From Termitidicoccus mucosus (lineage in GTDB: Bacteria; Verrucomicrobiota; Verrucomicrobiia; Opitutales; Opitutaceae): a stretch of 64,000 bases of DNA. Positions 1-64,000 of the stretch are shown piece by piece. The translations under genes were made by a program, and so were the position numbers. The notes under the pieces were generated by a model. The model worked only from the letters and a program-made list of their open reading frames with translations. It made no database searches and was not told where the DNA came from. Numbering within the stretch: position 1 is the stretch's first letter; each line of letters starts with the position of its first letter. The stretch spans positions 3,038,001 through 3,102,000 of the forward strand of contig NZ_CP109796.1 in assembly GCF_038725785.1 (NCBI RefSeq), in the 5' to 3' direction.

Positions 1-72
1 ATCGCCGAGGAAATGGTCTACCTGGCCCAGGCCCGCGACATCCGCCACGCCCCGGAATTGAAGAAAACGTAA
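1..72 (+). CDS. C-terminal end of an unidentified protein (partial)
   Basis: The first 24 codons are open in frame 1 and end at TAA (70-72). They give a tail beginning IAEEMVYLAQ and ending ELKKT. The gene starts upstream of the window and this fragment is too short to assign to a family. It lies about 160 bases before purN on the same strand, with an inverted repeat between them. Confidence 0.5.
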   Translation: MAEEMVYLAQARDIRHAPELKKT

Positions 73-83
73 CCCTTCCCGCC

Positions 84-178
84 CGCCCGGTCGTTCCCGT
101 TCTCTTGCTTGTTCTCTCTTCTTCTTTCGTGAGGTTTCGAAAACGAGGAATGGGCAGGGGAACGAGAACGATCGGGCG
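84..178. repeat. Intergenic inverted repeat, CGTTCYCGTTC family
   Basis: Arms 84-104 and 158-178 match at 18 of 21 positions when one is reverse-complemented, around a pyrimidine-rich loop. The core TCGTTCYCGTTC recurs at 19309-19358, so this is a dispersed hairpin family rather than a private terminator. Confidence 0.65.
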
Positions 179-229
179 CCATTCTTTATTCTTTTGCCCG
201 TCGCGCATACCTGCTTCCATGCGGGGCTT

Positions 230-811
230 ATGCGCATCGTCATCCTAGGTTCCGGACGCGGCAGCAATGCCGCCGCCATCCTCGAAGCCGCCGGTCAGAA
301 TCGTCTGGGCCGGGCTCGTGTCGTCCAGATTTTTTCCGACAAACCCGGTGCCGGCATCCTCGCGCTCGGCCCGCGCTTTGGCGTGCCTGCGGCCCACCTC
401 GACCCCGGTCCATTCAAGACCAAATTCGACGAAGCCGGCGAGACCCGCTACATCGAATCCATTCGCACCCTCGATCCCGGCCTCGTCGTCCTCGCCGGCT
501 TCATGCGCATCCTCAAGCCCCGGTTCATCGACGCCTTTTCCCGCAAGATCATCAATCTCCACCCCAGCCTCCTGCCCAGCTTCCCCGGCCTCGACGGGAT
601 CGGCCAGGCCTGGCGGCGCGGCGTGAAAATCACCGGCTGCACCGTCCACTACGTCACCGCCGAGGTGGACGGAGGCCCCATCATCGACCAGTCCGCCGTT
701 CGTATCGAAGAATCGGATACACTGGAAACGCTCGAACAGAAAATCCACTCCGCCGAGCACGCCCTCCTTCCCTCCGTCATCGCGCGGCTGAGCGCCCCCC
801 CCTCGCAATAA
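230..811 (+). CDS. purN: Phosphoribosylglycinamide formyltransferase (GART)
   Basis: Transfers the formyl group of 10-formyl-tetrahydrofolate to glycinamide ribonucleotide in cytosolic de novo purine synthesis. The 193-residue product has the usual PurN length. The N terminus MRIVILGSGRGSN is the family phosphate-binding start, which is why the start is placed at 230 and not at the in-frame 194. The catalytic set is present: Asn109 and His111 in INLHPSLLPSF and Asp147 in EVDGGPIID, matching the Asn106/His108/Asp144 triad of the E. coli enzyme. Hairpin-forming repeats flank it on both sides, so it may be transcribed alone. Confidence 0.93.
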   Translation: MRIVILGSGRGSNAAAILEAAGQNRLGRARVVQIFSDKPGAGILALGPRFGVPAAHLDPGPFKTKFDEAGETRYIESIRTLDPGLVVLAGFMRILKPRFIDAFSRKIINLHPSLLPSFPGLDGIGQAWRRGVKITGCTVHYVTAEVDGGPIIDQSAVRIEESDTLETLEQKIHSAEHALLPSVIARLSAPPSQ

Positions 812-821
812 GTCTCCCCGC

Positions 822-914
822 TATCTTTCTTCTTTCCTCTTTATCTTTCTCTTTCTCCATCGCGCCCCGGAGACAGGGAGAAAGATAAAAGAGAAAGAAT
901 GAAGAGGAAAGAAA
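822..914. repeat. Polypyrimidine/polypurine hairpin repeat, copy 1
   Basis: Almost all C/T on the left (822-858, units like TTTCCTCTTTATCTTTCTC) and almost all A/G on the right (877-914), so transcription in either direction would give a long imperfect hairpin. Related units are at 1649-1751 and 16549-16653. It lies between purN and the creB-like gene and ends about 13 bases before the creB start codon. Confidence 0.7.
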
Positions 915-926
915 ACGGACCAAGCC

Positions 927-1643
927 ATGTCCCCCATCCTCATCGTCGAAGACGAGCCCGCCATCGCCGACACGCTCATTTACGCCCTCCGCACCGAGGG
1001 CTTCGAGCCGGTTTGGCGCGGCACGGGGCGCGAGGCGCTTGCCGCGCTCGATGCGCGCCTCTTCGCGCTCGTCATCCTCGACGTGGGCCTGCCCGACGCC
1101 AACGGCTTCGAACTCTGCAAGACCATCCGCGCCCGTTCGTCCACCCCCGTGCTTTTCCTGACGGCGCGCAGCGACGAAATCGACCGCATCGTCGGACTCG
1201 AGATCGGCGGTGACGACTATGTCACCAAGCCCTTCAGCCCCCGCGAGGTCAGCGCCCGGGTGAAGGCAATCCTGCGCCGCGCGAAACCCCGTGCCGCCGG
1301 GGACGCGCACGGAAGTCCCGCCGCCGTCGCCGCGCCTCCCGCCTCCGCGCCTCCGCCGGTTTTCGAACACGACGGCGACCGTTGCGAAATCCGCTTCCAC
1401 GGTGCGCGCCTCGACCTCACGCGCTACGAATACCGCCTCCTGAAAGCACTCCTCTCCCACCCCGGGCGAGTCTTCTCGCGCGACGAACTCATGACCCGCG
1501 CCTGGGAGGACCCCGGCGCGAGTCTCGACCGCACGGTGGATGCGCACATCAAGACCCTCCGCTCCAAACTCCGCGCCTCCTCCTCCGGCGCCGACCCGAT
1601 CCAGACTCATCGCGGCCTGGGCTACTCGCTGCGGGAAATATAA
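927..1643 (+). CDS. creB: OmpR/PhoB-type response regulator, CreB-like
   Basis: DNA-binding response regulator of 238 residues. The receiver (about 1-115) has the acidic pair Glu8/Asp9, phospho-acceptor Asp52 in VILDVGLPD and Lys101 in YVTKPF, so it should be phosphorylated normally. A low-complexity Ala/Pro linker (about 118-145) leads to an OmpR-type winged helix ending in DRTVDAHIKTLRSKLR and GLGYSL. The partner kinase follows 118 bases downstream and looks clearly like CreC, so the CreBC name rests mainly on the partner. In E. coli CreBC responds to carbon metabolism; the stimulus here is unknown. Confidence 0.85.
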   Translation: MSPILIVEDEPAIADTLIYALRTEGFEPVWRGTGREALAALDARLFALVILDVGLPDANGFELCKTIRARSSTPVLFLTARSDEIDRIVGLEIGGDDYVTKPFSPREVSARVKAILRRAKPRAAGDAHGSPAAVAAPPASAPPPVFEHDGDRCEIRFHGARLDLTRYEYRLLKALLSHPGRVFSRDELMTRAWEDPGASLDRTVDAHIKTLRSKLRASSSGADPIQTHRGLGYSLREI

Positions 1644-1648
1644 AAGCA

Positions 1649-1751
1649 TCTTTCTCTTTATTCTTTATCTTTCCTCTTTCTCCCCTGCTTTCACCAGCAT
1701 CCCCAAAGCCCCATCCAGAGAAAGATAAAGAGGAAAGAATAAAGAGAAAGA
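1649..1751. repeat. Polypyrimidine/polypurine hairpin repeat, copy 2
   Basis: Left arm 1649-1682 is built of CTTTCTCTTTATTCTTTATC-like units and right arm 1717-1751 is the purine counterpart, with a 34-base spacer. It fills the gap between the response regulator and kinase genes, so a transcript of both would carry this hairpin just before the kinase start. Confidence 0.7.
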
Positions 1752-1761
1752 CACGGAACCC

Positions 1762-3213
1762 ATGACTATCCGCACCCGCATTCTCCTCGTTTACCTGCTG
1801 ATTGTCGGAGGCGGTTTTTATTATCTCCTCCAGCGCAGCCTCGACGGGCTCGCCCCGCGCTACCTTGAGTCGATGGAGGAATCGCTCGCGGACACCGTCA
1901 ACATCCTCGCCTCCGCCATCGAAGGCGTCACCGACTCCGATGTCATCGACCCGGCGCGGCTCCAGTCCCTGTTCGACGGGGCCTACGACCGCCGCTTCGA
2001 GGCGCTCATCTACACGATGACCAAGACCCGCGTGGACCTCCGCGTCTATGTCACCGACGCCGCCGGACGCGTCATCTACGATTCCGCCGGACGCGACACC
2101 GGCGCGGATTTTTCCACCTGGCTCGACGTCTCCAAGACGCTCCGCGGCGAATACGGCGCGCGCGCCACCCACGAGCGTCGCGGCGACCCGTCTTCATTCG
2201 TCATCTACATCGCCGCGCCGGTGAAATCCCGCGCCGATCCCGCCCGCGCCATCGGCGTCGTCTCCGTCGGCAAACCCACGGCCAGCATCAATGCCCTCGT
2301 CGAGGCCGCGCGCAAACGCATGTTTGTCGCCGGGCTCATCGGCGGCGGGCTGATCCTCGCCGTCGGCATCGCCTTCTCCATCTGGATCACGACGCCCGTC
2401 ACGCGCCTCACCGCCTACGCCCGCGCCGTGCGCGACGGGCGCCCCGCCTCGCTCCCGCGCCTCGCCGGGCGCGAAGTCGGCGAGCTTCGCCAAGCCTTTG
2501 AGGAAATGCGCGCCGCGCTCGAGGGCAAAACCTACGTCGAGCGCTACGTGCAGACCCTCACCCACGAGATCAAATCCCCGCTCTCCGCCATCCGCGGCGC
2601 CGCCGAGATCCTCGCGGAAAATCCCCCGCCCGACGCGCACGACCGCTTCGTCGGCAACATCCGCACCGAGACCGCCCGCGTCCAGCGCATCGTCGACCAG
2701 CTCCTCCAGCTCGCCGCGCTCGAATCGCGCAAGGCCCGCGCCGAATCCGCGCACATCGACCTCGCCGCCATCGCCCGCGAGTGCGCCGCCGCCGCGGAGC
2801 CAGCCGCGCAAGCCCGCGGCATCGCGCTCTCGCTCGACGCCGCGCCCGCGCCGCTGCGCGGCGACAAAAACCTCCTCGCCCAGGCGCTTTCCAATCTCCT
2901 GCAAAACGCGATCGAGTTCACGCCCGCCGGCGGCCGCATCGCTTTCACCGTCGCGCCCGACCCGCAAACCCGCGAGGTCTTCGCGCGCGTCGAGGACACC
3001 GGTCCCGGCATTCCCGATTATGCCGCCGGACGCCTCTTCGATCGTTTCTATTCGCTGCCGCGTCCCGGCAGCGGCGCGAAAAGCACCGGGCTCGGGCTCA
3101 GCCTTGTCCGCGAGATCGCACATCTGCACAGCGGCGAAATCGCCGTCGCCAACCGTCCCGACGGCATACCCGGCACCCGCGCCGAACTGCGCCTGCCGCG
3201 CCGCGCCGTCTGA
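1762..3213 (+). CDS. creC: Sensor histidine kinase, CreC-like
   Basis: Inner-membrane histidine kinase of 483 residues. A first membrane segment (about 5-25) is followed by a periplasmic sensor (about 26-190) containing the CreC-like string DVSKTLRGEYGAR and VVSVGKP. A second membrane helix (about 192-215) leads to a HAMP-like segment, an H-box with His268 in LTHEIKSPLSAIRGAAEIL, and an ATPase domain with NLLQNAIEFTPAGG, DTGPGIPD, FDRFYSLPRP and GLGLSLV. Similarity in order and motif to E. coli CreC is strong over the full length. It should phosphorylate the CreB-like regulator encoded upstream. Confidence 0.88.
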   Translation: MTIRTRILLVYLLIVGGGFYYLLQRSLDGLAPRYLESMEESLADTVNILASAIEGVTDSDVIDPARLQSLFDGAYDRRFEALIYTMTKTRVDLRVYVTDAAGRVIYDSAGRDTGADFSTWLDVSKTLRGEYGARATHERRGDPSSFVIYIAAPVKSRADPARAIGVVSVGKPTASINALVEAARKRMFVAGLIGGGLILAVGIAFSIWITTPVTRLTAYARAVRDGRPASLPRLAGREVGELRQAFEEMRAALEGKTYVERYVQTLTHEIKSPLSAIRGAAEILAENPPPDAHDRFVGNIRTETARVQRIVDQLLQLAALESRKARAESAHIDLAAIARECAAAAEPAAQARGIALSLDAAPAPLRGDKNLLAQALSNLLQNAIEFTPAGGRIAFTVAPDPQTREVFARVEDTGPGIPDYAAGRLFDRFYSLPRPGSGAKSTGLGLSLVREIAHLHSGEIAVANRPDGIPGTRAELRLPRRAV

Positions 3214-3242
3214 TATCATTTCCGCCCGAAATTTATCTTTTA

Positions 3243-3328
3243 GGTAGGGCGAGGCGTCCCGCCGAGCCGCGGCTCAGCCGGAGGCTTCGCCCTACCGTGA
3301 TCAGGTCTATAAAGGGTTCGAAAATGGC
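3243..3328. repeat. Dispersed repeat (GGCGAGGCG...CTATAAA...GGTTCG), copy 1
   Basis: About 85 bases that start GTAGGGCGAGGCG, contain the palindrome GAGCCGCGGCTC and end CTATAAAGGGTTCG. A clearly related copy lies at 54412-54496, more than 50 kb away. The G/C-rich half (3244-3295) folds back on itself, GTAGGGCGA pairing with TTCGCCCTAC. Confidence 0.75.
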
Positions 3329-3378
3329 ATGCTCAAAGAAGAACCTCGCCGCCGCTCCGATATTGCGCAGTCAGGAGC

Positions 3379-3425
3379 GCGGACATTCCTGTCCGCAACG
3401 GACACGTGCGGGCAGGAATGCCCGC
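3379..3425. repeat. Twin hairpin repeat (GCGGACA/TGTCCGC, GCGGGCA/TGCCCGC)
   Basis: Two adjacent perfect 7-bp hairpins, each with a 4-base loop, at 3379-3396 and 3408-3425. Translated in one frame the unit reads GHSCPQ...GRNARI. It lies between the convergent creC-like and ndk genes. Confidence 0.65.
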
Positions 3426-3467
3426 ATCAAAAAAACGGCGGCAAGGAACCGTTGTCGCGCAGCCCGC

Positions 3468-3884
3468 TCAGCCAAAGATTTCCTCGGGCTTGAAGAAACG
3501 CGCGATCTCGATCCTGCCGTTCTCGACGCTGTCCGACGCATGCACGACATTCACCGTCGATCCGGTGCCGAAATCGCCGCGAATCGTGCCCTTCGGGGCC
3601 TTCGTCGCATCGGTCGGCCCGAGCATCTCGCGCACGCGGCCAATCGCGCCTTTGCCCTCAAGCGCCATCACGATGACCGGGCGCGAGTTCATGAAATGCT
3701 CCAGGTTCGGATAAAACGGCCTGTCCGCCACGTGCGCGTAATGCTCGCGCAACAACTCCGGCGTGAGCCGTATCATCTTGATGCCGAGAATGGTGAAATC
3801 CGCGCGCTCGAAACGATCGAGCACCGTGCCCACGAGCTTCTTCTCCATGCAGTCAGGTTTGAAAATAATCAGCGTTCTTTGCAT
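3468..3884 (-). CDS. ndk: Nucleoside diphosphate kinase
   Basis: Transfers the gamma phosphate of ATP to nucleoside diphosphates through a phosphohistidine. The 138-residue product is the standard bacterial length. It begins MQRTLIIFKPD and carries the active-site stretch NVVHASDS with His115, plus NRPVIVMALEG-like and RGDFG segments that bind nucleotide. It is convergent with creC and separated from it by about 250 bases of repeats. No truncation or missing catalytic residue is seen. Confidence 0.95.
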   Translation of the reverse strand: MQRTLIIFKPDCMEKKLVGTVLDRFERADFTILGIKMIRLTPELLREHYAHVADRPFYPNLEHFMNSRPVIVMALEGKGAIGRVREMLGPTDATKAPKGTIRGDFGTGSTVNVVHASDSVENGRIEIARFFKPEEIFG

Positions 3885-3967
3885 AAACGGAGCACCTTAC
3901 GCATGACGCCCGGACGTGGGAAGCCAATTTAAGGACACGGTGTTCAAAACGATGTGAAAGCGACATT

Positions 3968-4077
3968 GTAGGGCTCGACCTTGCGTCGAGCCGCAAGCGG
4001 GCTGAGAGGCGGCGGAATCCCTTGATGATTTGGTGCGTTGTCTGGCTGGCGCGGCCTGACGCAAGGTCAGGCCCTAC
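3968..4077. repeat. Composite inverted repeat (GTAGGGC...GACCTTGCGTC...), copy 1
   Basis: Left unit 3968-3992 contains GGCTCGAC/GTCGAGCC and right unit 4053-4077 contains GGCCTGAC/GTCAGGCC. Each folds on itself and the two also pair imperfectly with each other through GTAGGGC and GCCCTAC. The same two units form the core of the MITE-like element at 54248-54384. It occupies the ndk-cysK gap. Confidence 0.75.
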
Positions 4078-4127
4078 GGACGTGCCGTCACTGCATTGAA
4101 AGCATCCGGCAAAATCCGCCGCGCCGC

Positions 4128-5081
4128 TCAAATCGTCACTTCCTGGCGCGCCTTCTCGGCCAGCGCGGTGCTCAGGTAGCGTTCGCCGAAACTGCATCCG
4201 ACCGTGACGATGTTTTTCCCGGCAAACTCCGGGCGGCTCGCCACGCGCAGCGCGGCCCACACATTCGCCCCGGTGGAGATGCCGCCGAGAATGCCTTCCT
4301 GCAACGCGAGCTGCCGGGCCGTCTCAAAAGCGTCGTCGTCCGTCACGGTCACCACTTCGTCGATGATCGCCGTGTTGCAGTTCTTCGGGACGAAACCCGC
4401 GCCGATGCCCTGGATCTTGTGGCGTCCGGGCTTGCCGCCGGACAGCACCGGGCTCGCCGCCGGCTCCACCGCGAAGGCCTTCATCGGATGGCGCGACTTG
4501 ATGACCTCCGCCACGCCCGTAATCGTGCCGCCGGTGCCCACGCCCGCAACAAAGGCGTCCACTTTGCCCTCGAGCGCGCTCCAGATTTCTTCCGCCGTCG
4601 TGCGGCGGTGCACCTCGGGATTGGCCGGATTTTCAAATTGCTGCGGCATGAACGCCCGCGCGCCATATTGCGCCATGAGCTCGCCCGCGCGGCGAATGGC
4701 GCCGGGCATGCCCTCCGCGCCCGGCGTGAGCACGATTTCCGCGCCAAGCATGCGCAGCAGCACGCGCCGCTCGATGGACATCGTCTCGGGCATGGTGAGG
4801 ATGAGTTTGTATCCGCGTTGCGAACACACGAAGGCGAGCGCGATGCCGGTGTTGCCCGACGTGGGCTCGATCACGACCGAGCCCGGCTTGAGCATGCCGT
4901 CGCGCTCCGCCGCCTCGATCATCGCGCGCCCGATGCGGTCCTTCACGCTCGCCAGCGGGTTGAAAAATTCCGCCTTCAGATAAACATTGGCCGGAATGCC
5001 CGTCGCGATGCGGTTGAGTTTGACGAGCGGCGTGTTGCCGATGGTGGCGACAATGTTCGGGAAAAGCGGTGTGGTGGACAT
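4128..5081 (-). CDS. cysK: Cysteine synthase A (O-acetylserine sulfhydrylase)
   Basis: PLP enzyme that makes L-cysteine from O-acetylserine and sulfide. The 317-residue protein has the Schiff-base Lys47 in [11 protein letters not shown], the substrate loop [12 protein letters not shown], and the phosphate-binding glycine loop [10 protein letters not shown]. Length and order match CysK rather than cystathionine beta-synthase, since no CBS domains follow. It stands alone, with ndk downstream on the same strand behind a repeat-filled gap. Confidence 0.93.
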
Positions 5082-5287
5082 GGCTGCAAACTCACACCCG
5101 CAGGACGCGCATCGTCAAGAACGCACGGAGGAGACGAAGAAAATCCCAAATCACGAAATCCCTTCCGGGCAAAGCGAGAAGCCGGACAATTTCAAAACAT
5201 CACCAGCGTTAGAATCGGCGCCCACGCTGTTTGTTTATTGGGATTTCTCCCATTGGAATTTTTTTGGGATTTGGAATTTGGGATTTG

Positions 5288-6508
5288 TTATTTTCCAAGG
5301 ACGTGCCTCAACGCCGCTTCCAGCCGGGCGTGGCGGAAGATGAAACCGGAATCGAGCAGCCGCTCCGGCATCAGGCGCTGGCTCGCCAGCAGCAGCCCGT
5401 CCGCGAAGGCGGCGCCGAATTTCAGGCGCAGCGCCCACGCCGGCGCGTTCAGCCAAGCTGCCTTGCCGAGCACGCGCGCAAGCGTCGCGGCAAACTCCGC
5501 GCCCGTCACCGGATTCGGCGAGGCCGCGTTGACCGGGCCTTCGCACGCCTGTGAAAGCACCGCATGGTAAATCGCGCCGACCGCGTCGTCGGCCAATGCC
5601 CAGCTCACCCATTGCCGCCCGTCGCCAAGCCGGCCGCCGCGTCCGCCGCGAAACGCCGGCAGCAGCCGCGCCAGCACGCCGCCCTCCGGGGACAGCACCA
5701 TGCCGAAGCGCATCAGCGCCACCCGCAGCCCGAGTTCGCGCGCGGCCAGCGCCTCGCGCTCCCACGCCTCGCACACCTCCGCCAGAAACCCGTCGCCGCG
5801 CGGGCCCGCCTCATCGAGAACCGTGTCGCCGCGGGCCCCGTAGAAACCGGACGCGGACGCGTTTACCAGCAGGTGCGGGCGGTGTTTCATCTTTTCGACC
5901 GCCGCCACCAGCGTGCGCGTCGCGTGGACGCGGCTGCCGCGAATCGCATCGCGGCGCGAGGCCGTCCAGCGGCCCTCCGCGATGTCCTCGCCGGCCAGAT
6001 TGACGATCACGTCCGCCCCGCGAAGCGCCGCCGCGTCCAGCGCGCCTTTCGCCGGGTCCCAAAAAAGCTCGTCGCCCGCCGCCGCCTCGCGCCGCACCAG
6101 GCGCAGCACCTCGTGGCCCTGCGTCCGCAAAAACACCGCCAGCGCGCGCCCGACCAGGCCCGACGCGCCCGCCACCGCGAATTTCATTTTCCGCACCGCG
6201 CCGTGCGCCGCGAGCAGTTCGATGTCATCGCTGACAGTGGTGTGCCGCCATGCAAACAGACGCGTCAGCCGCGCGTCGTCGTCCGCCGCCCCGGCGACCT
6301 CGTCGGTGAGCACACACGCCGCCGCGCCCTCCTCCTTCACCCGGCACGCATGCCCCGCCGGTTCACATCCGCGGGCCGCGCCGGGATTTTCTTCCCGCCA
6401 CCACGGCGGGGTCAATCTCTCCTCCACGCCGGGGCGCGCCAGCCATGCCTTTACTTCGGAGGCCGGGCGGTGGATGAGGATGCTTTTGCTGAAAGTGGAC
6501 GCACTCAT
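5288..6508 (-). CDS. TIGR01777-type SDR oxidoreductase with short N-terminal SRPBCC-like part
   Basis: An extended short-chain dehydrogenase of the TIGR01777 (YfcH-like) family, 406 residues. The N-terminal ~110 residues (FSKSILIHRPASEVKAWL...) resemble a shortened START/SRPBCC lipid-binding domain. From about residue 112 the NAD(P) fold begins with MKFAVAGASGLVGRALAVFL, followed by DVIVNLAGE and SASGFYG, the family's modified active-site Tyr motif. The C-terminal segment ends in the usual LL.GFxFxHxxLEAAL tail. The start at 6508 was chosen because the longer reading frame would run through the acetyltransferase gene upstream. The substrate is unknown. Confidence 0.82.
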   Translation of the reverse strand: MSASTFSKSILIHRPASEVKAWLARPGVEERLTPPWWREENPGAARGCEPAGHACRVKEEGAAACVLTDEVAGAADDDARLTRLFAWRHTTVSDDIELLAAHGAVRKMKFAVAGASGLVGRALAVFLRTQGHEVLRLVRREAAAGDELFWDPAKGALDAAALRGADVIVNLAGEDIAEGRWTASRRDAIRGSRVHATRTLVAAVEKMKHRPHLLVNASASGFYGARGDTVLDEAGPRGDGFLAEVCEAWEREALAARELGLRVALMRFGMVLSPEGGVLARLLPAFRGGRGGRLGDGRQWVSWALADDAVGAIYHAVLSQACEGPVNAASPNPVTGAEFAATLARVLGKAAWLNAPAWALRLKFGAAFADGLLLASQRLMPERLLDSGFIFRHARLEAALRHVLGK

Positions 6509-6594
6509 GCGGAGGGAACCTGAAGTTGTTACCGCCGCGGCCCGTCCCGGCGCAATACCGCATTCGGACAAGCCGGGCCGCGGAGGTCGGCGGG

Positions 6595-7143
6595 TCAGCG
6601 CGTGCGCGCGCAGGTAATGCAGTCGCGCGGCTCGGGTCCTATCGTCGGGCACACGTGCCAGCGCCGCAGGATGCCCTCGCGGGCCATGCCGGCTTTTTCC
6701 ATCACGCGGGCCGAGGCGGGATTTTCCACGTCGCAATACGCCCAGGCGCGGTGGATCGGGGGCTGGGCGAGCGCCCATTCCACGAGATGCGCGAGCGCCT
6801 CGGCCGCGTATCCGTGCCTCCAATACGCCCGGCCGAGCACGTAGCCGAAGAGCGCCTTGTGCCGCTCCGGCAGCACGGAGATGGAGCCGACCAGCGCCTC
6901 GGTGCCGCGGGTGAAAAGCAGCCAGGCGTAATGACTCCCGGGCGCAAGCGCCCCGCCTGCCCAATCGCGCGCGCGGGCGGCGAAAAACTCCGCGAGCGGC
7001 GGGATTTCCGAATAGGGCCGCCAGGAAAGATAACGTGTCGCCACGGGATCGCCGGCGTAGGATTCAAGCGCGGACGCCGCGTCGCCGGGACGCGGCGGGC
7101 GGGCAAAAAGGCGGGCGGTCGTGAAGGTCTCCGGAGGTCGCAT
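6595..7143 (-). CDS. GNAT family N-acetyltransferase, RimJ-like
   Basis: Acetyl-CoA-dependent N-acetyltransferase of 182 residues. The start TARLFARPPRPGDA and the block GYVLGRAYWRHGYAAEAL, with the RxxGxA-like acetyl-CoA loop, fit the Acetyltransf_3/RimJ-RimL group, and VENPASARVMEKAGM is the usual motif near the C terminus. The substrate could be a ribosomal protein N terminus or a small amine and cannot be told from sequence. It lies 86 bases upstream of the TIGR01777 gene on the same strand, so co-transcription is possible. Confidence 0.85.
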   Translation of the reverse strand: MRPPETFTTARLFARPPRPGDAASALESYAGDPVATRYLSWRPYSEIPPLAEFFAARARDWAGGALAPGSHYAWLLFTRGTEALVGSISVLPERHKALFGYVLGRAYWRHGYAAEALAHLVEWALAQPPIHRAWAYCDVENPASARVMEKAGMAREGILRRWHVCPTIGPEPRDCITCARTR

Positions 7144-7300
7144 GGAAATATCTGGGAGGATGGATGCAAGGGGCGCGACGCCGACAGGCGCGCCGATTTC
7201 AAAGCGGGAACGGGACTTGCAGTGTTGCAGGGATTCCGCCGCCGATGAAGACTAAAATGCACGTTGATCCAATCGCAATGGGAGGGCAGTTTTTCATCCC

Positions 7301-8989
7301 ATGAAATACGACGTGGTCATCGCGGGCGGCGGGTTTGCGGGGGCGTATTGCGCAAAGGTGCTCGGCCGCGCGCTCGGCCGGGAGGGGGTGCGGCGGGTGG
7401 CATTGATCGCGGAGAGCAACGTGCTCGTTTTCCAGCCGATGCTCGCGGAAGTGGCGGGATCGGCGCTGCTGTCCTACGACGTGGTCAACCCGCTGCGCCA
7501 GTTCTGCCGCAACGTCGATGTGCTCCAGGGCGTGATCGAGCGCGTGGACTGGGCGGCGCGCCGGCTCTCGCTCAACGGCGGGCGCTTCACGCGCGACCAC
7601 ATGGTGGAGTTCCGCCACCTGGTGCTGGCGCTGGGCAGCGTGACGGACCTGGGCAAGGTGCCCGGCATGGCCGACTACGGCTGGCCGATGCGCACGGTGT
7701 CGGACGCGCTCCGGCTGCGCTCGGCCGTCATCAACCGGCTGGAGGAGGCCAACCTGGTCGAGGACGAAACGGTGCGCGCGCGCCTGCTCACGTTTGTGGT
7801 GGTGGGCGGCGGCTACACGGGCGTGGAGACGGCGGGCCAGCTGCTCGATTTCCTGCGCGAGGTGCGCGCGCTTTACGCGAATCTGCGCGAGGCCAGGGTG
7901 CGCGTGGTGCTGGTGCACAGCCGGGCGCATTTGCTGGAGGAAATCGGGCAAAAGCTCGGCGACTACGCGCAGCGCGTGCTGGAAAAACGCGGCATGGAGG
8001 TGCGGCTGAACTCCCGCGTGACCGAGGTGACGGCCGGGCGCGTGATGCTGGAGACCGGCCGGTTCATCGAGGCGCACACGATCATCTCGACCGTGGGCAA
8101 CGCGCCCAATCCCGTCGTGCTCGATGTCTGCCGCCAGATCGCGGTCGAGGCGGTGAAGGGCCGCGTCCCCGTGGAGCCCGTGATGCGCGTGGCGGGGCAG
8201 CGCAATCTGTGGGTGATCGGCGACTGCGCGCAGGTGCCCTGGACCGATCGCGGCGAGGTGAAAATCGCGCCGCCCACCGCGCAGTTCGCGGTGCGGCAGG
8301 GAAAGCAGCTCGGGGAAAACCTCGCCCGCGTGCTGCGCGCCGAGGACGGGGCGCGGCGCGCGTCCGCCGGTAATGAAAAAGCGGATACGGCCCCGCTCTT
8401 CCCGGCGGCGCCGGGCGGCGCCGCCCCGGCCGGCGCGAAACTGCGCCCGTTTTCCTACCGCTACATGGGGCAGCTCGCCACGGTGGGCGAACGCGAGGCC
8501 GTCGCCGAGGTGTTCGGCTTCCGCTTCAGCGGATTCTTCGCGTGGTGGCTGTGGCGCACCATCTACATCGCGAAACTGCCGAGCATCGTGAAACGGCTGC
8601 GCGTGACGGTGGACTGGACCTTCGATTTCTTTTTTCCGCGCGACGTCAGCGTGGTGGCCCCGCCGCCGGAGGACGTCGTGCGCACGGTGCACGTGAGCGA
8701 GGGCGAGGCGCTGTTCGAGCGCGGCAACAAGGCCCGCGCCTACTTCATCGTGCGCCAAGGCTCGGTGACGATGACCGATGCGGCCAACGCGCGCGAGTTG
8801 CTGGAGGCGGGCAGCGTGATCGACGGCGACTGGGTCTCGCCCGACGGCAACTGGCGCGCGACGGCCGTCACGAACGAAACCACCGACCTGCTCATCCTGC
8901 GCGGCAAGGCGATGGAGATGCTGCGCCATGACCTGAAGCTGGTGCGGCGCGGCCCGGATGCCGCGCGGCATCACGGATTCCAGGGTTGA
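7301..8989 (+). CDS. Type II NADH dehydrogenase-like flavoprotein with cNMP-binding-like C-terminal domain
   Basis: FAD/NAD(P)-binding oxidoreductase of 562 residues. The FAD site is [17 protein letters not shown] (residues 3-19) and the NADH site is [17 protein letters not shown]. The second FAD motif is [11 protein letters not shown]. The segment [23 protein letters not shown] and the following amphipathic [14 protein letters not shown] helix are typical of membrane-bound NDH-2. After about residue 450 comes an extra domain, [20 protein letters not shown] then [16 protein letters not shown], which looks like a cyclic-nucleotide-binding beta roll. It may pass electrons from NADH to quinone, with the tail acting as a sensor; that link is inference. 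Confidence 0.82.
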
Positions 8990-9057
8990 AGCCGGTCATC
9001 CCGCGGAGAGCGTGTTTTTCATTGCCGCGACGCGCGGCGCGAGGCGACGCTGGGCGG

Positions 9058-9930
9058 ATGGAACTCTTTGAAATCAAAATCGAGGTGCCGGCCGCGGCCG
9101 CCGACGCGGTTGACGACGTGCTGCTCGAACTCGGCGTGGAAGGATGGAGCCTGCTGGAGGATGCCATCGCGAAACAAGCGTGGATCGTGGGCGTGTTTCC
9201 CGACGCGGCGGAGGCGCGCGCGCGCTGGGCGGAGTTGCGTCCGTTGCTGCCGGCCGGGGCCGTTCCGCCCGGCGAACCGGCGGAGCGCGCGCTCGGCGAC
9301 CGCGACTGGCGCGACAGTTACAAGGCGCATTTCAAGGCCTGGCGGTTTGGCCGGCTGCATTGGGTGCCCGTCTGGGAGCGCGGCACCCACGTGCTGCCGG
9401 ACGGCGACGCGGCCATCTGGCTCGACCCGGGGCTGGCGTTCGGCACCGGCAACCATGAGACGACGCGCCTCTGCGTGGAGCGTCTCGTCGGGCTCGGCGT
9501 GAATCCGGCGACCCGCGTCGCCGACGCGGGCTGCGGCTCCGGCATTCTCGCGCTCTCCGCGGCCCGCCTCGGCTGCGGACGAGTGATCGGTTTCGACAAC
9601 GATCCCGAGGCCGTGCGCGTGAGCGGGGAAAACGCCGCCCTCAACGGGCTCGCGGGCCGCGTGGAATTCGCCACGGGGGATCTCGTATCCGGTTTTCAAG
9701 GACAGCAGTGGGACGTCGTGCTCGCGAACATCCTGGCCAACGTGCTCATCCAATTCGCGCGCGAACTGGCCGCGGCCGTCGCGCCGGGCGGCGCGCTGGT
9801 GCTGAGCGGCATCCTCGCGTCGGAAAACGCCCGGGTGCGGGAGGCGTTTGCCGCGATCGCGCCCGGTTGGCGGATGAGCTGGCGCGAAATGGGCGAGTGG
9901 TCGGATGTGCTGTTGCTCAGGCCGGCGTGA
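9058..9930 (+). CDS. prmA: Ribosomal protein L11 methyltransferase
   Basis: SAM-dependent methyltransferase that modifies ribosomal protein L11. The product has 290 residues. An N-terminal substrate-recognition part (about 1-110) with [21 protein letters not shown] precedes the Rossmann methyltransferase domain with [36 protein letters not shown] and [13 protein letters not shown], all PrmA hallmarks. The ATG at 9058 was chosen because the protein then begins [11 protein letters not shown], matching the family start; the frame is open further upstream to the stop of the preceding gene. It follows the NDH-2-like gene by 68 bases on the same strand and may be cotranscribed. Confidence 0.92.
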
Positions 9931-9959
9931 GTGCGGGCTGGACCGCCCCAAAAAAAATC

Positions 9960-10364
9960 TCAGCCGCCCGCAAACACCACGCGAAAACCCGCCTCGGCCA
10001 GGATGCGCGCGACCTCGTCGCGCTTGTCGCCCTGGATCTCGATGCGGCCGTCCTTCACCGTGCCGCCGACGCCGCACGCCGCGCGCATTTTTTTCGCGAG
10101 TTGCTCCTTCTCGGGCAGCCCAATGCCGGTGAAGCCCGACACGACTATCACCGTTTTTCCCCCGCGCCCGGCCTTTTCGCGCGTCACATCGACGCGTCCG
10201 CGGTTCTTCCTTGCGGCTTCGGCGGTCTGCTTCGGCGGAGGCGACGCCGCCGCCGTCCCGGCCTGCGGCAGCGCCCCGAGGCCGCCCGGCGCATCCAGCC
10301 CGCCAAACGGGTTCTGCCCGAGCGCCCGGCCGCCGTCCGTGGAGATTTTGTTAATTTTGCTCAT
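9960..10364 (-). CDS. SUI1/eIF1-like translation factor, YciH family
   Basis: Small protein of 134 residues whose C-terminal ~85 residues form a SUI1 (eIF1) fold. KTVIVVSGFTGIGLPEKEQLAKKMRAACGVGGTVKDGRIEIQGDK is the diagnostic block, read here in two pieces as KTVIVVSGFTG and GVGGTVKDGRIEIQGDK. The N-terminal half is Gly/Pro/Ala-rich and likely unstructured. Bacterial YciH affects fidelity of start-codon selection. The ATG at 10364 is used; a GTG three codons upstream is also in frame. It is convergent with prmA. Confidence 0.85.
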   Translation of the reverse strand: MSKINKISTDGGRALGQNPFGGLDAPGGLGALPQAGTAAASPPPKQTAEAARKNRGRVDVTREKAGRGGKTVIVVSGFTGIGLPEKEQLAKKMRAACGVGGTVKDGRIEIQGDKRDEVARILAEAGFRVVFAGG

Positions 10365-10418
10365 GATGGGCACATACCCTACAAAGGCTTTCTAATCCAC
10401 GCCAAGCCCGCACCGTCA

Positions 10419-10628
10419 TCAGCCCCCGGTCTCGCGCTCCTCCAGAAACCGCAGCGCTTTCACATAACTGCGTCCCGCCAGAAAATGCTCCAGCTGCGCG
10501 TGCAGCCGCCCACGCCCGCGGCTCGCAAACTCGTCCAGCCGGGCGATCTCCTTCGCCACCGCCACGCCATCAGTATTTTTAATCCCCCGCAGCAGCAGGA
10601 TTAGCGATTCTTTGATCTCATGTTCCAT
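10419..10628 (-). CDS. Small hypothetical protein, helical
   Basis: A 69-residue reading frame starting [18 protein letters not shown] and ending [14 protein letters not shown]. It is predicted by eye to be mostly helical and charged, with no signal peptide, membrane segment or cysteine pair. It sits 54 bases upstream of the YciH-like gene on the same strand, which suggests a shared transcript. Its function is not recognised. Codon use is like the neighbours, and the well-formed amphipathic composition supports a real gene. Confidence 0.55.
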
Positions 10629-10858
10629 GCGTCCATGTAATGAAATTAATACCACCGCGGCAACCTGTTCAGAAAATGTTACTTTTTCTTATCCAACCGG
10701 TCCATGTCCCCTTTCAACTTGAGCCGGTCCGCCTCCCGGAGTATGCCTTGTCCCATAAAAAATGCGCCTCGTCCCCGCCGCATCGCCAAAACACCGCACG
10801 ACGACCGTCCCGCCTTCGCGTCCCAGAGTCCGGACGCACTCAAACATCCTTGTCCAAA

Positions 10859-13648
<2,790 letters not shown>

Positions 13649-13696
13649 AACCGCGTTGCGCGCGGACATTCCGCATTCCAAAATCCGCATTTCCCC

Positions 13697-14953
13697 ATGA
13701 CCCTCATCGAAGTCAAAATCCCGCCCATGGGTGAGTCCATCACCACCGGAGTATTGGCCAAATGGCACGTCGCCGACGGCGACATCGTCAAGAAGGACCA
13801 GCCGCTCTACGAACTCGAAACCGACAAGATCACCTCCGAAGGCACCGCCGAGTCCGCCGGCAGGATCGCCCTGAAAGTGGCCGTCGGCGCCGAGGTGAAG
13901 ATCGGCGAGCTCGTCGCCACCATCGACGCCGCCGCGGGCGCTTCGCCTGCGAAACCCGCCGCGGCCCCGGCCGCCTCGCCCGTCGCCGCCGCTGCGCCGG
14001 CCGCGCCAGCGACCGGGACCGCCGGCGTCCCGCCGGCAGACGGCGTAGCCGCCAAATCGGCCTTCCCCGCATCCCCTGCCGTCCGTCGTCTCGCCGCCGA
14101 CACCGGCATCGACCCCGCGACCGTCCCCGGCACGGGCAAAGCCGGACGCGTCACGAAGGCCGATCTCCTCGCCGCCACCGCCGCGCCCCTGATTCAACGT
14201 GGCACGGGCGACTCGCCCGTGTCTGGAGGCGCGGACCGCCCGCCCGCTTCCTCCGCGCGCCAGACCCGCAAAAAACTCACTCCTCTCCGCCAGCGCATCG
14301 CCCAGCGCCTCGTGCAGGCCCAGCACGCCGCCGCGATGCTCACCACCTTCAACGAGTGCGACATGTCCGCCGTCATGGCCCTGCGCGCCAAATACCAGGA
14401 CGACTTTGTCAAACGCAACGGCGTCAAGCTCGGCTTCATGTCCTTCTTCACCAAGGCCGTCGTCCACGCCCTCAGGGAAGTCCCCGCCATCAACGCCCAG
14501 CTCGACGGCGACACCATTGTCCAGAACCACTACTACGACATCGGCGTGGCCGTCTCCACCGAGAAAGGGCTGATGGTGCCGGTCGTCCGCGACTGCGACC
14601 GCCTCGACATGGCTGGTATCGAGCGCGCCATCGCCGACTCCGCCAAACGCGCCCGCGAGTCCAAGGTCACGCTGGCCGACCTCGAAGGCGGCGTCTTCAC
14701 CATCACCAACGGCGGCATCTTCGGCTCGATGCTTTCGACGCCCATCCTGAACAGCCCCCAAAGCGCCATCCTCGGCCTGCACGCCATCAACGAACGCCCC
14801 GTGGCCCGCGACGGCCAGGTCGTCATCCGCCCGATGATGTATCTCGCCCTCAGCTACGACCACCGCCTGGTGGACGGCAAGGAAGCCGTCACCTTTCTGG
14901 TCAAAGTCAAACAGGCCATCGAGGATCCGACACGGCTGGCGCTGGGCGTCTAG
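13697..14953 (+). CDS. sucB: Dihydrolipoyllysine succinyltransferase (2-oxoglutarate dehydrogenase E2)
   Basis: Core acyltransferase of the 2-oxoglutarate dehydrogenase complex, 418 residues. A single lipoyl domain (1-76) has the lipoylated Lys44 in [11 protein letters not shown]. The E3-binding domain (about 120-160) is [23 protein letters not shown]. The catalytic domain (about 190-418) contains the active-site DHRLVDG at 388-394 with His389. The two linkers carry peptides that read like palindromic-repeat inserts: [11 protein letters not shown] (about 108-118) and GTGDSPV (about 169-175, DNA 14203-14221). Linkers tolerate insertion, so activity should be intact. It follows sucA by 48 bases. 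Confidence 0.95.
14203..14221. repeat. In-gene palindromic repeat (CACGGGCGA/TCGCCCGTG) in sucB
   Basis: Perfect 9-bp arms with one central base, read in frame as GTGDSPV in the sucB linker. The identical 19-base palindrome occurs at 15418-15436 in lpdA, and closely related ones at 29675-29814 between genes. Confidence 0.75.
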
Positions 14954-15034
14954 CCTCCCACCCGCGGAAAAAAGACCCTCGCGGGTATTTTCTCCGTGTC
15001 CGTCGCGCCCTCCCTGGTTAAACACCAAACCATC

Positions 15035-16501
15035 ATGACCCAATTCGACCTTCTCGTCATCGGCGGCGGCCCCGGCGGATACGTCTGCGCCTTCCGCGCC
15101 GCGCAACTCGGCCTCAACGTCGCGCTCGTGGAAAAACGCGCCACCCTGGGCGGCACCTGCCTCAACGTCGGCTGCATCCCCGCCAAGGCCCTCCTCCACA
15201 GCACCGAACACTACGTTTTCGCCAAAACCCACGCCGCCGCTCACGGCATCAAGTTCGACCACGTCGAGGCCGACCTCTCCACGCTGATGAAGCGCAAGGA
15301 CGCCGTCGTCGCCAAGCTCACCGGCGGCGTCGCCCAGCTCGCCAAGGCCCGCAAGATCGCCGTCTTTACCGGCACGGCCTCCTTCGTCCCGGGCGCGGCG
15401 GCGCCCGGTTCGGGTGGCACGGGCGACTCGCCCGTGATTCCGCATTCCATCGAAATCCTCTCCCCCGCCCCCAAGCCGAACACCCCGCCCGTCCGCCAGA
15501 CCGTCGCCGCCAAAGCCGTGGTCATCGCCACCGGCTCCGCCCCCGCCGCGCTTCCCTTCCTCCCCTTCGACGGCAAGACCATCATCAGCAGCGACCACGC
15601 CATCGCGCTCTCCGACATCCCGAAAAAACTCGTCGTCATCGGCGGCGGCGCCATCGGCCTCGAGCTTGGCTCGGTCTGGGCGCGCCTCGGCTCCGACGTC
15701 ACCATTGTCGAATTTCTGCCCAAAATCGCCGCCACCGCCGACGACGACATCGTGCGCAACTTCACGCGCCTCCTCCAGAAACAAGGCCTGAAAATCGAGA
15801 CCGGCGCGAAGGTCACCGGCGCGAAATCCCTCGGCCCCAGCGTCGTGCTCACCGCCGAGCGCGACGGCTCGCCCCTCGAATTTCCCGCCGACAAAATCCT
15901 CGTCGCCGTCGGCCGCCGCCCGTTCACCGACGGGCTCGGCCTCGACAAAATCGGCGTCGCCCTCGACGCCAAGGGCCGCGTGCAGGTGGACGCGCAACTC
16001 CGCACCAACATTCCCGGCATTTACGCCATCGGCGACGTCGTCGCCGGCCCCATGCTCGCGCACAAGGCCGAGGAGGACGGCGCGGCCGCCGCCGAATGGA
16101 TCGCGGGCCGGCACGGCCACATCGACTGGGACCTCATGCCCGCCATCATCTACACCGCGCCCGAGCTCGCCACCGTCGGCCTCGGCGAGGACGCGGCCAA
16201 GGCCAAAGGCGTCGCGGTCAACACGGGCCGGTTCAATTTCGCCGCCAACGGCCGCGCCCTCGCCGCCGACGCGGCCGACGGCTGCGTGAAAATCATCTCC
16301 GACGCCGCGACCGACCGGCTCCTCGGCGCGCAAATCCTCGGCCACGGCGCGGGCGAGCTCATCGGCGAGGTGGTCGCGCACATGGAATACGGCGGCAGCG
16401 CCGAGGACCTCGCCCGCACCGTCCACGCCCACCCGACGATGAGCGAGGCGGTGAAGGAGGCCGCCCTCGCCGTATCCAAGTCAGCAATACACGCGCTCTG
16501 A
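15035..16501 (+). CDS. lpdA: Dihydrolipoyl dehydrogenase (E3)
   Basis: FAD disulfide oxidoreductase that reoxidises lipoamide for 2-oxo-acid dehydrogenases and passes electrons to NAD+. The 488-residue protein has the FAD site LLVIGGGPGGYVCAFRAAQLG, the redox-active pair Cys42/Cys47 in GGTCLNVGCIPAK, the NAD site LVVIGGGAIGLELGSVWARLG and the C-terminal HAHPTMSEAVKEAA with the catalytic His-Glu pair. A loop of the FAD domain (about 118-150) is enlarged and contains GAAAPGSGGTGDSPV, encoded by a palindromic repeat. It follows sucB by 81 bases. The ATG at 15035 gives the canonical start; an upstream in-frame GTG is less likely. Confidence 0.95.
   Translation: MTQFDLLVIGGGPGGYVCAFRAAQLGLNVALVEKRATLGGTCLNVGCIPAKALLHSTEHYVFAKTHAAAHGIKFDHVEADLSTLMKRKDAVVAKLTGGVAQLAKARKIAVFTGTASFVPGAAAPGSGGTGDSPVIPHSIEILSPAPKPNTPPVRQTVAAKAVVIATGSAPAALPFLPFDGKTIISSDHAIALSDIPKKLVVIGGGAIGLELGSVWARLGSDVTIVEFLPKIAATADDDIVRNFTRLLQKQGLKIETGAKVTGAKSLGPSVVLTAERDGSPLEFPADKILVAVGRRPFTDGLGLDKIGVALDAKGRVQVDAQLRTNIPGIYAIGDVVAGPMLAHKAEEDGAAAAEWIAGRHGHIDWDLMPAIIYTAPELATVGLGEDAAKAKGVAVNTGRFNFAANGRALAADAADGCVKIISDAATDRLLGAQILGHGAGELIGEVVAHMEYGGSAEDLARTVHAHPTMSEAVKEAALAVSKSAIHAL
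15418..15436. repeat. In-gene palindromic repeat in lpdA
   Basis: Same 19-base palindrome as at 14203-14221, again read as GTGDSPV, inside a loop of the FAD domain. A second hairpin, CCGGGCGC/GGCGCCCGG, lies just upstream at about 15389-15408 and encodes PGAAAPG. Confidence 0.75.
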
Positions 16502-16548
16502 CCGGAACGGCGTCCCGTCGGGTGCGATTCAAAGTGGTGTCATTCTCT

Positions 16549-16653
16549 CTTTCCTCTTTATTCTTTATCTTTCTCTTTCGTCAGGAAGGGGCTGGGAGTT
16601 CCGAGCGAAGCGAGAAGCCTGACAAGAGGAAAGATAAAGAATAAAGAGGAAAG
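16549..16653. repeat. Polypyrimidine/polypurine hairpin repeat, copy 3 (best formed)
   Basis: Left arm 16549-16585 and right arm 16618-16653 pair almost perfectly over about 36 bp, ending in TCAGG/CCTGA next to a 32-base loop. It lies between lpdA and the potassium transporter genes. With copies at 822-914 and 1649-1751 it defines a repeat family. It may also end the suc-lpd transcript, though there is no clean U-tract. Confidence 0.75.
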
Positions 16654-16754
16654 ATTCCGGCGATGGCACGACTTTGAATTGCACCCCGCCCCGCCAAGTC
16701 CATCCCATTCCGCTAGACGCCGCCGCCGCCATGCGCTAGACACCGGTTCTCCTT

Positions 16755-18548
16755 ATGCGCCCCGCCTTGCTTGAAAACCCGCGCGCGCTTGTCGTCCCGC
16801 TGCTGAATGTCCTGCTGGTGCTCTGCAGCCTGGGCGCGCTTGGCCTGTTCGTGCTGGTCGCGGGCTGGCCGCTCGGACCGGATGCGGAGCGCCAGGTCCG
16901 CCTCGCCACCCGCGCGGTGCTGGGCGTGTTTGTCGCGCAGGAAATCATCCGCATGTGGTTGCAGCGCCACCGGCTCGCCTACCTGAAAACCCGCAAGATC
17001 GAGGCCGCGCTCGTCGTGCTGATTCTCGCCGAGGTGAGTCTCGGGCCGCAGGTCCACGCGTGGATACGCACGGTGCTGCCGGACGCCTCGCCCGGCTCGC
17101 TCACGCTTTTTCTGCTCGCCTGCTCGCAGCTCACGCTGCTGGCGCTCATCGCGGTGCGCGCGCTCCGGCGCAACCGCCTGCTGGCCGCGCTCCGCCTCTC
17201 GCCCGGCATGCTGTTCATCCTGAGCTTCGCCCTGGTGATCGCATGCGGCACGCTGATGCTGAAAACCCCCAACGCCACCGTGCATGGCATCGGCTGGCTC
17301 GACGCTTTTTTCACCGCCACCAGCTCCGTCTGCGTGACCGGGCTGGGCGTCATCGATGTCTCAAGCGACCTCACGCGCCACGGCCAGTGGATCATCCTCG
17401 GGCTGGTCCAGGTAGGCGGGCTGGGCATGATGACGCTCACGTATTTCTTCGCCTATTTCCTCACCGGCGGCGTGTCGCTGCGCAACCGTATCGCGCTCCA
17501 GAACCTGCTCAACGAGGACAGCCTCGGCCAGATCGGCACCGTGCTCGGCGTCATCGTCGGCTTCACCCTCGCCGTCGAGCTGGCGGGGGCGGCGGCCATC
17601 CATTCGCTGCTCGCGGAGACCGGCGGGCTGCCGTCGGGCGAGGCGGTCTTCTTCTCGCTCTTCCACTCCGTGTCGGCGTTCTGCAATGCCGGCGTGTCCA
17701 TCCTCCCCGGCAATCTGGCCGATCCCGCCATGCACGGCCGGACCGGCGTCATCGCCGTCATCATGGCGCTCATCGTCACCGGCGGCATCGGGTTTCCCGT
17801 GGTCAAGAATTTCTGGCAGGTGTTCATTGCGCAACTGCGAAGGCTGGCCGGGCTGCGCGTCGCGATCCCGCCGCGCCTCACCACCAACAGCCGCGTGGTG
17901 CTCGTCACCTCCGGCGTGCTGGTCGTCGGGGGCGCGGCGCTGATCTACCTGACCGAGTTTGTCTTCGCCGACGGGCGGCCCGCCACGAACATGAGCCCCT
18001 GGTTCACCGCTCTCTTCCAGTCCGTCGCGACGCGCTCCGCCGGGTTCAACGTCACGCCCACCGAGCTGCTCACGCCCGCCACCAGCATCCTCATGATGGC
18101 GCTCATGTTTGTCGGCGGCAGCCCGTCGAGCACCGCCGGCGGCATCAAGACCTCCACGCTCGCCGTCGCGGTGCTCGCGCTGCGCCGCGTCGTGCTCGGC
18201 CGCCCGGAGATCGAGGCATTCGGCCGCCGCATCCCCAACGAAACCGCCGACCGCGCCCTCGCCGTCATGCTGCTGGCCCTCGGCTTCTTCGTGCTCATCG
18301 CCACCACGCTCTGCATGCTCCACCCCGAGTTGCCGCCGCTCGACCTCGTCTTCGAGGCCATCGGCGCCGTCTCCACCGCCGGCCTCGCCCGCGGCGTCAC
18401 CGGGGAACTCGGCCCCGCCGCCAAGCTCGTCATGATCGCGGGCATGTTCATCGGGCGCGTGGGCGTGCTCATGTTCCTTCTTTCCTTCATCCCCCGACGG
18501 GAGCGCGCCGGCTACCGCTACCCGGAGGCGACCATCGTCATCACCTGA
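16755..18548 (+). CDS. ktrB: Trk/Ktr-type potassium (or sodium) uptake membrane subunit with N-terminal extension
   Basis: Ion-conducting subunit of a KtrAB/TrkAH-type potassium uptake system, 597 residues, all membrane. The four pore loops are recognisable: SSVCVTGLGV, HSVSAFCNAGVS, VATRSAGFN and AVSTAGLARG. Compared with usual KtrB (about 450 residues) there is an N-terminal extension of some 150 residues with about four hydrophobic segments and charged loops (RHRLAYLKTRKIEAALVVLI). A KtrA-type regulatory gene follows 44 bases downstream. Whether K+ or Na+ is carried cannot be settled, though the filter glycines favour K+. Confidence 0.88.
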   Translation: MRPALLENPRALVVPLLNVLLVLCSLGALGLFVLVAGWPLGPDAERQVRLATRAVLGVFVAQEIIRMWLQRHRLAYLKTRKIEAALVVLILAEVSLGPQVHAWIRTVLPDASPGSLTLFLLACSQLTLLALIAVRALRRNRLLAALRLSPGMLFILSFALVIACGTLMLKTPNATVHGIGWLDAFFTATSSVCVTGLGVIDVSSDLTRHGQWIILGLVQVGGLGMMTLTYFFAYFLTGGVSLRNRIALQNLLNEDSLGQIGTVLGVIVGFTLAVELAGAAAIHSLLAETGGLPSGEAVFFSLFHSVSAFCNAGVSILPGNLADPAMHGRTGVIAVIMALIVTGGIGFPVVKNFWQVFIAQLRRLAGLRVAIPPRLTTNSRVVLVTSGVLVVGGAALIYLTEFVFADGRPATNMSPWFTALFQSVATRSAGFNVTPTELLTPATSILMMALMFVGGSPSSTAGGIKTSTLAVAVLALRRVVLGRPEIEAFGRRIPNETADRALAVMLLALGFFVLIATTLCMLHPELPPLDLVFEAIGAVSTAGLARGVTGELGPAAKLVMIAGMFIGRVGVLMFLLSFIPRRERAGYRYPEATIVIT

Positions 18549-18592
18549 TCACCTGCCCCGCAAAATCATCCAACTTTCGAAAGACAATCACC

Positions 18593-19294
18593 ATGAAATG
18601 CTGCGTAATCGGACTGGGCGTGTTCGGCAAAAACCTCGCCATCAACCTCGCGCAACTCGGCGCCGACGTGCTCGCGATCGACCGCCGCGAGGAAAACATC
18701 TCGCTCATCAAGGACGAAGTCGGCGCCGCCGTCGTGATGGACTTCGAGGACCCGACGCCGCTCGCGCATTTCCCCATCGCCGAGATGGACGCCGTCGTGG
18801 TCGCCATCGGCGACGATTTTGAAAGCTCGATGGCCTTCACCGTGAAAGTGCAGGAGCTGGGCGCGCAACGCATCGCCTGCCGCGTGCTCTCGCCCATGCA
18901 CGAACGCCTCCTGCGCCTGATGAAAATCGACCGCCTCGTCGTCCCCGAGGAAGTCGCCGCGCGCGGTCTCGCGCACTCCCTGCTCATGCGCGGCGTGGTC
19001 GGCGGCTTCGACATGGGCGACGCGCATTCCATCATCGAGGCTCGCGTGCCCGCCCGGCTCGTCGGCAAGTCGCTCATCGACACCGGCGCGATTTTCAAGA
19101 AGGCCGGCGTGCGCATCGTGACCATCAAGCGCCTCGTCACCGGCGCGTTCGGCGGCCTGCTCAAGACCGCCGAGAAACGCCGCACCATGGGCGTCGTGGC
19201 CCTCGACGAAGTATTTCAGCAGGAGGACATCTTCGTGCTCTTCGGGGAGGAAAAAAACCTGCGCACCTTCCTCGACGATTATTCGGGCGAGTAG
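18593..19294 (+). CDS. ktrA: KtrA-type RCK regulatory subunit of potassium uptake
   Basis: Cytosolic nucleotide-binding subunit that gates the adjacent KtrB-like channel, 233 residues. An RCK_N Rossmann domain (1-130) begins CCVIGLGVFGKNLAINLAQLGADVLAID with the GxGxxG motif and acidic Asp that binds NAD or ADP/ATP. The second half (about 140-225) is an RCK_C domain with EARVPARLVGKSLIDTGAIF and ending VALDEVFQQEDIFVLFGEEKNLRTFL. One RCK_N/RCK_C pair fits KtrA rather than the duplicated TrkA. It likely shares a transcript with ktrB. Confidence 0.9.
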   Translation: MKCCVIGLGVFGKNLAINLAQLGADVLAIDRREENISLIKDEVGAAVVMDFEDPTPLAHFPIAEMDAVVVAIGDDFESSMAFTVKVQELGAQRIACRVLSPMHERLLRLMKIDRLVVPEEVAARGLAHSLLMRGVVGGFDMGDAHSIIEARVPARLVGKSLIDTGAIFKKAGVRIVTIKRLVTGAFGGLLKTAEKRRTMGVVALDEVFQQEDIFVLFGEEKNLRTFLDDYSGE

Positions 19295-19308
19295 GGCATG
19301 CCCCGAAA

Positions 19309-19358
19309 AAATCGTTCTCGTTCTCTTTTCTGAAAAATAGAGCGAACGGGAACGATTT
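19309..19358. repeat. Inverted repeat of the CGTTCYCGTTC family, copy 2
   Basis: Arms 19309-19326 and 19341-19358 match at 16 of 18 positions with a 14-base A/T-rich loop. It sits between the convergent ktrA and dgt genes, where it could work as a bidirectional terminator. It is related to 84-178. Confidence 0.65.
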
Positions 19359-19362
19359 GACC

Positions 19363-20676
19363 TCAGCTCAGGTCCCGGATGCTTCCGAACTCCGGGTCGA
19401 ACAGCCGCCGGTAAGTCCGCACGATCATGCCGTCGGTCAGCCCCGCCAGCCAGTCGCAAATGCAGCGCGCCTTTTCGTCCGTGCCGTGCGCCGTCAGAAG
19501 CTGGCGCGCCACGCGCGGCGGCAGGATTTTTATCCGGCGCTCCCCGTGCCCGGCGTAGTTTTCCCACGCCGCCTCCCACAGGCTGAACAGCACGCGCCGC
19601 GCCTTGTATTCGATCTGCTGGAGTTGCGGGCTTTCGAAAATGATGTCGTTGGCCATCTTTTTATAAAACAGCGCCTCGCTCTCCGCCTCCACGTCCACCA
19701 GCAACTCGAAGCGATAGCGGTGGGTGCGCCCCATCATGAAATTCTCGTCCTCGCGCTCGCGCAGCCGGCACGCCCGCACGAAGTGCCCGATGCGCCGCGC
19801 AAACCGCGACTCCAGCCGGTCGCGCCGGATCGCATCGATGAGCGTGTCCAGCCAGCGCTCGCGCAACGAATCCGCCTCCACGTTCCCCCGGGCGGCCCAC
19901 GCCTCGATGCGCTCGATCGTGAGGAAGCCCGCCTTCACGCCGTCCACGATGTCGTTGAGCGAATAGGCCGTGTCGTCCGCCCAGTCCATGATCTGGCATT
20001 CCACCGACTTGAACTTGTTCAGCGCCTCGTCCTCGTGCAGCTCCTCCGGGATGGCCGCGCCGTCGAAGACAAAATCCCGGTGCGCGCGCTGCGAGTCGTA
20101 GATGAAGTGATGCTGCGGCGGCTTGGAAAACTCGTGGTAGAGTTTTTTGTATTTCAACACGCCGTCCGCCAGCGCGCGCGTCGGCTGCATGCCGCGGATG
20201 TCCGACTCCGTTTCGAAAATCGTGTCGGCCAGCAGCCGCAGCGTCTGCGCGTTGCCCTCGAAACCGCCGTGGGCGCGCATGATCTCCTGCAACGTGCGCT
20301 CGCCCGAATGCCCGAACGGCGGATGCCCCAGATCGTGCGCCAGGCACACCGCCTCGACCAGGTCGCCGTCGATATAAAAATCATCCGCCAGCAGCGCGTG
20401 GCTCGCGCAGGCCGGGGCGCGCAGAAACTGGCAGATGGACCGCCCGATCTGCGCCACCTCCATCGAATGCGTCAGCCGCGTGCGGTAAAAGTCATACTCG
20501 CCCGACAAAAACACCTGCGTCTTCGACTGGAGCTTCCGGAACGCGTGCGAATGGATGAGCCGGTCGCGGTCGATCTGGAACGGGCTGCGGTAATCCCCGG
20601 GCCGCGCCGCCTCGCCCGAAGCGGCCTGGAGTGTCTGCGTGTCGAACTCGGAGTAGAAGCGGTTTTGGCTTTTCAT
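19363..20676 (-). CDS. dgt: Deoxyguanosinetriphosphate triphosphohydrolase-like protein
   Basis: HD-domain dNTP triphosphohydrolase of 437 residues that hydrolyses dNTPs to nucleoside and tripolyphosphate. The N-terminal RSPFQIDRDRLIHSHAFRKLQSKTQVF and RTRLTHSMEVAQIGRSI, the metal-binding HD in VCLAHDLGHPPFGHSGE, and MDWADDTAYSLNDIVDG supply the metal ligands. The start at 20676 (MKSQNRFYSEFD) matches the family; the longer upstream frame has no homologous sequence. It is divergent from the CcbP-like gene. Confidence 0.9.
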   Translation of the reverse strand: MKSQNRFYSEFDTQTLQAASGEAARPGDYRSPFQIDRDRLIHSHAFRKLQSKTQVFLSGEYDFYRTRLTHSMEVAQIGRSICQFLRAPACASHALLADDFYIDGDLVEAVCLAHDLGHPPFGHSGERTLQEIMRAHGGFEGNAQTLRLLADTIFETESDIRGMQPTRALADGVLKYKKLYHEFSKPPQHHFIYDSQRAHRDFVFDGAAIPEELHEDEALNKFKSVECQIMDWADDTAYSLNDIVDGVKAGFLTIERIEAWAARGNVEADSLRERWLDTLIDAIRRDRLESRFARRIGHFVRACRLREREDENFMMGRTHRYRFELLVDVEAESEALFYKKMANDIIFESPQLQQIEYKARRVLFSLWEAAWENYAGHGERRIKILPPRVARQLLTAHGTDEKARCICDWLAGLTDGMIVRTYRRLFDPEFGSIRDLS

Positions 20677-20793
20677 GCGGACGCCTCGACTCCAGCACAC
20701 CGGCAGGCGGGTGCAACCCCAAGCTCTGTCCGCGCCCGGATCGGCCCCTTGGCCGGCGCCACTAAACTTCTGCGCTTGCCATCGTTCCTCGAC

Positions 20794-21165
20794 ATGAGTT
20801 TTCAAAATGCGCGAAAAACAATGACGCCACCTTCCACGCCACAATTCAGCAAAAGCAAATTGCAAGCGATGGTCGCCGAGGCCACGGCGGATTGTTACAA
20901 CGAGTCCGAAAAAACCACCGGATTCTATACCATGATCGACGAGCACCTCGACCTGCCCTGCGAGGTCGTGATCGGCGGCGCACCGATGACGCTGGAAAGA
21001 ATCAAGGTCACCGAGGACGACACCATCGAGGCCGTGTGCGCCAGCGGGCGGCACCGGCAAAACACCTCCGTGCTCGAACTCAAATTCGTGGCCCCGCTGC
21101 CCGCGGGATACGAGTGGGTCGAAGCCTACCGCCTCTGGAAAAACACGCCTGCCGGCCAGGCATAA
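20794..21165 (+). CDS. CcbP-like small calcium-binding family protein
   Basis: A 123-residue protein (104 or more from the in-frame ATG at 20821). The conserved stretch DCYNESEKTTGFYTMIDEHLDLPCEV followed by ERIKVTEDDTIEAVC and WVEAYRLW fits my memory of the CcbP-type calcium-binding family, in which an acidic patch binds Ca2+ weakly. No signal peptide is seen, so it is cytosolic. It is divergent from dgt with 117 bases between. The family call is moderate; it could also be listed as a conserved hypothetical. Confidence 0.6.
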   Translation: MSFQNARKTMTPPSTPQFSKSKLQAMVAEATADCYNESEKTTGFYTMIDEHLDLPCEVVIGGAPMTLERIKVTEDDTIEAVCASGRHRQNTSVLELKFVAPLPAGYEWVEAYRLWKNTPAGQA

Positions 21166-21175
21166 ACCGGCCTCC

Positions 21176-21198
21176 CCGCCCTCTCGGGAGGGCGGTTT
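21176..21198 (+). terminator. Hairpin terminator after the CcbP-like gene
   Basis: Perfect 8-bp stem CCGCCCTC/GAGGGCGG with a TCGG tetraloop followed by TTTC, 11 bases after the stop codon. This is the cleanest intrinsic-terminator shape in the window, though its T-run is short. Confidence 0.6.
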
Positions 21199-21362
21199 CA
21201 GGTGAAATGCAAAACCCCGCACCGGTCCGGTGTCTGCTTGCATTCCGCAACTGGATGGCCGACTTTGGCTTCCATGTCTTTGCCCTTTCAAGGCCGCCGC
21301 AGCCCGCCGTTTGCATTAACGCGGTTTTTCTCCACCTTGCCTCGACAACTCCCCGCCTCGGA

Positions 21363-23480
21363 ATGAACCTTAATACCTCCGGACATCGTCGCGCCTTCTT
21401 CGTAGTTGTACTCGCCGTCGCGATGCTGGCCGGCTTGCGCGCGCCGGCCGTCACCCCGGACGAACTCGCCGCGCTCCGCGAACAAGCCGCCGCAGGCTCC
21501 GCCGCCGCGCAATACGACCTCGGCCTCGTCTACCTGGACCGGCGGGAGTCGGTTTACGACCCCGCCGAGGCCTATGCCTGGATGCAACTCGCCGCCGACA
21601 ACGGCGCCACCGGCATCGCCCTCGACGCCCTTCTCGCGCGCCTCAATGCGAGGCAAACCGCGCGCGCCCGCCAGCGCCTCGCGGAGCTTCGCGCCGACAC
21701 CGCCCCGGTCAAAGCCGCCCGCCCGCCTGTGGCCGCCGCCGCGATCTCACCCGTCAGCGCCGCCCCCGGCAAAAGCCCGGTCGAAGCCGCGCCCCTGGCC
21801 GCCTCGCCTGTCGCCGCCGCCCGCATTTCCCCCGTGGAGACATCTCCGGTCAGCGCGCCGCCGCCCGTTTCCGAACCGGAGCCCGGGAAGGCCGCGCTCG
21901 CCGCCGCCCAGCTCGAGCTCGCCTCATCCCTCGCCAGCGAAAAACAACGCGCCGACAGCCTGGCCGGCGAACTCGCCGCCGCGCGCCAGTCAGCCGCCGC
22001 ACTTGAAAAACGGCTCAACGAACTCTCCGGCGAAAACAAGACCCTGACCGGCCAGCTCGAACAGGCCCGCGACCTCGGCGAGCAGGCGCGCCTTGGCGCC
22101 AATGAAGAACTGGCCGCCCAGCGCGAAGCCCGCGCCTCGCTCGAACGGCAGGCCGCCGACCTCGCCGCGCGGCTTGCCGACGCTGAAAAGAAACTCGCGT
22201 CCGACTCCGACACCACGAAGCACGAGCAGCAAGCCGCCCTCGACCGCCAGACCCAGACCGCCGGCCAGCTCGAAACCGCCCGCACCCAACTCGCAACCGC
22301 GCAAGACGAAAACGCCCGCCTCAACCAGCAACTCTCCGAAGCGCAAGCCAGACACGGCGAGGCCTCCACACAAAACACCGCGCTCCAGCAGCAACTCGCC
22401 GACGCCCAAGGCCAGCTTGACGGGCTCCGCGCCGCCGCCGGGCAAACCACGGACGAAGCCAAATCGCTCCGCCGGCAACTCGCCGATGTCACCACCGCCC
22501 GAGACAGCCTGCAAACCCAGCTCGACGAAATCCGCGCGTCCGCCACCCGGTCCGACGCCGAGACCGGCGCGCTTCGCCAGCAGATCGAAACCCTCGAAGC
22601 CAGTCTCGCCGACGCCAAGACCCGCGTCGCCCGTTCCGCCGACGAAGCCGCGCAAGCGAAAACCGACAGCGAGAAACTGCGCCTCGAACGCGATGAGGCC
22701 CGCGAAAAAACCATCGCGGCGGAATCCGCCCTGGCCGGCGCCCGGACCCGCGCCGACACCGGCGCGAGCGAGCTTGAGACTGCCCGCGCCGAACATGAAA
22801 AGACCCTCGCGCTCCTTGCCGAAGCCCGCGCCCGGCTTGAGGACGAGCAGGCCAAAAACGCCCTCCTTGAGCAACAGGCCGGCGCCTCCGCCCAAAAACT
22901 TTCCGCCGACCTCGAAGCCGCCAAAGCCGAACTGGAAACCGTCCGGGCCGAGTTGGAAACCGCGCAGACGGAATCGGACAAGTCCCGCGCCCGAGCCGAC
23001 GCCACCGCGGGCGAGCTTGAGGCCGCCCGCGCCGGGCACGAAAAGACCAGCGCGCTTCTTGCCGAGGCTCATGCCCGGCTCGACGCCACGCGCGCCGAGT
23101 CCGCCGCCTCGCAAAGTTCGGCGCAAACCCAGCTCGCGCAACTCCGCGAAACCGCCGACGCGCTCGCCGCCGAAAACGAAACCCTGAAAACGCGCCTCGC
23201 CGAACGCGCCGCCCAGTCCGCCGCGCCCACCGCCGCCATCCCCCCGCCGCCGGAAGCCGTCTCCTCGCGCAGCGCCCCCTCCCGCCCGCGGTCCGCCGCG
23301 CCCGCGCCGACGACCGCCGCCCCGCGTATGCACACGGTCAAGCCTGGCGAAACTCTTTCCGAAATCGCCAAGGCCTACTACGGCTCCGCCGCGCGCTGGC
23401 CTGAAATCTACGAAGCCAATCGCGACAAGCTGAAAGACCCCGCCGCGCTCGCCCTCGGCATGGAAATCGTCATCCCGTAA
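21363..23480 (+). CDS. Secreted coiled-coil protein with SEL1-type repeat and C-terminal LysM domain
   Basis: Envelope protein of 705 residues. It starts with a signal segment (FFVVVLAVAMLAGLRAPAVT, residues about 11-31). A SEL1-like repeat follows (AAQYDLGLVYLDRRESVYDPAEAYAWMQLAADNG in two parts, about 45-80). A long Ala/Glu/Gln-rich coiled coil spans about 170-615, with repeats of the type ELETARAEHEKTLALLAEARARL. A single LysM domain closes the protein, HTVKPGETLSEIAKAYYG to LGMEIVIP, and should bind peptidoglycan. It could tether or space the cell wall; the exact role is unknown. It stands alone. Confidence 0.8.
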   Translation: MNLNTSGHRRAFFVVVLAVAMLAGLRAPAVTPDELAALREQAAAGSAAAQYDLGLVYLDRRESVYDPAEAYAWMQLAADNGATGIALDALLARLNARQTARARQRLAELRADTAPVKAARPPVAAAAISPVSAAPGKSPVEAAPLAASPVAAARISPVETSPVSAPPPVSEPEPGKAALAAAQLELASSLASEKQRADSLAGELAAARQSAAALEKRLNELSGENKTLTGQLEQARDLGEQARLGANEELAAQREARASLERQAADLAARLADAEKKLASDSDTTKHEQQAALDRQTQTAGQLETARTQLATAQDENARLNQQLSEAQARHGEASTQNTALQQQLADAQGQLDGLRAAAGQTTDEAKSLRRQLADVTTARDSLQTQLDEIRASATRSDAETGALRQQIETLEASLADAKTRVARSADEAAQAKTDSEKLRLERDEAREKTIAAESALAGARTRADTGASELETARAEHEKTLALLAEARARLEDEQAKNALLEQQAGASAQKLSADLEAAKAELETVRAELETAQTESDKSRARADATAGELEAARAGHEKTSALLAEAHARLDATRAESAASQSSAQTQLAQLRETADALAAENETLKTRLAERAAQSAAPTAAIPPPPEAVSSRSAPSRPRSAAPAPTTAAPRMHTVKPGETLSEIAKAYYGSAARWPEIYEANRDKLKDPAALALGMEIVIP

Positions 23481-23495
23481 CACATACCGGAACGC

Positions 23496-23625
23496 CTATT
23501 TTAATGTAATTTAATTCACTCTATTTTAATAGGATTTAATTCTTGACCAATTATACTAATAAAATCAAGTAACGACAATTCTGCGACCAGTCAACTGGAG
23601 GGGAACCACGGGGAGATTCACCACC
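23496..23625 (+). promoter_or_regulatory. A/T-rich control region of the TonB receptor gene with direct repeats
   Basis: In GC-rich surroundings this stretch is very A/T-rich. Two direct repeats of 22 bases (23496-23517 and 23521-23542) share 19 positions, starting CTATTTTAAT and ending ATTTAATTC, at a 25-base spacing. TTGACC follows at 23543 as a possible -35. The GGAGGGGA stretch near 23597-23604 is too far from the start to be the ribosome site. The repeats could be tandem operator sites. Confidence 0.5.
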
Positions 23626-26600
23626 ATGTTGACGAAACACCTACAAATATCGAAAAAGAAGAAGACATTATTGTCTCATTATTATCATGAATTGCAGCAA
23701 ATTGCATTATCTCCATTCATCGGGCGGAGAACTGCATATCCAGGAATCCTTGCGCTTGGTTTGTTTGCTTCCGCGGCTGTGATCCATGCCCAGTCCGTGG
23801 TGCCAGAGTCGAAATCAATCGAGCCATCTCCGGTTGTTCCCGTGGTTTCCTCCGATACTGGAGCCGCGTCTTCCGATCCATCCGCCAAGGATGTGGTGAC
23901 ACTCAGTCCTTTCCGCGTGAACTCATCCCGCGATGTGGGTTATGTCGCCCGGGAAACCCTTTCTGGCAGCCGCTTGAAGACCTCCCTCCGCGATGTCTCG
24001 TCCCAAGTTTCCATCATGACCCCGGAATTTCTGGCGGATGTGGGGGCCAACACGCTCGATGAGGCGCTGCGTTATTCGCTCAATGTGGAGAATCCGGGTG
24101 AATACTATGACGCCACCACGACCAACAATACCTCGCTTTCGCTGAACCCCTTCCTGGGTCCCAGCCGGACACGCGGGCTCGCGGTTTCGACCACCACCCA
24201 CGATTTTTTCCCGACCTACCTGCCCATCGACACCTACAACACCGAGCGTTTCACCTTTGCCAGCGGTCCCAATGCCATTCTCTTTGGCTCCGGCAATCCG
24301 GCGGGCAGCATCGACACTTTGTTCAAGCGCGCCTTTCACGAAAGCTCCCGTTACAGTGCGGAATTCCGTTTCGACACCGAGGATGGCTGGCGCGCCGCGC
24401 TGGATGTCAACCAGCCGCTCTGGAAAAACATCGTTTCCATCCGCGCCACCGGCCTCAAGCAGCATGGCGAGAGCTTCCGCAAACCCAATTACGAGGATGC
24501 CGAACGCGGTTTTGTCACCCTGTCGGTCGATCCCGCACGCTGGCTCAGTCTCCGAGCCTGGTATGAGACCGTGGATATCAAGCGCCAGCCCGTGTATAAC
24601 ACCGTCGCCAAGGACCGGGTGACACCGTGGGTGGAGGCCGGACGGCCGATATACGACAACGCCTCGGGCAACCCGCTGCCCGCCAACAGCAACGATCCGT
24701 CGGCCCCGGGTTACTCGCCGGTCTTTCTTCCCTTCACCGGAAACAACGCCACAAGCCGGCAAGTCTACGTCACGGGACAATCCCTCGGAAACGTCCCGCT
24801 CGCCTACTGGACCAATACCGTCATCACCCGCGGCTATGACTCCATCATCCAGGGAGCCGACGGGTTCGAGCACAGCATCGGCGATGCCGCCGCGTTTCCG
24901 GTTGATGCCAACATCACCGGCAACGGCCTGCGCAACCAGCTGGATGGCGACCTGTGGGGCGTCAGCGTTGAGCTGAATCCCTTCAAGAATTTCTACGTGG
25001 AGCTCGGCTACAACGAGGAAAACTATGAGCAGCGTTTCGTGGAATACGGAGGCACCGGCGCCACCACCCTCGCGGTGGATGCGAACCGTTACCTGCCGGA
25101 CGGGACCACGCTCAACCCCAACCAGGGGCGCTACTACGTGCAGGGCACGCTGAGCTCCGGGGCCGCGTGGAACCAAAGCCGCCACGCCCGCGTCACGGCG
25201 TCCTATGACCTCGATTTCACCCGGCGCGACGATTGGGCGCGCTGGCTTGGCCGCCTCCGGGTGGCCGGCATGCTGGCCCGCGACCGCAACTGGCGCATCC
25301 TGCAGCGGGCGGCGCCATCCGTGGCGGGCGGCGGCGAGGTGCCTTATCTCCGGGTCTATGTCGACCGGCAGGACGATCCGTCCGCCGAGGGCGTCTATCA
25401 TGTGAACATCCCGGTCAACCTCTTCTCGGATTACACGCTTCCCGGCACGGCGACTGCCATCAATTCCCCTTTCGGTCCTCACGCCGTCTATTCCGCCGCC
25501 AACGGCGAGGCCACGGACATCGACACACGCCTCTTTGCCGCCCAGTATTATCTGCTGCAGGACCGCATCGTCCTCGCCTATGGAAAGAGGGCGGATGACA
25601 GCAGCGGTTCCCTGCCGGTCCGGCTGACCGACGCCGGCGGAAACCTGATCTCGCTCATTGATCGCCGGGACGGATTCGCCCACGCCAGCGACAAAAAACT
25701 CAAAACCGACCTCAAGGGCGTGGTGGTCCACCCGTACAAGTGGCTTTCTTTCCACTACAACGAATCCAACAGCCAGAATCCCTCCAGCACCTCGGCCATC
25801 AACCTCGACGGCTCGGCCAAGCCCTCCGGCGATGGCGAGGGCAAGGACTACGGCGTCAGCGTCCACCTGCTCAACGGCCTCGTCTCGCTGCGCGTGAACA
25901 AATACGAGTCGGTGCTGCTCGACGGCCTCTCCAGCTACCGCGCCGGCACCGGCATCGGCGGCATTAACCCATTCCGCGACACGGTGTATAACATCGAAAA
26001 AAGCGTGCTCGATGCCGGCGCGCCGCAAAACCCGGCGTTTGCCTCCTACGAGACGGCGGTGGCCGAAAACGCATCCGGCACCAGTTTTACCGGACGCGAG
26101 GTTTACGATGTGTCCTCCGATACGCGCTCGGAGGGCTACGAAGCAGAACTGGTGGCAAACCCGACCCCGGCCTGGCGCATCAGCATCGGGCTGGCGAAAA
26201 CCAAGGCGTCGGAATCCAACATCGCGCAAGACTGGTTCGATTTTATCAACGCGCGCCTTCCCGTGTGGGCCGACTATGGAAACGCGGTCCTGCACAACAA
26301 TGCCAGCCAGACCGTCGGGGGGTATATCAATTCCAACGTCATATCGAGCTGGAACTACATTCGCGAACTCGAGGGACGCTCGAATCCCGCGCTCCGCAAG
26401 TATCGCCTCAATGCCACCATGCGCTACACCTTTGAGCGCGGCGCGCTCAAGAACCTCTTCGTGGGCGGCTCGTATATCTGGCGCAGCAAAATGACGCTTG
26501 GCTATAAGACCAAAACCGTCCGGCCCGAAGACATGGAGTTCGCCTATCCCGGCCTGGTCACGGGTCCGCTGGAAACCATCGACATCAGCCAGCCGATTTA

Positions 26601-26811
26601 CGGGAAACCCCTCACCGAGGTGGATGCGTTCATCGGCTACAGCCGCAAGATTTTCCGAGGCAGGATCGCGTGGCGCATCCAGGCCAACATCCGGAATCTC
26701 TTCGACAACCAGGATCGCCTCGCCCAGCGCGTTGACAGCGCGGGAGTCGTGCAAGTGTATAATCTCGTCGCCCCGCGCACCCTGGCCGTGACCAACACGT
26801 TTGAATTCTGA
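23626..26811 (+). CDS. TonB-dependent outer membrane receptor
   Basis: Outer membrane receptor of 1061 residues, probably importing an oligosaccharide. It has an unusually long, basic N-terminal region (residues 1-40) before the hydrophobic signal core YPGILALGLFASAAVIHAQ. The mature part starts with the Opitutaceae-type plug segment VTLSPFRVNSSRDVGYVARE and ETLSGSRLKTSLRDVSSQVSIM. It ends in an aromatic residue (TNTFEF), as the barrel signal requires. The first 90 bases are A/T-rich and unlike the rest. A PL26-like gene follows 129 bases downstream, pointing to pectin fragments as cargo (inference). Confidence 0.9.
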   Translation: MLTKHLQISKKKKTLLSHYYHELQQIALSPFIGRRTAYPGILALGLFASAAVIHAQSVVPESKSIEPSPVVPVVSSDTGAASSDPSAKDVVTLSPFRVNSSRDVGYVARETLSGSRLKTSLRDVSSQVSIMTPEFLADVGANTLDEALRYSLNVENPGEYYDATTTNNTSLSLNPFLGPSRTRGLAVSTTTHDFFPTYLPIDTYNTERFTFASGPNAILFGSGNPAGSIDTLFKRAFHESSRYSAEFRFDTEDGWRAALDVNQPLWKNIVSIRATGLKQHGESFRKPNYEDAERGFVTLSVDPARWLSLRAWYETVDIKRQPVYNTVAKDRVTPWVEAGRPIYDNASGNPLPANSNDPSAPGYSPVFLPFTGNNATSRQVYVTGQSLGNVPLAYWTNTVITRGYDSIIQGADGFEHSIGDAAAFPVDANITGNGLRNQLDGDLWGVSVELNPFKNFYVELGYNEENYEQRFVEYGGTGATTLAVDANRYLPDGTTLNPNQGRYYVQGTLSSGAAWNQSRHARVTASYDLDFTRRDDWARWLGRLRVAGMLARDRNWRILQRAAPSVAGGGEVPYLRVYVDRQDDPSAEGVYHVNIPVNLFSDYTLPGTATAINSPFGPHAVYSAANGEATDIDTRLFAAQYYLLQDRIVLAYGKRADDSSGSLPVRLTDAGGNLISLIDRRDGFAHASDKKLKTDLKGVVVHPYKWLSFHYNESNSQNPSSTSAINLDGSAKPSGDGEGKDYGVSVHLLNGLVSLRVNKYESVLLDGLSSYRAGTGIGGINPFRDTVYNIEKSVLDAGAPQNPAFASYETAVAENASGTSFTGREVYDVSSDTRSEGYEAELVANPTPAWRISIGLAKTKASESNIAQDWFDFINARLPVWADYGNAVLHNNASQTVGGYINSNVISSWNYIRELEGRSNPALRKYRLNATMRYTFERGALKNLFVGGSYIWRSKMTLGYKTKTVRPEDMEFAYPGLVTGPLETIDISQPIYGKPLTEVDAFIGYSRKIFRGRIAWRIQANIRNLFDNQDRLAQRVDSAGVVQVYNLVAPRTLAVTNTFEF

Positions 26812-26818
26812 CGCGCCG

Positions 26819-26856
26819 TCCCGCCGCGGCACTGGGCTGCGGCGGGATGCAGCCCA
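26819..26856 (+). terminator. Hairpin after the TonB receptor gene
   Basis: Stem TCCCGCCGC (26819-26827) with GCGGCGGGA (26839-26847); an alternative stem TGGGCTGC/GCAGCCCA overlaps it. The two stems exclude each other. AAAAGTTTT follows. It may end or attenuate transcription into the lyase gene. Confidence 0.5.
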
Positions 26857-26940
26857 AAAGTTTTCGATCTTGGCCCCGTATCATACTGTCAAGCGCACCG
26901 CGCTCGCGACAGCACACGAAAAATCTGGACGATTCCCAAC

Positions 26941-29664
26941 ATGAATTCCCCGCTCCTTCGATTCTGCTCCCTTGCCCTGCTCGGCTCCATCATGACCATC
27001 GCACACGCTCAGGAGACCACCCTCCGCTGGCTCGATGAAACACCGCCCGCCCAAAACACCGGCGTGAGCTTCGGCGTCCCCTGGCCGCAGGGCGCGGTGG
27101 GACGCGACGCCGCCTTCACCCTCAGCGCGGACGGGCAGACGCTCCCCGTGCAAACCTGGCCGCTCGCCTACTGGCCCGACGGCTCGCTCAAATGGAGCGG
27201 CATCGCCACCGTCGTGCCCGCCGGATTCTCCATCGAGGCGAAACTGACCGTCGCCCAGTCGCCGGCCGCGGCGGGCGCGCTGCGCGTGACGCGCGACGGA
27301 CGCGCCATCGTCATCGACACCGGCGCGCTCGTCTGCGCCATTCCCGGCGAAGGCGGCGAAAACCTCATCGATTCGCTCCGCATAGGCGACCGCGAGGCCG
27401 CGCGCGCGGGCAGGCTCGTCTGCCTCCTGCAAAACGGCCCCGCGCCCGAGCCCGACGACACCGCCGCGCCGGGACGCGAATCCTTCGCCAGCATCGTGAA
27501 ATCCGCCGTCGTCGAGCAATCCGGCCCGGTGCGCGCCGTCGTGCGCCTTGAGGGCTTCCACCGCGGCGCGCGCTCGGGGCGCGAGTGGCTGCCGTTCACC
27601 GTGCGGCTCTATTTCTACAGCGGGCAAACGGCGGTGCGCATGGTGCACACCATCGTGTTTGACGGCGACCAGGAAAAGGACTTCGTGCGCGGGCTCGGCG
27701 TGCGCTTCGATGTCCCGATGCGCGAGCAGGTGCAAAACCGCACGGTGCGCTTCGCGGGTGAAAACGGCGGCGTGTGGTCGGAGCCGCTTCAGCCGGGCGG
27801 CGGCAGCATCGATCAGGAAACGGGAAAGCCCTTTGCCATCACCGGCGAGTTTTTTGAAAACGCGGTCTGGGACGACTTCAAGCTCGTGCAGCCCAATCCG
27901 CACGGCTTCAACATCGTCAAGCGCACCAACCGCTGGAGCACCTGGCTCGCCTCCGCCGCGGGCTCGCGCGCGGGCGGCTACGTGTTTGCCGGCGACCTCG
28001 GGGGCGGGCTCGGCGTCGGCATAAAGGACTTCTGGCAGTCCTATCCCGCCTCGCTCGAAGTCCGCCGCGCGAGCACCGCCACGGCGCAGCTCACCGCCTG
28101 GCTCTGGTCGCCCGACGCGCAGGAAATGGACATGCGCCACTACGACATCCGCGGGCACACCCTCCGCGCCTCCTACGAGGACGTGCAGCCCGGCATGAGC
28201 ACGGCCTACGGCGTGGCCCGCACGAGCGAGCTGATGCTCTTCCCGTCCGCCGCCCTGCCCTCGCGCGCCGCCGCCGCGGCCGATGCCCGCGCGGGCTCGG
28301 CTCTGCCGCTGCTTGTATCCACCCCTGAATACATGCACTCCACGAAAGTTTTCGGCGTGTGGAGCCTGCCCGACCGCTCCACCGCCTTCAAAAGGCAGGC
28401 CGAGGACGGCCTCGACTCCGTGCTCGCGTTTTACCAGCGCCAGGTGGACGAGCGCGACTGGTACGGTTTCTGGCAATACGGCGACTTCATGCACTCGTAT
28501 TCCGCGCCGCGCCACCTCTGGCATTACGACTGGGGCGGGCATGCGTGGCAGAACACCGAGCTCGGCGTGCCCCTCTGGCTCTGGTACAGCTTCCTGCGCA
28601 CCGGGCGCGCCGACATCTTCCGCCTCGCCGAAGCCAACACCCGCAACACCAGCGAAACCAACGTCTATCACCTCGGCCCGATGGCCGGGCTCGGCTCGCG
28701 CCACAACGTCATCAAGTGGGGCTGCGGCGCGAAGGAGGCGCGCGTCAGCCAGGCCGTGCACTGGCGCGCGTTTTATTACCTGACCGCCGACGAGCGCACC
28801 GGCGACATCATGCGCATGACGACGAAGGCCGACGAATCCGTCGCCCGCTACGACCCCATGCGCCTCGCGCAGCCGCAAGTGCCCGGCGAGCCGGAATTCG
28901 ACTCGCGCATCCGCATCGGCCCCGACTGGTTTGTGCTCGCCGGCAACTGGATGGCCGAGTGGGAGCGCACCGGCGACGCCCGCTGGCGCGACCGCATCCT
29001 CGCCGGCGTAGACTCCATCATGGCAATGCCCTACTGGATTCAAACCGGCCAGCGCAACGGCCTGAACCCCGACATCCTCACCGGTGAAATCGGCCCGCTC
29101 AAGGGCGGCGGCAGCATGACCGTCGGCTACGACATCAAGACCGGCAAGCTCACCCCCATCCGCGACCCGATCGCCAAGGAACCCGTCCCCGTGAGTTACA
29201 ACCTCGCCACGATCCAGGGCGGCGCCGAGGTGATGTTCGAGCTGGTGGCGCTGCTCGGGCGCGAGGATTTCGCGCGCGCCTGGCTGCAATACTGCCGCAT
29301 CGGCGGCGCGCCCGCCGACGTGCTGAAACGGGACCAGAAAACCGGCGACGAGGGCATGGACGCGCGCTACGTCCTGCGCGAGCAAAGCGGCCCGCGCATG
29401 GCGGCCTACGCCTACGCGCACACGAAAAGCGCGCCCTTCGCCGAGCGCGCCATCGCCGATTGGGCCCGCATGTCCACGCGCCGGGCCGCCCCGAAATGGA
29501 TCAACGGGGCCGACTCGCTCAAGCCGGTCGAGGAATCGCTGGGCGTCTCCACCAACTCCGCCGCGCAAACCGGCCTCACCACGATTCAACTCCTCGAACT
29601 CTGCAAAGACCATCTTCCGGCCGACTCGGTGCCTTTTCCCGAGCCCCCCGTTCGCCGGCGCTGA
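26941..29664 (+). CDS. Secreted exo-rhamnogalacturonan lyase-like protein (PL26, PcRGLX/YetA-like)
   Basis: Large secreted enzyme of 907 residues with a signal peptide (LALLGSIMTIAHA, cleavage after residue about 23). The N-terminal barrel begins TLRWLDETPPAQNTGVSFGV and continues with PWPQGAV and LPVQTWPLAYWPDGSLKWSG, the signature of the PcRGLX/YetA-like N-terminal domain. The central part contains FYFYSGQTAVRMVHTIVFDGD-like and YGFWQYGDFMHSY stretches of the (alpha/alpha)6 barrel, and a toroid domain follows. Characterised fungal PL26 members remove disaccharides from rhamnogalacturonan I by beta-elimination. It sits directly after the TonB receptor. Confidence 0.78.
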   Translation: MNSPLLRFCSLALLGSIMTIAHAQETTLRWLDETPPAQNTGVSFGVPWPQGAVGRDAAFTLSADGQTLPVQTWPLAYWPDGSLKWSGIATVVPAGFSIEAKLTVAQSPAAAGALRVTRDGRAIVIDTGALVCAIPGEGGENLIDSLRIGDREAARAGRLVCLLQNGPAPEPDDTAAPGRESFASIVKSAVVEQSGPVRAVVRLEGFHRGARSGREWLPFTVRLYFYSGQTAVRMVHTIVFDGDQEKDFVRGLGVRFDVPMREQVQNRTVRFAGENGGVWSEPLQPGGGSIDQETGKPFAITGEFFENAVWDDFKLVQPNPHGFNIVKRTNRWSTWLASAAGSRAGGYVFAGDLGGGLGVGIKDFWQSYPASLEVRRASTATAQLTAWLWSPDAQEMDMRHYDIRGHTLRASYEDVQPGMSTAYGVARTSELMLFPSAALPSRAAAAADARAGSALPLLVSTPEYMHSTKVFGVWSLPDRSTAFKRQAEDGLDSVLAFYQRQVDERDWYGFWQYGDFMHSYSAPRHLWHYDWGGHAWQNTELGVPLWLWYSFLRTGRADIFRLAEANTRNTSETNVYHLGPMAGLGSRHNVIKWGCGAKEARVSQAVHWRAFYYLTADERTGDIMRMTTKADESVARYDPMRLAQPQVPGEPEFDSRIRIGPDWFVLAGNWMAEWERTGDARWRDRILAGVDSIMAMPYWIQTGQRNGLNPDILTGEIGPLKGGGSMTVGYDIKTGKLTPIRDPIAKEPVPVSYNLATIQGGAEVMFELVALLGREDFARAWLQYCRIGGAPADVLKRDQKTGDEGMDARYVLREQSGPRMAAYAYAHTKSAPFAERAIADWARMSTRRAAPKWINGADSLKPVEESLGVSTNSAAQTGLTTIQLLELCKDHLPADSVPFPEPPVRRR

Positions 29665-29674
29665 CACGAGGCCG

Positions 29675-29814
29675 CGATTGGCGGGTCGAGTGGCACGGGC
29701 GTCCCGCCCGTGGGTCCGCGTGGCATGGGCGACTCGCCCATGCGGTTTGGCAGCCGCACTGGTTTGCGCGCCAGCAGAACACGGGCGGGACGCCCGTGCC
29801 ACTCGACCCAATCG
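29675..29814. repeat. Large composite inverted repeat of the GGGCGTCCCGCCC family
   Basis: Outer arms 29675-29712 and 29780-29814 pair over about 35 bp apart from a 3-base bulge. Each arm contains the small palindrome CACGGGCGTCCCGCCCGTG, and the loop holds CATGGGCGACTCGCCCATG, a variant of the in-gene sucB/lpdA palindrome. It lies between the convergent PL26-like and lipoprotein genes. Confidence 0.8.
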
Positions 29815-29826
29815 CGGTTTTCAGGT

Positions 29827-30279
29827 TTATTTCGGCTGCTCGATCGCGATGACTTTGCCGTCCTTGAACTGCACGCGGGCTATTTCCTCAATGCGCGTGC
29901 GGTAAACCGGCTCGTGGATGGGCACGTAATAGGCAATCCAGCGTTTCGACTGGGCATCGTAGGTCATGTGACGGCGATAACCGACAAAATGCGTGCCGGC
30001 GTATTCCTGGTAATAATTGTTATAGATCCACGTGGTGTCCGCCCCGCCGGATGTGACCTTTTCCGTCACATGGTCAGGTTTGCCGAGCGCCATGTAAACC
30101 ATGTCGATCGTGTAATCGAGCCCGACCGAGCCCTGGCGGATGCTGGCCTGCTCCTCGGGCGTGAGGGTGTCGAAAACGGCGGCCTTTTCCTTGATGCGGC
30201 TGCCGATGGTGCTGCATCCGGCAAAAACGAGCGCAAGCAGCGCAACGGCGAGCGCGGGGATGAGAGTGGTTATTTTCAT
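29827..30279 (-). CDS. Small outer-membrane-type lipoprotein
   Basis: A 150-residue protein with a lipoprotein signal peptide ending in the lipobox VFAGC, so Cys22 should be lipidated. The mature part has TPEEQASIRQGSVGLDYTIDMVYMALGKPDHV, resembling the helix-strand start of SmpA/OmlA-type (BamE-like) domains, then WIYNNYYQEYAGTHFVGYRRHM. It ends with VQFKDGKVIAIEQ, another feature of that fold. The function is unknown. It is convergent with the lyase gene and downstream of the copper ATPase on the same strand. Confidence 0.75.
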   Translation of the reverse strand: MKITTLIPALAVALLALVFAGCSTIGSRIKEKAAVFDTLTPEEQASIRQGSVGLDYTIDMVYMALGKPDHVTEKVTSGGADTTWIYNNYYQEYAGTHFVGYRRHMTYDAQSKRWIAYYVPIHEPVYRTRIEEIARVQFKDGKVIAIEQPK

Positions 30280-30367
30280 AAGAAAAATGACCAGCGGAAA
30301 GCGGATGCGTTCCTCATGGCGTCGTCAAGGTCTTCCAGTTTGAGCATTTCCATTACAAATTGAACCC

Positions 30368-32455
30368 CTACAACCGCATCCGGCGCAGGCGGAGGGAGTT
30401 GCCGACGACACTGAGGGAACTGAGACTCATCGCCGCGGCGGCAAACATGGGATTAAGCTGCCAGCCAAAGACCGGATAGAGCAGCCCGGCCGCCAGCGGA
30501 ATGCCAAGGCTGTTGTAGAAGAAGGCGAGAAAGAGATTCTGCCTGATGGAGCGCAGCGTGGCGCGGCTGAGATGAATGGCTTTCACGATGCCGCGCAGGT
30601 CGCCGCGCACGAGGACGAGGCCCGCGCTGGCCATCGCGACATCCGTGCCCGCGCCCATCGCGATGCTCACGTCGGCGGCGGCGAGCGCGGGGGCGTCGTT
30701 GAGCCCGTCGCCCGCGAAGATGACGGTCTCCCCGCGCGCCTGGTGCCCGCGCACGAGCTGCTGTTTCGAGGCGGGCGTGGCCCCGGCGTGAACGGCGTCG
30801 ATCCCAAGCGGTCCCGCGATGGCGCGCGCCGCGCCTTCACGGTCGCCGGTGACCATCACGACGCGCAGCCCGAGGCGGTGCAGTTCGGCGATGGCCGCGG
30901 GCGTGGTCGGCTTCACCGTGTCGGAAAGCGCGAGCGTGGCCGCATGGCGTCCGTCGATGAGGAGGGCGACGAGGGTGGCCGAGTCTTGCGACGCGGGCGC
31001 CCCGCCCGCGGGACGGCGCTCCGCGCCTCCTTCCTCCGCGCGGGTCAGTTGTATTTGTTTTCCCGATACAATGGCGGTGACGCCGGCGCCCGGCGCGGCG
31101 GCAAAATTTTCGGCGGGAGGGAGCGCGAGCCCGCGCGCCTTTGCGGCCCCGGTGATGGCCCGGGCCAGCGGGTGCTCGCTGGGCGCCTCCGCGGCGGCGG
31201 CGAGGCGGAGCAACTCGTCCTCGGCGAGGTCGCAGCCGGGCGCGGGCACAATGCCGGTGAGCGCGGGGCGGCCCTCGGTGAGCGTGCCGGTCTTGTCGAT
31301 GAGCAGGGTGCGGGCGGAGGAGAGCCGCTCCAGGGCGGCGGCATCCTTCACCAGCACGCCGGCCTGCGCGCCGCGGCCGATGCCGGTGACGAGCGCGACC
31401 GGCGTGGCCAGCCCGAGCGCGCAGGGGCACGCGATGATAAGCACGGCCACGGCGCTGAGCAGCGCGTGCGCGAACGCCGGCGCGGGCCCGAGCACGAGCC
31501 AGAGGACAAACGAAAGGGCGGACACGCCGAGCACCGCGGGCACGAACACCGCCGACACGCGGTCGGCCAGCCGCGCGATGGGCGCGTCGGTTTCCTGCGC
31601 CTCCTCGACCAGGCGGATGATTTGCGCGAGGAGCGTGTCGCGCCCCACGCGCGTGGCCCGGAAGAGAAACGCGCCGGTCGTGTTGAGCGTGCCCGCCGAG
31701 ACCGCGTCGCCGGCCTTCTTTTCCACCGGCACGGGCTCGCCCGTGAGCATGGACTCGTTGACCGCGCTCGCGCCGGAAACGATGGCGCCGTCCACAGGCA
31801 CCTTTTCGCCGGGACGCACGCGAAGGGTGTCGCCGGGCTGGATGGTTTCGAGCGGCACATCCTCCTCGCCTCCGTCGGCATGGACGAGATGCGCGGTGGC
31901 GGGCGCCAGAGCCATGAGCGCGCGAATGGCGGCGTCGGTGCGGGCGTGGGCGCGCTGCTCGATGATCTGTCCCAGGAGGACGAGCGTGGTGATGACGGCC
32001 GCGCCCTCGAAGTAAAGCGGCACGCCGTGCGCGGTCTGGAACGAGGGGGGCAGCGCGTCGCCGAGCAGGAGCGCGGCCGTGCTGTAAACATAGGCCGCGC
32101 CGGTGCCGGTCACGGTGAGGGTGAACATGTTGGTGTCGCGCTCGCGGATGGAGCGCCACCAGCGGCGGATGAAGAATTTTCCGCACCAGAAAAACACCGG
32201 CGTGGTGAGCGCGAATTGCAGCCAGCCGTTGAGCGCCGCGGGCGCGCCGGCGAAGAGACGGTGGAAAAACGCGGGCGCGATCATCTCGCCCATGGAGAGC
32301 ACGAGCACGGGAAGCGTGAGCGCAAGCGCCACCCAGAACCGCGGCAGGAGCACGCGGGCGTCGGGCAGGCCCATGTAAACGGGCGCGTCGGACGGAGGCG
32401 CGCCGGTGTGATCGGTGTTTTTGTTTCCGGCGGGATCGCTGCAGTGGTCGGGCAT
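30368..32455 (-). CDS. Copper-transporting P1B-type ATPase without N-terminal metal-binding domain
   Basis: Membrane ATPase of 695 residues that probably exports Cu+. It has the CPC metal site in [13 protein letters not shown] (about 340), the phosphorylated Asp in DKTGTLTEG (about 386), TGEPVPVEK in the actuator domain, and [20 protein letters not shown]. The last helices hold [11 protein letters not shown] and [18 protein letters not shown], the P1B-1 Cu+ ligand pattern. No HMA domain or His-rich tail precedes the first helix. Around residue 482 the nucleotide domain has the extra peptide [14 protein letters not shown], encoded over a GCGGGCG palindrome. The start at 32455 omits an upstream repeat-encoded stretch. 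Confidence 0.9.
30992..31010. repeat. In-gene palindromic repeat in the copper ATPase gene
   Basis: CGCGGGCG and CGCCCGCG arms with a 3-base loop, followed by GGACGGCGCTCCGCGCC, which is also found next to a related palindrome at about 34500 in the DUF5107 gene. It encodes the peptide [11 protein letters not shown] in a surface loop. Confidence 0.6.
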
Positions 32456-32728
32456 GATGGTTAAATCTAGTGATACGCCGCGCGCGCCGCAACCCCTCGC
32501 TGAACGCGTCCGGCCGGGCGCAACCGTAGCACAGGCATCCTTGCCTGCCATCGTTATTTTATCGCGCGAAGCGCGGCTTTTTTGGAGTCACCGGCGCTTC
32601 GCGCCTTTGTTTTCGACGGCATATAGGATGCCCGCACCACGGATCATAAAATAATCCAGCTTTATCAGAATCCCATCCATTGCCATTCGCGCTCCCGATG
32701 GATAATATCAGTCAAACTTTCACCTCTC
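32456..32728. other. Intergenic region with repeat fragments
   Basis: Divergent promoter region between the copper ATPase and the DUF5107 gene. It contains GTAGCACAGGCATCCTTGCCTGCC (a repeat that encodes AGKDACAT on the other strand; a related unit is at about 45703-45722) and a GCGAAGCGCGG/CCGGCGCTTCGC hairpin near 32570-32607. The last 80 bases before the DUF5107 gene are A/T-richer and probably hold its promoter. Confidence 0.45.
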
Positions 32729-35700
32729 ATGCCATCCGTCACCGTCACCCGCGAGACCCTTGTCATTCCCACCTACCTGCCGCACGCGCCGGACAAAAAC
32801 CCGATGTTTCTGGAAAAGCGCGTCTATCAGGGCAGCAGCGGCAAAGTTTATCCGCTGCCGTTCACCGACCGCATCGCGCAGGAAAAAACCGACGAACGCT
32901 GGGAGGCCGTCCATATCGAAAACGAGTTCGTGCGCGTGACCGTGCTGCCGCAACTCGGCGGGCGCATCCATGCCGGCCTCGACAAGACCAACGGCTACGA
33001 TTTTTTCTACCGGCAAAACGTCATCAAGCCCGCGCTGGTCGGCCTTGCCGGCCCGTGGATCTCGGGCGGCGTGGAGTTCAACTGGCCGCAGCATCACCGC
33101 CCCTCGACCTTCATGCCGGCGGACGTGTCGGTCGAGTCGCACCCGGACGGCTCGCGCACCGTCTGGATGAGCGAGCACGAGCCGCTCAACCGCATGAAGG
33201 GCATGCACGGCGTCCGCCTGTATCCGGATAAAAACTACATCGAGCTGAGGGCGCGCGTTTACAACGGCACGCCGGGCGCGCAGACCTTCCTCTGGTGGGC
33301 CAACGTCGGCGTGCGCGCGCACGCGCTCTACCAGTCGGTGTTTCCGCCCGACGTGCATTACGTGGCCGACCACGCGAAGCGCGCGATGAGCGGGTTTCCG
33401 CTCTGCCGCGGGCATTATTACGGCGTCGATTACGGCGCGCGCGCCGGCCGCAAAACCGCGCACGGCTACGCGGCCAACGACCTTTCGTGGTATGGCAACA
33501 TCCCCGTCCCCACCTCCTACATGTGCATGGGCACGGGCGAGGATTTCTTCGGCGGCTACGACCACGCGCGCGAGGCCGGTGTCATCCACATCGCGAACCA
33601 TCACATCTCGCCCGGAAAAAAACAATGGGTGTGGGGCAACGCCGGATTCGGCCACGCCTGGGACCGGCACCTGACCGACCACGACGAAAACGGCGAATGC
33701 GCGCCGTATGTCGAGCTGATGGCCGGCGTTTACACCGACAACCAGCCCGACTTCGCCTGGCTCATGCCGGGCGAGACGAAGACTTGGAGCCAGTATTGGT
33801 ATCCGGTGCAAAAAATCGGCCCCGCGCAAAAGGCGAACCTCGACGCCGCCGCGAGCCTGCGCGTTGACGCGAAACGCGGCACCGCACGCATCGGCGTATC
33901 CGTTTCTTCACTACAAACCGGGGCCCGCGTGCGCCTGCTGGCGAAAGACCGGCTCGTGTGCGAGTTCACCCGCGACCTCGCCCCGGACCAGCCGCTCGTC
34001 GAGGAGATCAAACTGCCGCGCGCGCGCCGGCTCAGGGAAACCGACCTGCGCCTCGTCGTGTGCGCCGCCGGCGGCCGCGAACTCATCGCCCATTCCCCCA
34101 AGGCGCCGCCGCAAAAGAAAACCGTGCCGCCGCCCGCGACCGAGCCGCCGCTGCCCGCCGGCATTACGAACAACGACGAACTTTACGTGACGGGGCTTCA
34201 CCTCGAACAGTATCGCCACGCCACGCGGCACCCCGAGCCTTACTGGCGCGAGGCGTTGCGCCGCGACCCGGGCGACTCGCGCTGTCACAACGCCCTTGGC
34301 CGCTGGCACCTGCGGCGCGGCGAACTTGCTGAGGCGGAGGCGCACTTCCGCGCCGCCATCGGGCGGCTGACGCGCCGCAACCCGAATCCCTGCGACGGCG
34401 AGCCGTGGTACAACCTCGGCCTGACCCTGCGCATGCGCGCCGAACGTGTCGCGTGTGTCCCCGCCGTGGGATCGTGTGGCATGGGCGTCTCGCCCATGTT
34501 GACGGCGCTCCGCGCCGCGGACGCAAGCCCACGGGCGAGTCGAGCGCGCCACGCAGCCCGCGCCGCCGCCGCTCCGCTGCTCGACGAAGCCTATGCGTTT
34601 TTCTACAAGGCCACTTGGAACCACGCGTGGCAGGCGGCCGGCTTTCACGCGCTGGCGGAGCTCGATTGCCTGCGCGGCGACTGGACGGCGGCGCTCGATC
34701 ATCTCGACCGCGCGCTGCGCGTGAACACCGACAACCTCAAGGCCCGCGACCTGCGCGCGATCGTGCTGCGCAAGCTCGGCCGCGACGACGAGGCCGACGC
34801 GCAACTCCGCGACACGCTCGCGCTCGACCCGCTCGACTGGTGGGCGCGTTTCCTCAACGGCGAGCCGCTTTCCTGCGACATGCAAACGCGGCTCGACCTC
34901 GCGCTGGACTTCGCGCGCGCGGGCCTGTTTGCCGACGCGCTCGCGGTGCTGGAAGCCCGTGCCACTGGGAGCGCCGGCATCTTGCCGGCAGACGACGCGC
35001 AGCGTCGCCACATGGGCGGGCCGCCCATGCCACGCAACCCGCACGGGCTGGAAGCCCGTGCCACAACGGACGGCACCGCGCCGCTCGTGGTGTATTACCG
35101 CGCATGGCTGTGCGCGAGGCTCGGCCGCGCGGCCGAAACGCGGCGGCACCTCGCGGCGGCGGCCAAGGCGCCGCCGGATTACTGCTTCCCCGCGCGCCCG
35201 GAGGAAATCGCGATCCTGGAGTTCGCCATGCGCGAAAATCCGCGCGACGCCCGCGCCCCGTATTATCTGGGCAACCTGCTCTACGACCGCCGCCGCTTCG
35301 CCGACGCGATCGCGCTCTGGGAAAAATCCGCGCGGCTCGACCCGGCATTCTCCATCGTGTGGCGCAACCTCGGCATCGGCTGGTTCAACATCGCCGGGAA
35401 ACCCGCGAAGGCGCGCGCGGCCTACGAGCGCGCCTTCAAGGCCGATCCGCGCGATGCGCGCTTGTTGTTCGAACGCGACCAGCTCTGGAAACGCATGGGC
35501 GAATCGCCCGCGCGTCGGCTGCGCGAGTTGGAACGCCATCCCGCGCTCACGAGCCGGCGCGACGACCTCTCGGTCGAGCTTTGCGCGCTGTATAATCAGG
35601 CGGGCGCGCCGGAAAAGGCGCTGCGGATTCTGGAATCGCGCCAGTTCCAGCCGTGGGAAGGCGGCGAGGGCCAGACGCTGGCGCAATACGCGCGGGCCGG

Positions 35701-36256
35701 CCTGCTGCTCGCCCGCGCGGCGCTGGACCGGGGCGATGCGCGCGGCGCGCGGCGGCGCTTGGAAAGCGTGCTCAATCCGCCGGAAAATCTCGGCGAAAAC
35801 TGGCACCCGCTCGCGAATGGCAGCGAGATCTGGCATTGGCTCGGCGAGGCGTGCGCGATGGCGGGCGATGCGGCGGCGGCCAGAAAATACTGGCGGCAGG
35901 CCGCGGAGTTTCGCGGCGACTTTCAGGAGATGAGCGTGCGCGCGTTTTCGGAAATGACGTATTTCTCCGCGCTCGCGCTGCGCAGGCTCGGACGCGAAAA
36001 GGAGGCGGCCGACCTGTTGCGCGGCCTGCTCGCCCATGCGCGCGCGCTGGCGAAGGAGCAGGCAAAAATCGACTATTTCGCCACGTCGCTGCCGACGATG
36101 CTGCTTTTCGAGGACGACTTGCAGGCGCGCCAGGAAACCAAGGCCGCCTACATGGAGGCGCAGGCCCTGCACGGCCTCGGCAGGACGGCGGAGGCGAAGC
36201 GGCTGTTCGCAAAGGTGGCCAGACGCGACGCGAATTTCCCGTGGAGGATGATATGA
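32729..36256 (+). CDS. DUF5107 domain and TPR-repeat protein
   Basis: A 1175-residue protein without signal peptide. The N-terminal ~370 residues form the DUF5107 domain (EKRVYQGSSGKVYPLPFTDRI, VTVLPQLGGRIHAGLDKTNGYDFFYR, GGVEFNWPQHHRPSTF), which resembles a galactose-mutarotase-like beta-sandwich and is common near glycan-degrading genes. The remainder consists of TPR-like helices (APYYLGNLLYDRRRFADAIALWEKSARLDP). Two stretches are repeat-encoded inserts: CGMGVSPMLTALRAADASPR (about 583-602) and EARATGSAGILPADDAQRRH (about 741-760), the latter within a 99-base unit bounded by 18-base direct repeats. A sugar-sensing or glycosidase role is possible but unproven. Confidence 0.82.
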   Translation: MPSVTVTRETLVIPTYLPHAPDKNPMFLEKRVYQGSSGKVYPLPFTDRIAQEKTDERWEAVHIENEFVRVTVLPQLGGRIHAGLDKTNGYDFFYRQNVIKPALVGLAGPWISGGVEFNWPQHHRPSTFMPADVSVESHPDGSRTVWMSEHEPLNRMKGMHGVRLYPDKNYIELRARVYNGTPGAQTFLWWANVGVRAHALYQSVFPPDVHYVADHAKRAMSGFPLCRGHYYGVDYGARAGRKTAHGYAANDLSWYGNIPVPTSYMCMGTGEDFFGGYDHAREAGVIHIANHHISPGKKQWVWGNAGFGHAWDRHLTDHDENGECAPYVELMAGVYTDNQPDFAWLMPGETKTWSQYWYPVQKIGPAQKANLDAAASLRVDAKRGTARIGVSVSSLQTGARVRLLAKDRLVCEFTRDLAPDQPLVEEIKLPRARRLRETDLRLVVCAAGGRELIAHSPKAPPQKKTVPPPATEPPLPAGITNNDELYVTGLHLEQYRHATRHPEPYWREALRRDPGDSRCHNALGRWHLRRGELAEAEAHFRAAIGRLTRRNPNPCDGEPWYNLGLTLRMRAERVACVPAVGSCGMGVSPMLTALRAADASPRASRARHAARAAAAPLLDEAYAFFYKATWNHAWQAAGFHALAELDCLRGDWTAALDHLDRALRVNTDNLKARDLRAIVLRKLGRDDEADAQLRDTLALDPLDWWARFLNGEPLSCDMQTRLDLALDFARAGLFADALAVLEARATGSAGILPADDAQRRHMGGPPMPRNPHGLEARATTDGTAPLVVYYRAWLCARLGRAAETRRHLAAAAKAPPDYCFPARPEEIAILEFAMRENPRDARAPYYLGNLLYDRRRFADAIALWEKSARLDPAFSIVWRNLGIGWFNIAGKPAKARAAYERAFKADPRDARLLFERDQLWKRMGESPARRLRELERHPALTSRRDDLSVELCALYNQAGAPEKALRILESRQFQPWEGGEGQTLAQYARAGLLLARAALDRGDARGARRRLESVLNPPENLGENWHPLANGSEIWHWLGEACAMAGDAAAARKYWRQAAEFRGDFQEMSVRAFSEMTYFSALALRRLGREKEAADLLRGLLAHARALAKEQAKIDYFATSLPTMLLFEDDLQARQETKAAYMEAQALHGLGRTAEAKRLFAKVARRDANFPWRMI
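34948..35064. repeat. In-frame repeat insertion within the DUF5107-TPR gene
   Basis: An 18-base sequence, GCTGGAAGCCCGTGCCAC, occurs at 34948-34965 and again at 35047-35064, exactly 99 bases (33 codons) apart. Between them lie GCCGGC/GCCGGC and CATGGGCGG/CCGCCCATG hairpins. The reading frame stays open through it. Confidence 0.75.
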
Positions 36257-36301
36257 GCGAATGGCGTGACACCATTTCCCAATGAAAAACACCTTTCAGA
36301 C

Positions 36302-36380
36302 GGAGGGCCGAGCTCCTGCGAGGCCGTTGCCGGAAAACGGTGCGCATGACCGCAACGGCCTCGCAGGAGCTCGGCCCTCC
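36302..36380. repeat. Perfect 29-bp inverted repeat at the start of the GH2 gene
   Basis: Arms 36302-36330 and 36352-36380 are exact reverse complements (outer end GGAGGGCCGAGC), with a 21-base loop. The right arm stops one base before an ATG of the downstream gene. Further hairpins (GGGCTTCGC/GCGAAGCCC near 36423-36442) follow within the probable signal-peptide region. Confidence 0.85.
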
Positions 36381-39300
36381 ATGAGGGTGAATCTCGTTTG
36401 GAAATGGCATGACAGGCATGCAGGGGCTTCGCTGGCGAAGCCCGTTCGCCAAGGGTTCTCGTTGCGGAATCCGCCCTTTGGTTTTTTCGCCGTCGCATGG
36501 GTTTTCTTTTTCAGCGTGCTCCCGGTCCCGGGCTTCGCAAGCGAAACCCCTGCTATTTTTCCTATGAACTCCTCCGATTTCACGATTTCTCTCGCCGGCG
36601 AATGGCGCGTACGCGCCACGGCGGAACGCACGGGCAATAACGACGGCGCGCCATTTCAAGCCGACGCCGTCGTGCGCCTGCCGGGCGCGCTGGCCGCGCA
36701 AGGCGTGGGCGAGGAAATCTCCGTCAACACGCCGTGGGTCGGGAGCATCTTCGACCCCGCGTGGTTCACCGAGCCGGAATACGCGCGCTGGCGCGTGCCG
36801 GGAAACATCAAGGTGCCGTTCTGGTTGCAGCCGGAGAAGTATTTTCGCGGCGTGGCGCGTTATGAGCGCGAGGTGGAGATTCCCGGCTCCTGGGCCGGGC
36901 GGCGCGTGGTGCTCGCGCTGGAGCGCGCGCATTGGGCGACGCGCGTCTGGATCGACGGGCGCGAGGCGGGACGCAACGACAGCCTGAGCACGCCGCACGA
37001 ATACGACCTGGGCGCGGGCCTCGCCGCCGGCAAACACACGCTCGCCATCGAGGTGGACAACACCGTGGTGATCGATGTGGGACCCAACTCGCACAGCATC
37101 AGCGATCACACGCAAGGCAACTGGAACGGCGTCATCGGGCGCATCGAGTTGGTGGCGACCGCGACGGCATGGCTCGACGAGGTGCAGGTTTTCCCGAGCG
37201 TGGCGGCGCGCTCCGCGAGGGTGCGCGGACGCGTGGGCGGGGCGGAGACGCTGTCCGCCGGCGCCGTGGCCCGGGTGCGCGTCGAAAAACAAACGGCGGA
37301 CGGAAGCCCCGGCGACGCGGCGCAGGCCCGCACTGCGGCGATCGGAAAAAACGGCGTCTTCGAGATCGAATGCCCGCTCGGTGCGGACGCCGAATTGTGG
37401 GATGAATTTAATCCGGCATTGTATCGCGCGGTGGTGTCGCTGGAGAACGGCGAAGCGCGCGCGGTCACCTTCGGCCTGCGCGAAGTCGGGACGGAAGGCA
37501 CGCAGATCACGGTGAACGGGCGGCGCGTGTTTTTGCGCGGCACGCTGGAATGTGCGGCGTGGCCGCTCACCGGTTATCCGCCGGCGGATGTGGAATCGTG
37601 GCGGCGCATGCTGCGCGCGGCGCGGGCGCACGGGTTGAATCACATCCGGTTTCATTCGTGGTGCCCGCCCGAGGCGGCGTTCGTGGCGGGCGACGAGCTG
37701 GGTTTTTATTTCCAAATCGAGGTGGCGTCATGGCCGAACCAAGGCACGACGGTGGGCGACGGCGGCGCGCAGGACGCGTGGCTGGTGCGCGAGGCCGACC
37801 GCATCGTGCGCGCCTACGGGAGTCATCCGTCGTTCATGTTTTTCGCGGCTGGCAACGAGCCCGGCGGGCCGCACAGCGCGGCGTGGCTGACGTATTGGGT
37901 GGAGCGCATGAAGGCGCTCGACTCGCGGCGGCTGCACACCTGCTCGGCAGGCTGGCCGGAAATAGCGGCCAGCCAGTATCACGTCACGCACTGGCCGCGC
38001 ACGCACCAGTGGCTGGACAACCTCAAGTCGCGCCTCAACGCGCTGCCGCCGGAAACGCGCACCGATTACCGCGACTTCATCGGCAAACGCGCCGTGCCCG
38101 TGGTGAGCCACGAAATCGGCCAGTGGTGCGTGTATCCCAACTTCGACGAGATGCCGAAATACACCGGCGTGATGAAGCCGCGAAACTTCGAGATTTTTCG
38201 CGAGACGCTCGCGGAGCACGGCATGGCCGGGCAGGCGCGCGAATTTCTGCACGCGTCGGGGAAATTGCAGGTTTTGTGTTACAAGGAGGAAATCGAGTCG
38301 GCGCTGCGCACGCCGGGCATGGGCGGGTTCCAGTTGCTCGGGTTGAGCGACTTCCCGGGGCAGGGCACGGCGCTGGTCGGCGTGCTGGACGCATTTTGGG
38401 AGGAAAAAGGCTACGTCGCCCCGGAGGAATGGCGAAGGTTCTGCGCCGGCACCGTGCCGCTGGCGCGCTTGGAACGGCGCGTGTTCGAGGCCGGCGACGA
38501 GTTGCGCGCGGAGATCGAGCTGGCGCACTACGGGCCGGCGGCGCTGGAAAAGGCCGTGGTGAAATGGAGGCTGGTGACCGGCAACGGAAGCGCCGTCACG
38601 GAAGGACGCCTGACCCCGCCGCAGGCGGTGGCAACCGGCGCGCTGACCGCGCTTGGGCGTGTGGAGGTGACGCTGGACGAGTCCATGCTCGCGGACGGCG
38701 GCGCGGCGCGAAAGCTGACGCTGGTCGTGTCGGTCGAGGACGGAGACGGAGGCGCGCGCGCCGAAAACGACTGGGATGTCTGGTTGTATCCAAAAAATGG
38801 ATCGGCAGTGCGCGCCCCCGGCGCCGCGCCGCGCGACGCGGTGCTGGTTTGCAGCGAGTTCGACGCCGCGGCCGAGGCGGCGCTGCGCGAAGGCGGGGCT
38901 GTGCTGCTGGCCATCCCGCCGGAGCGCGTGCGCGGCGATGCGAAGCACGGGCGCGTGGAACTCGGTTTCACGAGCATTTTCTGGAACACATCCTGGTCGA
39001 ACCGGCAGGCTCCGCACACGCTCGGGATCTTGTGCGATCCCGCGCACCCGGCGCTGGCGGGCTTCCCGACGGAATCGCACAGCAACTGGCAATGGTGGCA
39101 TGTCGTGAGCCGCGCGTCCGCCATGATCCTCGATGAGCTGCCGCCGGAGCTGCGCCCGGTGATACAGGTGGTGGACGACTGGTTCACGCACCGGAAGCTC
39201 GCGCTGGCCTTCGAGTGCCGTGTCGGCGCGGGCCGGCTGCTGGTGTGCAGCGTCGATTTGCGCGAAGCAGACGGTGCGAATCCGGTCGTCCGGCAATTGC

Positions 39301-39395
39301 GCGCGAGCTTGCTGCGTTACGCGGCGGGCGCGGATTTCGCGCCGCGGGTGGAACTGGCGGCGGAGCAGGTGCGCGACCTGTTCACCCGCCGCTGA
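36381..39395 (+). CDS. Glycoside hydrolase family 2-like enzyme
   Basis: Secreted glycosidase of about 1000 residues. A hydrophobic signal (FFAVAWVFFFSVLPVPGFAS) lies about 30 residues in. A sugar-binding jelly roll (SLAGEWRVRA, VALERAHWATRVWIDGREAG) and an Ig-like domain lead into a TIM barrel (GLNHIRFHSWCPPEAAF). Glu493 in AAGNEPGG is the likely acid/base and Glu578 in VSHEIGQW the likely nucleophile. The ~350-residue C-terminal part is of unknown function. The start is uncertain: 36282, 36381 and 36564 are in-frame ATGs, and the first runs through a palindromic repeat. I use 36381 because it keeps the signal peptide and leaves out the repeat. It probably works with the PL26-like lyase on pectic side chains. 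Confidence 0.8.
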   Translation: MRVNLVWKWHDRHAGASLAKPVRQGFSLRNPPFGFFAVAWVFFFSVLPVPGFASETPAIFPMNSSDFTISLAGEWRVRATAERTGNNDGAPFQADAVVRLPGALAAQGVGEEISVNTPWVGSIFDPAWFTEPEYARWRVPGNIKVPFWLQPEKYFRGVARYEREVEIPGSWAGRRVVLALERAHWATRVWIDGREAGRNDSLSTPHEYDLGAGLAAGKHTLAIEVDNTVVIDVGPNSHSISDHTQGNWNGVIGRIELVATATAWLDEVQVFPSVAARSARVRGRVGGAETLSAGAVARVRVEKQTADGSPGDAAQARTAAIGKNGVFEIECPLGADAELWDEFNPALYRAVVSLENGEARAVTFGLREVGTEGTQITVNGRRVFLRGTLECAAWPLTGYPPADVESWRRMLRAARAHGLNHIRFHSWCPPEAAFVAGDELGFYFQIEVASWPNQGTTVGDGGAQDAWLVREADRIVRAYGSHPSFMFFAAGNEPGGPHSAAWLTYWVERMKALDSRRLHTCSAGWPEIAASQYHVTHWPRTHQWLDNLKSRLNALPPETRTDYRDFIGKRAVPVVSHEIGQWCVYPNFDEMPKYTGVMKPRNFEIFRETLAEHGMAGQAREFLHASGKLQVLCYKEEIESALRTPGMGGFQLLGLSDFPGQGTALVGVLDAFWEEKGYVAPEEWRRFCAGTVPLARLERRVFEAGDELRAEIELAHYGPAALEKAVVKWRLVTGNGSAVTEGRLTPPQAVATGALTALGRVEVTLDESMLADGGAARKLTLVVSVEDGDGGARAENDWDVWLYPKNGSAVRAPGAAPRDAVLVCSEFDAAAEAALREGGAVLLAIPPERVRGDAKHGRVELGFTSIFWNTSWSNRQAPHTLGILCDPAHPALAGFPTESHSNWQWWHVVSRASAMILDELPPELRPVIQVVDDWFTHRKLALAFECRVGAGRLLVCSVDLREADGANPVVRQLRASLLRYAAGADFAPRVELAAEQVRDLFTRR

Positions 39396-39447
39396 ACATT
39401 TTTCGTCCGCGAGAACGCGTCCCCGGAGTCCCGCGCGCCAGACGGGT

Positions 39448-40356
39448 TCACAAGTTCTTCCCGCGGCAATAGGTCCGCAGGATGTCGAGGAAATTGTGCA
39501 CCAGAGGGGAGGTTTCGTCCTTTCTCCAGATGGCGTGCAATTCGATCAGCAAATCCTTGCCCGTCTCCTTCAAGGGCCGGAAGGTGATTCCCTTGTAGGA
39601 GTGCAGGGTGACGACCTCAGGGGCGATGGAGAGCTCCTGCCCGCTCGCGATCATGGCGATGCCATTGTCGAAGGAGGTCACGTATTTTAACGGCGGCATT
39701 TTGACGGCGCGATTCCGGAAAAGATCGCGCAACGCCTCCTCGTGCCGCGAGTTCTTTATGTTCCCAAACGCCAGCAGCCGTTCCCGGGTCAGATCGGACA
39801 ACGAAATCCAGCGCTTGCGCGCGAGCCGGTGGTCCGTGCCCAGCAGCACCTCAAGTGGCTTTTTATAAACCAGAAAATGCCGCGTGCCGGTCAGGATGTT
39901 CTTTTCGAAACTGGCCGCGAAACCGATCTGGATTTCCCGGGTTTGCAGGATGTCCGCCGCCTGCCGGTTGATATCCATCTCGGTCAATTCCACCTCGACC
40001 GCCGGATAGCGCTCGCGAAAGATCTTCAGGCTGTCCGGGATAAAGCCGTACGACAGCAGGCCGACATTGCCGATGCGCAGCGTGCCCCGCCTGCCTTTGG
40101 CCGCCTCCCTCACCGCCGTGGCGGCGCGTTCGGCCTTTTCCAGCACCTGCCGCGCCTCCTCCAGCAGGATCTCCCCGGCCGCCGTGAGCGTCACCGACAT
40201 GGTGTCCCGCTCGAACAAACGCGCGTTGAGGAGCCCCTCCAAATCCTTGATCTGCACGCTCAGCGTCGGCGCCGAGACGTGCAGCCGCTCCGCCGCCCGC
40301 CGGAAATTCAATGCCTCGGCCACGGCCACGAAATACCGGAAATGCCTCAGTTCCAT
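39448..40356 (-). CDS. LysR-family transcriptional regulator
   Basis: A 302-residue regulator. The N-terminal winged helix (MELRHFRYFVAVAEALNFRRAAERLHVSAPTLSVQIKDLE, in parts) is the standard LysR HTH, and the effector-binding domain (about 90-300) starts LRIGNVGLLSYGFIPDSLKIF. The start at 40356 matches the invariant MELRHFRYF. It is divergent from the marR-RND cluster, with a T-N11-A site in the shared 127-base gap. It may control itself and the efflux cluster, or be an orphan regulator; the effector is unknown. Confidence 0.92.
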   Translation of the reverse strand: MELRHFRYFVAVAEALNFRRAAERLHVSAPTLSVQIKDLEGLLNARLFERDTMSVTLTAAGEILLEEARQVLEKAERAATAVREAAKGRRGTLRIGNVGLLSYGFIPDSLKIFRERYPAVEVELTEMDINRQAADILQTREIQIGFAASFEKNILTGTRHFLVYKKPLEVLLGTDHRLARKRWISLSDLTRERLLAFGNIKNSRHEEALRDLFRNRAVKMPPLKYVTSFDNGIAMIASGQELSIAPEVVTLHSYKGITFRPLKETGKDLLIELHAIWRKDETSPLVHNFLDILRTYCRGKNL

Positions 40357-40367
40357 CCCGCCAACCA

Positions 40368-40382
40368 TTAGGTATAAGCTAA
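40368..40382. promoter_or_regulatory. LysR-type T-N11-A palindromic site
   Basis: TTAGGTATAAGCTAA is a 4-7-4 palindrome containing T-N11-A, the usual LysR box. It lies 12 bases upstream of the lysR start and 102 bases upstream of marR, so it could serve autoregulation and the divergent operon. Confidence 0.5.
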
Positions 40383-40483
40383 CAGCGTGCAAACAACAAA
40401 GTAATTCCCGTTTTGCTCCCCCGCTGGTATTCTCCGCTCCCTTCCCGGCGGCGATCGGCGGCGCCCGCGCAAGGCAACACATC

Positions 40484-41095
40484 ATGAAGAAAAATCATCA
40501 TTTCATCTCCAGCAGGCTGGACGGCACGCAAGACCCTCGAGGCACGCCGCCGCGCGCCCGGCCCGATCGCAAGACGGCCGAGGCCGCATTCAAACAACCC
40601 GCGTCTTCCACCCTCGTCCCCTTCCAGGCCATGGCCCGCATTGCCCGCGAGTGCGGCCTGCCCGACGACAGTAGCATCACCCTGCTCACGCTGATGACCG
40701 CCAGCCGCGTCGTGAACGCCCGGCTCGGAGTCATGTTCAAGGCGCTGGACACCTCGGAGGTCAAAATCTCCACCTTGATCACGCTGCTCGCGCTCGATCC
40801 CGCCCCGGCCATCCAGACCGATCTGGCCGGGTGCGCCCAAGTCAGCCGCACCACCATGACCGACACCATCGACGCGATGGCCGCCGACGGCCTGGTGACC
40901 CGCCACTCCGCCCCGGGTGACCGCCGGGCGCAGAACATCCGCCTGACCCCGGACGGACGGGTCTTCGCGCGCCACATCGTGCAGCCCCTGCTCATGATCC
41001 TGCACGAGTGCGCCGCCACGCTCACCCCGCAGGAACGCTGCCGACTGGCCCGGACCTGCACCCGGATTTGCGAGTATTTTTCCACTTCGTCCTGA
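40484..41095 (+). CDS. MarR-family winged-helix regulator
   Basis: A 203-residue regulator. An N-terminal ~75-residue extension (rich in Arg/Pro and Ser) precedes the MarR fold. The DNA-binding part is IQTDLAGCAQVSRTTMTDTIDAMAADGLVTRHSAPGDRRAQNIRLTPDGR, with the wing DRRAQNIRLT typical of MarR. It lies 20 bases upstream of the RND adaptor gene on the same strand, so it is the likely local regulator of the pump. MarR regulators usually repress efflux operons and release DNA on binding small phenolic ligands. Confidence 0.88.
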   Translation: MKKNHHFISSRLDGTQDPRGTPPRARPDRKTAEAAFKQPASSTLVPFQAMARIARECGLPDDSSITLLTLMTASRVVNARLGVMFKALDTSEVKISTLITLLALDPAPAIQTDLAGCAQVSRTTMTDTIDAMAADGLVTRHSAPGDRRAQNIRLTPDGRVFARHIVQPLLMILHECAATLTPQERCRLARTCTRICEYFSTSS

Positions 41096-41115
41096 CCTCT
41101 TTTCCACTCCACACC

Positions 41116-42270
41116 ATGCTGTCCAAACTTGTCCTTCCCCTGGCCGTTCTCGGCTCCCTCCTGCTGGCCGGCTGCCGGCAATCCGCGCCCGTCGGCGCGC
41201 CCGCCGGCCATCCGCTCGAAGTCGGCGTCGTCACGCTCGGCACCGCCCCCGTCGCGCAAACCCGCGAGCTGCCCGGCCGCACCGCCGCGCATCGCATCGC
41301 GCAGGTCCGGGCGCGGGTCAACGGCATCGTCCAAAAACGCTTCTTCACCGAGGGCGCCGACGTGCGGGAGGGCGAACTGCTCTACCAGATCGACCCGGCC
41401 CCGTATCAGGCCGTGCTCGACAGCGCCCGGGCCAGCCTCGCCCGCGCCGAGGCCAACCTGACGACGGCCCGGCTCCAGGCCGCCCGCTTCAAGGAACTCG
41501 TCGCCGTGCAGGCCGTCAGCCAGCAGCAATACGACGATGCGGTCGCCGCCGTCGGCGCCGGCACGGCCGAGGTGGCCGCCGCCCGCGCCGCCATCACCTC
41601 GGCGGAGATCGACCTCGGCTACACGAAAGTCACCTCGCCCATCGCCGGGCGCATCGGCCTGTCCGAAGTCACCGAGGGCGCCTACGTGCAGGCGGCGCAG
41701 GCCACGCTCCTGACCACGGTCCAGCAACTCGACCCGATCTACGTCAATCTCGTGCAACCCAGCGCCGAGGTCTCGCTCCTCAAGCGCGCGCTGGAAAAAG
41801 GCATCCTGCAATCCGGCGCCGGCAGGGACGGCACGCCCGTCCGCCTCCTCCTCGAGGACGGCACCGCCTACGAGCATGCGGGCGCGCTCCAGTTTTCCGA
41901 TGTCACCGTGGACCGCGCGACCGGCTCCGTCACCCTGCGCGTCCTCTTCCCCAACCCCCGGGGCGATCTTCTGCCGGGCATGTTCGTGCGCGCCCGCTTC
42001 GACGAGGGCGTCAATCCGGAGACGCTGCTGGCCCCGCAGCAGGGCGTCGGCCGCAACTACCGCGGCCAGCCCACCGCCTGGGTGGTGACGCCGGACGGCA
42101 AGGCCGAGAATCGCGTCATCGAGACCGGGCCCACGCACGGCGACCAGTGGATCGTCACCGGCGGACTCAAGCCGGGAGACCGGGTCATTGTCACCAATCT
42201 CCAGCGTATCCGTGCGGGCACTACCGTGATTCCCGTCCCGTGGGAAAAGGCCGAAGGACCGCAGGACTGA
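41116..42270 (+). CDS. RND efflux periplasmic adaptor (membrane fusion protein, AcrA/MexA family)
   Basis: Periplasmic lipoprotein adaptor of 384 residues that links the RND pump with the outer membrane channel. The signal peptide ends in the lipobox LLLAGC, so Cys17 is likely lipidated. The barrel-sandwich part has VRARVNGIVQKRFFTEGADVREGELLYQIDP, then a helical hairpin (VLDSARASLARAEANLTTARLQAARF), SPIAGRIGLSEVTEGAYVQ and a beta-barrel with VTLRVLFPNPRGDLLPGMFV. All are family signatures. It follows marR by 20 bases and precedes the RND permease by 73. Confidence 0.93.
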   Translation: MLSKLVLPLAVLGSLLLAGCRQSAPVGAPAGHPLEVGVVTLGTAPVAQTRELPGRTAAHRIAQVRARVNGIVQKRFFTEGADVREGELLYQIDPAPYQAVLDSARASLARAEANLTTARLQAARFKELVAVQAVSQQQYDDAVAAVGAGTAEVAAARAAITSAEIDLGYTKVTSPIAGRIGLSEVTEGAYVQAAQATLLTTVQQLDPIYVNLVQPSAEVSLLKRALEKGILQSGAGRDGTPVRLLLEDGTAYEHAGALQFSDVTVDRATGSVTLRVLFPNPRGDLLPGMFVRARFDEGVNPETLLAPQQGVGRNYRGQPTAWVVTPDGKAENRVIETGPTHGDQWIVTGGLKPGDRVIVTNLQRIRAGTTVIPVPWEKAEGPQD

Positions 42271-42343
42271 AGGCTGAAAGAAAAACCTTTCCACCCGTCC
42301 CGCCGCACGTCGCATCACCCACCCGTTTTCAGCTTTTCCCATC

Positions 42344-45300
42344 ATGGCCAAATTTTTCATCGACCGCCCGGTTTTCGCCTGGGTCATCGCCATCCTTCTC
42401 ATGGGCGCGGGCCTGCTCGCCATCCGCACCCTGCCCGTCGCCCAGTATCCCGACATCGCCTCGCCGCAGGTGGAGATCGCCGCCTCCTATCCCGGCGCCT
42501 CGGCCGAGACGGTGCAGAACACCGTGGCCCAGGTCATCGAGCAGAACCTCACCGGCATCGACCACATCCGCTACATGGAGACGCGCAGCGACTCCGACGG
42601 CAACATCACCATCACGATCACCTTCAACAACGAGGCCGATCCCGACATCGCGCAGGTGCAGGTGCAGAACAAACTCCAGCTCGCCATGCCGCTGCTGCCG
42701 CAGGAAGTCCAGCAACTCGGTGTCACGGTCAAGAAATCCGTCCGCAATTTTCTCATCGCCTACGCCTTCTACTCGGAGGACGGCTCGCTCAACCGGGACG
42801 ACATTTCCGATTTTCTTCACGCCAATCTCAAGGAGCCCGTCAGCCGCATCCCCGGCGTCGGCGATGTCATGGTCGCCGGCAGCCAGTATGCCATGCGCAT
42901 CTGGCTCAACGCCGACCAGATGACCAACTACAACATCTCCGTCGCCGAGATCGCCGCCGCGCTGGAGGCGCAAAACGCGCAGGTCTCCGCCGGCCAGTTC
43001 GGCGGGGCGCCGGCCGTTCCCGGCCAGCGGCTCAACGCCAACATCACCATCCGCACCCGCCTGCAAAATCCCGGGGATTTCGAGAAGGTGCTCCTCCGGG
43101 TCAACGAGGACGGCTCCCGCGTGCGCCTCGGCGATGTCGCCCGCATCGAGCTCGGCAGCGAAACAGCATCCATCGCCGGCTTCTACAACGGCCATGCCGC
43201 CACCAGCGGGCTCCTCATCAAGCCGGCCACGGGCGCCAACGCGCTGGAAACGGTCGGGCTGCTCAACGACTACATCGCCTCGCAGCAGCCGTTTTTCCCC
43301 GGCGGCTTGAAATACACCGCCGCCTATGACACTTCGCCCTTTGTGCGGCTTTCCATCGAGGAGGTCGTCAAGACGCTGGTCGAGGCCATCGTCCTCGTGT
43401 TCCTCGTCATGTATCTGTTTTTGCAGAACATCCGGGCCACGATCATCCCGACCATCACCGTGCCGGTCGTGCTGCTGGGCACCTTCGCGGTGATGGCCGC
43501 GTGCGGATTCACCATCAACACCCTCACCCTCTTCGGCATGGTGCTGGCCATCGGCCTGCTGGTGGACGACGCCATCGTCGTGGTCGAGAACGTCGAGCGC
43601 GTGATGAACGAGGAGGGCCTGTCGCCGCGGGAGGCCACGCGAAAATCCATGGGGCAGATCACCGGGGCGCTCGTCGGCATCGCGCTCGTGCTCTCCGCAG
43701 TGTTCCTGCCCATGGCGTTTTTCGGCGGCGCCACCGGCATCATCTACCGGCAGTTCTCCATCACCATCGCCTCGGCCATGGCGCTCTCGGTCTTCATCGC
43801 CGTCACCCTCACGCCCGCCCTGTGCGCGACCCTGCTCAAGCCCATTCCCAAGGGGCGCCACGAAGTGAAACGCGGGTTCTTCGGCTGGTTCAACCGCGCC
43901 TTCAGCCGCGGCACCGATCTCTATGCCGGCAGCGTGCGCCACATGGTTCGCCGCTGGGGCCGCTCGCTCGTCATCTACGCCGGCATCACCGCGCTCATGG
44001 CCTGGGTTTTCCTGCGGCTGCCCACCTCCTTCCTGCCCGACGAGGACCAGGGCGTCCTGCTGTTCCAGGCGCAACTCCCGCCGGGCTCCACCCAGGAGCA
44101 GACCAACGCGGTGCTCCGCGACGTGGAGCGCTATTTCCTGGAGGAGGAAAAGGAGGCGGTCCAGTCGGTGATGGCGGTGTCCGGATTCAGCCTCGGCGGA
44201 CGCGGCCAGAATGCCGGCATGGGTTTCATCAAGCTCAAGGACTGGGAGGAGCGGCCGGGAAAAAACCTCCGGGTCGATGCCGTCGCCGGTCGCGCCATGC
44301 GGCACTTCGCCTCGCTCAAGGAAGGGAGCGTGTTTGCCTTCCCGCCGCCGGCCATCATCGAACTCGGCACCGCCAACGGCTTCGAGTTCCAGTTGATCGA
44401 CCGGTCCAACCAAGGCCACGAGGCGCTCATGGAGGCCAGGGGGCAGCTTCTCGGGCTGGCCGCCGCCGACCTGGATCTGGTCAACGTCCGGCCCAACGGC
44501 TTCGACGACGTGGCCGAATACCGCCTCCACATCGACGAGGAAAAAGCCTCCGCCTTCGGCCTTTCGCTCGGCCTGGTCAACCAGACCCTCGCCGCCTCCT
44601 GGGGCTCCGCCTACATCAACGACTTCACGCACCGGGGGCGCGTCAAGAAAGTTTATCTCCAGGCCGACGCGCCCTACCGCATGGTGCCGGAGGATTTCGC
44701 GAAATGGCATGTGCCCGGCGCAGACGGCGATCCTGTTCCCGTCAGCGCCTTCACCGAGGGCGAATGGACCTTCGGCTCGCCGCTCCTCGAACGCTTCAAC
44801 GGCCTGCCCTCCATCGTCATCCAGGGCGAGGCCGCGCCCGGCAAAAGTTCGGGCGACGCGATGGGCGCGATGGAAAAATTGATGGAGAAGCTCCCGCCCG
44901 GTTTCAGCCATGCTTGGACCGCGCTTTCCTACGAGGAAAAACTTTCCGGCGCGCAGGCCCCGGCGCTCTACGCCATCTCGCTCGCCATCGTGTTTCTCTG
45001 CCTGGCGGCGCTCTACGAAAGCTGGTCGGTGCCCTTCTCCGTCATGCTCGTGGTGCCGCTCGGCATCGTCGGCGCGGTGCTCGCCGTCTGGCTGCGCGGG
45101 TTCAACAGCGACGTGTATTTCCAGGTCGGCCTCATCACCACCGTCGGCCTCTCGGCCAAGAACGCCATCCTCATCGTCGAGTTCGCCAAGGCCGCCTACG
45201 ACCAGGGCACGGACCTGATCGAGGCCACCGTCCATGCCGCCCGGCAGCGCCTGCGGCCCATCCTGATGACCTCGCTCGCCTTCGGCTTCGGCGTGCTCCC

Positions 45301-45508
45301 GCTCGCCATCGCCAGCGGCGCGGGCTCCGGCTCGCAGAACGCCATCGGCACCAGCGTGCTCGGCGGCATCATCACCGCCACCGTCCTGGCGATCTTCCTC
45401 ATCCCGGTGTTCTTCGTGACCGTCACCTGGCTCTTCCAGGGCCGCCGCCGCAAGGTCGCCGCCGCGCTCCCGACCGCGCTCCCCGAGGCTCCGGAGGCCC
45501 GGCACTGA
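42344..45508 (+). CDS. RND-type multidrug efflux permease (AcrB/MexB family, HAE1)
   Basis: Inner-membrane proton-driven pump of 1054 residues, the normal HAE1 length. It starts [20 protein letters not shown] and shows the gating loop and pore signatures [43 protein letters not shown] with the paired aspartates of the proton path, and [21 protein letters not shown] with its essential Lys. Twelve transmembrane segments and two large periplasmic loops fit the usual layout. It should export drugs, detergents or plant phenolics with its adaptor and the OprM-like channel encoded downstream. Confidence 0.96.
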
Positions 45509-45511
45509 TTG

Positions 45512-45537
45512 GAGCATTTCCCGTTTAATTTGTCGCA
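45512..45537. repeat. Solo degenerate MITE end
   Basis: GAGCATTTCC...TGTCGCA at 45512-45537 matches the inverted end of the MITE-like element at 54248-54384 at 22 of 26 positions. No second end is visible before the next gene, so it may be a relic. It begins 4 bases after the RND permease stop codon. Confidence 0.6.
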
Positions 45538-45563
45538 CCAAAAAAACTGCAGCCTGCATTCAA

Positions 45564-45668
45564 GGTAGGGAGGCCTCTCCGAGGCCTCCGTGATGAACGT
45601 CCCGAGCACCCATGATATTCCAACCATTTCACCACGCCCGGCGGAGGCCTCGGAGAGGCCTCCCTACC
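45564..45668. repeat. Perfect 27-bp inverted repeat (GGTAGGGAGGCCTC...)
   Basis: Arms 45564-45590 and 45642-45668 are exact reverse complements, each itself containing GAGGCCTCTCCGAGGCCTC. A 51-base spacer lies between. It fills most of the gap between the permease and the outer membrane factor genes; the rest of that gap (45669-45883) holds an AGKDACAT-coding repeat fragment and no clear gene. Confidence 0.85.
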
Positions 45669-45883
45669 ACGCCCGCAGTTGCGGTCCGTCCGGCGTCCAT
45701 TTTCGCGGGCAAGGATGCCTGCGCCACGCGCTGGCGCGATCCCGCGACCGCCATGCATCGGCTTTCCATGACACCTTTCCGCGCGGGACCGTTTTCCCGA
45801 AAATGCATGCTCGGTATCCATTCATCAACGGACCGGCCCTGCGCGGATCAAATTCATTCCAGGCCCAACTTGTATCCGACATC

Positions 45884-47392
45884 ATGATACGCATATCCAC
45901 CCTCTCCTCAGCCATGCTCACGCTCGCCGCGCTGTTTGCGCTGGGCGGCTGCTCGCTGGCCCCGAAATACGAACGCCCCGCCGCGCCCGTCCCCGAGGTC
46001 TGGCCGGACCACGCCGGCACCCAGGCCCGGGCCGGCGCCGCAGGCTCTGCCGCCGCCGACATCGGCTGGGCCCGGTTCTTCGGAGATCCGCGCCTGCGCG
46101 CCCTCATCGCGCTCGGCCTCGAAAACAACCGCGACCTGCGCACCGCCCTTCTCCGGGTCGAGCAGGCCCGCGCGCAGTATCGCATCGAGCGCGCGCAGCT
46201 CCTGCCCGCGGTCGGCGCCAGCGGCTCCGGCGCGCGCGCCCGGACGCCCGCGGACCTGTCCTCCACCGGCCAGTCCTTCACCGGCGGCGAGTATCGCGCG
46301 GGCGGCGCGCTGGCCGCCTACGAAATCGATCTCTTTGGCCGCGTCCGCAGCCTCAAGGCCACCGCCCTCGAAACCTGGCTGGCCACCGAGGAAGCCAGGC
46401 GGGCGGCTCAGCTTTCCTACATTTCCACGCTCGCCGCCCAATACCTCGCCGAGCGTTCCGCCGGGGAACAGCTCGCGCTCGCGCGCCAGACCCTCGCGCT
46501 GGTCGAGGATTCCCACCGGCTCATCAAGCACCGCCACGATCACGGCATCGCCACCGAACTGGACCTGCGCACCGCCGAGGCCCAGGTGGCCGGCGCGCGC
46601 GCCGCCGCGGCCGAATCCACCCGCCTGCTCGACCAGGCGCGCAACGGTCTCGCCTATCTGGTCGGCGCGGCCCTGCCCGCCGATCTTCCGCCCGCGCTCC
46701 CCTTGGACAACCAAGCCCTCATCGCGGACCTCCCGGCCGGGCTTCCATCCGACCTGCTCCAGCGCCGCCCCGACATTCTTCAGGCCGAGCACACCCTGCG
46801 CTCCGCCAACGCCAGCATCGGCGCGGCCCGCGCCGCGTTTTTCCCCTCGATCACGCTCACCGCCTTCGGCGGCACCGGCAGCGCCGCCCTCGACGGCCTC
46901 TTCAAAGACGGCTCCGGCGCATGGAGCTTCGCGCCGCAAATCACGCTCCCGATCTTCACCGGCGGACGCAACCGCGCCAACCTCGACGCCGCCCAAATCC
47001 AGAAGCGCATCGAGATCGCCGCCTACGAAAAAGCCATCCAGGCGGCCTTCCGCGAAGTGGCCGACGGCCTCGCCGCCCGCGCCTCCTATGACGAGCAACT
47101 CGCCGCGCAACAAGCCCAAGTCGCCGCCAGCCGGGCGCGCTACGAACTCTCCAACGCGCGTTACCGGGGCGGAGTGGCCGACTATCTGGCCGTGCTCACC
47201 GCCCAGCAGGATTTGTTTGCCGCGCAGCAGGGCCTGATCCGCTCGCGCGCGCTCCACCTCACCAGCCTGGTCGACCTCTACAAGGCGCTCGGCGGCGGCT
47301 GGGTTGAAAAGTCTGAAGGACCGGAGGCTGACAACAAGCCGCCCGCCGCGACCTTCGCCGACACCGCCACGCCCCCTTTCCTCTTCCGATAA
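45884..47392 (+). CDS. RND efflux outer membrane channel lipoprotein (NodT/OprM family)
   Basis: Outer membrane efflux channel of 502 residues. A lipoprotein signal ends in LGGC, so Cys22 is likely lipidated. The mature part starts SLAPKYERPAAPVPEVW, the usual NodT/OprM lead. Paired helical repeats carry DPRLRALIALGLENNRDLRTALLRVEQARAQYRIERAQLLPAV and LPSDLLQRRPDILQAEHTLRSANASIGAARAAFFPSI. The start at 45884 gives the lipobox at the correct distance. It completes the tripartite pump with the two genes upstream, though 375 repeat-rich bases separate it from the permease. Confidence 0.93.
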   Translation: MIRISTLSSAMLTLAALFALGGCSLAPKYERPAAPVPEVWPDHAGTQARAGAAGSAAADIGWARFFGDPRLRALIALGLENNRDLRTALLRVEQARAQYRIERAQLLPAVGASGSGARARTPADLSSTGQSFTGGEYRAGGALAAYEIDLFGRVRSLKATALETWLATEEARRAAQLSYISTLAAQYLAERSAGEQLALARQTLALVEDSHRLIKHRHDHGIATELDLRTAEAQVAGARAAAAESTRLLDQARNGLAYLVGAALPADLPPALPLDNQALIADLPAGLPSDLLQRRPDILQAEHTLRSANASIGAARAAFFPSITLTAFGGTGSAALDGLFKDGSGAWSFAPQITLPIFTGGRNRANLDAAQIQKRIEIAAYEKAIQAAFREVADGLAARASYDEQLAAQQAQVAASRARYELSNARYRGGVADYLAVLTAQQDLFAAQQGLIRSRALHLTSLVDLYKALGGGWVEKSEGPEADNKPPAATFADTATPPFLFR

Positions 47393-47424
47393 ACCAACCC
47401 GCCCATCCCTCGGCCTTTTTTGTC

Positions 47425-47868
47425 ATGTTCGCACCTCTCGACATCTTCCGCCCCCTGCGCGATGCGCAAGTCCGCGCCGCGCAGGAGCAGCAGTTGTTCT
47501 CCGGATGCGACTGGCTGCGGGTCGCGACCATCGTCCAATTTCTCTCCGCGCTCTACCCCGTTTACCTCTGGATCAGCCTGGAATGGCCCGGCCATCGAAA
47601 CACCTCCGAGCCGGTCGTCAACCTGCTGCGGATTTCGGCCCTTTGTCTTCTCGGCCTCGGGCTGGTTTTTCTCCTGCTTTCATGGTGGGCAAAATATGCC
47701 CCCTTCCGTGCCGCGGTCATCGGCCTGGCGCTTTTCCTCGCCTGCAATGTCCTCGTGGCCGTGGCGCTCCCGCACCACTTCATCGACGGCGCGGCCTCCC
47801 GGCTGCTGGTCCTGCTCGGCCTGCTCATGGCCGTGCGCACCGGCTATCGCCGGCGCCGCCCCGCATGA
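47425..47868 (+). CDS. Small four-helix membrane protein, unknown
   Basis: A 147-residue protein with about four hydrophobic segments (about 33-52, 66-88, 93-112, 121-138) and a charged N terminus, MFAPLDIFRPLRDAQVRAAQE. The C terminus ends in RRRRPA, placing it on the cytosolic side. I do not recognise a family. It begins 32 bases after the outer membrane channel gene and may be cotranscribed with it, with two further genes downstream on the same strand. Confidence 0.65.
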   Translation: MFAPLDIFRPLRDAQVRAAQEQQLFSGCDWLRVATIVQFLSALYPVYLWISLEWPGHRNTSEPVVNLLRISALCLLGLGLVFLLLSWWAKYAPFRAAVIGLALFLACNVLVAVALPHHFIDGAASRLLVLLGLLMAVRTGYRRRRPA

Positions 47869-47910
47869 GCCCCCGCCCTTGCGCAAAACCGCTTCAATCA
47901 TTCCTTCGCC

Positions 47911-48714
47911 ATGACGATCCTTTTTCCCACGCCTCCCCAGCCAATGCCCGACATCGGTCCGCGCCGCCGCGGAGGCTGGCCCGTGGCGCTGGTTTCCCTG
48001 GCCGGAAGCCTCGCCGCCCTCGCGTGCGGCTCGCTGCTCGCCCGCCAGCATCCCGTCCTCGCCCTTATTCCCGCGCTCGCCTTGGGAGGCCCCAGCGCCT
48101 GGGGCTGGTGGTGCGTCTGGCAGGCGGGGCGGGACAAAAGCCCCCTGCCGCGCTCGCACTCCCTGCTCGCCGGCACGCTCGGTTTCGATCTGTCCTGCAC
48201 CGTGCGTGATGTGGCCGTCGCCGCTTTCTTCCTCGACGATCGGGTCCCGTCCGGCGGCGTCACGCGCCTGCTGGTTTTCCTGGAAAACTATGCCTCGCGC
48301 CGGCGCATCGTCCTGATGCGCATCGGGTGTCATCAGGGACTGGGGCTGCCGCAAGATCAGGAGCTCGCCTTGCATCTGCTTCCGGCCGAGGCGGCGGTTT
48401 ACGAATTGCCGCTGCGCGTGTCCAAGGATTCCGCCACCGGCCATCATGCGTTGCCGTTGACCATCCGGGTCAGGCGGCCGCGCGGCAACGGGGTCAGGCT
48501 TCCCGGGGCGCGGCGGCATCTCTATAATATCTGGTGCTATCACTACACGGTGCCGTTCGAGGTCTGGCGGTGCCCCCTGGCGGATGCGCCCGGGCGGCAG
48601 TCGCTTCCCGCGCCGTCGTATCTGGTGCTGGCCTCGCCCGGCAAGGCGCAGCCCCGGCTCGAGGCATTGCAGAGACTCATGAGTGGAATCGGAGGCGTCC
48701 ATGCATCTGTTTGA
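47911..48714 (+). CDS. Membrane-anchored protein of unknown function
   Basis: A 267-residue protein. Two hydrophobic segments lie near the N terminus (about 24-43 and 48-68), followed by a soluble domain of about 190 residues with FDLSCTVRDVAVAAFFLDDRVPSGGVTRLLVFLENYASRRR and LPLRVSKDSATGHHALPLTIRVRRPRGNG. The soluble part is beta-rich by composition. I do not recognise a family. Its end overlaps the start of the kinase-like gene by 14 bases, which indicates translational coupling and a shared function. Confidence 0.7.
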   Translation: MTILFPTPPQPMPDIGPRRRGGWPVALVSLAGSLAALACGSLLARQHPVLALIPALALGGPSAWGWWCVWQAGRDKSPLPRSHSLLAGTLGFDLSCTVRDVAVAAFFLDDRVPSGGVTRLLVFLENYASRRRIVLMRIGCHQGLGLPQDQELALHLLPAEAAVYELPLRVSKDSATGHHALPLTIRVRRPRGNGVRLPGARRHLYNIWCYHYTVPFEVWRCPLADAPGRQSLPAPSYLVLASPGKAQPRLEALQRLMSGIGGVHASV

Positions 48715-49621
48715 CGAGTCTCCCGGGCAGGTCTCGATTCCAGAGCGGGAGAGCCCGGCCCCTCCGTCGGCGGCCAAAGGACCGCGAGGCGGGGGCCTCG
48801 ACTTATCACCCGCCGATAAAATCGTTTACCAACTGTGCCTTCACTACGAGGACGGCGATTTTGCGGCCGGATGCGTGGAACTGCTGCGCGCCGGGAAATA
48901 TGGCAACGCGCGGGTCTATCGTTACCGGGACGGAAAGCACGATCTGGTCGTGAAGGATTTTTCGCACTGCCCATGGTGGTTCCGTCTCACGCTCGGGCGG
49001 TTTTATGTGCATCGCGAGTGCCTGATGCGGCGCCTGCTGCAAGGCGTCCGCGGCGTGGCGGGAGAGGTCCACCAGCTCGGGCCGTTCTCGCTGGCCTATG
49101 GCTTTGTCGAAGGCAAATCCCTGGCCGGCCTGGCGGACGAAAACGCGCAACTGCCGCCGGAATTCTTCAGGCGCTGGCATGCGCTGACCATGGCGATGCA
49201 CGCGCGAGGGGTGGCGCATTTGGACATGCGCAATCTCGGCAACATTCTGCTCGGAGCGGACGGATATCCGCACGTGATCGATTTTCAATCGGCGCTCCGG
49301 CTGCGTTCCCTGCCGAAATTCGCGCGCCGACTGCTGACCGACACCGATGTTTCGGCGATTTTGAAGGGATGGCTGCGGCTATGCCCGGAGCCGCTCGATC
49401 CCAAGTGGGCCGCGTTTTACAAGCGTTTCATGCGCTGGAGAAAATTCTGGATCTTCAAGGGATATCCCTTGAGCCGCTTCTTTAAAAAACGCCGGCCCGC
49501 GGGCGAAGGCATTCCCGATTCCCATAAAACGCTGAATCGCGAGGAGCCGAAAAAAACGCGCGATATGGAAATGGCGGCGGCGGGGGAAATGACGGATGAC
49601 GAATCATCGTGCGGCGGCTGA
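48701..49621 (+). CDS. Protein kinase-like phosphotransferase (LPS kinase/RIO-like)
   Basis: A 306-residue protein with a compact kinase fold. A GNARVYRYRDGKHDLVVKDF segment supplies the ATP-binding Lys, AHLDMRNLGNILL (catalytic His-Leu-Asp around 173-175 and Asn) is the catalytic loop, and HVIDFQSALRL holds the metal-binding Asp. This pattern is seen in Kdo/WaaP-type lipopolysaccharide kinases and RIO-like kinases. The ATG at 48701 was chosen because GGAGG stands 5 bases before it; an upstream GTG at 48683 lacks a good site. The C-terminal ~50 residues are charged and probably disordered. The substrate is unknown, perhaps an envelope glycan. Confidence 0.75.
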   Translation: MHLFDESPGQVSIPERESPAPPSAAKGPRGGGLDLSPADKIVYQLCLHYEDGDFAAGCVELLRAGKYGNARVYRYRDGKHDLVVKDFSHCPWWFRLTLGRFYVHRECLMRRLLQGVRGVAGEVHQLGPFSLAYGFVEGKSLAGLADENAQLPPEFFRRWHALTMAMHARGVAHLDMRNLGNILLGADGYPHVIDFQSALRLRSLPKFARRLLTDTDVSAILKGWLRLCPEPLDPKWAAFYKRFMRWRKFWIFKGYPLSRFFKKRRPAGEGIPDSHKTLNREEPKKTRDMEMAAAGEMTDDESSCGG

Positions 49622-49724
49622 GTTCGATGGCAGTTGGAGGAACGTTGAGGCCACTCAAAAAATAACGCGCCTCATGCGGCCTCATTTATGGAATGATAAA
49701 GGCAGGTCAAAAACGCCCCGCCCG

Positions 49725-50063
49725 TCACGCCTGCGCGGCATTGCGGGCGCGTCCGCCGCGCAATCCCATCCACGCGTGCGCCACCGATTCCGCGGAGGAC
49801 CGCCAGTTGAAACTCGCCTCGTCGCCGTAGATGGTCCGGTCGCTTTGCCGCATGCCTTCGCCGTCGGCCACCCGCACGCGCAGGCAAAGTTTGCGCCCCG
49901 GTAACGCGCACGTATGCAGCGAGAGCGTGTCGCCCCCGTCCAAGGTCATCCGCGCCCGGCCGATTGCGTAATCTGCATGGCGTATCGTTGCTCCAGACAC
50001 CAATGAAGGCGCCTGGAGGGAGAGGCACTCCTCCACCAGATCTAGGAACGACAGCAGACGCAT
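49725..50063 (-). CDS. Hypothetical protein, about 112 residues
   Basis: Reads MRLLSFLDLVEECLSLQAPSLVSG, then a beta-rich middle with LCLRVRVADGEGMRQSDRTIYGDE. It has no signal peptide or membrane segment and I do not recognise a family. It is convergent with the kinase-like gene and divergent from cheX. A competing frame covers the same stretch (49672-50148), but this one has the better ATG and composition. No clear ribosome site stands in front of the start. Confidence 0.5.
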   Translation of the reverse strand: MRLLSFLDLVEECLSLQAPSLVSGATIRHADYAIGRARMTLDGGDTLSLHTCALPGRKLCLRVRVADGEGMRQSDRTIYGDEASFNWRSSAESVAHAWMGLRGGRARNAAQA

Positions 50064-50155
50064 AGGTCAATAATACTAAAATCATGGCATTATCGACCTC
50101 ATCCCGGGAAACTGAAGCCATCCCGCGCGCCTTTTCGCCGGGTCGCAATTTCCCC

Positions 50156-50182
50156 TAAAGAGAAAAAAATCTGTCCGATAGT
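50156..50182 (+). promoter_or_regulatory. Candidate sigma28 (FliA) promoter for cheX
   Basis: TAAAG at 50156-50160 and CCGATA at 50175-50180 match the -35 (TAAAGTTT) and -10 (GCCGATAA) consensus of the flagellar sigma factor, with spacing close to the usual 11. It sits 47 bases upstream of the chosen cheX start, where a motility promoter would be expected. Confidence 0.5.
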
Positions 50183-50226
50183 AGAAAGAACGGGGCAATA
50201 TGCATTGGAGCCTCGTGACCTTTTCA

Positions 50227-50751
50227 ATGGCCACACTTCACGAAATCAACGAAACCGCCTTCCGCGAAACCATCACACGGGCAGTCCAGGATGTGTTCAA
50301 AACCATGATCGGACAGTCAGCCGTGCATGCCAACGCGAACGAGGACCATAATCTCAAATCCCTTGCCATCAATGGCTCCCAGGTGGTCGGCTCCGTCGGC
50401 TTCATCGGTGACATCAACGGCCTCATCTATCTCTATTTCAGTCAGGATTTCGCCCAGGAGGCCGCGGGCTCCCTGCTGGGCATGACCACGCAGGAAATCG
50501 TGGAATCCGGCGACGAGGTCGTGAACGACGCCATCGGCGAGCTCACCAACATGACCGTGGGCGCGTTCAAAAACCAGTTGTGCGACCGGGGTTATCCCTG
50601 CCGGCTCACCATCCCGTCCATCCTGCGCGGCAGCAATTTTTCCATCGAACCCATCGGCTCCACGACCCGTCGTGTGTATCGGTTCAACATCGGCCGCCAC
50701 ACCTTGGTGGCCGACATCCTCATGAAGCCAGCCGACGCGATCGACGCCTAA
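50227..50751 (+). CDS. cheX: CheX-like chemotaxis phosphatase
   Basis: A 174-residue protein of the CheX/CheC family. These phosphatases dephosphorylate CheY-P. The diagnostic motif is GDEVVNDAIGELTNMTVGAFKNQL, with the E..N pair that forms the active site. Earlier, VVGSVGFIGDINGLIYLYFS is the dimer beta strand. The start at 50227 (MATLHEINETAFRE) is preferred over an ATG at 50200 that would lie almost at the predicted transcription start. It is followed 18 bases later by the response regulator gene, which may be its partner. Confidence 0.85.
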   Translation: MATLHEINETAFRETITRAVQDVFKTMIGQSAVHANANEDHNLKSLAINGSQVVGSVGFIGDINGLIYLYFSQDFAQEAAGSLLGMTTQEIVESGDEVVNDAIGELTNMTVGAFKNQLCDRGYPCRLTIPSILRGSNFSIEPIGSTTRRVYRFNIGRHTLVADILMKPADAIDA

Positions 50752-50769
50752 GTCTGATTCCAGTCTCCC

Positions 50770-51921
50770 ATGCGTTACAAAATTCTCACGGTAGATGATT
50801 CGAAAACGGTGCGCATCATCGTCAAGAAAGCGTTCCGGCTGTATGATTGCGATATCCTCGAAGCCGCCAACGGCGTCGAAGGGCTTGCCGTCGCCTCCAA
50901 GGAATCTCCCGATGCCATTCTCCTCGACGTGACCATGCCGGTCATGGATGGGGTGGAAATGCTCACCCGGCTCAAGTCCGACCCCGCCCTGAAAAACGTG
51001 CCGGTCGTCATGCTGACCGCGGAGGGCGGTCGCGACAATGTGCTCAAAATTGCGAAAATCGGCGTGCGCGATTATATCGTAAAACCTTTCAAGGAAGATG
51101 TCCTGATCCAGAAGGTCGGCCGCATCATCGACTTGAAGCCACTCGACGCGACCCCGTCCAAGGCCAAGTCCATTCTCGACGAGGCCAACTTGGTGGTCAT
51201 CGAGGACAAGCCGGCCATCCTGCAGCAAATCCAGGACGGACTGCGCCACACGCCGTGGAAAGTCCACGGCATGGCCAGCACCACCGAGGCGTTGGATTTC
51301 TGCGCCAAGACGCCGCCCGATCTGGTCATGGTTTCGCTCTCGCTGCCGGACGAATCCGCTTTCACCTTTTTCCGCACCATCCGCAACAACCCCAAGCACA
51401 AATACACGCCCGTCTTCGGTCTGGTCGTGAAAACCGACAACGCCGCCCAGCAGCAGGCGCAGCAGGTGGGCTTCACCGCGCTGGCCACCAAGCCGCTCGA
51501 CATGACCGAGGTGGAATCGAAGATCGCCAAGGCGATGAACCTGGACACCTCGCATCGCTACTTCAACATGGACAGCGGCATCCTCACGCTGGCCATTCCC
51601 GACAACCCCACCCAGCACGTCATCAACGAAATCACCAATTACCTCAAACCCAAGATCACCGAGGCGGTCGATGCCGGCATCGGCAAAGCCATCATCAATG
51701 TCCAGGCGTTGAAGCGCCTGGACATGACGATCATCAAGGTGCTGTTTCAGGCCATGCAGACCTGCCGCGAACTCGCGCTGCATTTCTGCCTCGTCGGCAA
51801 CCCGGCCATCATCGCGGAATGCAAAGGCTTCGAGGACACCCGAAACTGGCAGTTCTATAATTCGCTGGAAGAGGCCCAGGCGAGCCTCGGGGCCATTTCT
51901 GTCACCTCAAGTTCCGCGTGA
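50770..51921 (+). CDS. Response regulator with receiver, pseudo-receiver and STAS-like domain
   Basis: A 383-residue three-domain signalling protein. The first receiver (1-120) is intact: Asp9/Asp10, phospho-acceptor Asp53 and Lys105. The second receiver (about 138-255) keeps Glu145/Asp146 and Lys241 but has Ser189 where the phospho-acceptor Asp should be. The third part (about 260-383) looks like a STAS domain (GILTLAIPDNPTQHVINEI, KAIINVQALKRLDMTIIKVLFQAMQTCRE). STAS domains bind anti-sigma partners. It lies directly after cheX, which is likely its phosphatase. The target of the STAS domain is unknown. Confidence 0.85.
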   Translation: MRYKILTVDDSKTVRIIVKKAFRLYDCDILEAANGVEGLAVASKESPDAILLDVTMPVMDGVEMLTRLKSDPALKNVPVVMLTAEGGRDNVLKIAKIGVRDYIVKPFKEDVLIQKVGRIIDLKPLDATPSKAKSILDEANLVVIEDKPAILQQIQDGLRHTPWKVHGMASTTEALDFCAKTPPDLVMVSLSLPDESAFTFFRTIRNNPKHKYTPVFGLVVKTDNAAQQQAQQVGFTALATKPLDMTEVESKIAKAMNLDTSHRYFNMDSGILTLAIPDNPTQHVINEITNYLKPKITEAVDAGIGKAIINVQALKRLDMTIIKVLFQAMQTCRELALHFCLVGNPAIIAECKGFEDTRNWQFYNSLEEAQASLGAISVTSSSA

Positions 51922-51942
51922 TCGTGACGATTACCCACTTTT

Positions 51943-52332
51943 GTGAAAATCATCTCATGCCGCACCATCGCCGACCTTAAGGCCGCGCTTGCCTTCTATC
52001 CCGAAACCATGCAGGTGCAGGGAGAAAGTTTTGGCCGTCTGGGGGCCACGCCGTTCAAAAACCCGGACAAATCCCTCGCCATCCTGCTTGAAGGCGAGGG
52101 AATCAGCTGCCAGGAGTCGCGCCCCTACAAGGGCAGCGTGCTTGCCTTTGTGGATGCCAAGGACGGCCATCGTTATTTTGCCCAGGACGAAATGGGTGAA
52201 TACTGGGCCCGCGAAGAGGCAAACGGGCGGACCGCCGCCCACGGGTTCGCCTCGGACAGGGACGCCTTCAAAATCGCCAAAAGCTCGGCGAGCTTTTTTG
52301 GCGGGCAGCCAGGCACCTTCTTTGTGGCGTGA
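51943..52332 (+). CDS. Hypothetical protein, GTG start
   Basis: A 129-residue protein starting at GTG 51943 (MKIISCRTIADLKAALAFYPETM). It has no signal peptide or membrane segment. The central part, YKGSVLAFVDAKDGHRYFAQDEMGEYWARE, is acidic and aromatic. I do not recognise a family. It follows the response regulator by 21 bases, so it probably belongs to the cheX transcript. A perfect 16-base palindrome begins right after its stop. Confidence 0.6.
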   Translation: MKIISCRTIADLKAALAFYPETMQVQGESFGRLGATPFKNPDKSLAILLEGEGISCQESRPYKGSVLAFVDAKDGHRYFAQDEMGEYWAREEANGRTAAHGFASDRDAFKIAKSSASFFGGQPGTFFVA

Positions 52333-52403
52333 GCCGGGATATCCCGGCGCAGTGAGCATCCCGCCCTCAACACGGTCTCAAACGTGTCGATATCAGAGGG
52401 CGG
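52333..52403 (+). terminator. Palindrome and hairpin after the cheX cluster
   Basis: GCCGGGATATCCCGGC (52333-52348) is a perfect 16-base palindrome starting right after the TGA stop. A second stem, CCGCCCTC (52361-52368) with GAGGGCGG (52396-52403), encloses an inner ACACG/CGTGT stem. Together they probably end the cheX transcript. The rest of this gap to 52484 shows nothing I can assign. Confidence 0.5.
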
Positions 52404-52484
52404 ACGTCACTGCATCATGAATGACATGCTCCGTTTTTCTTCCGCGCATTCGGGCTGCCTGTTGCCCGGATCAGACTAATACCC

Positions 52485-53033
52485 ATGGCGTATCATACAT
52501 CACGCACAACCTTCGCCCGCGCACATCATCGAGCGATCTGCGGATGTCTGCTCCTGTCGTTGTTTGCCGGGGGACTTTCCGCCCTCCCCGCCCCCCAGCG
52601 CACCGGCGCTTTTGATTGGACGCCCAAGGGGAAACCGAAGCCGGAAAAACCCATGCGTTTCGGTTTGTCGCTGCCCCATCCGGAAATCGTCCGGCTGTTT
52701 GGGGACTCGCTGCCTTATCTCCCTTGCTTTGAACCGGCCGCCCTTCGTTTTGCCCCGGCGAGGCGCCCGCCGCCCGCCGCATCCGTGGCCTTGACATTGT
52801 CCGCCAAGGAACCGGTGCCGGACGAGCCCCCGGCTCCGCCTCCCCCGCCGAAACCGGACAATCCCTTCGAGATGCAGCCCGTTTCCATATCGGCGCCGCC
52901 CGTTTCGACACGGCGCCCTCTCATGCTGGAAGACTCGGCGAAGGGCGACTACCTGCCCGAGGACATACTCATGTATTTCCAACTGCCGGCACCCGCGCAA
53001 CCGCCCAGCAAGGCGACCTACCGTCAGGAATAA
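52485..53033 (+). CDS. Secreted proline-rich protein
   Basis: A 182-residue exported protein. The signal segment is ICGCLLLSLFAGGLSALPA (about 18-36). The mature part is rich in Pro, with PDEPPAPPPPPKPDNPFEMQP around residues 112-132, and has no cysteines that suggest a fold. I do not recognise a family. It lies 6 bases upstream of the TPR gene, so the two are almost certainly cotranslated. It might be a cell-wall spanning or anchor protein for the TPR partner. Confidence 0.65.
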   Translation: MAYHTSRTTFARAHHRAICGCLLLSLFAGGLSALPAPQRTGAFDWTPKGKPKPEKPMRFGLSLPHPEIVRLFGDSLPYLPCFEPAALRFAPARRPPPAASVALTLSAKEPVPDEPPAPPPPPKPDNPFEMQPVSISAPPVSTRRPLMLEDSAKGDYLPEDILMYFQLPAPAQPPSKATYRQE

Positions 53034-53039
53034 ACCACC

Positions 53040-54245
53040 ATGCCATTTCCGCGCTTCGCCCGCCTTTTTCTCGCCTTGGCTCTTCCCGGCATGCCCGCGG
53101 CAATCTCCGCGCCGGACGATGCGCCGGCCGCCGCCGGACCGCCCCCGGCGGTGACGCCCGAGGAAACCACCGGACTGCTTCGCATCGCGGCCAGACAGCT
53201 CGCCAACGGCGATGCGGAGTCCGCCGAGGCCGCATACAAATACATCCTCGAGAAAAACCATCACGACACCGGCGGCGCCGGGATTCAGGAAGGATTGCTG
53301 GCGCTGGCCCGCGCCTACCGGCAACACGGCGACCGCGTGAAAGCCGTCGCCGTTTATGAAAAACTGCTGGCGGAGCATCCCCATTTTGAATCCGCGCCGG
53401 ATGCCTACCTCGAACTCGGCCGCACGCTGCGCTCGATCGGCGCCTATGACCGCGCGATCGGCAAATTCTACAATGTGCTCCACAGCACGCTGAAGCTCTC
53501 CGGCGAACAGACCGAGCAGTACCGACGCCTGGCGCGCACCGCGCAGTTCGAGATTGCCGAGACGCACTTCGCCTCGGGCGACTATAATGAAGCCGCCCGC
53601 CTCTTCAGCCGGCTCAACCTCCTCGATCTCGCCGTCGCGGACCATGAGCGGGCCCGCTTTCGCGCGGCGATTTCGCTGCTGCGCAGCGGCAACCTCGAGG
53701 CCGCCGCATCCTCGCTCGAGTCATTCATCAAGACCACTCCCGACACCGAGGCCAGCGCCGAGGCGCGCTACCAGCTGGCGCTCGTGCTCGAACGTCTTGG
53801 CCGCGACCAGGAATCCCTGAACACATTCATGGACCTGCTCCGCAACGAGCACGTCCGCAACACCGAGACTTCCCCCGCGTGGAAGGACTGGCAGCGGCGC
53901 ACCGGCAACCACCTGGCGAATTATTTTTATGACAAGGGGGACTATCGCAGCGCGCTGACCGTGCTCAACCGCCTCATCACGCTTTCCTCCGATGCGCGCT
54001 GGCAACTGCCGGTGTCATATCAAACCGCCCTTTGCCACGAACGCCTCCTGCAATATGACAAGGCCGTGGAGATCTACCGTCAGACCGCCGCCCTGCTGGC
54101 AAACGACACGGAATCACCGGCGGAATTGCAGGAAATCGTCCGCATGGCGGAATGGCATATCCGCCATATTCAATGGCTGGATGAAACCAACGGGCGAATC
54201 CGCTCCATCACCGAACCCCAGGGTTCCTCCGGGGCGTCCTCCTGA
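53040..54245 (+). CDS. Secreted TPR-repeat protein
   Basis: A 401-residue protein with a signal peptide (FARLFLALALPGMPAAISA). The mature part has about eight TPR-like helix pairs, such as AAYKYILEKNH, EGLLALARAYRQHGDRVKAVAVYEKLLAEHPHF and PDAYLELGRTLRSIGAYDRAIGKFYN. It resembles BamD/YbgF-type periplasmic scaffold proteins, but no lipobox is present. It should bind partner proteins in the periplasm. It is paired with the proline-rich secreted protein upstream. No substrate can be named. Confidence 0.8.
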   Translation: MPFPRFARLFLALALPGMPAAISAPDDAPAAAGPPPAVTPEETTGLLRIAARQLANGDAESAEAAYKYILEKNHHDTGGAGIQEGLLALARAYRQHGDRVKAVAVYEKLLAEHPHFESAPDAYLELGRTLRSIGAYDRAIGKFYNVLHSTLKLSGEQTEQYRRLARTAQFEIAETHFASGDYNEAARLFSRLNLLDLAVADHERARFRAAISLLRSGNLEAAASSLESFIKTTPDTEASAEARYQLALVLERLGRDQESLNTFMDLLRNEHVRNTETSPAWKDWQRRTGNHLANYFYDKGDYRSALTVLNRLITLSSDARWQLPVSYQTALCHERLLQYDKAVEIYRQTAALLANDTESPAELQEIVRMAEWHIRHIQWLDETNGRIRSITEPQGSSGASS

Positions 54246-54247
54246 TA

Positions 54248-54384
54248 TAGAGCATTTCCTATTTATTCTGTCGCATGTAGGGCGCGACCTTGCGTCGCGC
54301 CGCGGGCACTAAACCGGCCTGACACAAGGTCAGGCCCTACGGGGACATGGTTTATTTACGACAGAATAAATAGGAAATGCTCTA
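54248..54384. mobile_element. 137-bp MITE-like element with perfect 26-bp inverted ends
   Basis: Ends 54248-54273 and 54359-54384 are exact reverse complements (outer TAGAGCATTTCC). If the outer TA pair is a target duplication, the true ends are 24 bp and insertion is of the IS630/mariner TA type. No coding region is inside; the core (54277-54342) is the composite repeat seen at 3968-4077. A degenerate solo end lies at 45512-45537. It begins 2 bases after the TPR gene. Confidence 0.8.
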
Positions 54385-54411
54385 GTATTTTCTTTCAACC
54401 TTGGCCCAAAT

Positions 54412-54496
54412 GGCAGGGCGAGGCGACACCGCCGATCCGCGGCTCAGCCGGAGGCACCGTCCACCTTGATAAACCTATAAATGGTTCGGAAATGAT
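54412..54496. repeat. Dispersed repeat (GGCGAGGCG...CTATAAA...GGTTCG), copy 2
   Basis: Matches 3243-3328 along about 85 bases, including the GATCCGCGGCTCAGCCGGAGGC centre (GAGCCGCGGCTC there) and the AACCTATAAATGGTTCGG tail. This copy has more substitutions in the stem, so the fold is weaker. It lies between the MITE-like element and the REC-HDOD gene end. Confidence 0.7.
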
Positions 54497-54529
54497 ATAA
54501 GGCCCAAACCTCCACCGGGGCATCCGTCG

Positions 54530-56221
54530 TCAGCCTTTTCCCCGCAATTCGTTTTTCAGCCGCAGCACCTTCGCATGGGCCTGCGACATGAATCCGCGCC
54601 AATTAAAGCTGGGGAAAACCCGGCCCCTCAGCACCTGCGCGGCCGGCGTGTCATGGATGTCGGAAGGCAGGGCATCCAGGCACTCGCCGCCGTCTCCGAT
54701 CTGGTATTTGACGCACAGGTATCGGGCCAGCGAGACCACGCCGACGATATCCATGCCGTCGGTGGCCCCCGCCGGATCGTCGACCCAGCGGATCACATTG
54801 AGATAACATTCCGGGAAACGTTTTGCGGCCAGAAACTCGGCCCCGATCTCGCGCACGCTGCTCCCCAGATATCTCCGCTCGCCCTCATGCCGGGCGATGC
54901 GCCGGTTCCGCACATAATTCGTGATCGCGGGATAACTCGCCGGATGGAGGCGCAGCAATATCAACTGCCCCATGTCATGGATCAGCCCCGCGGTATATGC
55001 GACCGGCGTGAGATGGCCCCATTCCAAGGCCGAGCAGATGAACTCCGACATGTGCGCCACGCCCACTTGAAACATCCAGTATCGCTCCCAGGTCACGGGC
55101 TGGAAATGCCGCGCCTCGACCGTGATCATGGAGCGGCACAGCCCCTGAAGCCGCGCGGCTCCCAGCCACCCCACCGCCGCGCGCGGGCTGTCCATCGGGT
55201 CGATTGCCTCCCGGTTGAGATGATTCACGCTGACCAGAATCTGCACCGCCAGTCCCGGATCGCGCGCCACCAGGCGCGAAATCGAATCGAGGCTGGCCAC
55301 GTTTGCCGACACCGCCATCTGGAACGCATCGGCCGCGCTCTCGATCACCGGGCAGGCGTTCATGCCCGCGACATTGTTCATCAGCTCCGCGGTCGAAATC
55401 ACCGGCCCGGCGGAACAATCCGCCGACTGCCACCAGCGGCGGTCGTTCTCCTCGCGCGCCATCCGGCCGTCATCCACCTCCGCCACCGCGGCCCCCTGCT
55501 TGTCCTCGGGCACGCCGCAGAGCGCTTTCAGCACGGCGCAGGCATGTTCGAGCCGCTCGGCGATCTGCGCGCGCTCGATTCCGGCGTCGTCATCCAGCAG
55601 CTTCCACTCGGCCTCGTTGGCCAGGGCGGACAAATGGGCCGCAAACCCCGGAGCGCCCGCCTTTCGCGCCATCGTGATCAAGGCGTCGCCGCGCGTCTGG
55701 AACAGGTTCTCCTCCTTCTGCTCGCGCCAGGCCGCCGCCATCCCGCCCAATGCGTCCGCCAGCCGGCGACGTTCGTCCCGGATTTCCTCAAGCGCGAGCC
55801 CGCCTGTCTGCGCGGCCGCGGCCTCTTCCACCAGCAACGACGCGTGCCATCGGGGATGCGGCAGCTTGCCGATCTCCTGATAGATGGCCTGGTCGTCGTA
55901 GGGCTTGATCAGGTAGTTTTGCGGACGCAGCGCCAAGGCCGCACGCACCGACACCATGTCCGCCGCGCGCGTATAAATCACGATGGGCAACGCGCCGAGC
56001 AATCCGCTGGCCCTCACCCAGCGGACAAAATCCAGCCCGTCCACTCCGCACTCGAGTTTCGGCTCCACAATCGCCAGATCGTATTTCACGCGGCCGACCA
56101 AGCATTGCCAAGCCTCGGACGGCGTGCCAAACGCGTCACAACTGTGCTCGCCACGCACCAGTATGCTCTGGAGCACACGGTGGGCGCGTGGTTGGTCGTC
56201 GAGGAGTAACAGGCGTGCCAT
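54530..56221 (-). CDS. Receiver-HDOD signalling protein with Glu in place of phospho-Asp
   Basis: A 563-residue cytosolic protein. The N-terminal receiver (1-120) has Asp8/Asp9 and Lys106, but Glu53 (VKYDLAIVEPKLE) where the phospho-acceptor Asp normally stands. A helical linker (about 130-260) leads to an HDOD domain (about 285-490) with AVSANVASLDSISRLVARDPGLAVQIL and GLIHDMGQLILLRLHP. HDOD domains act in signalling and often lack the HD metal site; here the HD pair in LIHDMG is kept. The start at 56221 gives the receiver's MARLLLLDD. It is probably linked to chemotaxis or motility by its neighbours. Confidence 0.85.
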   Translation of the reverse strand: MARLLLLDDQPRAHRVLQSILVRGEHSCDAFGTPSEAWQCLVGRVKYDLAIVEPKLECGVDGLDFVRWVRASGLLGALPIVIYTRAADMVSVRAALALRPQNYLIKPYDDQAIYQEIGKLPHPRWHASLLVEEAAAAQTGGLALEEIRDERRRLADALGGMAAAWREQKEENLFQTRGDALITMARKAGAPGFAAHLSALANEAEWKLLDDDAGIERAQIAERLEHACAVLKALCGVPEDKQGAAVAEVDDGRMAREENDRRWWQSADCSAGPVISTAELMNNVAGMNACPVIESAADAFQMAVSANVASLDSISRLVARDPGLAVQILVSVNHLNREAIDPMDSPRAAVGWLGAARLQGLCRSMITVEARHFQPVTWERYWMFQVGVAHMSEFICSALEWGHLTPVAYTAGLIHDMGQLILLRLHPASYPAITNYVRNRRIARHEGERRYLGSSVREIGAEFLAAKRFPECYLNVIRWVDDPAGATDGMDIVGVVSLARYLCVKYQIGDGGECLDALPSDIHDTPAAQVLRGRVFPSFNWRGFMSQAHAKVLRLKNELRGKG

Positions 56222-56328
56222 GGGAGGGAAACAAGGCCCGGCCCAAATCCATGCGGCCAATGCCGGACATCGGAACCAACGGCAAGGCGGGGCCGGATTA
56301 TTACGATGCAGGTAACATCGGCCGATTT

Positions 56329-56354
56329 CGGGGAATCTGTAGCAAGATTCCCCG
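56329..56354 (-). terminator. Hairpin downstream of the methyl-accepting protein gene
   Basis: Perfect 9-bp stem CGGGGAATC/GATTCCCCG with an 8-base loop, 31 bases beyond the stop of the minus-strand gene at 56385. There is no clear U-tract, so termination is a suggestion only. Confidence 0.4.
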
Positions 56355-56384
56355 ATGAATTCCCGCCCTTTTTGATACTATTGT

Positions 56385-58361
56385 TTAATCCGAAAAGAAC
56401 GGCGCGCCGTCCGCGGGCTTTGCACTTTTTCCCTGTCCGAGCCGGGGCGCGACTTTCGTCTGGATCGAGGCGGCCGGCTTTCTGGCCGGCACCTCGGGCA
56501 CGACGGGTTTTGTCGCCGCCGGGGCGACCGGCTTCGCCCGTTTTTGCTCCGTCGCAGCCGCCGCCGCGGGCACGGCGTCGCCATGCACCATCGCCATCAG
56601 CTTCTCCACCGCCGCGTTGACCTGCGCCGACTGTCCCTGCAATTCCTGCGCGGACGAGGCGCCCTGCTCGGCCAGGGCCGCGTTCGACTGCGTGATCTGG
56701 CTCATGCCCGCGACCGCCTGATTGAGCTGGCTGATGCCCTCGCTCTGCTCGTTCGACGATTGCGCGATGCCGCCCACCATCTCGTCCAGCTCCCGGATGC
56801 GCTCGACGATCTGGTCCAGGCTCGTCGCGACCTGGTTGCTGATGGCGACGCCCTGCTCGCTCTTCGCCGATGCGTCCGTGCTCTTGTCCGCCGTTTCCCT
56901 CGCGGCCTTGGCGCTGCGCTGGGCCAGATTCCGGACCTCCTCGGCGACCACGGCGAAACCGGCCCCGGCCTCGCCCGCGCGGGCCGCCTCGACCGCGGCG
57001 TTCAACGCGAGAATATTGGTCTGAAACGCGATTTCATCGATCGTCTTGATTATTTTGGAAATCTCCAAACTCGAATCCTGGATTCCCTTCATGGCCTCCT
57101 TCATCTGCGCCATGTCCTTCGCGCCCGAGTCAGCCTTGGCGCGGGCATCCGTGGCGAGGCTCTTCGCGGACTGCGCCGCCTCGGAATTGCGCTGCGTCAT
57201 GCTCGCCATTTCGTGCAGCGACGCGCTGCTCTCCTCCAGCGAGGCCGCCTGCCGGCTGGCTCCGTCCGACAGCGCCTGGCTCACCTCCGCGACCGCCAGG
57301 GCAGACTGGTAGGTCTGCGCCGACTCGGCCGCCAACTGGTCCCCCACCAGCGAAATCGGGCGGGTGATGCTGCGAATGACAATCCAGACCACGGCCAATC
57401 CCAGCAGCACGCCGGCGATCGTGCATCCGAGCATGAGGGCCTCGCCGAAACGCTGCGTCGCCAGCATTTCGTCCTCGATCCGCGCCTGGTCCCGCTTCAC
57501 CGACTCGCGCATCTGGTTGATCGTCGCGGTGAACTTGGGCGCGATCTGCGCCACCTCGTCCGCGACCACCGTGTTGCGGCGCTGCTTGAGGCCGATTGTT
57601 TCTTCGAGCGCGGCGCGATAGGTGCCGGCCGTTTCTTTCATGGAAACCAGCAATTTTTCCTTCACGGCATCCTTCAGGGACGCGTCCAGCGTCACCAATT
57701 CCTGGTAATCCTTCTGCAGCCGGCCGACCGCCTCCGCCACTTCACCGATGCTCTTCAAGGCGCTGTCCGCGTATTCCTGCCGGGCGGTGAGCAAAAACGA
57801 ATTGGTGAAGCTGCTGCATTCGAAATAGGCCTTGAGCGCGCTCGATGTCTTGAACGCCGTGTTCATGTCACCCGAGCTCGTGGCGGCGGCCAGCACGTCC
57901 TGCAATCCCTTCGCGATGATTTCCCCCAAGGGCGTCAGCTTGTCCTTGGTGATCGCATCGAGTTCCTTGGTGTATTCGATCACCTTCTGGAAGCCCCGGT
58001 CATATCCGGTCAGCAATGTTTTTGCCTCCGCCAGTTGCCCGGCCCGCGCGCGGTCGGTGGTCACGCCGGCGGCCTGAGTCATCGCCTCCTCGAGCGACTT
58101 CCTCGACTTCTGGTATCGCTCGGCGTTGGCCAGGCTGCCATCCGCGAGAAAGGCGTTCACATTCAGCTGAATATCCAGCATGCCCGCCTCCACCAAGGCG
58201 GCCGTGTTGGTCTCGTCGGTCGTCCCGGCATACACATTGAACTTCCGGCTCGACGAGCCCACGGCGAGCCACGCCACGATCGCAACCGCGATCAGCAGCA
58301 CCAGCACGAACACAAATCCCAATCCGATACGGCGCCCAATTGTCAGTGAGGCATGGAACAT
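56385..58361 (-). CDS. Methyl-accepting chemotaxis protein
   Basis: Transmembrane chemoreceptor of 658 residues. A first helix ([24 protein letters not shown], about 12-35) leads to a periplasmic helical sensor (about 36-310) of the four-helix type. A second helix ([21 protein letters not shown]) leads to a short HAMP-like junction and the signalling domain, whose tip is [41 protein letters not shown]. The last ~60 residues are an Ala/Pro/Lys-rich tail with no CheR-tethering pentapeptide. The ligand is unknown. It sits between the REC-HDOD gene and an A/T-rich gap. Confidence 0.93.
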
Positions 58362-58764
58362 GATAAATGGCTTTCTATTAATATAACTTGTTTTTTTTCA
58401 GATAATAAACCAATCACAATTGCCCCCGCGGCCCGGTCCGTGACACAATATCCCCGGCGCAGGGGTGGCTCCGTGGCGGCTCGCGTCCGGCATCCGATAA
58501 TTTCATATTGTCGTCATCAAAATCATGCGCGCATTTCATCGCTATTTACCCGGGAAATGGCTTTTCGCGCATGCAGGACAATAGGTGCATGCCGCGGCAC
58601 GTCCTCCAATACAATAGGGAGACGACAGGAGTCTTGGAGTCATAAGAATTGCTGACGTCTATCGGCATCAACCGCAGAGACTTTAGCTGGAATGCGCGCT
58701 GTGCGTGATATTCTTGCGTCCCGGCCTTCGCGCGCCCCGCGGCGAGCGCAGGCACGACCGGCGC
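58362..58764. other. A/T-rich intergenic region without clear gene
   Basis: About 400 bases with composition lower in GC than the neighbours. Several short frames cross it but none has a ribosome site, family motif or good composition. The stretch next to 58362 (ATTAATATAACTTG on the plus strand) should contain the promoter of the chemoreceptor gene. I see no tRNA or riboswitch fold. Confidence 0.4.
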
Positions 58765-58992
58765 CTATTCCTCCGACTGGGGCCAGCTCAACGGTCGCAA
58801 TTCCATGTCGCGGGGCACGCGCCCCTTCTTCTTGTGCCACACGATGATGGCCGCGGCCGCCCAGCGCATCAAGTCAGCCGAGGTCGCATCCGCGGACTGC
58901 GCCGCCTCCTCGAGCTCCTCCCGCATTTGCGAGGCCATGCGCACCGCCAGAAGCGAATCAAACTTGAGCGTTTTCTTAGACGATGACGACAC
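58765..58992 (-). CDS. Small hypothetical protein, possibly ribbon-helix-helix
   Basis: A 75-residue frame from GTG 58992 (a TTG lies four codons upstream). It reads SSSSKKTLKFDSLLAVRMASQMREELEEAAQ, then DATSADLMRWAAAAIIVWHKKKGR. The pattern of a short beta strand, helix, turn, helix resembles a ribbon-helix-helix antitoxin or regulator, but no toxin gene is next to it. A GTTATCA-AA-TGATAAC palindrome at 59048-59063, upstream of the start, could be its operator. Confidence 0.5.
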   Translation of the reverse strand: MSSSSKKTLKFDSLLAVRMASQMREELEEAAQSADATSADLMRWAAAAIIVWHKKKGRVPRDMELRPLSWPQSEE

Positions 58993-59047
58993 GATGTATA
59001 GCAATCATATTTCTTCAGCTATTTCTTGCTTTATTTAGTTAGCTTTT

Positions 59048-59063
59048 GTTATCAAATGATAAC
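59048..59063. promoter_or_regulatory. Candidate operator palindrome GTTATCA-AA-TGATAAC
   Basis: Perfect 7-bp arms around two bases in the A/T-rich gap between the small RHH-like gene (58765-58992, minus) and the LuxR-type gene (59209, plus). Either gene product could bind it. The gap otherwise shows nothing assignable. Confidence 0.4.
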
Positions 59064-59208
59064 TCGTATATGCATTCCATCGACATAATAAAATTAATGA
59101 TGATAGAATAGATTCACCGGCGGATTCAATCACAGGCAGATTTTGCATACCGGATAATCGCGGCGCCAACATGATGCATCTCATCTCAACCCCCGGAAAA
59201 CAAAGCGG

Positions 59209-59985
59209 ATGCCCTGCATTTCTTCCGGGAATCCGCGCCAGGCTCCTGCCATCGTGAGACCGACCGCAGCCTTTCCGACCCAAGCCCCGCCCAATGACTC
59301 CCCTGAGGCGGCGCGCAACCGGGAATCCCGGGATGCGGCACGCACGGGCGCCATCCTGCTGGTCGCGCGATACCGCCTGTTTCGTGCCGGACTCCGCCTC
59401 GCCATCGAGCGTCACACCGGCGCGCCGGTCCTTGAATGCGACGGCCTCGACGCGCTCCCGCGCCAGACCACGGAAACCCCGCCGGGCATTGTTTTGGTTT
59501 ATCTGCGCCGCCCGGCCGCTTCCGATACCGCAAACATCGCCGGACTGCGCCGCCGCTGGCCCCAAAGCCGGATCATGATCATTTCGGAGACCGTGCATCC
59601 ATCCGTCGCCCACTCGCTCATCAAGGAGGGCGTCCGCGGATACCTCTTGGATCAAAATGGCGTGGATGAACTTAGGCAGGCCATCGAGACCGTCCGGCAG
59701 GATTATGTATATCTCAGCCCTGAAATCACGACCTCCCTGCTCGAAGACAAACGGGTGCACGAGGAGCAGGACATCATCCAGACAACCCAGCCCATCAATT
59801 CGCGCGAACGCGATATCCTGATACACATCGCGGAGGGTCTCCGTAACAAGGAAATCGCCGCGCGCCTCCACCTGAGCCTTAAGTCCGTGGAGACTTATCG
59901 TTATCGCCTGATGAAAAGGTTGGGCTGCGATCATGCGGCGGGATTGGTTCGGTATGCGATTCGAGCCGGGCTCATCGGCCCCTAG
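59209..59985 (+). CDS. NarL/LuxR-type regulator with a receiver that lacks all phosphorylation residues
   Basis: A 258-residue DNA-binding regulator. The receiver-like part (about 47-165) keeps the fold pattern of NarL/FixJ proteins (GAILLVARYRLFRAGLRLAIE, SRIMIISETVHPSVAHSLIKEGVRGYLL) but the acidic pair is Ala53/Arg54, the phospho-acceptor is Tyr98 and the Lys is Asp148. The C-terminal LuxR HTH is intact: INSRERDILIHIAEGLRNKEIAARLHLSLKSVETYRYRLMKRLG. It probably acts without phosphorylation, by level or ligand. The start is uncertain by up to about 40 residues. A chemoreceptor gene follows 230 bases downstream. Confidence 0.83.
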   Translation: MPCISSGNPRQAPAIVRPTAAFPTQAPPNDSPEAARNRESRDAARTGAILLVARYRLFRAGLRLAIERHTGAPVLECDGLDALPRQTTETPPGIVLVYLRRPAASDTANIAGLRRRWPQSRIMIISETVHPSVAHSLIKEGVRGYLLDQNGVDELRQAIETVRQDYVYLSPEITTSLLEDKRVHEEQDIIQTTQPINSRERDILIHIAEGLRNKEIAARLHLSLKSVETYRYRLMKRLGCDHAAGLVRYAIRAGLIGP

Positions 59986-60215
59986 CCTGTCCTGACTCTT
60001 GGCCCTCGGCGGGGTTCGCCGGTTCGCGCGAATAGTAGAAACACTACAAAAGTGTAGAGATTTCCTCTTTTCAGCATTTTTGCCTTAACCCGATTAATAG
60101 GGTGCAAATGCAACCAAATGACTGCGCAGACCGCGCTTCCCGCAAGTCGGCCTCAATTGCCTTGAGGACGGCCCGCGGCGCAGCGTGCCCCTGTTATGCG
60201 CCGCAGCCCTGACAG
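59986..60215. other. Leader region of the second chemoreceptor gene
   Basis: About 230 bases. An ACACT-ACAAA-AGTGT inverted repeat lies at about 60041-60055 in the A/T-rich first half. Further down, TTAACCCGATTAATAGG has a part resemblance to a sigma28 -10 element but no matching -35. The last 80 bases are GC-rich and hold no clear gene. Confidence 0.35.
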
Positions 60216-62051
60216 ATGAAAAAAAACTACAAACTTTCCACACGCCTCGCGATCGGATTTGGCAGCATCATCGCCATCATTACTCTTTTGGGAGGCATCA
60301 CCCTTTGGAATCTGAAGAAAGGGGTTAACAACGCGCACCAGACCTCGGACCAGGGAGTTCCCACCGTCATCCTGGCCAATAAAATACAGGAACACATCAT
60401 GGCATTGCGCTATGAGATGCGCGGATACTTGATGACGCATAAGCGGAACTTTCTTGAGAACGGGCAGCGGCATCTCGACAGCATCCACGCCGATCTCGGC
60501 CAGGCAGAGGAACTGGCGGCCTCCAACCTCAAATTGCGCGAGCTGATAAAGGCAACCGCCAAGGTACGGGCCCAGGTCGATTCCTATGAGGCCTGCCTGC
60601 AACAGATCATCCGGCAAATTGGAAATCTGGCCGCCGGTCATCTGCAACTCGACACGACCGCCAAGGAATTGGTCGCCCAGTTTGACGCGCTTCGCATTTC
60701 CCAGTTTCAATACTTTAACGAAGAGATCACCGCCGGGGCGACTCCCGCGCAAATCACGCAACGACTTGCGAAAATCAAAGCGGTCACGGATATCGAACGT
60801 CAGATCGCGGCCCTTCGCCTGCTGGTGTGGCGTTCGGAGGCAAACGACGATGTGAACGCACTCGAGCAGGCACAGCACATGGTGAATGCGATCACCGCCG
60901 CCCTCGCCGATCTGCGTAAAAACACTGTGCAGGATATCAATATAAGGCAAATCGCCAATGCCGAAAACGCGACCCTTGTCTACGGGAAAACCGTGGCAAG
61001 CTCGTTGTCCATTTGGACGGAATTGAACCGCCTTGCGGTTGAATGGACTGACATCAGCGCCAGTATGGCCTCGGACACCCAGGCATTGGCGGTGGAAGGA
61101 CTCGACGAGATGAGAACCGATGCCAGACAAACCGCCAACGGACTTGATTTCGCCTATATTATCATGATGGTCGGGCTGGCGATTGCGTTGGTTGTCGGAG
61201 TCCTGCTCGCGATCACCCTCACCCGCTCAATCAGCAAACCCATTCAGGCCATCTCGGAAACACTCGGCCAGGGCGCCGACCAGACCGCCGCCGCCTCCGG
61301 GCAGGTTTCTTCCGCCAGCCAGACCCTGGCCGCCGGAGCGAGCGAGCAGGCGTCCGCGCTTGAGGAAACCAGCGCGTCATTGGAAGAACTCGCCGGCATG
61401 ACCCGCCGCAACACTGACAACGCCCAGAAAATGAACACCCTCGCCCGCGATGCGCGAACCTCCGCCCAGGATGGCGCGCATAACATGGCGGCCATGACCG
61501 CGGCCATGAAGGAAATCGAGGCCAGCAGCGCGGGTGTCGCCAAGATCATCAAGACCATCGATGAAATTGCCTTCCAGACCAACATCCTCGCCCTCAACGC
61601 CGCGGTGGAGGCGGCCCGCGCCGGCGAGGCCGGCGCGGGATTCGCCGTCGTCGCCGAGGAAGTGCGCAACCTTGCCCAGCGCAGCGCCCAGTCGGCGCAG
61701 GAAACCGCCGTGAATATCGATACTGCCGTCAGCAAAACCCGGCACGGCGTGGAGCTCAGCGAAAAGGTCGCCGAAAGCCTGGAGCAAATCGTCGGAAAAA
61801 TCCGCCAAGTCGATGAGCTCGCGGCGGAAGTGGCCACGGCATCCCGCGAGCAGGCCCAGGGCATCGAGCAGGCCAACACCGCGGTAAGCCAAATGGACAA
61901 GGTCACACAGTCCAACGCGGCAAGCGCCGAGGAAAGCGCCAGCGCGTCCGAGGAACTCAACGCCCAGGCAGACCAACTCAAGAGTGCGGCCCAGGCCCTG
62001 CTCCAGATTATCAACGGCGGAACGGCGCAAACAACACGCGCCCTGTCATAA
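60216..62051 (+). CDS. Methyl-accepting chemotaxis protein
   Basis: Chemoreceptor of 611 residues. The first helix ([21 protein letters not shown], about 11-31) is followed by a periplasmic helical sensor (about 32-310) with an HBM-like look. A second helix ([24 protein letters not shown]) leads to a signalling domain with the tip [41 protein letters not shown]. The start is [16 protein letters not shown]. The cytoplasmic part is close to that of the receptor at 56385, while the sensors differ, so they likely detect different ligands but feed one array. Confidence 0.93.
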
Positions 62052-62061
62052 AGACAGAAAC

Positions 62062-62209
62062 GGTTCCTCGCTATTTTCGATGGTTGGTTTGCTTATTTAA
62101 CCGCAGAGAACGCAAAGAACTCATGGAAAAACGGGATTGTTTCCTGCGCTCTTTGCGTTCTTTGCGGTTAATTTTTGTTGCTTTCAGTCATCGAAAATAG
62201 CGACGAACC
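62062..62209. repeat. Nested inverted-repeat element (148 bp) with CCGCAGAGAACGCAAAG arms
   Basis: Outer arms 62062-62082 and 62189-62209 match at 20 of 21 positions (GGTTC...CTATTTTCGATG). Inside them, 62097-62120 and 62148-62171 pair at 22 of 24 (TTAACCGCAGAGAACGCAAAG). The whole would fold to a long hairpin. It starts 11 bases after the chemoreceptor stop. It has no coding capacity and the shape of a MITE. Confidence 0.75.
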
Positions 62210-62762
62210 ACAAAAACATGGACGCACTTCACGGGGATCCGTATTACAAGATTTAGATACGGATACTTTTTATAGTAGCTCATCATGAGATGAGCCCATA
62301 CCTTGAAGGGTGAGCTGGGTATTCTGATAGTTGCAGACATCCAAGACGCCATGTTCTTGAAAATAGGATGTCCGAAGCCGCACCCTCCGGGCACGCGGGA
62401 AGCACAGCTCCCGTCATATAAATAGTTGACAATATAATATACGGCAAATCGATCACTAACGCCATTTGCTTGCCGTTCCACGGCATTGAAGGCGGCAGGT
62501 TTTCGCATATCCCGGGGAATTAATTAATAATTTTGCGATTACGTAATCGCAAAGAAAATGCGGGAAATTTTTATTTTTATAAATCGGAGGCGGCATAATG
62601 CTCAAAATATAAAAAATTATAAATTAGCTCTTAATTATGGGTAAATAAATCCGATTTGGATTTTCAACGGCACGCCACCCATGGCATAAATCCACTCTCT
62701 TTTTCCAGTCTGTCCATGAATTGCAAAGAGATGCACAAAATCATCCCGAATTTGACCCAACA
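62210..62762. other. A/T-rich intergenic region
   Basis: About 550 bases, clearly lower in GC than the flanking genes, which suggests foreign or relaxed sequence. A minus-strand frame at 62188-62508 crosses the repeat and has no family motif. A perfect 22-base palindrome lies at 62532-62553. The A/T-rich end (62600-62660) may hold the promoter of the small gene at 62763. Confidence 0.4.
62532..62553. promoter_or_regulatory. Perfect 22-base palindrome TTTGCGATTAC/GTAATCGCAAA
   Basis: The two 11-base halves are exact reverse complements with no spacer. It lies in an A/T-rich region 210 bases before the gene at 62763. Its size fits a binding site for a dimeric regulator. It could be a cruciform, since no T-tract follows. 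Confidence 0.5.
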
Positions 62763-63077
62763 ATGAGCACAGGAGACGAACCGTCATCGCCTCCAGATAT
62801 CGAGAACACCGCTGCCGCAGGCCCCTTCACTGTTGATGAAAGCCTGATCAGGGAGCTGTCCTGCCAGTTGACGGGAGACATTATCCACAAGGTGAATACA
62901 GAGATATCGATCTACCGGGGACTCGTCGCCCACGGGAATCAGCTGTCCCGGCGCCAAACCAGGAGAACCAACCCGCCCCTGCTTGGGGAATTGCAATCCC
63001 TCCGGGATAAACTTTGTGAGTGCGAGAGCAAGCTGAGGGCGCACCTTGCGCGGGCGCGGGCGGCAAAATATTCCTAG
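62763..63077 (+). CDS. Hypothetical protein, 104 residues
   Basis: Starts at ATG 62763 (MSTGDEPSSPPDIENTAAAG). The N-terminal third is acidic and Pro/Ser-rich and probably disordered. The rest is helical, with VDESLIRELSCQLTGDIIHKVNTEISIYRGLV and LLGELQSLRDKLCECESKLRAHLARARAAK, which could form a coiled coil. No signal peptide is present and I do not recognise a family. It is convergent with the sigma54 activator, with a hairpin between. It may be a small adaptor of the neighbouring motility system (inference). Confidence 0.55.
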   Translation: MSTGDEPSSPPDIENTAAAGPFTVDESLIRELSCQLTGDIIHKVNTEISIYRGLVAHGNQLSRRQTRRTNPPLLGELQSLRDKLCECESKLRAHLARARAAKYS

Positions 63078-63086
63078 TTGTCGCGC

Positions 63087-63106
63087 TGCCGGCGATGATG
63101 CCGGCA
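63087..63106. terminator. Bidirectional hairpin between convergent genes
   Basis: TGCCGGC/GCCGGCA 7-bp stem with a 6-base loop, 9 bases after the stop of the plus-strand gene and 29 bases beyond the end of the minus-strand gene. TTTG follows on the plus strand. This fits a shared terminator. Confidence 0.55.
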
Positions 63107-63135
63107 TTTGCATGGTTTTGTTGTGCGGGAGAATC

Positions 63136-64000
63136 TTAGGTTTCCGGCAAAACCAATTCGGCTGCATCCCGGTATTCACGGAGCTTGTTGCGGAGGGTCC
63201 TGATGCTGATGCCGAGCAACTCGGCCGCCTTGGTGCGATTATCCCCGGTTATCTGCAAGGCATTCAAAATCGCCTGTTTTTCCAACTCCTGCAACGGGAG
63301 GATGCGATGGCTCGGGCTGGGCTCCGGCATCATTTCCTCCTGGATATCTTGCTCCTCGGTCTCCTCAAGTTCCGGGATTTCCCGCGGCGGGGCCAAGCGG
63401 CGCTGCGCATCCTCCGGCTCCGCGATCATCGGGACGGACGCGGCACTGCTTTCATCGTCGGCCCGCGCCCCGCCTCCCATGCTTCCGAGCAGGGAATCCA
63501 ACCCAAGCGCCACGCTCGGCACGCGTGTTCTTCCCTCCGACAGAATCACTGCCCTCTCGATGGTGTTCTGCAACTCCCTCACATTGCCCGGCCACCGATA
63601 GGCAAGCAGGGTTGCAATTGCGTGGTCAGAAAATCCCTCCAGTCGCATCCGGTGTTTTCGCGAAAAACGCCGCAGGAAGTTTTCCGCCAGTGGAATAATA
63701 TCCTCCGGGCGCTCCCGCAGCGCGGGAATATGCAATGAAAAAACATTAAGCCGGTAATATAAATCCGACCGGAAATCGCCTTTTCTCACACTCTCCTCGA
63801 TATTCCGGTTCGAGGTGGCGATGACCCTCACGTTTACCTTTATCGTCCTGGAGCCCCCCACCCTCTCGAATTCCTTTTCCTGCAAAATCCTCAACAATTT
63901 TGCCTGAAGGTTGGACGAGATCTCGCTGATCTCGTCCAAAAGCAGCGTGCCCTGATGGGCGAGCTCAAAGCGGCCTTGGCGCCGGGCCGTGGCGCCGGTG
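63136..64000 (-). CDS. Sigma54-dependent (NtrC-type) transcriptional activator, C-terminal part
   Basis: The gene begins beyond the window end; 288 codons are visible. The AAA+ part starts within the sigma54-binding loop (TGATARRQGRFELAHQGTLLLDEIS, here in halves TGATARRQGRF and ELAHQGTLLLDEIS, with Walker B), then RVGGSRTIKVNVRVIATSNRN, LYYRLNVFSLHIPALRERPEDI and YRWPGNVRELQNTIERAVIL. An acidic linker (about 200 to 240 in the visible part) leads to a Fis-type HTH, LQITGDNRTKAAELLGISIRTLRNKLREY. Proteins of this type control flagellar or chemotaxis genes in many bacteria; the context agrees, but this is inference. Confidence 0.93.
   Translation of the reverse strand, partial: TGATARRQGRFELAHQGTLLLDEISEISSNLQAKLLRILQEKEFERVGGSRTIKVNVRVIATSNRNIEESVRKGDFRSDLYYRLNVFSLHIPALRERPEDIIPLAENFLRRFSRKHRMRLEGFSDHAIATLLAYRWPGNVRELQNTIERAVILSEGRTRVPSVALGLDSLLGSMGGGARADDESSAASVPMIAEPEDAQRRLAPPREIPELEETEEQDIQEEMMPEPSPSHRILPLQELEKQAILNALQITGDNRTKAAELLGISIRTLRNKLREYRDAAELVLPET

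Follow-up and report, generated by a model that had tools for sequence, protein, structure and literature searches.

The window, the whole 64-kb stretch of DNA analysed here, corresponds to C1:3038001-3102000 of its source genome (G000; 7.92 Mb, two contigs). Near its right end, a reading frame for a TPR protein (53040-54245) lies upstream of a short element, termed E4, with 4 bp between the stop codon and the start of E4. The interval 54246-54500 is a set of nested repeats: E4, with its class 1 REPs, lies within the TATAG end of an older repeat, and that repeat has class 5 REPs of its own. The parts of E4 and of this host repeat are as follows.

54246-54247, no strand: TA of the host repeat to the left of E4, part of its TATAG end (from the empty-site comparison)
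54248-54249, no strand: TA, left copy of the target-site duplication; the joined site reads CTGATATAGTATTTTC, as does the unoccupied paralogue in L015
54250-54382, no strand: E4, an IS630-type MITE with a REP-dimer cargo, 133 bp between two TAs (limits from the empty-site comparison)
54250-54273, plus strand: left TIR, GAGCATTTCCTATTTATTCTGTCG
54277-54301, plus strand: GTAG REP unit of class 1, GTAGGGCGCGACCTTGCGTCGCGCC; an identical unit lies beside the RAYT gene
54316-54340, minus strand: GTAG REP unit of class 1, GTAGGGCCTGACCTTGTGTCAGGCC; an identical unit lies beside the RAYT gene
54359-54382, minus strand: right TIR, 24 bases the same as in the left TIR
54383-54384, no strand: TA, right copy of the target-site duplication (from the empty-site comparison)
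54385-54500, no strand: rest of the older host repeat, with a class 5 REP dimer at 54413-54465 (5 mismatches per unit)

An inverted-repeat search recovered the arms 54248-54273 and 54359-54384 as 26 nt, 100% complementary and 85 nt apart. Together with a TA duplication at a paralogous site, these arms confirm the preliminary description of a MITE-like element with perfect ends and a TA border. That description had set the ends at 26 bp, with 24 bp plus a TA duplication as an alternative. The alternative proved correct and the 26-bp TIR did not: the TIR is perfect over 24 bp and reaches 26 bp only when the TA is added, E4 proper running from GAGC to GCTC with the TA outside. At 133 bp, E4 is too small for a transposase gene, and both its size and its TIRs are those of a MITE.

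The limits of E4 were set by comparison with empty sites. Removal of GAGC...GCTC and one TA from the occupied site leaves the joined sequence given above, letter for letter the same as the unoccupied paralogue in L015, and more unoccupied copies of the host repeat are found in L005 (TTGGTATAGTATTTTC) and L085 (CTTTTATAGTATTTCC); the sequence flanking E4 on the right belongs to a repeat present several times. The comparison therefore defines an element of 133 bp (54250-54382) with a 24-bp TIR and a duplicated TA. The sites compared were paralogous, not orthologous, because the region 53500-55000 matched only through its repeats in genomes G001 and G002, among the 40 of 87 and 40 of 158 first-look candidates that were scored. 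Another element, E5 (L004), also lies inside a repeat, of which unoccupied paralogues include 3213-3269 of the window (93% over 57 bp) and L003. Thus judged on paralogous empty sites, the TA duplication holds for E4, and for E5 it can be fitted if one base of the left TA has changed and the run is one A shorter. A reading of the host repeat's TATAG end as a decayed copy of the TIR found no support, as 47 to 207 of 1000 shuffles scored as well.

E4 can be folded as one long hairpin. The 137-nt stretch folded as RNA at -78.6 kcal/mol, whereas its shuffles averaged -37.0 (z -10.85) and none of 200 folded as well; folded as single-stranded DNA it gave a z of -10.21 against shuffles. A hairpin of this kind, starting so close to the stop codon of the upstream frame, could be kept whole for a function such as terminator or mRNA 3' end, with the nesting as a side effect. 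We consider this improbable, given that the host repeat was already present and E4 is an insertion into it, and that an Rfam search of 53900-54700 returned 0 matches over the gathering score.

The core of E4 is a head-to-head pair of GTAG-type REP palindromes, and a dimer of the same family lies elsewhere in the window without TIRs.

3968-4077, no strand: class 1 REP dimer without TIRs ("naked"), of the same REP family as the E4 cargo

The E4 core had been described as recurring at this second position without the ends. This holds for the REP units, since each core is a head-to-head dimer and the two belong to a single REP family, but not for the spacers, which differ in length and sequence. 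The further proposal that E4 carries a second repeat as cargo is borne out, the cargo being a GTAG REP dimer of a family with its own RAYT. The RAYT gene (L066; C1:275854-276057) has class 1 REPs on both sides, two units each with at most 4 mismatches. Its protein scored 83.5 bits with NCBIfam NF047646 (REP-associated tyrosine transposase) against a cut-off of 80, and Pfam Y1_Tnp scored 22.9 on the protein (cut-off 23) and 23.8 in a six-frame search. REPs of the tested classes flank one of seven Y1 loci; around the other six no tested REP was found within about 1.5 kb, save one 4-mismatch match of another type in L065, so no RAYT was found for the other classes. Beyond one of the REPs in L066 lies GTTTATTGGGAAATGGTAT, which is similar to an end of a second repeat family described below.

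In L014-L028, ten class 1 dimers, all head to head, are not enclosed by these TIRs. Flanks of the naked dimers mostly differ, but L025 has one that recurs on the left of the RAYT locus. Because naked dimers have mostly different flanks and a RAYT is accompanied by the same REPs, the class 1 family would appear also to move, or to have moved, on its own; the naked dimers were presumably moved by the RAYT, whose gene has identical REPs on both sides.

The TIR family is present in many copies. With at most 3 mismatches allowed, the TIR pattern gave 31 matches in the source genome against 0 for the reversed control, and a second TIR variant gave 16 against 0. By hand count, the 31 and 16 matches make up 25 places, and a 26th (L013) came from a DNA search, which yielded at least 71 matches (40 of 76 candidates scored). 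Census results were obtained for 25 of the 26 places, L244 falling below the script threshold: 20 elements were paired and 5 had one recognised end. TA flanks 13 of the 20 pairs on both sides and 19 on at least one side; among the seven pairs without TA on one or both sides, one is without it on both.

Over an alignment of 132 bp, one copy (C1:237906-238037) matches E4 at every base. E5 and E6 have a TIR variant in common, lie at different places and both adjoin class 5 REP repeats. The flanks of class 1 copies are alike in part (seven flank-flank matches among E3-E6), because these copies sit in or near class 5 REP repeats. The identical copy and the variant shared by E5 and E6 support the view that the unit moved fairly recently and took its cargo along. 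The earlier suggestion of recent or past activity accords with the same identical copy and with the many copies at different places. Among 57 genomes, the source genome included, the 28-base TIR variant (3 mismatches) occurs only in G000 and in the genus-mate G002, where the TIR is found at many places.

REPs of a listed class are held by 20 of the 25 census elements, 17 of them with both units, and the classes are distributed as follows.

Class 1 (as E4): 14 elements, of which 3 have shrunk and retain a single intact unit; both TIRs recognised
Class 2 (GGAGGGACGGCCTCCG...): 1 element; both TIRs recognised
Class 3 (GTGGCACAGGCACTCTTGCC...): 2 elements; both TIRs recognised
Class 4 (GTAGGGAGGCCTCTCCG...): 2 elements, including that at 45512; both TIRs recognised in the class
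Class 5 (GTAGGGCGAAGCCTCCGG...): 1 element (L085); one TIR, the other end being the TATAG end of the host repeat of E4

A count of five REP families in one shell was reduced to four with both TIRs and a fifth with one, because the TATAG end of the host repeat is not significantly TIR-like by the shuffles. Five of the 25 elements matched no listed class. On inspection by eye, L076 proved to be a class 2 element that has shrunk, L246 contains a GGAGTGCGG palindrome, L045 and L057 have CAACAGGYAGGGGCGG in common, and L082 has a short palindrome resembling one in L244. The class 4 element in the window consists of two recognised parts.

45512-45535, plus strand: TIR of a second family member; a class 4 REP follows, other end not found
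45565-45667, no strand: class 4 REP dimer beside the 45512 TIR

Against one of the eight TIR variants in the census, this end has a single mismatch in 24 bases. It had been described as a solo end; it is indeed a TIR of the family whose far TIR was not found, but it is not merely solo, as a REP dimer different from that of E4 follows it. In G002, results were obtained for 15 of 16 loci, comprising nine with class 4 REPs (five with both TIRs), two with class 1 and four without a listed class, a mix biased by the choice of these loci mostly from E4-region matches.

What is new here is that a single TIR shell encloses several REP families. Chance overlap of two common repeats might be invoked, since REP dimers of classes 1-6 are common enough for four to lie in the 64-kb window outside these elements. 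However, a density of one dimer per approximately 16 kb, even raised tenfold for the stretches between genes (an estimate), makes four separate cargoes very unlikely. The occupancy of 20 of 25 elements, 17 with both units, likewise argues against chance overlap, which we regard as very improbable.

Each REP family has its own junctions with the TIRs. Classes 1-4 have few bases in common there, mostly CA and T on one side and CAAA on the other. An outer palindrome, GGCGCGGCAGCGCC, is retained next to the REP in one class 4 element and in the class 5 element; it also lies beside a class 5 REP without these TIRs in L015. Similarly, GGGGCCGCTGTTTATT follows the REP in the class 1 cargo of L012 and also follows a REP beside the RAYT. 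The scarcity of common bases and the retention of these outer sequences are consistent with cargo capture by repair, in which the gap left by IS630 excision would be filled by copying a REP locus with bits of its old flank. We regard this route as quite possible, if somewhat short of probable: no cargo could be matched on both its sides to a donor locus, and the flank on the RAYT side could be a decayed element itself.

REP dimers might instead choose the tips of palindromes, so that any MITE hairpin could serve as a landing site and this TIR family would merely be a frequent target. The second repeat family (end TATACCATTTCCCAATGAAAATCACC; 12 matches against 0 for the control) bears on this directly, as by eye ten of its 12 copies contain class 6 REPs (one damaged), one contains class 5 REPs and one a broken class 6-like start. 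Likewise, PMC3733652 describes GTAG-15 dimers in long palindromes in A. variabilis and GTAG-23 in small ones in T. roseum. Most of the ten naked class 1 dimers in L014-L028, however, have by eye no palindromic wrapper, L025 having one, and 19 palindromes outside the first TIR family have weakly complementary flanks. The flank complementarity score reached 8 in 8 of these 19 against 9.6% of mismatched pairs, a small excess in a mixed set that includes some purely pyrimidine-rich repeats and some high scorers belonging to other TIR families; we place no weight on this weak result. We hold targeting of palindromes only as a tentative alternative.

E4 is classed as an IS630-type MITE because IS630-family transposases with closely similar TIRs occur in other Verrucomicrobiota. 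In the MAG 'Verrucomicrobia bacterium SCN18...', TIRs that differ from that of E4 at 4 of 28 bases (left) and 5 of 28 (right) adjoin a transposase in two frames, the C-terminal piece of which scores 126.4 bits with NCBIfam IS630 (cut-off 100) and 110.6 with Pfam DDE_3. Four Chthoniobacteraceae MAG loci (L149, L172, L196, L199) have a TIR differing from E4 at 2 of 28 bases and, inward of it, an IS630 C-terminus as read by eye. On a contig of Puniceicoccaceae K14, an IS630-like frame is enclosed by two more distant TIRs, which are 9 of 28 and 7 of 28 bases different from E4 and 6 and 5 different from another family variant; a third TIR, 5 of 28 from E4, lies beyond. The expected transposase-linked copies occur, with similar TIRs, in other Verrucomicrobiota, but in the source genome none was found. 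There, nine DDE_3 places were checked and none had E4-type TIRs, and a search with the SCN18 protein gave eight matches, all of the same kind as the DDE_3 places already found. Since no IS630 with these TIRs was found in the source genome, a driver that is extinct or was missed must be assumed; classification as an IS630-derived MITE does not depend on such an element being present alongside it.

Several candidates for the driver were rejected. The IS-A type (L067-L069) has the ends TATAGCATTTCAAATAAAG, the type at L070-L073 has the ends TATACTAAATTCCC and TATAGCCTTTTC, and in L074 the TIR was not matched. L075 has two TIR matches, but both belong to the E8 MITE, which lies approximately 0.9 kb from a DDE_3 fragment that scored below the cut-off and was missed by the SCN18 protein search. 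An IS630 of the searched type with these TIRs was not found in two genus-mates, both represented by incomplete genomes, and the one IS630 match beside a TIR in G002 was an IS-A type element adjoining the MITE, not its driver. In G002, at L120 (G002:C153), an IS630-type element (end TAAAGCATTTCAAATAAAG) adjoins a TIR-bearing element with a REP.

We consider it very likely that E4 is a non-autonomous IS630-type MITE that was moved in trans with a REP dimer as passenger, and that several REP families entered copies of the MITE separately. E4 would have inserted at a TA with duplication, carrying the GTAG REP dimer along. An IS630-family transposase, now absent from the source genome or missed in it, presumably moved the whole unit by acting in trans on the 24-bp TIR, and every such insertion would have spread the REP dimer along with the shell. 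The different cargoes and junctions suggest that REP dimers of several families entered on separate occasions, either inserting into the centre of the MITE, at the tip of its hairpin, or being captured in the course of repair. Because we saw no clean ancestral element that lacked a REP and matched in its inner flanks, the direction of nesting is our inference. Repeated capture of REPs, presumably by one or the other of these routes, is the surprise and is supported by the sequence comparisons. A palindromic interior may perhaps help the ends of a short element to meet, a suggestion of our own. The observation that gave rise to this analysis is real, and its reading as an IS630-type MITE with a TA target, a second repeat as cargo and past movement is supported.

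How REP palindromes spread is still debated, and RAYT-driven movement has been hard to observe directly. A TIR shell with four or five REP families could provide a second, testable route for REPs, via an IS630-type transposase. Moreover, because the shell stays constant while the cargo changes, these elements would form a natural series for asking how MITEs acquire new interiors.

E4 resembles several known elements in part. The IS630 family has been named behind both RUP of S. pneumoniae and the Correia elements/NEMIS of Neisseria (PMC2229807, PMC2817692), which are like E4 in having about 100-160 bp, no protein, TIRs, a terminal TA and stable hairpins. E4 differs from them in that the interior of its family is a REP dimer, belonging to another repeat family, that varies between copies, and in that no driver IS was found alongside it in its genome. 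The E4 TIR sequence also presumably differs from the TIRs of RUP and Correia/NEMIS. The cargo itself is like REPINs and their RAYTs, with GTAG-tagged units mostly in head-to-head pairs and a RAYT that has the same REPs on both sides. The outer ends and TA duplication of E4 are features of a DDE-type transposon and not of the REP.

An earlier example of a MITE that encloses a REP comes from Coxiella burnetii. Its QMITE2 is a MITE of 150-190 bp containing a GTAG REP (PMC5896051); it has direct repeats of 7-11 nt where E4 has a TA duplication, and the TIR family of E4, unlike QMITE2 as described there, encloses several REP families. In Anabaena variabilis, GTAG-15 dimers lie in a long palindrome beginning TATA. 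The relevant section of PMC3733652 reports a single REP family for that palindrome and does not tie it to IS630, whereas the E4 family has several. Titles and opening lines of abstracts, mostly from outside subscription journals, included no paper on several REP families in one MITE TIR, and the accessible portions of PMC3733652, PMC10969869, PMC2817692, PMC2229807 and PMC5896051 describe no TIR family with several REP families.

A scan with the TIR pattern, taking one genome per species, gave 76 loci; for 18 of these a partner end could be proposed at a distance of up to 420 bp, by a permissive rule that surely admits some chance pairs. A strong internal inverted repeat was seen among those loci in L157, L162 and L195 only (L182 was judged by eye only), and REP-like cargo is therefore not general outside the genus. 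A single TIR match on a viral contig, with no inverted partner by eye in the next 400 bases, was set aside as chance. L162 and L195, both from betaproteobacterial MAGs, are MITE-like and 149 and 154 bp long, with related TIRs (TAGAGCATTTT...) and a palindromic pair of other sequence inside. These two loci would fit a broader proposal in which IS630-type MITEs are general carriers that have repeatedly captured unrelated REP families, the spread of REPs in these genomes being largely DDE hitch-hiking and not the work of RAYTs; this generalization is conceivable, but we consider it doubtful.

Further repeats were noted in the course of this work. In G002, L129 and L130 (G002:C270 and C36) have diverged TIRs and a class 1 REP in an apparently repetitive, GC-rich coding stretch. 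The second repeat family is represented at 36302-36380 of the window, with flanks, and in L224-L235; its members are approximately 144 bp and mostly surround GGAGGGCCGAGCTCC REP dimers. Pyrimidine-rich inverted repeats (TCTTTCCTCTTTATTCTTTATCTTTC and its complement) occur at 824-905, 1649-1751 and 16548-16654 of the window and in L017 and L076. Finally, 62062-62209 of the window contains nested inverted repeats, with GGTTCCTCGCTATTTTCGATG arms around TTAACCGCAGAGAACGCAAAG arms.
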